Positions 1 to 34,197 of a stretch of DNA of 34,197 bases are shown one piece after another. The translations under genes and the position numbers were made by a program. The stretch is from Candidatus Krumholzibacteriota bacterium (GTDB lineage: Bacteria > Krumholzibacteriota > Krumholzibacteriia > LZORAL124-64-63). The stretch spans positions 1-34,197 of the forward strand of contig JAJRZA010000082.1 in the NCBI GenBank assembly GCA_024275485.1. Direction: 5' to 3'. Below the pieces are notes generated by a model. The model had not been told where the DNA came from. It did no database searches and was given only the letters and a program-made list of their open reading frames with translations. The first letter of the stretch is position 1; each line of letters begins with the position of its first letter.

Positions 1-1
1 T

Positions 2-76
2 TGGCTCCTCGGGTAGGACTTGAACCTACAACCCTGCGGTTAACAGCCGCATGCTCTACCATTGAGCTACCGAGGA
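2..76 (-). tRNA. tRNA-Asn (anticodon GTT)
   Basis: Read on the minus strand, this is a complete tRNA. The acceptor stem TCCTCGG pairs with CCGAGGA, followed by discriminator G and an encoded CCA. The D-arm is GCTC-AATGGTA-GAGC, the anticodon stem TGCGG/CCGCA holds loop CTGTTAA (anticodon GTT, asparagine), and the T-arm contains GGTTCAAGTCC. All stems pair and the 3' CCA is encoded in the DNA. The gene lies at the very edge of the window, so any downstream tRNA partner is not visible. Confidence 0.97.
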
Positions 77-713
77 ACCTAATATCTAATTTTCAGCTCA
101 TACTCCAACCCGCACCTCCCCAGCACGAGCCATCCCGGCTTGAGCGAGAAGGCAATATATGGCCTATTGTCAACTGCGTCAAGCAAACCCCGCCAATTTC
201 CCCTGCAACTCCATTGGTGTTTCCTCCAGATCTCCGACGGATATTTCACTCTTCCAAAGAACAATCCCAACAACCCAATTCCACCCCGGATTGTTGACCC
301 GCCTCGACAGGCCAACAATCCGGACTCGAATCAGACTTCCCGCCCTCGGCTGCGTCGGCAATTTAGGATTAACCCCCTGATTCCAAGGCTTGCTATTGGA
401 TTTGGGTCGAATCCTTCCTTCGCCGCGCTCGCCAGCGCACTGGCTGTCGATCCGCAGCTATCCCAATCGCAATACCCGGACCTGCAAACCGCTGCGAACC
501 AAAAACTTCAAATATATCTCAATTGCACCCAATAATTGCCTCTTGACCGTAATAATTCAATACCACCACCAACCCCAAAAGGTATCCTCAGCCTGACACT
601 CTAATCTGGTGGTGTCACTTCAGGTTGTCGGGTTTCGCAAACTCAAAAGTTGCTCAAGATACCCCGCTTATTGACGAAAACAATCAGGTACCACCTTTAA
701 ACCGTATCGATGA
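77..713. other. 637-base gap without a convincing gene; contains a strong hairpin
   Basis: The possible reading frames in this gap are proline/asparagine-rich and low in complexity, have no ribosome binding site and resemble no known family, so I call no gene. The clearest structure is at 286-323. An 11-bp perfect inverted repeat (CCGGATTGTTG at 286-296, CAACAATCCGG at 313-323) encloses a second 4-bp stem GCCT/AGGC (301-304/309-312) with loop CGAC. No T-run follows on either strand, so it is not a classical intrinsic terminator. Its role is unknown; it could be a protein-binding palindrome or part of a small RNA. The gap should also hold the promoters of the tRNA (leftward) and the kinase gene (rightward), which I could not place. 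Confidence 0.4.
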
Positions 714-3700
714 GTGGTCATCGTCCACATAAAACCGGGAATCAACGTGCACCCAGATCATTTGAAAACAAATTGGAACCTCCGAGTATTGCTCATCATC
801 TCAGCCATTTCCCTGGCTCCGCTGTTGCTTACAAAAATAGGTCTGAGTTTCGGGTCTGTCGGCGAAACTGATGCCGGTACCTATTTTGCCGGCTGGATGG
901 CCAATGGTTACGTCGGCCGCATCGATGTCAACGCTCTTGGGTTGGTTCTTTTGATCGGGTCTTTGACCGTGGCCCTCAATCGAATGCTTCACAGTCCGCT
1001 GGCGGCCCTCCTGGGCATCACCATGGTATTGGCCGGCTTGGTGGACACCATCCAAATCGCCCCCGAGGTTGTCGAACAGGCGGGATATTCCAGCATCCAC
1101 ATCACCTCGGTTTGGTCGGCACTGCTGAGTCGACTTGGTTCGGCATTGATCCTTTTTGTCGGAACGGTTGCCATCTCCCTGACCAACAAGCCCCGGCAGA
1201 ATCACCTTTGTTTCGCCCTGGCTCTGGTTGGAACCATGATTGGAGCAGCCACTTGGACCATGATGGGCCTGGGGTCACCTGAAAACTTCCTGTCTTCAAG
1301 TTCCATTCATTTCCTGACTTTCACACTCTACGGGCTGACCGGATTAGCGCTCCATCGTGTGTTGAGAAGGCGATCGGCTACGGTTCTTGGACAGCTCACC
1401 CTGGCGGCCTTGATTCCCCTTGTTACCGGCCAAATCTGGTTGATCACTTCCGCAACCACGGTGCTCAACCAGGGATTTCACATTGCTGTTCTGCTCAAAT
1501 GGCTGGCCTGGATGTTGCCGACCATTGGTTTGGGTCTGGATCTGACCAATTCTATTCACGCCCTGGGAAAGAATCAGGAGAAGATGTTTCTGCGCTCGGT
1601 CATCGACGCCATCCCCCATTTCATTTTTGCCCGGGACCACAACGGCTGTTTCACACTGGTCAACAAATCCGTAGCCGATTTCTACAACCTGAACGTGGAT
1701 CAGGTCGAAGGTCGGCATCTGCAGGAAATCCATGCGGACCTGGAGCAATGCCGAGGGTGGGTGGCTGAAGACCGTGAGATTCTCAAGCACGGCCGACAGA
1801 TGGAAATACCTGAAGCCCTCACCATCGACGCCGAAGGCAGACACATCTGGATCACCGCCACCAAAAAACTTTTGCCGGCCACAAAATTCGGTGGAGCGCA
1901 GGTGCTGGGCGTCAGCATCGACATCACTCGACAAAGAACGGCCGAAACAGCCCTGGCCGAGCGTCTCAAATTCGAGCAGGCCAGTGCGGCCATCGTGCAG
2001 GCTTTTGTCCAGACCACCAGTGAGAACCTGCAGGACACCATGGACCGCATCCTTCAGCATCTTGGTTTCTACACCGGTGCTGATCGGAGTTTCATCTATC
2101 AATTCACCGAGAAAGACAAGGATGCCCGATTGGTGTTTTCCTGGCTAAGGTCCAACAAGAATACGGCAAGGGAATTGCCTGTCGAACTCAATCATCGCGG
2201 CATTGGCTGGATGTCCCAGTTGTTTGCCCTCAACATGCCGGTGGCTGCGGACAAACTCTCCGACCTGCCGGAATCTGCGCACAGTTTTCGGAACATCTGG
2301 AACACCCCCTGTGATGCGTCGTTCCTGGCCATACCCATCATGCAGAACTTCCGGGTTATGGGTTTCCTGGGTATTGATGCCTGCGACAAAGGCGGCTGGA
2401 AGCAGGAGGAAACCAACCTCGTGCGTTACGTGACCGACATGTTCATGACTGTTTGGTCCAAACTGGAAGCGGAAAAAAGCCTGGTTGGAGCCATGAAAGA
2501 GGCCCAGGCCAGCAGCCAGGCCAAGAGCGAGTTCCTGGCCAACATGAGCCATGAAATCCGCACGCCCATGAACTGCGTCATCGGCATCAGTGATTTGCTG
2601 ATGGAGATGGACCCCACCGACAATCAAAGACAGTACCTGGACATGATCTCCCAGTCGGGATCGGCCTTGCTGGCCCTCATCAATGATATTCTAGATTTGT
2701 CCAAGATCGAAGCGGGGCAACTGGCCCTCGACCCCCTCGAAATGAACCTGCGCGGGCTGATTGAAGAAGTCAGCGGGTTGGTCGCCTTCAACACCCAACC
2801 CAAGGGTGTGGAGATGGTTTCTCGCATCGCCCCCGGTGCGCCGGACAAGGTTGTTTGCGACCCCAACCGGCTGCGTCAGGTGCTGACCAATCTGTTGAAC
2901 AATGCCGCCAAGTTCACCGCCGCCGGGCACATCTACCTGAACGTGGAGCCCACGGGCGAAAACGGTGATGAAATTGACCTTAAATTTGAAATCACCGACA
3001 CCGGCATCGGCATCGAGAAGGAAAAACTGGAAGCGATTTTTGAAAAATTCACCCAGGCCGACGCCAGCACCACTCGGCGGTTTGGCGGCACCGGACTGGG
3101 ACTTCCCATCAGCCAGCATCTGGTCAATTTGATGGGTGGAAAAATTTCGGCCGACAGCACCCCGGGCACGGGCACCACTTTTGCCTTCACTCTGCCTTTG
3201 AAGTCCGTCCGGAAAGATGCTGATTTGTTCAATCCGCCGGCCGAACATGACCAACGCGTACTGGTGGTCACCAGCCACAAACTCAGCGGTGAGGTACTTG
3301 CGGAACAGGTGCGCCTCCTTGGTTTTGATTGCAGCGTGGCCCTGGGTTGTGATGATGCCCTCAAGATTCTACACGGCTCCCCGCAGTCAAGCCAAAAGCC
3401 ATGTCCCTTCATTCTTGTTGACCAGAATGTCCTTCCAGACGATGTGTCGTGCATCAAGGAATTCCTTGGCGAAAAAAGTTCTGAAGCCAGCGTCCGGCTG
3501 ATCATGCTGACGGCCCTGTCCAGCGCCATCCGCGAGAAGGAACTCCTGCTCCAGGGCTTCAGCGGCACCTTGCCAAAACCCGTGCGGCCACACCAGCTCA
3601 AAGCGGTGCTCGAAGGTCATACGACGATTTCGCCAGTACAGGACAATGATCAACCCACCGCGAAATTGGACGGTTTAACGAACGATGAGGTGGCTGAAAC

Positions 3701-4115
3701 CCAGGACAACCTTTCCAATGCCCCCGCCAACGGCCCCCTGATCCTCATTGCCGAAGACAACCCCTTCAACCAGCGTGTTGCCGAGGGAATGTTCAAGCTC
3801 CTGGGCTGTCGGGTGGAGGTGGCCAGCAACGGTGCCGAAGCGGTGGCCATGGTCCAGAAGACCCGGTACGACATGATTTTCATGGATTGTCAGATGCCGG
3901 AGATGGATGGCTATGATGCCACCAGGGTTATCCGCGGCCTTGAAGATCGAAAGTGCGCGACCATTCCCATTGTAGCCATGACCGCCAACGCCTTGAGCGG
4001 CGACAAGCGCGCCTGCTTCGAAGCAGGTATGGACGACTTCCTGAGCAAGCCCATCAACAAGGCCACGCTCAGCGAAATGCTGTCAAAATGGGAACAGTTG
4101 AAAATTCCGGTTTAA
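714..4115 (+). CDS. Membrane hybrid sensor histidine kinase with two receiver domains
   Basis: A signal-transducing kinase of 1133 residues. Residues 24-285 contain about seven or eight hydrophobic segments forming a membrane sensor of unidentified type. A PAS domain follows (about 290-405), then a GAF-like domain (about 425-585). The HisKA domain has the phosphoacceptor His613 in [10 protein letters not shown], and the HATPase domain shows an N box near 726-734, DTGIGI (762-767) and GGTGLGL (791-797). Two receiver domains follow. The first (about 848-968) keeps Asp903 but has T-S in place of the acidic pair, so it is probably degenerate. The second (about 1008-1125) is canonical, with phosphoacceptor Asp1058 in [11 protein letters not shown] and the lysine in SKPIN. 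The start is a GTG with no clear Shine-Dalgarno sequence; it is kept because the first hydrophobic segment follows closely. The 3' end overlaps the convergent PHP gene by four bases. The stimulus and output partner are unknown. Confidence 0.92.
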
Positions 4116-4981
4116 AGATTCGTATTGCGACCCAGATATTCTTTCAATTCCCTAACCGGCAGGGTGTTCAGGATGGAGGAACAGCGCAGCCCCGCGTCGT
4201 GGGCCTGTTCGGTTCCATGACGGTAGTCCACCAACCGGGCGGCACGATGGGCGTCGGGACTTATGGACATGTACACGCCCAGATCCTGGGCCAGGAGACA
4301 ATACTTCCACTGGAGTTGATCGGTGTCCGGATTGGCGTTGACCTCCACCGCCGTTTGACCTTCGGCCGCGGCCTTGAGAACCCGTTCCATATCCAGACTT
4401 CCACCGGTTTTATTGAGAATCAAATCGCCTACCGGCCGACCCAGAATGGTCACCAGCGGGTGGGACGCCACTTTGACGACCTGGTCGGTGAAGGTCTTCG
4501 GATCGTAGCCGTCGTTTTTCGGGAAGGAGACGATAACGTAGTCGAATAGCAAGAGGGTGGCGTCGTCCACCGGCAGGGTTCCGTCGGGGTTGGCGTCGAG
4601 TTCCACGCCCTGAAGGATTTCAAAGTCGGGGTACTTTTCCCTGAGCAGGTCCACTTCGTGTCGTTGCACTTTGACCGCCGGCACATCCATGCCGTCCTGG
4701 TGGGCGGTGGTCTTGAAATGATCGCTGATGCCCAGGTACTCCAACCCGATCTTGCGGGCTGTTTCCACCATGGAGATCAAAGGATGTGCACCGTCGCAAT
4801 AACGGCTGTGGCTGTGCAGGATACCCTTGATGTCACAGGGACGAACCGGATCGTTGCCCGTCTTGTTTTGCAAATCGGTAACCTCGTCGAAGGTGAAATG
4901 TCCGCGACTCGAATCGTCACGGGATAACTCAGGCTGATTCTCAGGTTCGTGAGACGGGCTGTCATGAAAGTCGCTGTACAA
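4112..4981 (-). CDS. Stand-alone PHP-domain protein resembling the PolX C-terminal domain
   Basis: A putative metal-dependent phosphoesterase. The sequence from residue 50 onward resembles the PHP domain that family X DNA polymerases (PolX) carry at their C-terminus, but no polymerase domain is encoded here. Expected metal ligands present are H56 and H58 (LHSHS), D63 (YCDG), H88 (ISDH), E127 (GVELDANPDG), D243 and H245 (SPDAH). Two are missing: the usual S-V-H is S-F-P (P154) and the usual GHPTG is GRPVG (R182). In the trinuclear PHP scheme known from E. coli YcdX, these two histidines together with the bridging glutamate hold one metal. The start is uncertain. The frame opens only 14 codons further upstream and has no ATG, so TTG at 4981 is used; TTG at 4873 is an alternative. 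The 45 residues before the domain look disordered. Activity could be altered or lost. Confidence 0.75.
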   Translation of the reverse strand: MYSDFHDSPSHEPENQPELSRDDSSRGHFTFDEVTDLQNKTGNDPVRPCDIKGILHSHSRYCDGAHPLISMVETARKIGLEYLGISDHFKTTAHQDGMDVPAVKVQRHEVDLLREKYPDFEILQGVELDANPDGTLPVDDATLLLFDYVIVSFPKNDGYDPKTFTDQVVKVASHPLVTILGRPVGDLILNKTGGSLDMERVLKAAAEGQTAVEVNANPDTDQLQWKYCLLAQDLGVYMSISPDAHRAARLVDYRHGTEQAHDAGLRCSSILNTLPVRELKEYLGRNTNL

Positions 4982-5108
4982 AATGTCGTTCCCATGCAGT
5001 TGATGTTGGCGCTCGTACGTGAACTCAGGTTAAGAGCATGTGACCGGACCCGCAACCTATTGGCCTGGATTTTCCACGGAACGATGTTTTCAGCGGCCCG
5101 AATATGCA

Positions 5109-5138
5109 ACAACCCGGCTGCTGTCGCAACCGGGTTGT
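5109..5138 (-). terminator. Possible terminator hairpin downstream of the zinc-ribbon gene
   Basis: A perfect 9-bp inverted repeat, ACAACCCGG (5109-5117) and CCGGGTTGT (5130-5138), with a 12-base loop lies 26 bases beyond the stop of the leftward zinc-ribbon gene. No strong T-run follows on that strand, so termination is plausible but not certain. Confidence 0.45.
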
Positions 5139-5163
5139 GGTGCCGAAAAATCAGTGTCGGAGG

Positions 5164-5691
5164 CTAATAAACACCCCATTTTTGCTTGCCGGGAATGTAA
5201 TAGCTGGGCAAGAGAAAACGGAACATGCGGCTCAACCTTTTACCGGCTTCCACCCTTTGTCTGCCGGCTTCATGGACATCTTCGAGGTCATCGTCGAACA
5301 TATCGCCGAACATCTTGTTGGCCGCCTCGCTGCGATCCTCTTCGCTGGAGTATTGTTCGCGCAGGGAGTTCAGTTCACCGCGATCGAGAAAGAACCCTCC
5401 ACAACTCGGACACTCGTCAACTTCAACTTCTCGCTTGATGCTGGAAAAGTGACGCATCATGACGATGGCATCGCAATGCGGACAGTCGCGGCGTTGGGAT
5501 TCATCCACCACCACCTCCGGATCGTATTCCACTTCAAGCAGATCCTGGCCCACGGCCTCGTGGGGCTCATCGATTTTTTTCAGTTCATGGCCATCAAACC
5601 AGATGCCGCCGCAGCCTCCAGCGCAGACATCAACCTTGATTTGCTGGATTTCCTTTTCAGTCATGTTGTGTTCGCATGCCGGACAAATCAC
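5164..5691 (-). CDS. Double TFIIB-type zinc-ribbon protein
   Basis: A small acidic protein of 175 residues with two zinc-ribbon knuckle pairs of the zf-TFIIB type. The first has C3-x2-C6 and C23-x3-C27 followed by GGIWFDGHEL. The second has C70-x2-C73 and C94-x2-C97 followed by GGFFLDRGEL. Each unit should bind one zinc ion. The rest (about 105-175) is charged and ends in a basic tail with no known domain. Proteins of this type are common in bacteria but have no established biochemical role. The start is GTG, chosen because GGGAGG sits six bases upstream and the first CxxC begins two residues after it. The gene stands alone, 66 bases from the next leftward gene's stop. Confidence 0.85.
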   Translation of the reverse strand: MICPACEHNMTEKEIQQIKVDVCAGGCGGIWFDGHELKKIDEPHEAVGQDLLEVEYDPEVVVDESQRRDCPHCDAIVMMRHFSSIKREVEVDECPSCGGFFLDRGELNSLREQYSSEEDRSEAANKMFGDMFDDDLEDVHEAGRQRVEAGKRLSRMFRFLLPSYYIPGKQKWGVY

Positions 5692-5757
5692 GATCTTCCT
5701 CCCGAATACAGGTCCTTGATGATTAGACCTCTTTATCGGCAGAAAGCGGGGGAATCT

Positions 5758-6825
5758 TTAGCGATTGTAGGGATTGACCACAAAGGCGAACAGGGTGCCC
5801 GGATATTTGTCCGTCATCAGCAGAAATCCACCATCATCCAGCCGCACAACAGCTTCCCAATTGCGACAGTGGCCATCAGGACAGAGTCGCAGGTAAATTG
5901 GCGGGGTTTCGGTGCGCACAATGCGGTCGTCGTCGGTGAGTCGCAACTCCAGAAGACGCTCCACACAGCCACCTTCCAGATAATTATCGGGCGGACCGAA
6001 TTTTTCCAGCTCCGGGTCCGGCGCCGGGTCCAGTTTTTCCTTTTCACCGGGGTAAAAATAGTTCATCACCCAGAAGTATCCCCGATCATCCAGGGCCGTG
6101 GCATCGGTCACCCGGTATTCGATATGCGGAAAGGGAATACTGCCCACATATTCGATGACCTTATTGAAGACCTTGGCCTGGGGATTCTCAACGATGTTGC
6201 GGCCATTGGCCTCGCTGAAGGTGATCACCCTTTCGCCCTCGATGATCATGCTCTCTTCGGCCACATTGGGAATGTTCACGCCCAGGGGAATGCTGGTAAG
6301 GCGGGTCATGTCCATGACCACCTGATTTTCGACCATGTCGTACCGACCGCACACCAGATAGCCCGCCATGATGGTATCGTCCTTGGCTTCCACAGTCATG
6401 TAGACCCGGTCCTGCATGATGCCCATGGCTTCGAGACCATCGAATCCGCGAATGATGCGCATCAGGCCTGGGGCCTGGCACTGAACCATGGTCGGTTGCA
6501 GTGGTTGGGGGTCGTCTTCGGCCAGGGAGGTGAGGATTTTCTCTTTGGACAGAACAAAAAAACCAAGCATATCCTCGAAGCCGAAAATTTCAGGATTCTG
6601 CGGCAGGATGACCAGGGTATCGCCCTTCCAGGTCATCCCCGACACTTCTGCTTTCGGATCGGTCAAGGGCCCGGCAAGGGGCAACAACCGCACATCCACG
6701 GTGCAGGCCCGACGATTGGGGTGAATCCGCGTGGGAACTCCCTCATCGGCCAGGGCACTCATGCTCCCGCCCACCAGAATCACCAGGGCGTAGAGCCCCG
6801 CCAGAAATCGCCTAATACAGCTCAT
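5758..6825 (-). CDS. Secreted propeller-like protein, possibly phytase/esterase-like
   Basis: An exported protein of about 355 residues. It starts with a clear signal peptide (basic MSCIRR, hydrophobic core, cleavage expected after SALA). The mature part has repeated short strands and turn motifs typical of a beta-propeller, such as GMTWKGDTLVILPQN near the start and GGFLLMTDKYPGTLFAF at the end. This arrangement is reminiscent of the esterase-like phytase family, but that assignment is tentative and no catalytic residues can be named. I chose ATG at 6825 rather than an in-frame ATG nine codons upstream because it gives a normal signal peptide. The start overlaps the end of the upstream rRNA methyltransferase gene by 14 bases, which suggests co-transcription although the functions appear unrelated. 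Confidence 0.7.
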   Translation of the reverse strand: MSCIRRFLAGLYALVILVGGSMSALADEGVPTRIHPNRRACTVDVRLLPLAGPLTDPKAEVSGMTWKGDTLVILPQNPEIFGFEDMLGFFVLSKEKILTSLAEDDPQPLQPTMVQCQAPGLMRIIRGFDGLEAMGIMQDRVYMTVEAKDDTIMAGYLVCGRYDMVENQVVMDMTRLTSIPLGVNIPNVAEESMIIEGERVITFSEANGRNIVENPQAKVFNKVIEYVGSIPFPHIEYRVTDATALDDRGYFWVMNYFYPGEKEKLDPAPDPELEKFGPPDNYLEGGCVERLLELRLTDDDRIVRTETPPIYLRLCPDGHCRNWEAVVRLDDGGFLLMTDKYPGTLFAFVVNPYNR

Positions 6826-8146
6826 ACCAAACCAGACGCCCGTCCAGCCCACCGTTGCGAATGGGCATTTTCATGGAAGCCTTCAAACCTATGGTTCCAA
6901 TCAGTTCCCGATCACCGAAATAAACAAAAGCCTGGCCGCCTTTGCACTTCTGCTTGAGAAAATCGCCGAACTCCTTGTAGAACGCCCCCATGTCCTCGCC
7001 CTTCATCAGACGCACACCGTAGGGAGGGTTGCAGACGATGAGGTGGTTTTCCATCACCGGCAGTTCGCGAAAGTCCCTGGTCTTGACGATGAGTTCGTCG
7101 CCATAGGGCAGCCGGGCATTGTTGCCCCGGGTCATCTTGACCGCTTTCGGATCAATATCACTGCCGCGAATCAGGCCGCCGCGCACCATCTTGATCTTGT
7201 TCTCTTCTTCAAACTTTACCTTCACCCAGACACGACGGTCGTAATCGGGCAGCATCATGAAGCCGAATTTTCTACGCAGGGTTTGCGCGGGAATATTACC
7301 CGCCTTCAACCAGGCTTCACTCAGCAAAGTTCCGCTGCCGCACATGGGATCGTACAGTTTTTGTTTGCCGTCCCATCCCGAAATATCGAGAATGGCGGCA
7401 GCCAGCGTTTCCTGGATGGGCGCCTCCACCGCCTGCTGCCGATAACCGCGCTTGTGCAACGAGCCGCCCGAACAATCGATGCTCAAAGTGGCCTGGTTGT
7501 CGTACATATGCAGGGAAATCCACAGATCAGGATCGTCGGAATCAACATTGGGACGCTGCTGGCGAAAGCGTTTGCGGAACATGTCCACCACCGAATCCTT
7601 CACCTTCAGGGAAGCAAAATGACTGTGGTCGATGTTGCTGTTGCTGAGGTTCGCAAACACGGCAAAAGTCTGGTCCAGGCGGAAAATATTGGTCCAGTCG
7701 ATGCGCTTGGTCTCCAGGTACAGGGCCTCCGGATTTTCCGCGCGAAATTTGTGCATCGGCGCCAGCACCCGGGTGATCAATCGCGCACGATAATTGATGC
7801 GGTACAAGGTCTCCCGATCGGCTTTGAAGTCGATTCCACGATTGATGATGTTCAGGTTCGTGGCACCGAGCCCAGCCAGTTCCTTGGCCCCCAGTTCCTC
7901 CAACCCGCCCGCGATCTGGGCGAAGTAGGTATTGGTTTGCAGGTAAATGGGGGTCACGGTTTCCACGTTGGTGGTATAACGGCTATCCGACCGGCGACGG
8001 GGTTGTTCATCGGGGCGACTTGGGGGACGTCCCGTGGGTTTTCCCGCGGCATGCCGGCTGGGTTTTCTCGGCCCCACACCGGAACCGCCACGTCGGCCGG
8101 GGCCACCCATGCGCTTCTTGCCCGGACCCTTGCCTGGATTACTCAT
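6812..8146 (-). CDS. THUMP-domain RNA guanine N2-methyltransferase, RlmL-type
   Basis: A SAM-dependent RNA methyltransferase of 444 residues, comparable to the N-terminal RlmL half of E. coli RlmKL, which makes m2G2445 in 23S rRNA. The first 55 or so residues are a basic, Gly/Pro/Arg-rich disordered tail. A THUMP-like RNA-binding region follows (about 70-200), then a Rossmann methyltransferase with motif I DPMCGSGTLL and the catalytic NPPYG motif typical of amino-group methylation. No RlmK-like second half is encoded. The start ATG overlaps the stop of the upstream GNAT gene by eight bases, so the two are translationally coupled. The precise rRNA target is inferred from the family. Confidence 0.88.
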   Translation of the reverse strand: MSNPGKGPGKKRMGGPGRRGGSGVGPRKPSRHAAGKPTGRPPSRPDEQPRRRSDSRYTTNVETVTPIYLQTNTYFAQIAGGLEELGAKELAGLGATNLNIINRGIDFKADRETLYRINYRARLITRVLAPMHKFRAENPEALYLETKRIDWTNIFRLDQTFAVFANLSNSNIDHSHFASLKVKDSVVDMFRKRFRQQRPNVDSDDPDLWISLHMYDNQATLSIDCSGGSLHKRGYRQQAVEAPIQETLAAAILDISGWDGKQKLYDPMCGSGTLLSEAWLKAGNIPAQTLRRKFGFMMLPDYDRRVWVKVKFEEENKIKMVRGGLIRGSDIDPKAVKMTRGNNARLPYGDELIVKTRDFRELPVMENHLIVCNPPYGVRLMKGEDMGAFYKEFGDFLKQKCKGGQAFVYFGDRELIGTIGLKASMKMPIRNGGLDGRLVWYELY

Positions 8147-8570
8147 TGCTGTCCTCGCGTATCATCAAAATGTGATCAATCTCGCATTCCCGGAAAATAC
8201 CACCTTGCCGCTGAAAACCAAAGGTGGCGTAAAAATCTTCCAGGTATACCTGGGCGTGAAGAGTCAGCCTTTGGGCTCCCTGGCGCAGGGCCTCATCCAA
8301 CAGATGCTCCACCATGCGCCTTGCATAACCTCGACCACGCCAGGCCGGACGCACCGCGATGCGCTCCAGCTTGGCCCGGCCGTCCGGCAGGAACCGCAAT
8401 CGACCCGCAGCCACGGGCTGCCCTTCGCATTCACCCAGGAAATGGGTGGATTCGCCTTCAAATTCGTCGATTTCGCCTTCCCAGTCAACGCCCTGCTCTT
8501 CAATGAAGACGATTCCGCGCACCACCATCACTTTCAGGATATCCTCTTGCGATCTGGCGATGCGAATCAT
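8139..8570 (-). CDS. GNAT-family N-acetyltransferase
   Basis: A 143-residue acetyltransferase of the GNAT superfamily, closest in appearance to the small ElaA-like group. The acetyl-CoA pyrophosphate-binding motif is R-G-R-G-Y-A (the Q/RxxGxG/A pattern), preceded by the strand LERIAVRPAW. A later segment, YLEDFYATFGF, is the usual substrate-side motif. The start is ATG at 8570; a frame extending further upstream would run into the divergent repair gene and has no family similarity. It is the first gene of a leftward unit followed by the rRNA methyltransferase and the secreted propeller protein. The substrate is unknown. Confidence 0.88.
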   Translation of the reverse strand: MIRIARSQEDILKVMVVRGIVFIEEQGVDWEGEIDEFEGESTHFLGECEGQPVAAGRLRFLPDGRAKLERIAVRPAWRGRGYARRMVEHLLDEALRQGAQRLTLHAQVYLEDFYATFGFQRQGGIFRECEIDHILMIREDSNE

Positions 8571-8618
8571 GGTCCGGCTTTCAGGTGGAGTGAAATTGTG
8601 GTAATTTGTGTGCCCCGA

Positions 8619-8624
8619 ATTATA
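8619..8624 (-). promoter_or_regulatory. Possible -10 element (TATAAT) for the GNAT-methyltransferase unit
   Basis: On the minus strand an exact TATAAT lies about 48 bases upstream of the GNAT start, in the 81-base divergent gap shared with the repair gene. No good -35 hexamer is found at normal spacing, so the call is tentative. Confidence 0.33.
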
Positions 8625-8651
8625 ACCTCTCACAGTTGAAAAGGCACCACC

Positions 8652-9803
8652 ATGTTGAAATTCCACGATTCAGGCCTCTTTGTTTTTGAGACATCCCGGG
8701 AACCCGTCGGGTTGGCCTGGACTTCCAGGGGCGTCAACCGGTTGATTCTGGGTTTGCAGGCCGAAACCACCGCCCAGGAGCTTGCCAGGGCCTGCCCGAA
8801 CGCCCAAAGAACCAGGGGTGTCCGGGGCGGCGACCTGGCACTGTTGGTCAAACGAATCAAGGCCGTCATGGGTGGCCATGTTGATAATTTTGACGATGTC
8901 CCTGTGGATTTTTCCGGCTTGGGCGGGTTTTCCCGGGCCGTTTTGAAACGCCTGCGCAAGGTGCGCGCCCCGGAAGTGGTCACTTACGGCGAATTGGCCG
9001 CCCTTTGCGGCAAACCGAAAGCCGCCCGGGCGGTGGGCCGCATCATGGGCGCCAACCCGGTTCCCTTGATTGTTCCCTGCCACCGTTGCCTGGGCAAGGA
9101 CGGCTCCATGACAGGCTTCTCCACCGAAGGCGGCATCGACCTGAAAGCCCGTATGCTTTTCCGGGAGGGCTACGTGGCCAACAAGGAACACGCCATCGGC
9201 ATCAAGCACCTGCGCCGGGTCGATCCGGTTATGCGCGAGATCATCAATATTGTCGGGCCCTACCGCGCCCTGCCGGACAAGCCCCGCCCCGCCTGGGATT
9301 CTCTGGTGACCGCCATCGTGCACCAGCAACTCTCGCTCAAAGCCGGTCAAACCATTGCCGGAAGGGTTCAGGATCTTTCTCCCGGATCCGGATTTCCCAC
9401 TCCCGGCCAAGTCCGGGGCATGGCTCACCAGGATTTGCGGGCAGCCGGGTTGTCCAACCAAAAGGTCAGTTACATCCAGGACCTGGCGGTCAAAGTCGAC
9501 GAGGGTTCCCTGAAACTGAACAGCCTGCGCCGTATGGATGACGAAAGGGTGATCGAAGAACTTACCAAGGTGCGCGGTATCGGACCCTGGTCGGCCCAGA
9601 TGCATCTGATTTTCCATCTGGGACGGTTGGATGTTTTGCCCACAGGCGACCTGGGAATCCAAATTGCCGCGGCCCGCTTCTATGGTTCGAAGGAGAAGGT
9701 CACCGGTGCGCGACTGGAAAAGATTGGGGCCAAATGGGCGCCCTATCGTTCCATGGGGTCCTGGTATTTATGGCAGGGGTTGGACAGTGGAGGGCTTGGG
9801 TAA
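8652..9803 (+). CDS. Fused O6-alkylguanine-DNA alkyltransferase and AlkA-type DNA glycosylase
   Basis: A two-domain alkylation-repair protein of 383 residues. Residues 1-170 are an Ogt/MGMT-type alkyltransferase with the acceptor Cys143 in VPCHR, the upstream helix-turn-helix (TYGELAALCGKPKAARAVG) and the asparagine hinge (GANPVPLI). Residues 185-380 are a helix-hairpin-helix glycosylase of the 3-methyladenine DNA glycosylase II family, with hairpin VRGIGPWSA (307-315) and the catalytic-position Asp333 in LPTGDLGIQ. The first domain directly removes O6-alkyl groups from guanine by self-alkylation; the second excises N-alkylated bases. The linker is only about 15 residues. Both active sites look intact, so one polypeptide should handle both main classes of alkyl damage. 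No Ada-type regulatory domain is present. It is divergent from the GNAT gene and convergent with cheB. Confidence 0.9.
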   Translation: MLKFHDSGLFVFETSREPVGLAWTSRGVNRLILGLQAETTAQELARACPNAQRTRGVRGGDLALLVKRIKAVMGGHVDNFDDVPVDFSGLGGFSRAVLKRLRKVRAPEVVTYGELAALCGKPKAARAVGRIMGANPVPLIVPCHRCLGKDGSMTGFSTEGGIDLKARMLFREGYVANKEHAIGIKHLRRVDPVMREIINIVGPYRALPDKPRPAWDSLVTAIVHQQLSLKAGQTIAGRVQDLSPGSGFPTPGQVRGMAHQDLRAAGLSNQKVSYIQDLAVKVDEGSLKLNSLRRMDDERVIEELTKVRGIGPWSAQMHLIFHLGRLDVLPTGDLGIQIAAARFYGSKEKVTGARLEKIGAKWAPYRSMGSWYLWQGLDSGGLG

Positions 9804-9816
9804 TCTTGCCCGGGTC

Positions 9817-10875
9817 TTACACTTTCACGGCCGCCACTGCTTTGCAGATCTTTTCGGGGATACGATTCAACGGCACCACTTCATCAGTGGCGCCAATCTC
9901 AAAAGCTTCCCTGGGCATCCCGTAAACCACACAGGATTCTTCATCCTGGGCAATGTTGTATGCACCGGCATCGTGCATTTTTTTCATTCCGGCTGCACCA
10001 TCGCGACCCATACCGGTCAAGATGACGCCAATGGCCTTGTCCCCTGCGGCTTCCGCCACTGTGCTGAACAAGACATCCACTGATGGCTTGTGGCGGCTGA
10101 CTCTGGGTCCGCTGCGAAATTCAACCTTGTAGCGGGTTCCCACACGGTGCAGGACAAGATGTTGACCTCCGCGCGCAATCAGGGCCAGACCAGGCTCCAG
10201 ATATTCCCCACTCTTGGCTTCGCGAACTGTCATGGCCGACAGTTTATCGAGCCGCACGGCCATCTGGCCCGTAAAGCCCTCGGGCATGTGTTGCACCACC
10301 AGGGTGCCGGGAGTATCAGCCGGCAGGCGCTCAAAAATTCTCGCCAGGGCCTCGGTCCCACCCGTGCTCGCACCGATGGCCAAAACCTGATCGTCGGACA
10401 CCCGGTTCGAGGATGTCAGAGGCTGTGCCCCCGCAGTCCTTGCAGCCACCTTCTGGGCCCCGATAGCCTTGCGACTGACTTTTGCCGCCGCAGCCGCCCG
10501 CACCTTGCGAACCACTTCCAGCATGAGGTCGTTGACCATGCCCGGCCCCATGTTCTTTTCCACTACCTCGACGGCACCGCATTCAAGAGCTTCCAGGGCC
10601 TTGGCGCCGCCCTCCTTGGTCAGGGTCGAAACCACAACCACCGGCAGGGGAAAATGCTTCATGAGTTTGCGCAGAAAGGTCAGGCCGTCCATGCGCGGCA
10701 TTTCTATGTCGAGGGTGACAACATCAGGGGGATCATTGACGATCATGTCCCGGGCAACGAACGGATCCGGTGCCACACCCACCACTTCAATGCCCCTGGC
10801 CCTGGACAGGCCTTTCTCAAAGACCCGCTGCACCGTGGGTGAATCGTCCACAATCAATACCCGGATATTCTTCAC
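9817..10875 (-). CDS. cheB: Chemotaxis protein-glutamate methylesterase CheB
   Basis: This enzyme demethylates (and can deamidate) chemoreceptor glutamates during adaptation. The N-terminal receiver domain has the acidic pair D10-D11 and phosphoacceptor Asp56. The C-terminal methylesterase domain carries the Ser-His-Asp triad at S170 (GASTGG), H196 (QHMPEGF) and D292 (GMGRDG). Length (352 residues) is normal. The start is GTG at 10875, one base after the stop of cheX, in a tightly packed operon. It is the last gene of the chemotaxis operon and is convergent with the repair-fusion gene, 13 bases away. Confidence 0.96.
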   Translation of the reverse strand: MKNIRVLIVDDSPTVQRVFEKGLSRARGIEVVGVAPDPFVARDMIVNDPPDVVTLDIEMPRMDGLTFLRKLMKHFPLPVVVVSTLTKEGGAKALEALECGAVEVVEKNMGPGMVNDLMLEVVRKVRAAAAAKVSRKAIGAQKVAARTAGAQPLTSSNRVSDDQVLAIGASTGGTEALARIFERLPADTPGTLVVQHMPEGFTGQMAVRLDKLSAMTVREAKSGEYLEPGLALIARGGQHLVLHRVGTRYKVEFRSGPRVSRHKPSVDVLFSTVAEAAGDKAIGVILTGMGRDGAAGMKKMHDAGAYNIAQDEESCVVYGMPREAFEIGATDEVVPLNRIPEKICKAVAAVKV

Positions 10876-10876
10876 G

Positions 10877-11338
10877 TCAATTCTCCAGTTTCAAGCCCAG
10901 AAAGATCGGATTGTCATCCAGCAGCAAGCCTGCATAATCCTCTGAAGTCATCATCTCGGTGTACTTGGCGTCGTCAACGTAAGTGGTTACGGGAGAGTTC
11001 AGACTGAAGTTGGCATCGGTCCCGGCCATGGCCATGATCACGTGGCCACAAACAACATTGAGCATTTCACCAAGAGCATCGTTCATCATGGCTTCGGACT
11101 CGATCTCTTCCGGTTCCAGCCCGAGAATATTTGCGGCGATTTCTGCGGTGATCTCCGTGGGAACCGCAACCTCCAGTACGCCCACCAAGTCGCCGGTGAA
11201 GCTCATGCTTGCCAGGGTGAACAAGGTTCCGGGAGAGTCCACCTCTTCCTTGGGTACGGTTTCGCCGAACATGAATGTCAGTTGTTCAACCACTTGCGTG
11301 AACGTTGAACAAAGCTGGTCCTGAATATTACTTTGCAT
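10877..11338 (-). CDS. CheX-like chemotaxis phosphatase
   Basis: A 153-residue protein of the CheX/CheC family. The family signature E-x2-N is present as E91 and N94 in GEMLNVVCGHV; in known CheX proteins these two residues enter the CheY active site and speed removal of the phosphoryl group. One motif is present rather than the two seen in CheC, which supports CheX. The gene follows the CheY-like regulator with an 11-base overlap, so the phosphatase and its likely substrate are translated together. CheZ is absent from the operon, which fits CheX providing the phosphatase activity. Confidence 0.85.
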   Translation of the reverse strand: MQSNIQDQLCSTFTQVVEQLTFMFGETVPKEEVDSPGTLFTLASMSFTGDLVGVLEVAVPTEITAEIAANILGLEPEEIESEAMMNDALGEMLNVVCGHVIMAMAGTDANFSLNSPVTTYVDDAKYTEMMTSEDYAGLLLDDNPIFLGLKLEN

Positions 11339-11720
11339 CGTTGGTCACTCCCATCACCTGGTCCACGACTTCGCGGATCCGTTCCGGTGTGAATGGTTTT
11401 TGAATGTAGGCGCACACGCCTTTTTCCTTCAGGCGCGCCACGCGTGGTGCGCTACCGGCCGAGGAGACGACCACCACCGGTATGGTATCGATCATTCCCT
11501 TATCGTGCATGGCGTTCACGAACTCTTCTCCATCCATCACCGGCATGCTGATGTCGCAGAAGATCAGGTCGATCCACTGGTTTTCCAGGATCTCCATGGC
11601 CTCCTGGCCATGCCCTGCCTCATAAAGTTCGTTGATGTCAACACCGGCCAGGTTCAATGCCTTGCTGATCACTGCCCGGACCGTCGCCGAGTCGTCAACG
11701 AGTAGGATGTTTAACGCCAT
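11328..11720 (-). CDS. Single-domain response regulator, CheY-like
   Basis: A 130-residue receiver protein with no output domain. It has the acidic pair D9-D10, phosphoacceptor Asp56 (FCDISMPVMDG), the Ser at the end of strand 4 (VVSS) and conserved Lys108 (QKPF). It is the probable CheY that receives phosphate from CheA and acts on the flagellar motor or another output. ATG at 11720 is preferred over GTG at 11729 because GGAAGG lies eight bases before it. The gene overlaps the HDOD gene upstream and the cheX gene downstream. Confidence 0.9.
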   Translation of the reverse strand: MALNILLVDDSATVRAVISKALNLAGVDINELYEAGHGQEAMEILENQWIDLIFCDISMPVMDGEEFVNAMHDKGMIDTIPVVVVSSAGSAPRVARLKEKGVCAYIQKPFTPERIREVVDQVMGVTNDAK

Positions 11721-12585
11721 TGGGGTCACCTTCCATACTGGGATTGAACATGTCTTTCAGATCATCCATACCCATCATTACCTTGAGAATCACGTCTTCC
11801 GCCACGCCGGAACCGACGCCGAGACGTAGACTTGCTTTTTCATCCAACCTGTATTGCAGGCCGTCGCTACCCATACCCCACCCCACGTTGATGCACAGGA
11901 CATCAGCCAGGTGGATCAAATCCACCAACTGCTGATGCTCAGGGGAGGCCTTGCTCGGACAATGGTGACAGCATGCGGCTTCCACCACATCCGCTGGCAG
12001 ATTCCAGGCCTTCAAGAGCTCGCCCGCCACTTCGGCGTGATCGATGCCCATGACCATTTTCTCGGCATCGTTGAAGCTCAAACCGTCGGTGCGCATGATC
12101 TCCTTGATGGGCTCATCATCGATTTCCACGAAGGTGCCCATAACCACTTTGCCCATATCGTGCAACAGGCCCGCTGTAAAGGCCGCCTCCATATCCTCCA
12201 GACCCAGGGTCAGCGCCATTTGTTCGGCACAAATTGCCACCGAGATGGAGTGATTCCACAAGCCTTCCGCATCGGTGTCGTAGCCACGAATGGGCTTGCG
12301 AACCAGCGGGGCCACGGACATGCACAAAACCATCTGGAAAATTCGGTTGGTACCCAGACGCGTGATGGCTTCCTTGACCGTTTTGATGGTCTGCGACCAG
12401 CCGAAGTAGGCCGAGTTCGCCAGTTGTAGAATATTCGCCGTCAGGCCGGGATCCACTTGAATGACCTGGGCCAACTCCTCAAAACTGACATCCGGATTGT
12501 TCAGGTATTTGCGCAGCTTGATGACCACCGACGGCAACGATGGAACAGTCTTTATGGCTGCCAGGATTGTTTGTTTCTCCGTCAT
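11695..12585 (-). CDS. HDOD-domain protein
   Basis: A 296-residue protein whose first 210 or so residues form an HDOD domain, with the early motif LPSLP-like TVPSLPSVV, the helix LQLANSAYFG and an HD pair H142-D143 in GLLHDMGK. HDOD proteins are HD-superfamily relatives often found in signalling and chemotaxis operons; most are thought to act by protein contact. Here the HD dyad is retained, so hydrolase activity cannot be excluded. The C-terminal 80 residues continue the helical HD-like fold. The ATG overlaps the cheD stop codon (ATGA), which puts it firmly inside the chemotaxis operon, but its role there is unknown. Confidence 0.88.
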   Translation of the reverse strand: MTEKQTILAAIKTVPSLPSVVIKLRKYLNNPDVSFEELAQVIQVDPGLTANILQLANSAYFGWSQTIKTVKEAITRLGTNRIFQMVLCMSVAPLVRKPIRGYDTDAEGLWNHSISVAICAEQMALTLGLEDMEAAFTAGLLHDMGKVVMGTFVEIDDEPIKEIMRTDGLSFNDAEKMVMGIDHAEVAGELLKAWNLPADVVEAACCHHCPSKASPEHQQLVDLIHLADVLCINVGWGMGSDGLQYRLDEKASLRLGVGSGVAEDVILKVMMGMDDLKDMFNPSMEGDPNGVKHPTR

Positions 12586-13106
12586 AGCTCAACCTCCTTT
12601 CCTTCGGATTTGACTGTCGTGCGACCGTCTTTCAAGTAGAGGTAGAGTGTGCGCGCCTTGGACCCGCCCACATCCTCTTTTTCGATCAGAATGTTGTTTT
12701 TCCAGAGGAATTTCCGCAAAATCGTGTAGTTTCTCTGTCCGATCCGGAAAGTTTCTTCCTTGCCCAGGGGTGAACCGGCTCCCGCCACCTTTGCGATGAT
12801 ATTCTGGCGTTGAACACCCAGGGCGTAAAGTTTTCCCAACATGTCGGCAACACCCGTGTCCACGAACATGTAGGGCTTCAGCTTGGCTTTTTCCTTGTCT
12901 ATTTTGGACAAGGGGAGCATGCAGTGGATCATGCCCCCGATACCGGCAATAGGATCATAGAGAGTCAGGCCAACGCATGATCCCAACGAGTAGGTAACAA
13001 TCACGTCATCAGGTTTGGTGGCGATCTTCATATCGCTGATATCAACCGTGATGTTGCTTTTGACGCCCAACAATCTGTTTGGCCTTGTAAGTAGTTGTGT
13101 CAACAA
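12582..13106 (-). CDS. cheD: Chemoreceptor glutamine deamidase CheD
   Basis: CheD converts specific receptor glutamines to glutamates and interacts with CheC/CheX-type phosphatases in other bacteria. The catalytic Cys44 (LGSCVGLTLYDP), His61 (MIHCMLP) and Thr84 (FVDTGVADM) are all present. The length (174 residues) is typical. The likely start is TTG at 13106, overlapping the cheR stop, with GGAG a few bases upstream. An internal ATG at residue 26 would still leave the catalytic core intact, so the N-terminus is uncertain. Confidence 0.93.
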   Translation of the reverse strand: MLTQLLTRPNRLLGVKSNITVDISDMKIATKPDDVIVTYSLGSCVGLTLYDPIAGIGGMIHCMLPLSKIDKEKAKLKPYMFVDTGVADMLGKLYALGVQRQNIIAKVAGAGSPLGKEETFRIGQRNYTILRKFLWKNNILIEKEDVGGSKARTLYLYLKDGRTTVKSEGKEVEL

Positions 13107-13987
13107 TCCACTCCATCATTTAGCCGCTGGTAAACAGACGGCTTGATTGTTCGAAACTGGTTCTCCAGCCCGATCAGGGTTTCGGCATGCCCAACCATCA
13201 ACAATCCCCCTGGTCTCAGAAGCCGGGCAAATTCACGGACCATTTTCGTGCGCAGGTCCCGGTCGAAATAGATCATGGCATTGCGACAAAATATCCCGTC
13301 AAAGATCCCCTTGATGGGATAGGGAAAAACAGTGAAATTCAACCGGTGAAACATCATCATGCGTTTCAATTGTTCTGAAACGGCATAAAGTTTCAGGCCC
13401 TGGCCTTGCTGGATCTTGAAATATTTCGATTTCAGGAGGTCCGGTATATTGTCCAATCGGCCTTCTTCATAAACACCCGCCTTGGCGTGAGCCAAAACCC
13501 GGGTGCTGATATCGGTGGCCAGAATTTTCAGGTCCAGCCGGTGCTCCTGCACCAGCTTGTCCACGGTCATGGCGATGGAATAGGGCTCTTCCCCGGTGGA
13601 GCAGGCCGCCGACCAGATGCGAACTTGTTTCGTCCCCTGGGTCGCCCATTGCTCAACCGTCGACTCCAGCAGTTCGAAATGATCCGACTCGCGGAAGAAT
13701 TTGGTAATATTGGTCGAAATGACATCGATCAACCGAACCATCTCCTCGCCGGTCTTGTCCTCATTCAAAAACTGCAGGTATTTGTGGTACGAATCCATGT
13801 TCAGCGCCCGCAGGCGTTGTGTAACCCTGGACTCCACCAAAGCCCTTTTGCCGTCGTCCAGGACAATCCCCGATTTCTCGTAGAGGAGACTTTGAAAGAT
13901 GGCCAAGTCGGACGAAGTCATGCCGGTGTTCACTCCGGACACTGCACCCTCCCTTGACGAGTCTTTCTGCCCAAACTTCAGCTTCAT
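13100..13987 (-). CDS. cheR: Chemotaxis protein methyltransferase CheR
   Basis: CheR methylates receptor glutamates using SAM. The N-terminal helical domain (about 25-85) contains the RxxR-like ESRVTQRLRAL stretch. The methyltransferase core has NITKFFRE, the SAM-binding WSAACSTGEEPYS and the FCRNAMIYFD strand. The length (295 residues) is normal. It lies 15 bases downstream of cheW and overlaps cheD by seven bases. With CheB and CheD it supplies a full adaptation module, although no receptor gene is present in the window. Confidence 0.96.
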   Translation of the reverse strand: MKLKFGQKDSSREGAVSGVNTGMTSSDLAIFQSLLYEKSGIVLDDGKRALVESRVTQRLRALNMDSYHKYLQFLNEDKTGEEMVRLIDVISTNITKFFRESDHFELLESTVEQWATQGTKQVRIWSAACSTGEEPYSIAMTVDKLVQEHRLDLKILATDISTRVLAHAKAGVYEEGRLDNIPDLLKSKYFKIQQGQGLKLYAVSEQLKRMMMFHRLNFTVFPYPIKGIFDGIFCRNAMIYFDRDLRTKMVREFARLLRPGGLLMVGHAETLIGLENQFRTIKPSVYQRLNDGVDC

Positions 13988-14002
13988 ACCACTCCTCGGC
14001 TT

Positions 14003-14503
14003 CTATTGAGCCGAATTCACGATGGCGGCCATCTCTTCGGCATCCAAAACACGGTCAATGTCCAGCAGTATGACCACTTTGTCGACCAGCTTGCCCATGC
14101 CGGTGATGAAATTCGTTTCTTCCATGCCCCCGCCAAAACTCGGTGGCGGCTCAATGCTGTCGGCAGCAATGCTGAGCACTTCGGAGACTTCATCAACAAT
14201 GATGCCCATGGTCAACGAATCGTCCTGGTACTTTACCTGAACCACGATGATGCAGGTCTTTTCCGTATCCTCAACCGCCGTCATTTTGAATTTGTCCCTC
14301 AGGCTGATGATCGGAATCACCCGGCCACGCAAATTGATGACTCCACGCACGAAGTGGGGAGTTCGCGGAACACGCGTGATGTCCATCATGCCATTGATCT
14401 CCTGAACTTTCAGGATCTCAAGGCCGTACTCCTCGCTGCCCAGAACGAAGCTCAGGTATTTGCCCTCTTGGGCAATACTTGCAACTGCAGGTTCTGTCGC
14501 CAT
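14003..14503 (-). CDS. cheW: Chemotaxis coupling protein CheW
   Basis: This adaptor links chemoreceptors to the kinase CheA. The 166-residue protein is a single CheW domain, with typical segments such as EYGLEILKVQEI, the conserved FVRGVINLRGRVIPII and TGMGKLVDKVVILLDI near the end. The start ATG has a good ribosome binding site (GGAGG). It lies 91 bases after cheA, a gap that contains several small inverted repeats, and precedes cheR by 15 bases. Confidence 0.96.
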   Translation of the reverse strand: MATEPAVASIAQEGKYLSFVLGSEEYGLEILKVQEINGMMDITRVPRTPHFVRGVINLRGRVIPIISLRDKFKMTAVEDTEKTCIIVVQVKYQDDSLTMGIIVDEVSEVLSIAADSIEPPPSFGGGMEETNFITGMGKLVDKVVILLDIDRVLDAEEMAAIVNSAQ

Positions 14504-14520
14504 TTCCTACCTCCGGCTTT

Positions 14521-14569
14521 CGGGTTTTAACCCGGTTTCAAGGAATGGCCGGAATGGCCGCCCTTCCTT
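14521..14569 (-). repeat. Inverted and direct repeats in the cheA-cheW gap
   Basis: The gap between cheA and cheW holds a near-palindrome at 14521-14534 (CGGGTT-TT-AACCCG), directly upstream of the cheW ribosome binding site. Next to it is a second inverted repeat, AAGGAA/TTCCTT (14540-14545/14564-14569), that encloses a tandem GGAATGGCC duplication (14542-14559). In mRNA these could form two stem-loops that tune expression of cheW and downstream genes relative to cheA. There is no T-run, so it is not a clear terminator. Confidence 0.5.
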
Positions 14570-14594
14570 GGCAATAGGCCCTTGGGGCCCTCTA

Positions 14595-17576
14595 TCAGAC
14601 GCCGGTTTCCACCGGTTCTTGGTCTTCGATCTTTGTTTCCACAACGGCGGTTTCCGGGTCCGGATCTTCGGTCACCGGCACGTGTTCCGCCTCACTGATT
14701 CCCTGGGTCACCGACTTGTCGAGGGATGCCGCCGGCACCTCTTCCTGAACCTGGTTCACAATCGTCGTATCGTTGTTGTGCGCCACCCTGACCAATCCGG
14801 CAATATCCAGAATCAGAGCCACGTTGCCGTCGCTCATGATGGCACCGCCGGCCACTCCATCCGTCCCCTGGACTGTTTCACCCAGGCTCTTGATGACGAT
14901 GCTCTGCTGGCCCAGCAAATGATCGGCCAGGAGGCCGATTTTGCGTCCTTCTTCTTCCACCACCACGATCACGGCCTCTTGGGGATTGGTCTTGGCGCCG
15001 ACAACATCGAACAGGTTGCCCAACCTGAACAGGGGCAATTGGCTGCCTTCGAAAGCCAGCATCTCTCCCTTGTCGAATACGAGGGTGATATCGTCAGGAC
15101 GGGGACGGATCAAGCGAACCACGGCAAGCGTCGGGATGATGTAATGCTCCTGGCCCACCATGATCACCATACCCTCGATGATGGCCAGGGTCAGCGGCAG
15201 CTTGATGCTGAAAATTGTGCCCTTGCCCACCTCCGAGGTAATATCCACCGTTCCACGCAGTTCTTCGATATTCCTGCGCACAACATCCATGCCCACGCCT
15301 CGGCCCGAGACCTCGGTCACCTGTTGGGCAGTGGAGAATCCCGCTTCGAAAATCATGTTGAAAATTTCCCGGTCGCTCAATTGTTCGCCTTCGCGTATCA
15401 GGCCACGGCTGAGGGCTTTATCCAGGATGGCCACCTTGTCCAGCCCACGCCCGTCATCTTCGATTTCAATGCAGATGTTGCCGCCTTTATGGAAGGCGCG
15501 CAGCTCAACGCGACCGCGCTGCGGTTTGCCGGCCTTCAAGCGGTCATCCGCATTCGGTTCGATTCCATGATCCACCGAATTTCGCACCATGTGCACCAGG
15601 GGATCACCGATCTTGTCCACCACATTTTTATCCAGTTCGGTGTCCTCGCCACTCATGAAGAAATCCACCAAACGATTCTGTTTCTTGCCCAGATCCCTCA
15701 CCAGTCGAGCCATTTTCTGGAAAACAGGCCTGACTGGAACCATGCGCAGGCTCATGCCGATTTCCTGAAGTTCACGGCAGATCTTGTCGAGATGATCCAG
15801 ATCCTTGGACAGCTTGACCGACATGCCCGATTCTTTCAGTTCCTTGCTCTGACTGACCATGGACTCGGCGATCACCAGCTCGCCAATGGTTTCCACCAGG
15901 TGGTCCAGCCGTTCGGCGTCCACGCGCACGGCTTCCTTCATCTTCACAGGAGCTTTGGCTTTGGCCTCAGGAGAATTGTTTTCCGCTGAAGCTTGTGGTG
16001 CCGGTTCCTTGGCGGTAGGCGGTTCCACCTTGGCTGCGACTTTCGCCGTGGCCTTCTTTTTCATATTTCCCAAAGGAATAAATCCACTGGTTGGTTTGGG
16101 TGCGGCAGTTTTTTCGACTCCGTCTTCCCCAGGTTCGGAACTTGATACAGAATCGGGTTCCGGCACCGATGCGGGAGCTGCCTTCGGATTCTCTTTTTCG
16201 GTGGCGCCCAGCAGGCGTCCCATCAAATCAGCCAGGCTACTTGCTTCGGGAATGATTCCGCCCCCGCCCATTGCTTCGGCAACGTCACTGACCAGTCGCT
16301 TCATCATGTCCACTGATTCAAAAACCAGGTCCATGTTGTCTCCCACCAATTCCAAATCACCACGGCGGGCCATTTCCAGCAGGTTTTCGGCCTTGTGGGC
16401 CAAATCCTTCACATGGTTCAACTCGATGAACCCGGCAAGCCCCTTGATGGTGTGAAAACCCCGGAAAACGGCATTCAAGGCTTCGGTCTCCTTGGGGTCG
16501 GTTTCAATGGCCAACAGATGCACTTCCGATGCATCCAGATGTTCAACGGCTTCCTCCAGGAAATCCTGGAGCAGGTCGACATCACCTTCGAGAATATTCT
16601 GGCCGATATAATCAACGACTTGGTAAGTCACAACAGGGTCCTCCGTGGAAGCTGGCACCGGTTCAGCCGGTTGGCTCGAGGTTGAATCGGCATCAACAGG
16701 TGGCGGAGATTCCGGGCTTGTTTCAATATTTTCGGAGGTATCTTCTTCCGGGGTTTCAACATTCTCAGACAGCAATTCCAAAATTTCAGGCAGAGGCCGA
16801 GGAGCCGGGCCTTCAGCGGAGTAATGGCGGAAAAACTGGACAAACCAGTCATTCACCTCAAGAAGTCGATCCACGCAATCAGCCATGGGCGTGCGTTGCA
16901 TCATGTCTTCGGTGGCATGACAGATGTCTGCCACCTCAACCATGTCCAACAAGGCTGATTCACCCTTGAGGGTGTGGAAAAACCGCAACAACCAAGCCTG
17001 CTCATCTTCGGTGCCGCCGTTGTCCATACCCAGCAGCATCTCTTCCACATCCGTCAGAATATCTGTCTGGCGACCCAGGAATTCACCTACAATGGCGTCA
17101 TCAACCAGGCTCTGGGCATCAACAGGGTCCTGCGTTGATTCGGTGACATCGGCTGTGGATTCAGGGGTTGGGCTGGATACAGGATCTTCAGCCGTTGGGG
17201 CGGTAGCGGTTTCTTCGGTTGATTCAGTTTCATCCGGTGCCTTGGCAGGCGGCATTCCTTCAGTCAGTTCAACAGGGAAACCGGCCTCTTCGGCAGTGCA
17301 GTCCTCGCTGATGCAGGCTTGCAGGGCATCGCAGGTTTGAGCCAGAACATCCAGGCCCTGGAGCCAGTCCACTTCTCCGGACAGGGTTTGAACGGCCACC
17401 GAAATGGCTGCACGGCTGGCGCCGGCTTCATCTTCCTTTCCCATTTCGATCAGGACAGCAGCCAGATCACCGAATTTCTCCGGCAAATTTTCGAAAGCCT
17501 CCACCGCCTCCGGGTCGGTCAATACCAGGGTCTGGGAGATTTCGTCCACCAGTTTGAGTAAATCAACTGTATTCAT
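14595..17576 (-). CDS. cheA: Chemotaxis histidine kinase CheA with two Hpt domains
   Basis: The central kinase of the chemotaxis system, 993 residues, much longer than the ~650-residue classical CheA. Residues 1-90 are a helical region of no recognised family. Two phosphotransfer domains follow, with His201 (FFHTLKGES) and His375 (FHTIKGLA). They are separated by acidic Pro/Thr/Glu-rich linkers (about 105-155 and 270-315). A further linker (about 460-545) replaces a recognisable CheY-binding P2 domain. The dimerisation helices start near 550. The ATPase has its N box at 662-673 (HMVRNSVDHGIE), G1 at 706-713 (EDDGRGLD) and G2 at 758-766 (GRGVGMDVV). The CheW-like P5 domain spans about 795-935, and an acidic tail ends the protein. 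The ATG has AAGGA eight bases upstream. It is the first gene of the operon, behind a long leader with a sigma-54-type promoter. Confidence 0.95.
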   Translation of the reverse strand: MNTVDLLKLVDEISQTLVLTDPEAVEAFENLPEKFGDLAAVLIEMGKEDEAGASRAAISVAVQTLSGEVDWLQGLDVLAQTCDALQACISEDCTAEEAGFPVELTEGMPPAKAPDETESTEETATAPTAEDPVSSPTPESTADVTESTQDPVDAQSLVDDAIVGEFLGRQTDILTDVEEMLLGMDNGGTEDEQAWLLRFFHTLKGESALLDMVEVADICHATEDMMQRTPMADCVDRLLEVNDWFVQFFRHYSAEGPAPRPLPEILELLSENVETPEEDTSENIETSPESPPPVDADSTSSQPAEPVPASTEDPVVTYQVVDYIGQNILEGDVDLLQDFLEEAVEHLDASEVHLLAIETDPKETEALNAVFRGFHTIKGLAGFIELNHVKDLAHKAENLLEMARRGDLELVGDNMDLVFESVDMMKRLVSDVAEAMGGGGIIPEASSLADLMGRLLGATEKENPKAAPASVPEPDSVSSSEPGEDGVEKTAAPKPTSGFIPLGNMKKKATAKVAAKVEPPTAKEPAPQASAENNSPEAKAKAPVKMKEAVRVDAERLDHLVETIGELVIAESMVSQSKELKESGMSVKLSKDLDHLDKICRELQEIGMSLRMVPVRPVFQKMARLVRDLGKKQNRLVDFFMSGEDTELDKNVVDKIGDPLVHMVRNSVDHGIEPNADDRLKAGKPQRGRVELRAFHKGGNICIEIEDDGRGLDKVAILDKALSRGLIREGEQLSDREIFNMIFEAGFSTAQQVTEVSGRGVGMDVVRRNIEELRGTVDITSEVGKGTIFSIKLPLTLAIIEGMVIMVGQEHYIIPTLAVVRLIRPRPDDITLVFDKGEMLAFEGSQLPLFRLGNLFDVVGAKTNPQEAVIVVVEEEGRKIGLLADHLLGQQSIVIKSLGETVQGTDGVAGGAIMSDGNVALILDIAGLVRVAHNNDTTIVNQVQEEVPAASLDKSVTQGISEAEHVPVTEDPDPETAVVETKIEDQEPVETGV

Positions 17577-17856
17577 CCATCAATTCCTTTTGTATGATCA
17601 AAGGTTTGGCATCGTTCCTGTCTAAAAACGGTCGGTTTTTTGTCGCATCCAAAAAATCCATGCTCCAATCCGGTATTTAAATGGCCTGCTCACCGTACTT
17701 TTCTTTTTCCCAGGGCCTTTCCCATGTAGTTACAACTTCATGTCCAATATGCCCTTGTACATTTATTCCTTATGATCTGGCCCTTCACCCGTCCATAAGA
17801 TCGTCGCTGAACGTGTTATCTTTAGGGATTTCTAATCCCCTTTGCCTGGAAGACGA

Positions 17857-17872
17857 GGCAACAAGCGTGCCA
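17857..17872 (-). promoter_or_regulatory. Sigma-54 (RpoN) type promoter for the chemotaxis operon
   Basis: On the minus strand the sequence reads TGGCACGCTTGTTGCC. It matches the sigma-54 consensus TGGCAC-N5-TTGC at every fixed position, with exactly ten bases between the GG and GC doublets. It points toward cheA with no other gene between them. Sigma-54 promoters need an enhancer-binding activator, and none is encoded in this window. The match is direct sequence evidence; use in the cell is inference. Confidence 0.7.
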
Positions 17873-17896
17873 CGGCACCTGCTCCAGGCACCGTGG
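17870..17896 (-). terminator. Hairpin after the translocase gene, overlapping the sigma-54 promoter
   Basis: On the minus strand CCACGG pairs with CCGTGG, and the stem continues through two G-T wobbles and three more pairs (11 pairs in all) around a five-base loop. It starts 26 bases beyond the translocase stop, as a terminator should, but only mixed sequence follows it rather than a T-run. Its last three bases are the TGG that begins the -24 element. Confidence 0.5.
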
Positions 17897-17921
17897 TTTA
17901 TAAAGAAGAGAAAAGCGGAAA

Positions 17922-19262
17922 TTAAGTTTTAGATCGATACCGTCGGCCAATGGACCAGGCCACCCATAACCAGGCCACGGCCAGTGCCACATTAACCCAG
18001 GCAAAACCAGCTACCGACAAGTGCCAAACGGTGGTGCCGATCAAGACCAGCAACCCGGCAAGCATGTCGCCGGCACGCATAAAGAAGGAGTCGATGGCCT
18101 GTTTGGCCTGGTATTTCTCCTGCCGGGTGGTGGGCAGGAACAGCATGTTGCGCACCGTGTTCTGCAAGCTGTAATCAGTGGCATTTTCAGCGGTCTTGAC
18201 CCAGCGAACCATGATCAGGGCCGGAATCATTCCGATGAGGGCATAACCACCCAAAGCAACCAAGGGCAATATCATAATAGCCCAATGGACCCCACCCCAT
18301 TTCACGATACGTGAAACCAGGAACAGCTGGGTCAACAGTCCGATAATGTTTACCAGATTGAAAAACCCAGAGTAGAATTTCCCGGTGATCACCCCAATTT
18401 GATCCCTGCGTTCGGCCTCGGCGGTGGCCACAGCGGCATCGCTCATGCCTTCGGTGAGAACAATTTCAGGCACCGCCTCCAGAGCATCGGCTTTCACGCG
18501 GTTGCCCAGAATATACTCGCCTGTGGTATTGACCAGATTGGCCAGGACCATCATCAGGGCGATCAACAGCAGATAACGATTTTTGAAGACAAGGGAAAAG
18601 CCGTTGCGACCCGACTTGACCGGCTCAACTGACTGGGGAGTCTTGTGCGTAGACTTGTCAACCAGCAAAGTCAAAACCAGTGAAACAGCCAGCAGGGCAG
18701 CCGATAACAACAGCAACTGATAAACACCAAAGGGCTCAATCAATTGTCCGGTAATAAAACTGCCAAAAACAGCTCCACTGCTGGATCCGAACCCTACAAT
18801 GGCGAACAGTCGTTTCCCCTGGTCGGTGGTGTAGATGTCATTTGTAAAGGACCAGAACTGGGCAATCACCATCACATTGAAAATTCCAACCCAGAGATAG
18901 AAGGGAATGCCCAGGGGAACTTTGGCCAAGGCCAGGAGATAGAAGGCCACCAGGCACCCCATGAAAAAGAAAAGAACAATTGTGATCAATCGTCGTCGGT
19001 TCACCGACGCGGCCAAACGACTGTAAAGAGGCACAACTCCCAGCAGCAACAAGGCCTGACCGGCAGCCGTGTAAATCTTGGCTTCGGCACCCCACTGTGA
19101 AAGAATGAGCGCTTCACGCACCGGTTTGATGATGTAGTAGGCCGTCAAAAGGAAAAATACGTTCAGGGCGAGCAGGAGCACTTGGCGCCCTTCTCCACAT
19201 TTCACCGGAGCAAAAGCCGATAGAATCTTCTCCAAAAGGCTTTTCCTGGAAGACTCGGACAT
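17922..19262 (-). CDS. ATP/ADP translocase-like (NTT/Tlc family) membrane carrier
   Basis: An integral membrane protein of about 446 residues with ten to twelve hydrophobic helices. The first helix region, AYYIIKPVREALILSQWG, and the following VPLYSRLAAS with a basic RRR turn resemble nucleotide (ATP/ADP) exchange carriers of the NTT/Tlc family and their relatives in free-living bacteria. True energy-parasite carriers belong to intracellular bacteria; distant homologues have unknown substrates, so nucleotide exchange here is uncertain. The ATG at 19262 is preferred over the adjacent GTG, with AAGGAA upstream. It lies 30 bases after the kinase-like gene and is the last gene of the four-gene envelope operon, followed by a hairpin. 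Confidence 0.75.
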   Translation of the reverse strand: MSESSRKSLLEKILSAFAPVKCGEGRQVLLLALNVFFLLTAYYIIKPVREALILSQWGAEAKIYTAAGQALLLLGVVPLYSRLAASVNRRRLITIVLFFFMGCLVAFYLLALAKVPLGIPFYLWVGIFNVMVIAQFWSFTNDIYTTDQGKRLFAIVGFGSSSGAVFGSFITGQLIEPFGVYQLLLLSAALLAVSLVLTLLVDKSTHKTPQSVEPVKSGRNGFSLVFKNRYLLLIALMMVLANLVNTTGEYILGNRVKADALEAVPEIVLTEGMSDAAVATAEAERRDQIGVITGKFYSGFFNLVNIIGLLTQLFLVSRIVKWGGVHWAIMILPLVALGGYALIGMIPALIMVRWVKTAENATDYSLQNTVRNMLFLPTTRQEKYQAKQAIDSFFMRAGDMLAGLLVLIGTTVWHLSVAGFAWVNVALAVAWLWVAWSIGRRYRSKT

Positions 19263-19292
19263 CACTTCAAAATTCCTTCCTATGGCAGTAAA

Positions 19293-21014
19293 TTACCGAT
19301 CCACAGCCACCAGACGACCCGAGGCTGGCGCAAGATAGGCGGTGGTGGAGGAACTCCAGCCCTGGCCCCGGTTCACCTGACACTCCATAGCCAAAAAAGC
19401 ATGATTCGGGTCGGTTGGCGGGGCCGCTTTCAAGGAAATTTCCGTTACCAAAGACTCGGTCCATTCGCTCCAGTCCTCAGTTTCCCGGTTTTCGTTCACA
19501 GCCGCCAGCCTGTAGCGATATTGAACCCCGCCGCCGTCCATGAACCCCCCGGCCACACCCAGGTCTGTGAAGCGCACGGTTTTTCCAGACGGCTGGAAAA
19601 AATCAAGGGGCGGCACTTCGGCAAACCAGTAACGAACGATTTTTTCCTGACGCCCACGCAGAGTCTGCACCAGATAGTCCACTGCTTTGGGGTCTTGATA
19701 GTTACCCTGTAAAACCATGGCCCTGATTTGATCTACCGAAAAGGCAGACAAGATCTTTGCTGCCCAGTAACCGTCAGCCGCGGTCAACTCGGCCATGCCG
19801 CTGTGGGGAATATCCGGTTTCCATTTATCCGGCTCAAATGTTTCAACATCCAACAACCCGACTTCGGGCAATCCTTCCGGGCGCTCCAGATACACCCAGG
19901 TATCTTCACGGCATCCCACGGTCAGAAACCGCCCCAGCATGGAAGGCAGATCAATGCCGAATTCATACCCGAATCGCTTGACCGGATCGGCTCCGAAAGC
20001 CCCCAGGGTGCTGGCAAAATCAATCAGATGATGTTTGACGTAGCCTTGTCCCGGCGCACCCACATACATATCCAGGGAGTTGTGCATTTTGGTATCAAAA
20101 TGATTGACCCAGGCACCAAAAACTTTCATCCCGCGCAATTCCCGGCGATCCTGGTGCTTGATGGTGTCGTTGGGGTCGTCCTTGCGAAGGTCCTGGTCGT
20201 TGAACGGCCCCAGGGGCTTGCCGGACAGGTATTTGCTGGCCAGGGCATGATAGTGCCCGTCAAAAATACTGTTGGTGGATTTCAGCACCGAATCCAGATT
20301 GGCCGGTGTCATGGGCACTTCACCCACCCGTGGCAGCTTCATCACCGCACCCTCACCCACTTCAAGATCCTTCAAGTCAAAAACCACAACCCGGTCAACC
20401 GGCACATTAAACCCAATGGCGTGAAAGATGAGATTGGTCACCACGCCACTGCGAATGGTCATGCCAGGATGGCTGGGAGGATCGAATTTCAGCAACCACA
20501 CGTCACCGCGGGCATCGCGAATGCGGAACCCCGGCGTTATTCCCGACGTTTTGGCGCCGATGATGGTCCACTTCCTGGAACGATCCGGGCCTTCGACCTG
20601 TCCCGGGCCATTGGCCACATCCGCAACATCCATGGGGTACAGACCGATGCGGTTGGTAAACCAGGTGGAGTTGATGACTTCATCCAGACTGTTCACATTG
20701 GGGGCCCGACGCCCGGCGTAACCGCTGCCGATTTTACGCGCCAAACGGCCAGGATGGAAAAACCTGGAAAACGGCCGGGAAACGAAGGACTCCAGGGAAT
20801 AGGGCACCAGGCCTGGTTCATAATAGGCCGGCACGGGGATGGGCTGATCGTCATCGGCATACCAAACCACGGGAGCGTCTCGCAGGGGCGCGCGATCGGC
20901 AGCCCGCAAAGATCCAACCCCCATCACCATCATCATCATCATGATTATGATCAAACCAGCCAGCACCAGTGGCCGGAAATTGATCCTGGGAACGAAACGG
21001 AAAACCATTGACAT
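19293..21014 (-). CDS. Secreted protein with a kinase-like catalytic layout
   Basis: An exported protein of 573 residues with an N-terminal hydrophobic segment (about 15-38) containing a run of five methionines. No named family is assigned with certainty. Its core has the order of parts found in protein-kinase-like folds. A strand with a lysine, DVWLLKFDPP (K176), is followed by a helix and strand. Then comes NHFDTKMHNSLD (302-315), where D307 and N312 have the spacing of the kinase HRDxxxxN loop, and then HHLIDFAST (328-336), where D332-F333 resembles the DFG metal-binding motif. A C-terminal region (about 500-573) is beta-rich. The start at 21014 has AGGAGG upstream and lies four bases after the barrel gene, indicating coupling. 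I infer a periplasmic or surface kinase-like enzyme; activity is unproven. Confidence 0.6.
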   Translation of the reverse strand: MSMVFRFVPRINFRPLVLAGLIIIMMMMMVMGVGSLRAADRAPLRDAPVVWYADDDQPIPVPAYYEPGLVPYSLESFVSRPFSRFFHPGRLARKIGSGYAGRRAPNVNSLDEVINSTWFTNRIGLYPMDVADVANGPGQVEGPDRSRKWTIIGAKTSGITPGFRIRDARGDVWLLKFDPPSHPGMTIRSGVVTNLIFHAIGFNVPVDRVVVFDLKDLEVGEGAVMKLPRVGEVPMTPANLDSVLKSTNSIFDGHYHALASKYLSGKPLGPFNDQDLRKDDPNDTIKHQDRRELRGMKVFGAWVNHFDTKMHNSLDMYVGAPGQGYVKHHLIDFASTLGAFGADPVKRFGYEFGIDLPSMLGRFLTVGCREDTWVYLERPEGLPEVGLLDVETFEPDKWKPDIPHSGMAELTAADGYWAAKILSAFSVDQIRAMVLQGNYQDPKAVDYLVQTLRGRQEKIVRYWFAEVPPLDFFQPSGKTVRFTDLGVAGGFMDGGGVQYRYRLAAVNENRETEDWSEWTESLVTEISLKAAPPTDPNHAFLAMECQVNRGQGWSSSTTAYLAPASGRLVAVDR

Positions 21015-21018
21015 GCTC

Positions 21019-22434
21019 CTACGGCCTCCTCGTCGGGTCCTTGCCATACAACAAACTCCTGCCATGGTGCTGGAAGTTCTGACTGAAAGTCAGGGTGATT
21101 ACGGTTTCTTCATCGCTGAACCCCAGTTCGAATCGTCCCACAAATTTGCCCTCCCCATTGATAAGACGGACACCGAACCCCCCCGTGTAATTCAAGTGAT
21201 TGAAAGCGATTTCGTCGGTGTGATCGTACACCTGACCCATGTCCGAAAAAATATAGGAATCCAATCCCATTGCGTCGCGCCCCTTGGCCACCCACAAGGG
21301 CCACCGGTATTCGGCGGATAATCCAAAGCTCCCCATGCCGTAGAAACGCAGATCGCTGAATCCACGAATATTGTTGGGGTGATACATGGTGGCCATGCGG
21401 GTCAGGGGGATTTCACTGGTGCCGAGGTTTTCCAGACGGTTCATGAAAGCCCGCAATCCCAGGGTTCGTTTGGTGAACCAAAGGGGAAAGAAATGCTGTG
21501 CATCCAAGGCATACTGCAGATACGAAAGGTCTGAATTATCGGTGCTTTGAAACCATCCAACACTTGCCTTCTGAAATCCACGATTCTGGGCACGGCCTGT
21601 TTCAGAAGTGGCATCCCGGATAAGGCCGATTCTGAAGGTCCAGCCACTGGATTCTCCGGGAAACCCAAAAGGAAGATCGTCTGCATGAATGACACCCAGG
21701 CCCCGATCGACCTCGAATCCCGATTCCCGCGCCTCCACAAGGGAATAATAGGAGCGCAATTCCACACTGATCCTGCGCCCCAGATCGCGATTGACTTCCG
21801 CGCCAAACCATTGGGAAATTCGATTGTAAAATGACTCATCACCTTCGGTGGACCCATAACCCAGCCCATAAAATTTGGTCAGGGGCAATTCCGAGGTCCC
21901 GGCTCCCAGTTGCAGGCCCCAGGTCTCAGTGAGGTTGAAATATAAACCTCCCGACAGCTTGTCGGCGTGCTTGGTGGATGATGAAACCATCAAAAAAGCC
22001 ATGTTTCCCGCACCCAAAAAATCCGGGCGACGCACATTGATCCCGTAAGAGAGCCCTTCCAGCCCTGATATGGCGACATCAGGCAACAGATAAGTTCCGA
22101 AAGGCAGGGGCAATCCCACGTGCTCAGAGGGTGGCATATCAAAAATCCCCCAACGGTCCAGGGCTTTGATGGATTCCCGGCCGGCCACATCCAGAATTCT
22201 AAAGGGAATGCCCAAAATATTATAGGGCACCAAGGCTGCAGTTTCCCAGCCGGAACGGGGCTGATAGCTGAAGTGGGCCATGTTCGAGTCGCTACGGGCA
22301 GGCATTTCTCCCCAGCGGCTTGGGTTTGCCAGGATGGTATCGGCCCCTGCGGAGACAGGTTGGCCCAGGTCGGGCTGCGTCCACCCGATCATCGGCAACA
22401 TCATCATAACTGTGGTCAGGAAAATCCGGGTCAT
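21019..22434 (-). CDS. Outer-membrane barrel protein with Omp85/surface-antigen-like C-terminus
   Basis: A secreted protein of 471 residues with a signal peptide (MTRIFLTTVMMMLPMIGWTQ). From about residue 125 it shows alternating amphipathic strands typical of an outer-membrane beta-barrel. The last third, with NIRGFSDLRFYGMGSFGLSAEYRWPLW, then a strand containing FSDMGQVYD and GGFGVRLI, follows the pattern of the bacterial surface antigen (D15/BamA C-terminal) family, including the RGF motif. No POTRA repeats are visible; the N-terminal 120 residues are too short and different. It overlaps the NlpC/P60 gene (ATGA) and is followed four bases later by the kinase-like gene, so the three are likely made together. 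It may serve as a translocation or anchoring channel for the neighbouring secreted protein. Confidence 0.75.
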   Translation of the reverse strand: MTRIFLTTVMMMLPMIGWTQPDLGQPVSAGADTILANPSRWGEMPARSDSNMAHFSYQPRSGWETAALVPYNILGIPFRILDVAGRESIKALDRWGIFDMPPSEHVGLPLPFGTYLLPDVAISGLEGLSYGINVRRPDFLGAGNMAFLMVSSSTKHADKLSGGLYFNLTETWGLQLGAGTSELPLTKFYGLGYGSTEGDESFYNRISQWFGAEVNRDLGRRISVELRSYYSLVEARESGFEVDRGLGVIHADDLPFGFPGESSGWTFRIGLIRDATSETGRAQNRGFQKASVGWFQSTDNSDLSYLQYALDAQHFFPLWFTKRTLGLRAFMNRLENLGTSEIPLTRMATMYHPNNIRGFSDLRFYGMGSFGLSAEYRWPLWVAKGRDAMGLDSYIFSDMGQVYDHTDEIAFNHLNYTGGFGVRLINGEGKFVGRFELGFSDEETVITLTFSQNFQHHGRSLLYGKDPTRRP

Positions 22435-23045
22435 CCTTGAATCCGCCGTCCAAATTGGTATCGCCTGCGCCACCAGGCGTCGTTCAGGCTGTCGTAGCGC
22501 ACCGGACTGTAGCGGCGCGGTGCGTGAATGAAGCGGGAATTTCCAGTGTAAATTCCCACATGGTTTATCACTTTACCTTCAGTGATGAAAAATACAAGAT
22601 CTCCGGGCTGCAATTCGTTTCTGCTGACTTTCTGACCAATTTTGGCCTGATCCCGCGAGACCCGTGGCATATCAACATCCAGCGATCCGTAAATGTAGAA
22701 CACCAATCCACTGCAATCGAATTTTTCCGGTCCCTGGGCGCCCCACTGGTAAGGTTTGTCCAGTTGATCCCGGGCCAGGGTGGCCGCTTTCAGGCCCAGC
22801 AGGAGGTTGGCGGATGGGGTTCCGCGATGTTCCCTGCCGATTCTCCCGTGGGCCTGGGGCGAAGGAACCGAAAGATCCGAATCGTATTGCCCAGGGGCTG
22901 GTGGTCCGGCAACGATCTTTGCAGAATCGGCTGGATCTGGATCAGTTTGGCCCCGCATCACCTTCTTGGGAGCACAGCCGGACAACGCCAACGCCATCAG
23001 CAGGGCCAAAATCAACAGCAGGCCCGAAGTCATCAACCGGCCCAT
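22431..23045 (-). CDS. NlpC/P60-family cell-wall hydrolase lipoprotein
   Basis: A lipoprotein of 204 residues with lipobox LSGC (lipidated Cys24) after a hydrophobic signal. The C-terminal NlpC/P60 domain has catalytic Cys111 (KFDCSGLV), His162 (NHVGIYTG) and His174 (FIHAP). Enzymes of this family cut peptide bonds in peptidoglycan stems. A Pro-rich linker (about 30-80) separates the anchor from the domain. The ATG at 23045 has GAGG five bases upstream. It heads the four-gene envelope operon and could open the wall for insertion or passage of the barrel and its partner, which is inference. Confidence 0.9.
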   Translation of the reverse strand: MGRLMTSGLLLILALLMALALSGCAPKKVMRGQTDPDPADSAKIVAGPPAPGQYDSDLSVPSPQAHGRIGREHRGTPSANLLLGLKAATLARDQLDKPYQWGAQGPEKFDCSGLVFYIYGSLDVDMPRVSRDQAKIGQKVSRNELQPGDLVFFITEGKVINHVGIYTGNSRFIHAPRRYSPVRYDSLNDAWWRRRYQFGRRIQG

Positions 23046-23133
23046 CCGGACCTCCGAATTGCTGCAAAATCCCGAGAAATTCATCTTACCGTTCGCGTTT
23101 CAGTCTTGATTCTGGCCCTTACTGGGCAATCAT

Positions 23134-23141
23134 GCTAGTTT
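23134..23141 (+). promoter_or_regulatory. Possible extended -10 element for the rlmD-like gene
   Basis: A stretch ATGCTAGTTTA contains TG-C-TAGTTT, an extended -10 pattern shared with the candidates upstream of the TorF-like and ubiD genes. It lies so close to the ATG (23151) that the transcript would be almost leaderless. No convincing -35 is present. Confidence 0.3.
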
Positions 23142-23150
23142 ACAGCCACT

Positions 23151-24485
23151 ATGAGCGAAAACAACCCCAAAGGGAACTCCGGCACTCCCGCCAAAGCGGT
23201 CGAAGTGCGCATCGAAAAAATTCTGAACCAGGGTGATGGACTGGGACGCCACGATGGCCAGGCGGTTTTTGTACCCCTGAGCGCCCCCGGCGATTTGGTT
23301 CGTGCCCATATCATCAAGCAGGGCCGCGGCTTTGTCCAGACCACCTTGAACGAGGTGCTTGAAGCGGGTCCCGACCGCCGGGAAGCTCCCTGCCCTTATT
23401 ATGGGGATTGCGGTGGCTGCAACTTTCAGCACCTGAAACCCGAAGGCCAGCGCCGGGCAAAAGCCGGCATCGTTTTGGAATGTTTCAGTCGGCTGGGCAA
23501 GCTTGATGTCTCCGGGTACCTGACCGGCCCCGAGGCCGTGGGTGATGACCTGGGTTATCGCAATCGTATCCGTGTGTTCGCCAACGATGCCGGTCATTAC
23601 GGTTTGATGCGCCGAGGCTCCCACCATGTGGTGGCCCTGGATTCGTGCCCCCTGCTTCCGGAACAATTCAACACCGACATCCTGCCCTGGTTGCGCATGA
23701 TGCCCCCCGTGGAGCAAATGATCATTCGCCTGGACGGTCGGGGCGGCTGGTTGCTCTCCATGTTTGGACCTTCCCAGCGCATGCGGATGCTGAAAAAAAT
23801 TGTTGCCTCCTTGCCCGAAAACGAGGGACCGGCCCCCGGATGCGTGGGCCTGATGTTCAACAACCGCCTCATGTGGGGCAAAGATTTTCTTATCAACGAA
23901 GTGGCCGGCCACAAGTTCCGCGTCAGCAGCCAGAGTTTCTTTCAGGGCAATCTGGTCGTCACCCAGGAGGCGGTGAGCCTGGCCCGCCAATGGCTCCAGG
24001 AAATTGCCGACGACGGGAAACTGGGGGCCCTGTTGGGCGATCTCTACTGCGGCGTGGGACTGTTCAGCCTCACCCTGGCGGATCTCTTTGAAAAAGTCGT
24101 GGCCATCGACAATAATCCCCATGGAATTCGTGATGCTGAAAACAATGTTCGTCGCGATGCCGCCACCAAAAACAAGGTGACAGTCATCATGGGCGATCTG
24201 GGTAAGGTATTGGCCGACCCCGAAGTGGCTTCCACCGATCAATGGCAAGCGGCCTGTTGCGTTGTCGACCCTCCACGTATTGGCCTGGAAAAAGAGGGCG
24301 TAGAGGGTTTGCTGAACCTGTCACCCCGGCATCTTGTCTACATGAGTTGCGACCCGGCCACCATGGCCCGCGATACTGCCGCTCTCTTGGCTGGTGGTTA
24401 CCAAATCCGGAATTTAAAAGTTTTGGATATGTTCCCTCAAACTTCTCATGTTGAGACCATGATGTTGCTGGAAAAACCTGATTGA
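23151..24485 (+). CDS. RlmD-like RNA uridine C5-methyltransferase
   Basis: A TrmA/RlmD/RlmCD-family enzyme of 444 residues that should place a methyl on C5 of a uridine, most likely in 23S rRNA. Residues 16-72 form a TRAM RNA-binding domain. Cysteines C81, C87, C90 and C166 are the expected [4Fe-4S] ligands. The methyltransferase core has GDLYCGVGLFS (motif I), DPPRIGLE and the nucleophile Cys400 in MSCDPATMARD. All key residues are present and the length is normal. Which uridine is modified (such as 1939) cannot be told from sequence alone. Confidence 0.9.
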   Translation: MSENNPKGNSGTPAKAVEVRIEKILNQGDGLGRHDGQAVFVPLSAPGDLVRAHIIKQGRGFVQTTLNEVLEAGPDRREAPCPYYGDCGGCNFQHLKPEGQRRAKAGIVLECFSRLGKLDVSGYLTGPEAVGDDLGYRNRIRVFANDAGHYGLMRRGSHHVVALDSCPLLPEQFNTDILPWLRMMPPVEQMIIRLDGRGGWLLSMFGPSQRMRMLKKIVASLPENEGPAPGCVGLMFNNRLMWGKDFLINEVAGHKFRVSSQSFFQGNLVVTQEAVSLARQWLQEIADDGKLGALLGDLYCGVGLFSLTLADLFEKVVAIDNNPHGIRDAENNVRRDAATKNKVTVIMGDLGKVLADPEVASTDQWQAACCVVDPPRIGLEKEGVEGLLNLSPRHLVYMSCDPATMARDTAALLAGGYQIRNLKVLDMFPQTSHVETMMLLEKPD

Positions 24486-24517
24486 CCAGGTGATGTGGGT
24501 ACCTGTTTTTGTATATT

Positions 24518-24587
24518 GTTGCCCCCGCAACCATTTTTGGTGGTTGAAAACCTTATTTTAAGCCTGAAAATTGGTTGCGGGGGCAAC
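24518..24587. repeat. Long nested palindrome between two RNA methyltransferase genes
   Basis: A perfect 16-bp inverted repeat, GTTGCCCCCGCAACCA (24518-24533) and TGGTTGCGGGGGCAAC (24572-24587), can extend by four T-A pairs after one mismatch. Each arm is also a small palindrome (GTTGC-CCCC-GCAAC and GTTGC-GGGG-GCAAC), so two alternative folds exist: one long stem or two short hairpins. It could terminate the upstream transcript or be a REP-like element. No T-run directly follows. Confidence 0.85.
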
Positions 24588-24644
24588 GGTTTATCTTCCA
24601 ACACCAAACCAACCCTTCGTTTCCTCTCACCGGAGAATTTTACC

Positions 24645-25547
24645 GTGGACGAAATTGTTTCTGAAACCATCGCCGAATCCCAAGGTCTGCCAGACCTGGA
24701 CAACATCGTCGTCATATTGAGTCGCACCACCGAACCCATGAACATCGGCGCCACCTGCCGCGCCATGAAGACAATGGGTCTCAAAAACCTGCGCCTCATC
24801 TCGCCGTTGAATCCCAAAGGGCGCACTGCCCGTGCCCTGGCCCATGGTTCGGAAGATATCCTCGACAACGCCCTGGTGGTCGAAGACCTTATGGACGCCA
24901 TCAGCGACTGCTCAGTGGTCATCGGCACCACGGCCCGGGTTCGGCAGTTGCGCAAGGCAAACCACCTGCCCCCGGAATCGGCCGCTCAGCACATTGTCGA
25001 TCACAGCCGCAGTGGAAAAGTGGCGATCCTTTTTGGAACAGAACGATCGGGATTGACCAACGACGAGGTGGACATCTGCCGTTATCTCACCTCCGTTGAT
25101 ACGGCGCCGGAGCACGGATCGCTGAACCTGGCCCAGGCGGTAATGCTTTACGGCTGGGAAATCCGCAAGGCCTGGAGCGCTGTTCTGAAGGTGTCAGAAG
25201 AGAAAAACCAGCCTGAACAAACGGTTGCCGAGGACCACCCTGCTTCCGGAAATGTGAGACGCCCCGAAATGCGCGTCCGCCATCCTCACCGAGGCACCCG
25301 CCTGCCCACCCAACTGGAATTGAACAACATGTATGGGCACATTGCCACCGTCATGGGTGAAGTGGGCTACAGTGATGCGGAGAAGCTCAAGTTCATGACC
25401 TACCTGCGCCAGCTACACATGCGCGCCGGCATTGTAAACTGGGAAACGCACATCTATCACATATTCTGCCGCAAGATTCTGCGTCGCCTCGGTGTTCCCA
25501 AATTTGAAGGTGTGGATGACGGCCTGGATGAACAACGGCCCGAGTGA
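24645..25547 (+). CDS. TrmJ-family SPOUT RNA 2'-O-methyltransferase
   Basis: A SpoU/TrmH-type enzyme of 300 residues that should methylate a ribose 2'-OH, in tRNA if it is a true TrmJ (position 32). The trefoil-knot SAM-binding motifs are visible: the early VVILSRTTEPMNIGATCRAMK with the catalytic-region arginine, then ILFGTERSGLTNDE and HGSLNLAQAVMLYGWEI. A linker of about 45 residues leads to a C-terminal helical extension characteristic of the TrmJ group (about 225-295). The start is GTG at 24645, with GGAGA eight bases upstream; the 50 codons in front are part of the palindromic spacer and show no similarity. Its last codons form part of the terminator stem. Confidence 0.87.
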   Translation: MDEIVSETIAESQGLPDLDNIVVILSRTTEPMNIGATCRAMKTMGLKNLRLISPLNPKGRTARALAHGSEDILDNALVVEDLMDAISDCSVVIGTTARVRQLRKANHLPPESAAQHIVDHSRSGKVAILFGTERSGLTNDEVDICRYLTSVDTAPEHGSLNLAQAVMLYGWEIRKAWSAVLKVSEEKNQPEQTVAEDHPASGNVRRPEMRVRHPHRGTRLPTQLELNNMYGHIATVMGEVGYSDAEKLKFMTYLRQLHMRAGIVNWETHIYHIFCRKILRRLGVPKFEGVDDGLDEQRPE

Positions 25548-25580
25548 TTCCTTCACCCGGGCCGTTGTTCTGGTTTTTTT
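25530..25580 (+). terminator. Intrinsic terminator of the TrmJ-like gene
   Basis: A perfect 13-bp stem, GAACAACGGCCCG (25530-25542) and CGGGCCGTTGTTC (25558-25570), is followed by TGGTTTTTTT. The left arm lies inside the last codons of the gene. This is a textbook rho-independent terminator. Confidence 0.93.
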
Positions 25581-25590
25581 AAACGGCTTT

Positions 25591-25965
25591 TCAGACGCCG
25601 CAACCAACGTTTTTGATCTGTTCGTAAACCTGATCATATTCCCGGCGCAATATTTCGAAGCTGGCTTTTACGGCATCCATTTTCCCGTCGCGGGCCAACA
25701 ATTCCAATTGTTTGCAGACCATGGCCAAACGTGGAGCCCCATAGGTGGAACAGGCCCCTTTCAAGCTATGGACATTGGTTGCCAGGGATTCGCCATCACC
25801 TGATTTGGCAGCCTCTTCAATATCCGAAAACAATGGTGGTACATGTTCGAGAAAAAGATCCCTCAACTCGTTCAGGATTTCCTGGTCCCCACCGAACTCT
25901 TCCAGCAGGCGGGTTTCATCGATAACCGGAACGTCGGGGCCAGGAAGGGCAAGGTCCTTGCTCAC
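25591..25965 (-). CDS. Single-domain Hpt phosphotransfer protein
   Basis: A 124-residue histidine phosphotransfer protein. The phosphoacceptor His lies in VHSLKGACSTYGA, the classical Hpt motif, within a four-helix bundle. Such proteins shuttle phosphate between the receiver of a hybrid kinase and a response regulator. The hybrid kinase at 714-4115 ends in an intact receiver and lacks its own Hpt domain, so it is a possible partner, but the two genes are 21 kb apart and the pairing is inference. The start is GTG with AAAGGA seven bases upstream. The gene is convergent with the TrmJ-like gene. Confidence 0.92.
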   Translation of the reverse strand: MSKDLALPGPDVPVIDETRLLEEFGGDQEILNELRDLFLEHVPPLFSDIEEAAKSGDGESLATNVHSLKGACSTYGAPRLAMVCKQLELLARDGKMDAVKASFEILRREYDQVYEQIKNVGCGV

Positions 25966-25986
25966 ACTGTTGTCCTTTCATAAATG

Positions 25987-26015
25987 TTAAACTTCACACA
26001 TCAGCTTGCTATGAT
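25987..26015 (+). promoter_or_regulatory. Possible promoter of the TorF-like gene
   Basis: TTAAAC (25987-25992) and TATGAT (26010-26015) are separated by 17 bases, and the -10 is preceded by TG-C (extended -10). It would give a leader of about 145 bases that includes a threefold 12-base repeat. Confidence 0.42.
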
Positions 26016-26087
26016 TATTTCGGCCAAATCCACCTCAACTTGAATGAAAACACTTGACCCGACTGCTGAGTTGCCGAGAATCTATTC

Positions 26088-26123
26088 TGAACTGAAGCGT
26101 GAACTGAAGCATGAACTAAAACT
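26088..26123 (+). repeat. Three tandem 12-base repeats upstream of the TorF-like gene
   Basis: Units TGAACTGAAGCG, TGAACTGAAGCA and TGAACTAAAACT follow one another without spacing (26088-26099, 26100-26111, 26112-26123). The first two are identical except for the last base; the third is degenerate. They lie about 40 bases before the start codon, in the predicted leader. They may be a protein-binding array or a chance duplication. Confidence 0.7.
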
Positions 26124-26164
26124 CGAGCCCTTTCGCCATCGGGCCCCGTGCCCTGGAGAAGAAA

Positions 26165-26908
26165 ATGAAAAAAATACTGCTTACCGTGCTGACATTGCTG
26201 GTCCTGACCACTTTCGCCCTGCCCGCCCTGGCCCTTGGACCTCTGGATATTGACGCCGATGTTACCGTCATGTCCCAATACGTTTGGCGGGGATTGGTGA
26301 TCAATCCCGAAGCTGTTCTGCAACCCAGTCTGTCGGCCGGAATTCTGGGTATTGGATTTGGCTTCTGGGGCAACGTTGACCTCACCGATATTTATGAAAA
26401 CAACGGCCAATTCAATGAATTCGACTGGGTGGCCAGCTACGGCCTGCCCTTGCCCTTGGTGGATCTGAATTTCGGTTTGATCTACTACGATTACCCCAAC
26501 ACGGAGACCAATTCCACCGCCGAAGCCTTTGTCACCGGCTCGGTGGGCGTCCTGCTCAGCCCCACGCTGGAAATCTATTACGATTTCAAAAATATTGACG
26601 GCACCTACGTCAACGCCAGCATCAGCTACCCGGTGGCCCTCGGCGAAACAGTGAACCTGGATCTGGGAGCGGCCCTGGGCTTTGGCAGCGGTGCCTATAC
26701 CAAGGGATATTTTGGGACCAATTCACAATCCGGCACCACCGATTTCAACCTGAGCGCCTCGGTGCCTTTCAAGCCCATCCCGTTTTTCACCATCACACCC
26801 AGTGCCACCTACAGCACCTTGATGAGCAACGCCAAGGATTTCACCGCCGAAAATGGCGGCGACACCGACGCCATGTTCTACGGGATTTCCGTGAGTTTTT
26901 CCTTCTAG
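26165..26908 (+). CDS. TorF-like outer-membrane beta-barrel protein
   Basis: An exported protein of 247 residues. A signal peptide (MKKILLTVLTLLVLTTFALPALA) is followed by amphipathic strands and a C-terminal phenylalanine, both typical of outer-membrane barrels. The opening VTVMSQYVWRGLVINPEAVLQPSLS resembles the start of the TorF/Gcw_chp family of putative porin-like proteins, where a tract like SQYVWRG is conserved. It has a good ribosome binding site (GGAGAA). A cargo cannot be named. The gene stands alone between a promoter-like region with tandem repeats and a strong terminator. Confidence 0.8.
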   Translation: MKKILLTVLTLLVLTTFALPALALGPLDIDADVTVMSQYVWRGLVINPEAVLQPSLSAGILGIGFGFWGNVDLTDIYENNGQFNEFDWVASYGLPLPLVDLNFGLIYYDYPNTETNSTAEAFVTGSVGVLLSPTLEIYYDFKNIDGTYVNASISYPVALGETVNLDLGAALGFGSGAYTKGYFGTNSQSGTTDFNLSASVPFKPIPFFTITPSATYSTLMSNAKDFTAENGGDTDAMFYGISVSFSF

Positions 26909-26938
26909 AGTCAACCCGCACTTTTTAGAATTCAATCA

Positions 26939-26968
26939 GGCCCACGGTTATCCAGCCGTGGGCCTTTA
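26939..26968 (+). terminator. Intrinsic terminator of the TorF-like gene
   Basis: A perfect 9-bp stem, GGCCCACGG (26939-26947) and CCGTGGGCC (26956-26964), with an eight-base loop is followed by TTTAT, 31 bases after the stop codon. Confidence 0.88.
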
Positions 26969-27046
26969 TCCGGCAAATTGGGCCAACCCCTTGCGCCTGC
27001 CGGGCGTCTTCCTATGCTCATGTAGAACCCGACGAAAGGTGCAACG

Positions 27047-28018
27047 ATGCGATGGACCCCTTTTCCCATTACAATCCTGGTGAGTCTGATCCTGTTTGCA
27101 GGCTGCAAGTCCGATACCGTAACGCCTGATGAAATAATCGCGGATGTCCTGGACACGACGGCGCCCACGGCAACCATCCTGCCCTTGGCGGAAGAACAAT
27201 TCAGCCTCCAATTTGAAATTGAATTCGCAGCCGAGGACGACGACAGCGGTGTCGCGGGTGTGGAAATCCTGGTGCGCACTCCAGACCTGGTGTGGAGCAG
27301 TCTTGGTATTTTCACTGAAAGTCCGGTCACCTATTTGGCCACCGGACCAGGGCCCCATGCCTTTGTGGGTGTGGCCGTGGATTCCGCAGGCAACATTCAG
27401 GAAACTCCCGATGTTGCCCAGGCGGAAACCCAGGTACCGGAGCCCATCATTCTGACCGATGTAACCGGTGAGGAATTCGACATCACCAACGCCGTGTTGC
27501 GGTATTTTCTGACTGCCTCCGCCTGGGGACACGGAATTGGACGCAATACCATCCGTCCCATCATCGATCCCACCTGGATTCTGCCAGGCGAGCCGGCCTA
27601 CCCCCACCAATACAGCACGGCCGATGTTATCGCCCTCTACAGTGATGATGAGGCCCATGCCTATCGTGTCGGCGACATCGCCAACCGCGAAGTGGTCAAC
27701 GATTATATTGGAGGCGCCCACCTGGCTGTCACCTACTGACCTCTCTGTGATGCTGCTGCCGTGTACAGCAGGAATCTCGACGGTCAAATCCTGACCATTG
27801 CCGCCAGTGGCTGGACCTGGCACGACAAATTTGTTCTCCAGGACCTGGAAACCGGAAGCCTTTGGTGGACCGGCCCCGATGTCAACGGTATCGATTTCAT
27901 GCTCTGCGTTGCCGGACCACTTCAAGACTTAAGGTTGCCCCGAGTGGAATCTTTCCGCGGGCTTTGGTTGAGCTGGTTCGAGTTCTACCCGGAGACCAAG
28001 TTCCTGAAATCCAAATAG
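27047..28018 (+). CDS. DUF3179 lipoprotein, candidate selenoprotein with in-frame UGA at 27737-27739
   Basis: Read through the TGA, the product has 323 residues. A lipoprotein signal ends at Cys20 (ILFAGC). Residues about 36-115 form an Ig-like segment (TAPTATILPL ... AVDSAGN). Residues about 130-323 are a DUF3179 domain. The TGA (residue 231) falls in VTY-U-PLCDAAAVYSR, exactly where the family has VTYCPLC, so it replaces the first cysteine of a CxxC motif. The 92 codons after it stay in frame and keep family features: LDG, DLETGSLWW, and the end SWFEFYPETKFL matching the usual W..W...HP.T.VL. TGA ends other genes here (such as ubiX and the TrmJ-like gene), so it is not generally a sense codon. 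A stem-loop sits just downstream. Selenocysteine insertion is the preferred reading; a nonsense mutation is the main alternative. The function of DUF3179 is unknown; the motif suggests redox or metal chemistry. ATG has AAAGG seven bases upstream. Confidence 0.75.
27749..27776 (+). promoter_or_regulatory. SECIS-like stem-loop downstream of the in-frame UGA
   Basis: A 6-bp stem CTGCTG/CAGCAG (27753-27758/27766-27771) closes a seven-base loop CCGTGTA. Below it, GAT/ATC (27749-27751/27774-27776) can pair across a small internal loop. The loop begins 19 bases after the UGA, within the 16-37-base range described for bacterial SECIS elements, and contains GU. The usual guanine among the first two loop bases is absent (it is third), so the match is partial. 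Confidence 0.5.
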
Positions 28019-28054
28019 GTATTTGCCCTTCACTCCGGCGGAACCTTAGGGCAT

Positions 28055-28093
28055 GATGGGTGTAGCAGTCTGATCCCCCAGACCACACCCATC
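28055..28093 (+). terminator. Two-part hairpin between the DUF3179 and propeller genes
   Basis: GATGGGTGT (28055-28063) pairs with ACACCCATC (28085-28093), and inside it GTCTG (28068-28072) pairs with CAGAC (28079-28083). It starts 36 bases after the DUF3179 stop and ends about 20 bases before the propeller start. No T-run follows, so it may be a weak terminator or a 3'-end-protecting structure. Confidence 0.5.
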
Positions 28094-28113
28094 AACCGTC
28101 GGAGTATCCCTTG

Positions 28114-29352
28114 ATGACCTTCTGCCGGAAATTCCTTCTTGTGGCTCTGACATCATCACTCGCCACAACTGTCCTGGCCCAACCCAAGGAAATCATCCTT
28201 CCCGCCAAAAGCCCTGCTCAGCGCACGGTTCAGCTTGCAGAACAATGGAGAATTGGCGGCGAAGATGATGAAGACGTTCTGCTTGGAGTCATCGCCAATG
28301 GGGTGCTGGACGATGCCGGCAACATCTACCTTCTGGATTCACAGCTTTCCCAGGTCCTGATCATCAACGCCGACGGGCAGCAGACCGGCACTCTCAGTCG
28401 TGAAGGAGAAGGCCCGGGCGAGCTCACCCGTCCCACGGGGATTTTCCTGAACAATCAAAATCAAATCGGCGTAGCCCAGGGATTTCCCGGAAAAATCGTG
28501 CTTTTGAATATGGACGATACTCCCGGCGGCACCATCCTCCCGGAATCGGATCCGGAAACCGGAGGCTTTGCCTACATCGGTGAAGCAATCAAACGTGGAG
28601 AAAACCTGGTGGTGAATCACGGTTATGGTGCCTTTGACATGACCTCCGGAAAAATTACCTCAACCACCCTGCTGACGGGATTGGACAGCCAAGGTATGGA
28701 ACTAGGTCGTTTTGCCGAGCACGTCCAGAAACGCGAACTGGCCAAACAGGTCTTCGACGAAAAGGCCAACTCCTCGGAACTGGACACCTGGGCCCTGGGC
28801 GATGAGTACGTCTATACTGTTCCACACCGGGATCAGTATCTCATCAATGTGAAGAACATGAACGGTACCGTCGTACAGGTGATCAGCCGTTCCTTTGAGC
28901 CGCGCAAGCGTTCGGATGAGGACAAGGAAGAGATGACTTCCTCTTTCAATGTGGTTGTCAACGGACGAAGAATGGAGTTCGAATCACACATCCTGGATTT
29001 CGACCCCGCCTTGACCAACATGTATGTGGCCCATGACGGTCGATTGTTCGTGGAAAACTGCTATCAAAAAACCACCCTGTTGCCCGCTGGAGTTGCGGGA
29101 CGTTTTGATATTGTTTCCGCCGAGGGGGAATTGGTTGAGGAACTCACCCTGGAGCTCCCGGGGTTCAATCCGGAACAGGATCGTCTGGCCTTTCTGGATG
29201 GGATACATTACCTCTGGATTCGAAACTACAGGTCAGCGTCCGAGGCCATGAGTTCGGGCATGCCGGGGAATGATGCCTCGGCGGATGAGGACCAGGAGGA
29301 TCTGGAAGACCCGGAGCCCCTGGAAGTGGTTTTTTGCCGGGTCCCCGGGTAA
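28114..29352 (+). CDS. Secreted six-bladed beta-propeller protein
   Basis: An exported protein of 412 residues with a signal peptide ending at about VLAQ. The mature part has the six-bladed propeller (6-bladed family, NHL-like) pattern: VIANGVLDDAGNIYLLDSQLSQVLIINADGQQTG is a classic blade with D-x-x-G-N-I-Y followed by a hydrophobic strand, and the motif GEGPGELTRPTGI is common in this family. A later blade contains MYVAHDGRLFVENC. The tail (about 375-412) is acidic and probably disordered. Such proteins bind ligands or act as scaffolds; no enzyme function can be assigned. ATG at 28114 is used rather than TTG at 28111, with GGAG nine bases upstream. It is followed four bases later by an unknown gene. 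Confidence 0.82.
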   Translation: MTFCRKFLLVALTSSLATTVLAQPKEIILPAKSPAQRTVQLAEQWRIGGEDDEDVLLGVIANGVLDDAGNIYLLDSQLSQVLIINADGQQTGTLSREGEGPGELTRPTGIFLNNQNQIGVAQGFPGKIVLLNMDDTPGGTILPESDPETGGFAYIGEAIKRGENLVVNHGYGAFDMTSGKITSTTLLTGLDSQGMELGRFAEHVQKRELAKQVFDEKANSSELDTWALGDEYVYTVPHRDQYLINVKNMNGTVVQVISRSFEPRKRSDEDKEEMTSSFNVVVNGRRMEFESHILDFDPALTNMYVAHDGRLFVENCYQKTTLLPAGVAGRFDIVSAEGELVEELTLELPGFNPEQDRLAFLDGIHYLWIRNYRSASEAMSSGMPGNDASADEDQEDLEDPEPLEVVFCRVPG

Positions 29353-29356
29353 TGGC

Positions 29357-30097
29357 ATGAAATCCACCCCCACAGGAATCAATGGCATTCTAAAAGACAC
29401 TACCAATTTCCTTCTGCACCGCCCTCCCATTCCAACCCTGATCAAGTTCAACACCCCGGCCGAGCAGGATGACTATCGCCAGCGCATCCTCCAACGACTG
29501 CAAATCGATGTCTCCCTTTATTCCGTCTTGAATGTTCACCAGATAGGAATCCAGGCTCCCATCCGTCACGTTTTCGACGAAATCCTGCGCTGGGATGGTG
29601 ATTCCACCTGTTGGCCCAATCGAATAGCCGAGGTGCTACGACAGGACGGCGGGATCAATCACATCAGCATTTATCCCTTTGGCCTGCGAAAATACCCTTT
29701 CGGACAAAAGCGCCGCTTTTTGGGCCTGCGGTACATTCCCCTGTTCAATTTGACCCTCGCGCGTCTTCAGCAGCAAACCGAAACCACCGAAACCGACAAT
29801 GCCCGCTTTGTTCTATTTCGGTGTTCCGGAGGATATCCCATCGGCCATTTTTGTATGTTCACGCGCTCCTCCATAGAAATCCTCGGCGAGACGGAAATGA
29901 CTCAACTGTTCCTCATGGTGGGTTTTGATTTTTACGGTAAGAAGCCATCCAGGGGAAGCAGTCTCATCAGCCCGATATGGGAAGCGGTCCACAACCGGGT
30001 CACCGCCAACATCATGAACCGGTTCAAACAGCTTTGCGAATGGCAGTTTCATCAGGTGGAGGAAGGAATTTCAACCAATCGAAAACCCAAGGATTGA
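29357..30097 (+). CDS. Protein of unknown function coupled to the propeller gene
   Basis: A protein of 246 residues that I do not recognise. There is no signal peptide or membrane segment, so it is probably cytoplasmic. The sequence has mixed alpha/beta character, with an aromatic-rich central part (about 90-130, ISIYPFGLRKYPFGQKRRFLGLRYIPLF) and a C-terminal helix (NRVTANIMNRFKQLCEWQFHQVEE). The start codon follows the propeller stop by four bases, which indicates one transcript and probably translational coupling. Codon use looks like its neighbours. It ends nine bases before the convergent ubiA stop. Confidence 0.72.
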   Translation: MKSTPTGINGILKDTTNFLLHRPPIPTLIKFNTPAEQDDYRQRILQRLQIDVSLYSVLNVHQIGIQAPIRHVFDEILRWDGDSTCWPNRIAEVLRQDGGINHISIYPFGLRKYPFGQKRRFLGLRYIPLFNLTLARLQQQTETTETDNARFVLFRCSGGYPIGHFCMFTRSSIEILGETEMTQLFLMVGFDFYGKKPSRGSSLISPIWEAVHNRVTANIMNRFKQLCEWQFHQVEEGISTNRKPKD

Positions 30098-30105
30098 CGT
30101 TTTCG

Positions 30106-30960
30106 TCAAAGCAAATACAAATCCAACAAAACCACTGCCAGCAGCATCATCCCGATCCAGGAATTGATCTCGAAAAAAGCCTTGTCGATACGTTGCAGAT
30201 CGCCCCCTCGCACCAGGGATTGTTCCCAACCCAAAAGGGCCATCATCCCCACCACACCCACCAAGGACAATACGCCCAGGCTATCCGCACGCCGGAAGGC
30301 ACCGGCCATGAACGCCACACTCAACACATGAAAAACACGGGACAGCATCAGGGCCCGCTGCACACCCAGCCGCGAAGCCAAACTCTGCAAACCGACCTTG
30401 CGGTCGTAATCGGCATCTTGACAGCCGTAAATAGTGTCAAAACCGGCCACCCAGAACATCACCGCTGCGGCCAGCCACAGCGGGAAAGCGGAAAATTCAC
30501 CGGTGACGGCCAGCCAGGCGCCCACCGGAGCAATCCCCAAACCCAGACCCAACACCAGGTGGGCCAAGGGCGTCACCCGTTTCATATAGGAGTAGGCCAG
30601 GACAACCAGCAAGGCCACGGGACTGAGTTTGAAACACAAGGGGTTCAGCATGAAAGCGGCCAGCACCAAAACCATGGCTGACAGGACCACGAACAGCGCG
30701 GCGCCTTTTCGTGAAATCAAACCTGCCGGGATATGGCGGTCGGCCGTGCGAGGATTGTCCGCGTCTATGCCCGCATCCACAAGACGATTGAAGGCCATGG
30801 CCGCGCTGCGGGCGCCCACCATGGCCACCATCACCCACAGCAGGGTGCTCGGGGCGGGCCGACCGTCGGCTGCCACCAGCAAGGAGATCAGTGCAAAAGG
30901 AAGGGCAAAAATCGTGTGCTTGAATTTGATGAGCGAGAGGTAGCGAGTGATGGTGGACAT
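30106..30960 (-). CDS. UbiA-family prenyltransferase for quinone synthesis
   Basis: A membrane prenyltransferase of 284 residues with about eight or nine helices, of the 4-hydroxybenzoate polyprenyltransferase group. The first aspartate-rich motif NRLVDAGID has N58, D62 and D66; the second is YGCQDADYDRKVG. It would attach the polyprenyl tail to an aromatic acid. The ATG at 30960 overlaps the ubiX stop by one base; a longer frame inside ubiX was rejected. With ubiD, ubiX and ubiE it forms a compact quinone operon. In futalosine-pathway bacteria the equivalent enzyme is called MqnP; which precursor is used here cannot be settled from this window. Confidence 0.9.
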   Translation of the reverse strand: MSTITRYLSLIKFKHTIFALPFALISLLVAADGRPAPSTLLWVMVAMVGARSAAMAFNRLVDAGIDADNPRTADRHIPAGLISRKGAALFVVLSAMVLVLAAFMLNPLCFKLSPVALLVVLAYSYMKRVTPLAHLVLGLGLGIAPVGAWLAVTGEFSAFPLWLAAAVMFWVAGFDTIYGCQDADYDRKVGLQSLASRLGVQRALMLSRVFHVLSVAFMAGAFRRADSLGVLSLVGVVGMMALLGWEQSLVRGGDLQRIDKAFFEINSWIGMMLLAVVLLDLYLL

Positions 30961-31616
30961 CAAACCAGCCCTGCCTCGGATTGGTCGTCGGAGCCCCAAC
31001 GAGGAACCAGATTCACCGCCACACCCAGGTGATCGCAAATGCGTTGCACCATGAAATCCACCAAATCACCGGGACTGGTCGGGCGGTGATAAAAGCCTGG
31101 AGCCGCCGGCATGATCAGAGCACCCAGTCCACTCAGCCGGGCCAGGTTTTCCAGGTGATGGGTGGCCAAAGGCGTTTCCCGGGGGACGAGAATCAACTGG
31201 CGCCGCTCCTTCAAACAGACATCCGCCGCCCGCAGCAAAAGCGTTTCGCTGGTGCCGGCCACCATGCGTCCCACGGTGCCCATGCTGCAGGGAACGACGA
31301 CCAAGGGCCCACCCTGGGCGGAACCGCTGGCCATGGGCGCGGAAAAATCATTCTGCCCATACACGTCCAGAACACCGGGACCCATGGTGCGCAATCTTTC
31401 GATCAGGCCATCCACCGGGTGCCCCAATTCAACTGGAGCTGTCTTGCCCACCGCGCTGCTGACCACCAGATCCACGTCGCGGCCCGATTGCAGGAGCACA
31501 TCCACCAGGCGAACGCCGTACACCAGACCACTGGCCCCGGTCCAGGCCACACCGATGGTTGGTTTTTGAGAGGTCGGATTGACAGTAGATTGTTCGTTGA
31601 TTTGTTGCTCACTCAT
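30960..31616 (-). CDS. ubiX: Flavin prenyltransferase UbiX
   Basis: UbiX joins a prenyl group to FMN to make the cofactor prenyl-FMN used by UbiD. The 218-residue protein begins with a 17-residue disordered tail, then GVAWTGASGLVYG (the flavin-binding GASG motif), VVVPCSMGTVGRMVAG (the PCSMxT loop), and LVPRETPLATHHLENLARLS, all characteristic. It starts one base before the ubiE stop ends and overlaps ubiA by one base. It is the obvious partner of the UbiD-type decarboxylase in the same operon. Confidence 0.95.
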   Translation of the reverse strand: MSEQQINEQSTVNPTSQKPTIGVAWTGASGLVYGVRLVDVLLQSGRDVDLVVSSAVGKTAPVELGHPVDGLIERLRTMGPGVLDVYGQNDFSAPMASGSAQGGPLVVVPCSMGTVGRMVAGTSETLLLRAADVCLKERRQLILVPRETPLATHHLENLARLSGLGALIMPAAPGFYHRPTSPGDLVDFMVQRICDHLGVAVNLVPRWGSDDQSEAGLV

Positions 31617-32377
31617 CAGGACAACCTCCCGCCCACCAGGTGAGCGATGCCGAACGTCTGGCGTTCAATAAAAGTATCCTTGAAATCGTACTCGCCGAGC
31701 AGTTCGGCAAATTCTACTGGTGTGAGAAATTCGCCCATACTGCTGGGAAGGTAGCTGTAGGCCTTTCCATCGCGTCCCACCAGTTTGCCCAGAAAAGGAA
31801 TGACCGTGTTGAGACCAAAACGGATGGGGCCGGGTACTCCGTGGGCCTGTCCTTCGGCGTTGGGGTCGTCCCGAAAAAATTCCAACACCAGGAACTGGCC
31901 GCCGGAACGCAACACACGTTTGATTTCTTGCAGGCCACGCCTCACATCGGCAAAATTTCGTACGCCAAAACCCACCGTAACCGCATCGACACTGTGATCT
32001 CGGAAGGGAAGGTTCATGGCATCGGCCGCGGAGAGGACCAAACGGTCGGCGTCTTTCTTGCCCTGGGCCCCTGACAGCATCTCCGGACAAAAATCCGCAG
32101 CGATCCAGGTTTTACCCTTGCCGCCGCGCACGCAGGCCAGGGCCAAATCACCCGTCCCGGCACACAGATCGAGGATCTCCCAGGAATCGTTGTCCAGATG
32201 GGCCACCACGTGGTCGCGCCAGCGTTTGTCCTGGTTCAAACTCAGAAAGTGGTTCATGAAATCGTAACTGTTGCTGATGCGGGCGAACATGGAGCGGACC
32301 TCGCGGCCGTGGGCCTGACCGTCTCGCACGGACCAACTGCCACTTTCACGACCATGAATATCCTTGAACCCGCTCAT
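31616..32377 (-). CDS. UbiE/MenG-type quinone C-methyltransferase
   Basis: A SAM-dependent methyltransferase of 253 residues that performs the ring C-methylation of demethylmenaquinone (MenG) or the equivalent ubiquinone step (UbiE). Visible motifs are MFARISNSYDFMNHFLSL near the start, LDLCAGTGDLAL (SAM-binding motif I), AADAMNLPFRD and VTVGFGVRNFADV, with the family signature FGVRNF. It overlaps ubiD upstream (ATGA) and ubiX downstream by one base. I prefer the menaquinone role because no ubiquinone hydroxylase gene is present here, but that is inference. Confidence 0.92.
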   Translation of the reverse strand: MSGFKDIHGRESGSWSVRDGQAHGREVRSMFARISNSYDFMNHFLSLNQDKRWRDHVVAHLDNDSWEILDLCAGTGDLALACVRGGKGKTWIAADFCPEMLSGAQGKKDADRLVLSAADAMNLPFRDHSVDAVTVGFGVRNFADVRRGLQEIKRVLRSGGQFLVLEFFRDDPNAEGQAHGVPGPIRFGLNTVIPFLGKLVGRDGKAYSYLPSSMGEFLTPVEFAELLGEYDFKDTFIERQTFGIAHLVGGRLS

Positions 32378-33921
32378 GCGCCGCCGCCAAGTCGGGCCAA
32401 AAGATTTTTCCACTTTTCATTCACCATGGTTTTGACTTCGCCGGTCATCTCCACCATCGGTGGCCACTGGCGCTCAAAGCCCATCTCGCCGGCCATTTTC
32501 CGCGTGCCGTCGATGCCCATCTTGCCGCCGTAGCAAGCCAGGTTGACCGAGTGGTCCAGCTGATCCACTGGGCCTTCGCTGAAAAAAACATCCCGACCCG
32601 GGTCGAGGCTGCCGGTCACCCGCCACAAGACCTCGGTCATGTCGTGGGGATCAACATCCTCGTCCACCACCACCACGGTTTTGGTGAACATGATCTGGCC
32701 GGTGCCCCACAGGGCCTGGCACACTTTTCGGGCATGGCCAGGATAGCGCTTCCTGATGCTGATGATGACCAGATTATGAAAACAGGCCGCCACCGGCAGA
32801 TGGTAGTCCACCACTTCGGGCAAAGGAATGCGCAGCAAGGGCAAAAATAGTCGCTCGGTAGCCCAGCCCAGCCAACCATCTTCCATGGGTGGTTTGCCGA
32901 CTATGGTGCTCAGATAAATAGGATCGCGCCGGCTGGTGATGGCCGTAACATGAAAGACGGGAAACTCCTCGGCCAAACTGTACCAGCCGGTGTGGTCGCC
33001 AAAATCGCCTTCGACCCGGCGCTCGTCCGGCTCCACATAGCCCTCGATGATGAAGTCGGCTTCGGCGGGAACCTCCAGGTCGCAGGTCACCGCTTGGGTC
33101 ATGGCCACGGGTTTGCCCGTGAGGAACCCCGCAAAAAGTGCTTCGTCAATATCCGGGGGCAGCGGTGCGGTGGCGGCATAGGTCAACGCCGGAGGACCGC
33201 CAATGGCCACACAAACCGGCATGCGAGTGCCCGCTTTTTCGTGTTCGGCATAATGAGCGGCCCCGGTTTTGTGAATCTGCCAGTGCATGCCGGTGGTTTG
33301 ACCGTCGTACACCTGCATACGGTACATACCGATGTTGCGGCGACCATTGGCTGGATTGCGCGTGATCACCAATGGCATGGTGATGTAGGGCCCGCCGTCC
33401 CCGGGCCAGGTTTTCAGAACCGGCATCAGGTCCAACAATCCGCGCTCATTCAGGTCAACACCCTGAACCACCACTTCCTGGCAGGCTCCATTGGAGACGC
33501 TGCGGGGTATGGAACCACCCCAATCCTTCAGCTTGCCCAACATTCGGACCTTGTCCCACAGTCCATCGGGTGGTCCCATTTTGAGCGGGTCTTCGATGCG
33601 GGACACCGCCTCTTCCAGGTTTTCACAACCCAGAGCCCAGGCCATGCGCTGGCGACTGGCAAAGAGATTGATCAAAAGCGGGACTGGTTTTCCGTCGGCC
33701 TTGAGCGCCACTTCAGTGCGACCGTGTTGCTCACTCAAGAAACCTGGCTGGGGATTTTCAAACAACAATGCCGGATTCTCGCCATTTTTCACAAAACGGT
33801 CAGCCAGTTCCGTCACTTCCAGGGTTGGATCAACCGGTTCACTGATGCGAATCAGTTCACCTTTTTTCTCCAGAAATTCCACGAAGGACTTCAGGTTGTT
33901 GACGGGAATGGTAGAGGACAT
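32374..33921 (-). CDS. UbiD-family prenyl-FMN-dependent decarboxylase
   Basis: A decarboxylase of 515 residues that removes the carboxyl group from a prenylated aromatic acid using prenyl-FMN made by UbiX. The prenyl-FMN-binding segment RRNIGMYRMQVYDGQTTGMHW (about 194-214) is typical. The catalytic E-R-E region is in EPDERRVEGDFGDHTGWY (297-314), close to the family's GDFGDHTG. The length is normal. The start ATG has GAGGA directly upstream. It heads the operon, behind a candidate promoter with adjacent direct repeats. In the futalosine pathway the equivalent enzyme is part of the MqnL/MqnM step. Confidence 0.93.
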   Translation of the reverse strand: MSSTIPVNNLKSFVEFLEKKGELIRISEPVDPTLEVTELADRFVKNGENPALLFENPQPGFLSEQHGRTEVALKADGKPVPLLINLFASRQRMAWALGCENLEEAVSRIEDPLKMGPPDGLWDKVRMLGKLKDWGGSIPRSVSNGACQEVVVQGVDLNERGLLDLMPVLKTWPGDGGPYITMPLVITRNPANGRRNIGMYRMQVYDGQTTGMHWQIHKTGAAHYAEHEKAGTRMPVCVAIGGPPALTYAATAPLPPDIDEALFAGFLTGKPVAMTQAVTCDLEVPAEADFIIEGYVEPDERRVEGDFGDHTGWYSLAEEFPVFHVTAITSRRDPIYLSTIVGKPPMEDGWLGWATERLFLPLLRIPLPEVVDYHLPVAACFHNLVIISIRKRYPGHARKVCQALWGTGQIMFTKTVVVVDEDVDPHDMTEVLWRVTGSLDPGRDVFFSEGPVDQLDHSVNLACYGGKMGIDGTRKMAGEMGFERQWPPMVEMTGEVKTMVNEKWKNLLARLGGGA

Positions 33922-33992
33922 TTTTTTTCCTCGGAAAGATCACTGGCCAATGGGCGCAATCCGGAGCCCTGGTGAGATTTGTTTCGTCGGCC

Positions 33993-34021
33993 AAGTTAGC
34001 AGAGTGCTTCCTTGGGGGCAA
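33993..34021 (-). promoter_or_regulatory. Possible promoter of the ubiD-ubiE-ubiX-ubiA operon
   Basis: On the minus strand TTGCCC (34016-34021) and TAACTT (33993-33998) are 17 bases apart, with TG-C before the -10. The distance to the ubiD start is about 72 bases. A tandem 15-base repeat abuts the -35 on its upstream side. Confidence 0.45.
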
Positions 34022-34050
34022 GAGCGGGACTTGACAGAGCGGGACTTGAT
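34021..34050. repeat. Tandem 15-base direct repeat upstream of the ubiD promoter
   Basis: AGAGCGGGACTTGAC (34021-34035) is followed immediately by AGAGCGGGACTTGAT (34036-34050), a 14-of-15 match. Repeats spaced at about one and a half helical turns next to a -35 element suggest a regulator-binding site, though a simple duplication is possible. Confidence 0.7.
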
Positions 34051-34088
34051 CCTGCAATCTTGAGGCATTTGCGATGCGAGTAACTTCT

Positions 34089-34107
34089 TGAAACCATTTT
34101 GGTTTCA
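34089..34107. repeat. Small hairpin near the right edge
   Basis: A 7-bp inverted repeat TGAAACC/GGTTTCA (34089-34095/34101-34107) with loop ATTTT. It lies about 100 bases upstream of the ubiD promoter. No gene can be supported between 34051 and the window end. Confidence 0.5.
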
Positions 34108-34197
34108 GACGGCACCAAAATCACTTTACCCCAAGATTAAACGAAATCATTGAAGTTATGGGCTCTACTTGGCCCAAAGCCAAGAAATTGACCCCAA

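Follow-up and report, generated by a model that had tools for sequence, protein, structure and literature searches.

Does the TGA codon that interrupts a DUF3179 gene of a Krumholzibacteriota bacterium end translation, or is it read as selenocysteine (Sec), and what would such a residue do in the protein? The gene (positions 27047–28018, forward strand) lies in contig JAJRZA010000082.1, analyzed over its whole 34,197 nucleotides (hereafter, the window). The contig belongs to a metagenome-assembled genome of 3.98 Mb in 106 contigs, with a completeness of 96%. An initial annotation of the window had put the gene forward as a selenoprotein candidate, on the basis of a single TGA at the position of a cysteine.

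The DUF3179 Reading Frame and Its Predicted Protein

When the TGA at 27737–27739 is read as Sec, the coding sequence specifies a protein of 323 amino acids, from an ATG start codon to a TAG stop codon at 28016–28018. The sequence AAAGG at 27035–27039 resembles a ribosome binding site, with the ATG 7 nt further on. In agreement with the initial annotation, the TGA is the only interruption of an otherwise open frame, within the context VTY-U-PLCDAAAVYSR, and is followed by 92 family-like codons in the same frame. The PF11376 model (gathering cut-off 27) matched the complete read-through product with 82.6 bits (E 4e-23, with UGA as Sec/Cys), the part after the TGA alone with 38.1 bits, and the part before it alone with 21.4 bits. 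We also scanned the other TGA read-through frames of the window, and none of these contained a comparable motif.

The match to PF11376 (residues 192–322; 27620–28012) does not extend over the full 292 positions of the model; it covers positions 26–149 alone, one of apparently two units, and a short match of this kind is common to the members of the subclade of the window protein. The second half of the Cys-containing homolog L055 matches the domain of the window protein (34% identity, E 3e-18), which raises the possibility that PF11376 describes a tandem duplication, of which the window protein may have one copy. When the two halves were compared as profiles, the match was weaker (E 1e-5).

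The N-terminus (residues 1–20; 27047–27106) has the appearance of a signal peptide, in which a hydrophobic stretch, identified by eye, is followed by a lipobox-like end (FAG|C20). The cysteine is retained in the nearest relative (LWLG|C), and the residue at position -3 is not the usual leucine. The lipid anchor on an envelope protein that had been proposed earlier is thus plausible from the position and retention of Cys20, while the lipobox itself departs from the usual pattern. Residues 58–120 (27218–27406) form a weakly supported, beta-rich Ig/OmpL47-like linker domain, that matches the NCBIfam model barrel_OmpL47 with an E value of 0.0039, under the cut-off of that model, and has no match in Pfam. 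Neither the window protein nor any of six family members matched a DUF3179 model in NCBIfam scans, and the sub-threshold OmpL47 match was seen for the window protein only. A phmmer search of the PDB with the window protein gave no match, and the AlphaFold2 model, built on an alignment with one relative, reached a pLDDT of 34.

Selenocysteine Machinery

All four components that are required for a Sec interpretation were identified in the genome: tRNA-Sec (69.5 bits, and a tRNA-SeC call by ARAGORN), SelB (330.6 bits), SelA (449.5 bits), and SelD (366.5 bits). The selD gene contains an in-frame TGA of its own, and the frame across it reads SAGUAAK (L021, G000:C1:20138–21055), so that SelD is itself a predicted selenoprotein. 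In the phylum, matches to the SelB model were found in 77 of 80 genomes and exceeded the family cut-off in 73; the weaker matches can be EF-Tu, as appears to be the case for a second match in several genomes.

The presence of an in-frame TGA within a conserved gene could also reflect a genome-wide reassignment of UGA to a standard amino acid, such as Trp or Gly. This explanation can be practically discounted, as the genome encodes the complete Sec system and as TGA terminates other genes of the window and the genome (for example the TrmA-like gene at 23151–24485, and SelB in L012), as well as many of the homologous genes themselves. The same ordinary stops are in keeping with another reading, in which the TGA of the DUF3179 gene is a true stop that yields a truncated protein of 230 residues, or marks a pseudogene or a sequencing error.

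Conservation of the TGA Codon in Krumholzibacteriota

We gathered all 56 PF11376 genes from the 80 genomes of the phylum, 36 of which contain at least one. An in-frame TGA is present in 40 of the 56 genes, and in each of the 40 it falls in the alignment column of Sec231. Its position is therefore evidently not a matter of chance, as judged from the alignment. The 16 homologs that lack a TGA have Cys (5), Ser (5), His (5), or Asn (1) in this column, never Trp or Gly as a reassignment would predict, and the sequence is conserved on both sides of the site. Alignment of homologs had been suggested as a check on the initial annotation, and the column, with TGA in 40 and Cys in 5 of the 56 genes, bears out the recoding. 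Homologs with Ser, His, or Asn (motifs SPLS, HPLS, and NPLC) were found at L041, L042, L044–L047, L050, L052, L056, L057, and L059; in these proteins the Sec/Cys residue is either dispensable or has a different role.

The genome of the window encodes three DUF3179 paralogs, and a single TGA occupies the homologous position in each of them: VTYUPLC in the window, AATWUPLC on contig C69, and VVSFUGVC on contig C26. The C69 gene (L009, G000:C69:29860–30573) is directly followed by a gene for a molybdopterin oxidoreductase (PF00384 and an Fe4S4 domain; L009:2542–3714). The C26 gene (L010, G000:C26:4115–4681) is very divergent, with an unusual U-G-V-C motif and a different hairpin register.

In a maximum-likelihood tree that was built without the Sec column, the Sec label requires 2 changes, compared to a mean of 14.2 when shuffled; the deep branches of this tree are weak. 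The window gene falls in a clade of 17 members with a support of 100/100, all of which are single-unit Sec proteins. As these members come from four families, Sec is old in this clade.

Constraint Downstream of the TGA Codon

Codon constraint was determined by comparison with L077, the nearest relative (62% identical), from the BB18 MAG of Candidatus Krumholzibacteriia. This MAG was the sole match in a contig scan and is apparently the same genome as G065 (L068), and thus adds no further independent relative. The gene of L077 has a TGA at the same site. Downstream of the TGA, substitutions at codon positions 1, 2, and 3 were 0.24, 0.14, and 0.52, and the amino acid identity was 68%, compared to 54–63% upstream. 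These values indicate that the frame beyond the TGA is under constraint at the protein level. A long antisense open reading frame is present at 26966–27925; the bias of changes toward the third position and the higher protein conservation after the TGA make it unlikely to be the coding strand.

Decay of the downstream region in relatives would speak for a true stop. Two of the 40 TGA genes are damaged downstream of the site, by a TAG in L070 and a frameshift in L076, lesions that may reflect either assembly errors or decay. Against a true stop are the occurrence of the TGA in the same column of 40 genes from many genera, the constraint beyond it, the complete Sec machinery, and the covarying hairpin described below, and we consider truncation, a pseudogene, or a sequencing error very improbable. 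We rejected these explanations, and likewise a reassignment of UGA.

A SECIS-Like Hairpin Follows the UGA Codon

A putative SECIS element was identified immediately downstream of the UGA codon, at 27753–27771, with a stem formed by 27753–27758 and 27766–27771. With the U of UGA as nt 1, all TGA genes except the divergent L010 have a hairpin at nt 17–35 in which 6 or all 7 of the pairs are formed. Among 21 representative sequences, 94.6% of the cells are base paired, compared to 79.6% upon shuffling, and the covariation score is 0.509 versus 0.221, a value reached in 0 of 500 shuffles. Changes on both sides occur in six of the seven pairs, and the covariation signal falls when the arms are slid by 1–3 nt. 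The shuffles leave the relatedness of the sequences in place, for which reason two further controls matter. TGA genes form 6.5 of the 7 pairs, whereas non-Sec homologs form 2.75, although the latter encode nearly the same motif, and when the same peptides were recoded synonymously, the mean was 4.7 pairs.

The hairpin in the window falls within the ranges given for bacterial SECIS elements (upper stem of 4–16 bp, loop of 3–9 nt, 16–37 nt from the UGA, and a minimum free energy of at most -7.5; PMC13188914), with a stem of 6 bp, a loop of 7 nt, a distance of approximately 20 nt, and a folding energy of -9.7 kcal/mol. This energy is unexceptional in comparison with shuffled sequences (z -0.59). 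The loop contains a G-U at nt 25–26 (G27761 and U27762), that is invariant among the aligned representatives; as a conserved Val codon could also produce this, we count it as supportive only. In bacterial SECIS elements a G is expected at one of the first two positions of the loop. The top pair of the hairpin is a C27759–A27765 mismatch in the window and is paired in most relatives, including L068. The G consequently occupies the third rather than the second position of the 7-nt loop, and would be at position two if C-A were counted as the closing pair. In the SECIS of E. coli fdhF, for which we verified that the compared sequence is fdhF, G23 and U24 are located in the apical loop, and U17 and G23 bind SelB (PMC8659212). 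The hairpin of the window resembles this element in its location just past the UGA, its small apical loop with G-U, and its nearly equal distance from the UGA. It differs in being a simple stem of 6–7 bp, without a bulged U17, and with the G-U shifted by 2 nt.

The presence of the four Sec genes, the TGA column in 40 genes, and the covarying hairpin make Sec decoding very likely, and on this genomic evidence we conclude that UGA 27737–27739 is almost certainly decoded as selenocysteine, as the initial annotation had proposed. SelB and Sec-tRNA-Sec would read the codon as Sec231, with insertion directed by the hairpin. The explanation as a whole, of an exported and probably lipid-anchored one-unit DUF3179 selenoprotein, including both its decoding and its role, is highly probable.

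Putative Active Site Residues and Likely Function

The initial annotation placed the Sec in a U-x-x-C redox motif, formed in the window protein by Sec231 and Cys234 (27746–27748). This motif does not hold as a general mechanism. Among the 40 Sec members, the residue at position +3 is Cys in 25, and Ala (8), Val (4), Gln (2), or Thr (1) in the remaining 15, so that U-x-x-C is not a conserved redox pair. A different cysteine, Cys287 (27905–27907, within ETGSLW...LCVAGP), is found at its column in Sec members alone, in 24 of 40 compared to 0 of 16 non-Sec homologs, with a gap at the column in 2 of the 40. Of the Sec members without a Cys at +3, three with UxxV and one with UxxA retain Cys287, and both cysteines are absent from the rest of the UxxA members and from those with UxxQ or UxxT. 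As related sequences do not represent independent events, the association of Cys287 with Sec is a lead rather than proof. A further reading, which we consider less likely than not, is that in the old, Sec-only clade of one-unit lipoproteins of Krumholzibacteriota a lone Sec is resolved by the distant Cys287, so that these two residues, instead of U-x-x-C, would make up the active site.

An exported selenol oxidoreductase is the most likely function that we infer from these features. An envelope selenol/thiol oxidoreductase or peroxidase, with Sec231 as its catalytic nucleophile, is somewhat favored; in support of this, Glu215 (27689–27691), part of an (H/R)E(V/I)VN motif, is nearly invariant (55 of 56 sequences). 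Sec231 would be recycled by Cys234 or Cys287 in the subclade to which the window protein belongs, and by an external reductant where a member has neither cysteine. This interpretation draws on Sec chemistry, on the existence of Cys homologs, and on the neighbors of DUF3179 genes in Thiothrix, Pseudanabaena, and Haloarcula, which are thioredoxin-, peroxiredoxin-, and redoxin-like. Of two other DUF3179 records, one has no redox neighbor and one has a dihydrolipoyl dehydrogenase.

The main rival holds that Sec231 is decoded but serves to bind a metal or metalloid (such as copper, mercury, or heme iron) and does not act as a redox nucleophile. The residues found at position 231 (U, C, S, H, or N) form a set that is common among metal ligands, UxxC can do without its second Cys, and the Ser, His, or Asn of some homologs would suit a ligand or a structural element no less than a nucleophile. 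However, apart from Glu215 and Cys287 no conserved second set of ligands accompanies the site, thioredoxin- and peroxiredoxin-like neighbors occur in some other organisms, and redox enzymes account for most of the known bacterial selenoproteins (PMC9312934). We regard metal binding as rather unlikely.

No operon partner is evident for the window gene, and clustering of the neighbors of its relatives in the single-unit clade gave no convincing common one; the UbiA/UbiX/UbiE/UbiD-like genes at 30106–33921 are located on the opposite strand. In five genomes (L028, L029, L038, L040, and L048), a FlpD/MvhD-like gene (PF02662, matched on L028) lies just upstream of, and is co-oriented with, a two-unit Sec DUF3179 gene, which suggests that its product is a redox partner of the two-unit protein.

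Relation to Known DUF3179 Selenoproteins

The initial annotation knew of no DUF3179 selenoprotein and considered that this one could be new. However, DUF3179 selenoproteins (UxxC/T) were already tabulated (PMC9312934, table 1; PMC13188914), and these reviews trace them to the Olavius algarvensis Delta1 symbiont (Zhang and Gladyshev, 2007). The name "DUF3179 domain-containing (seleno)protein" is in use in RefSeq, where it is given even to a haloarchaeal protein with Cys at the site. Our literature search found no relevant paper connecting Krumholzibacteriota with selenoproteins. Recoding in DUF3179 is thus a known family type, for which there is here a strong case that is conserved across the whole phylum.

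The window protein shares with the known type (PF11376, UxxC/T) the Pfam family, the UGA-encoded Sec, and a UxxC-type motif. It differs in its origin from Krumholzibacteriota and in its single unit, which is preceded by a lipoprotein-like signal and a beta-rich linker; UxxA, UxxV, and UxxQ versions and the Sec-confined Cys287 occur in the phylum as well. Cys-containing DUF3179 proteins (such as Salinirubellus L078, L024, and L025) are homologous in the domain, where the site reads CPLC, CPIC, or CPLT, but differ in the replacement of Sec by Cys and in their two-unit length, and the tested Cys members of the phylum lack the SECIS-like hairpin.

Automatic annotation splits or truncates such genes at the UGA. 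Comparative genomics shows that this family, which has received little study, has long used recoding and has maintained it, and pinpoints Sec231, Cys234, Glu215, and Cys287 as residues for mutation. As one of its sites can hold U, C, S, H, or N, the family is a natural test of the added value of Sec. If Sec does pair with Cys287, this family of no known function would have a selenol active site of an unrecognized kind.
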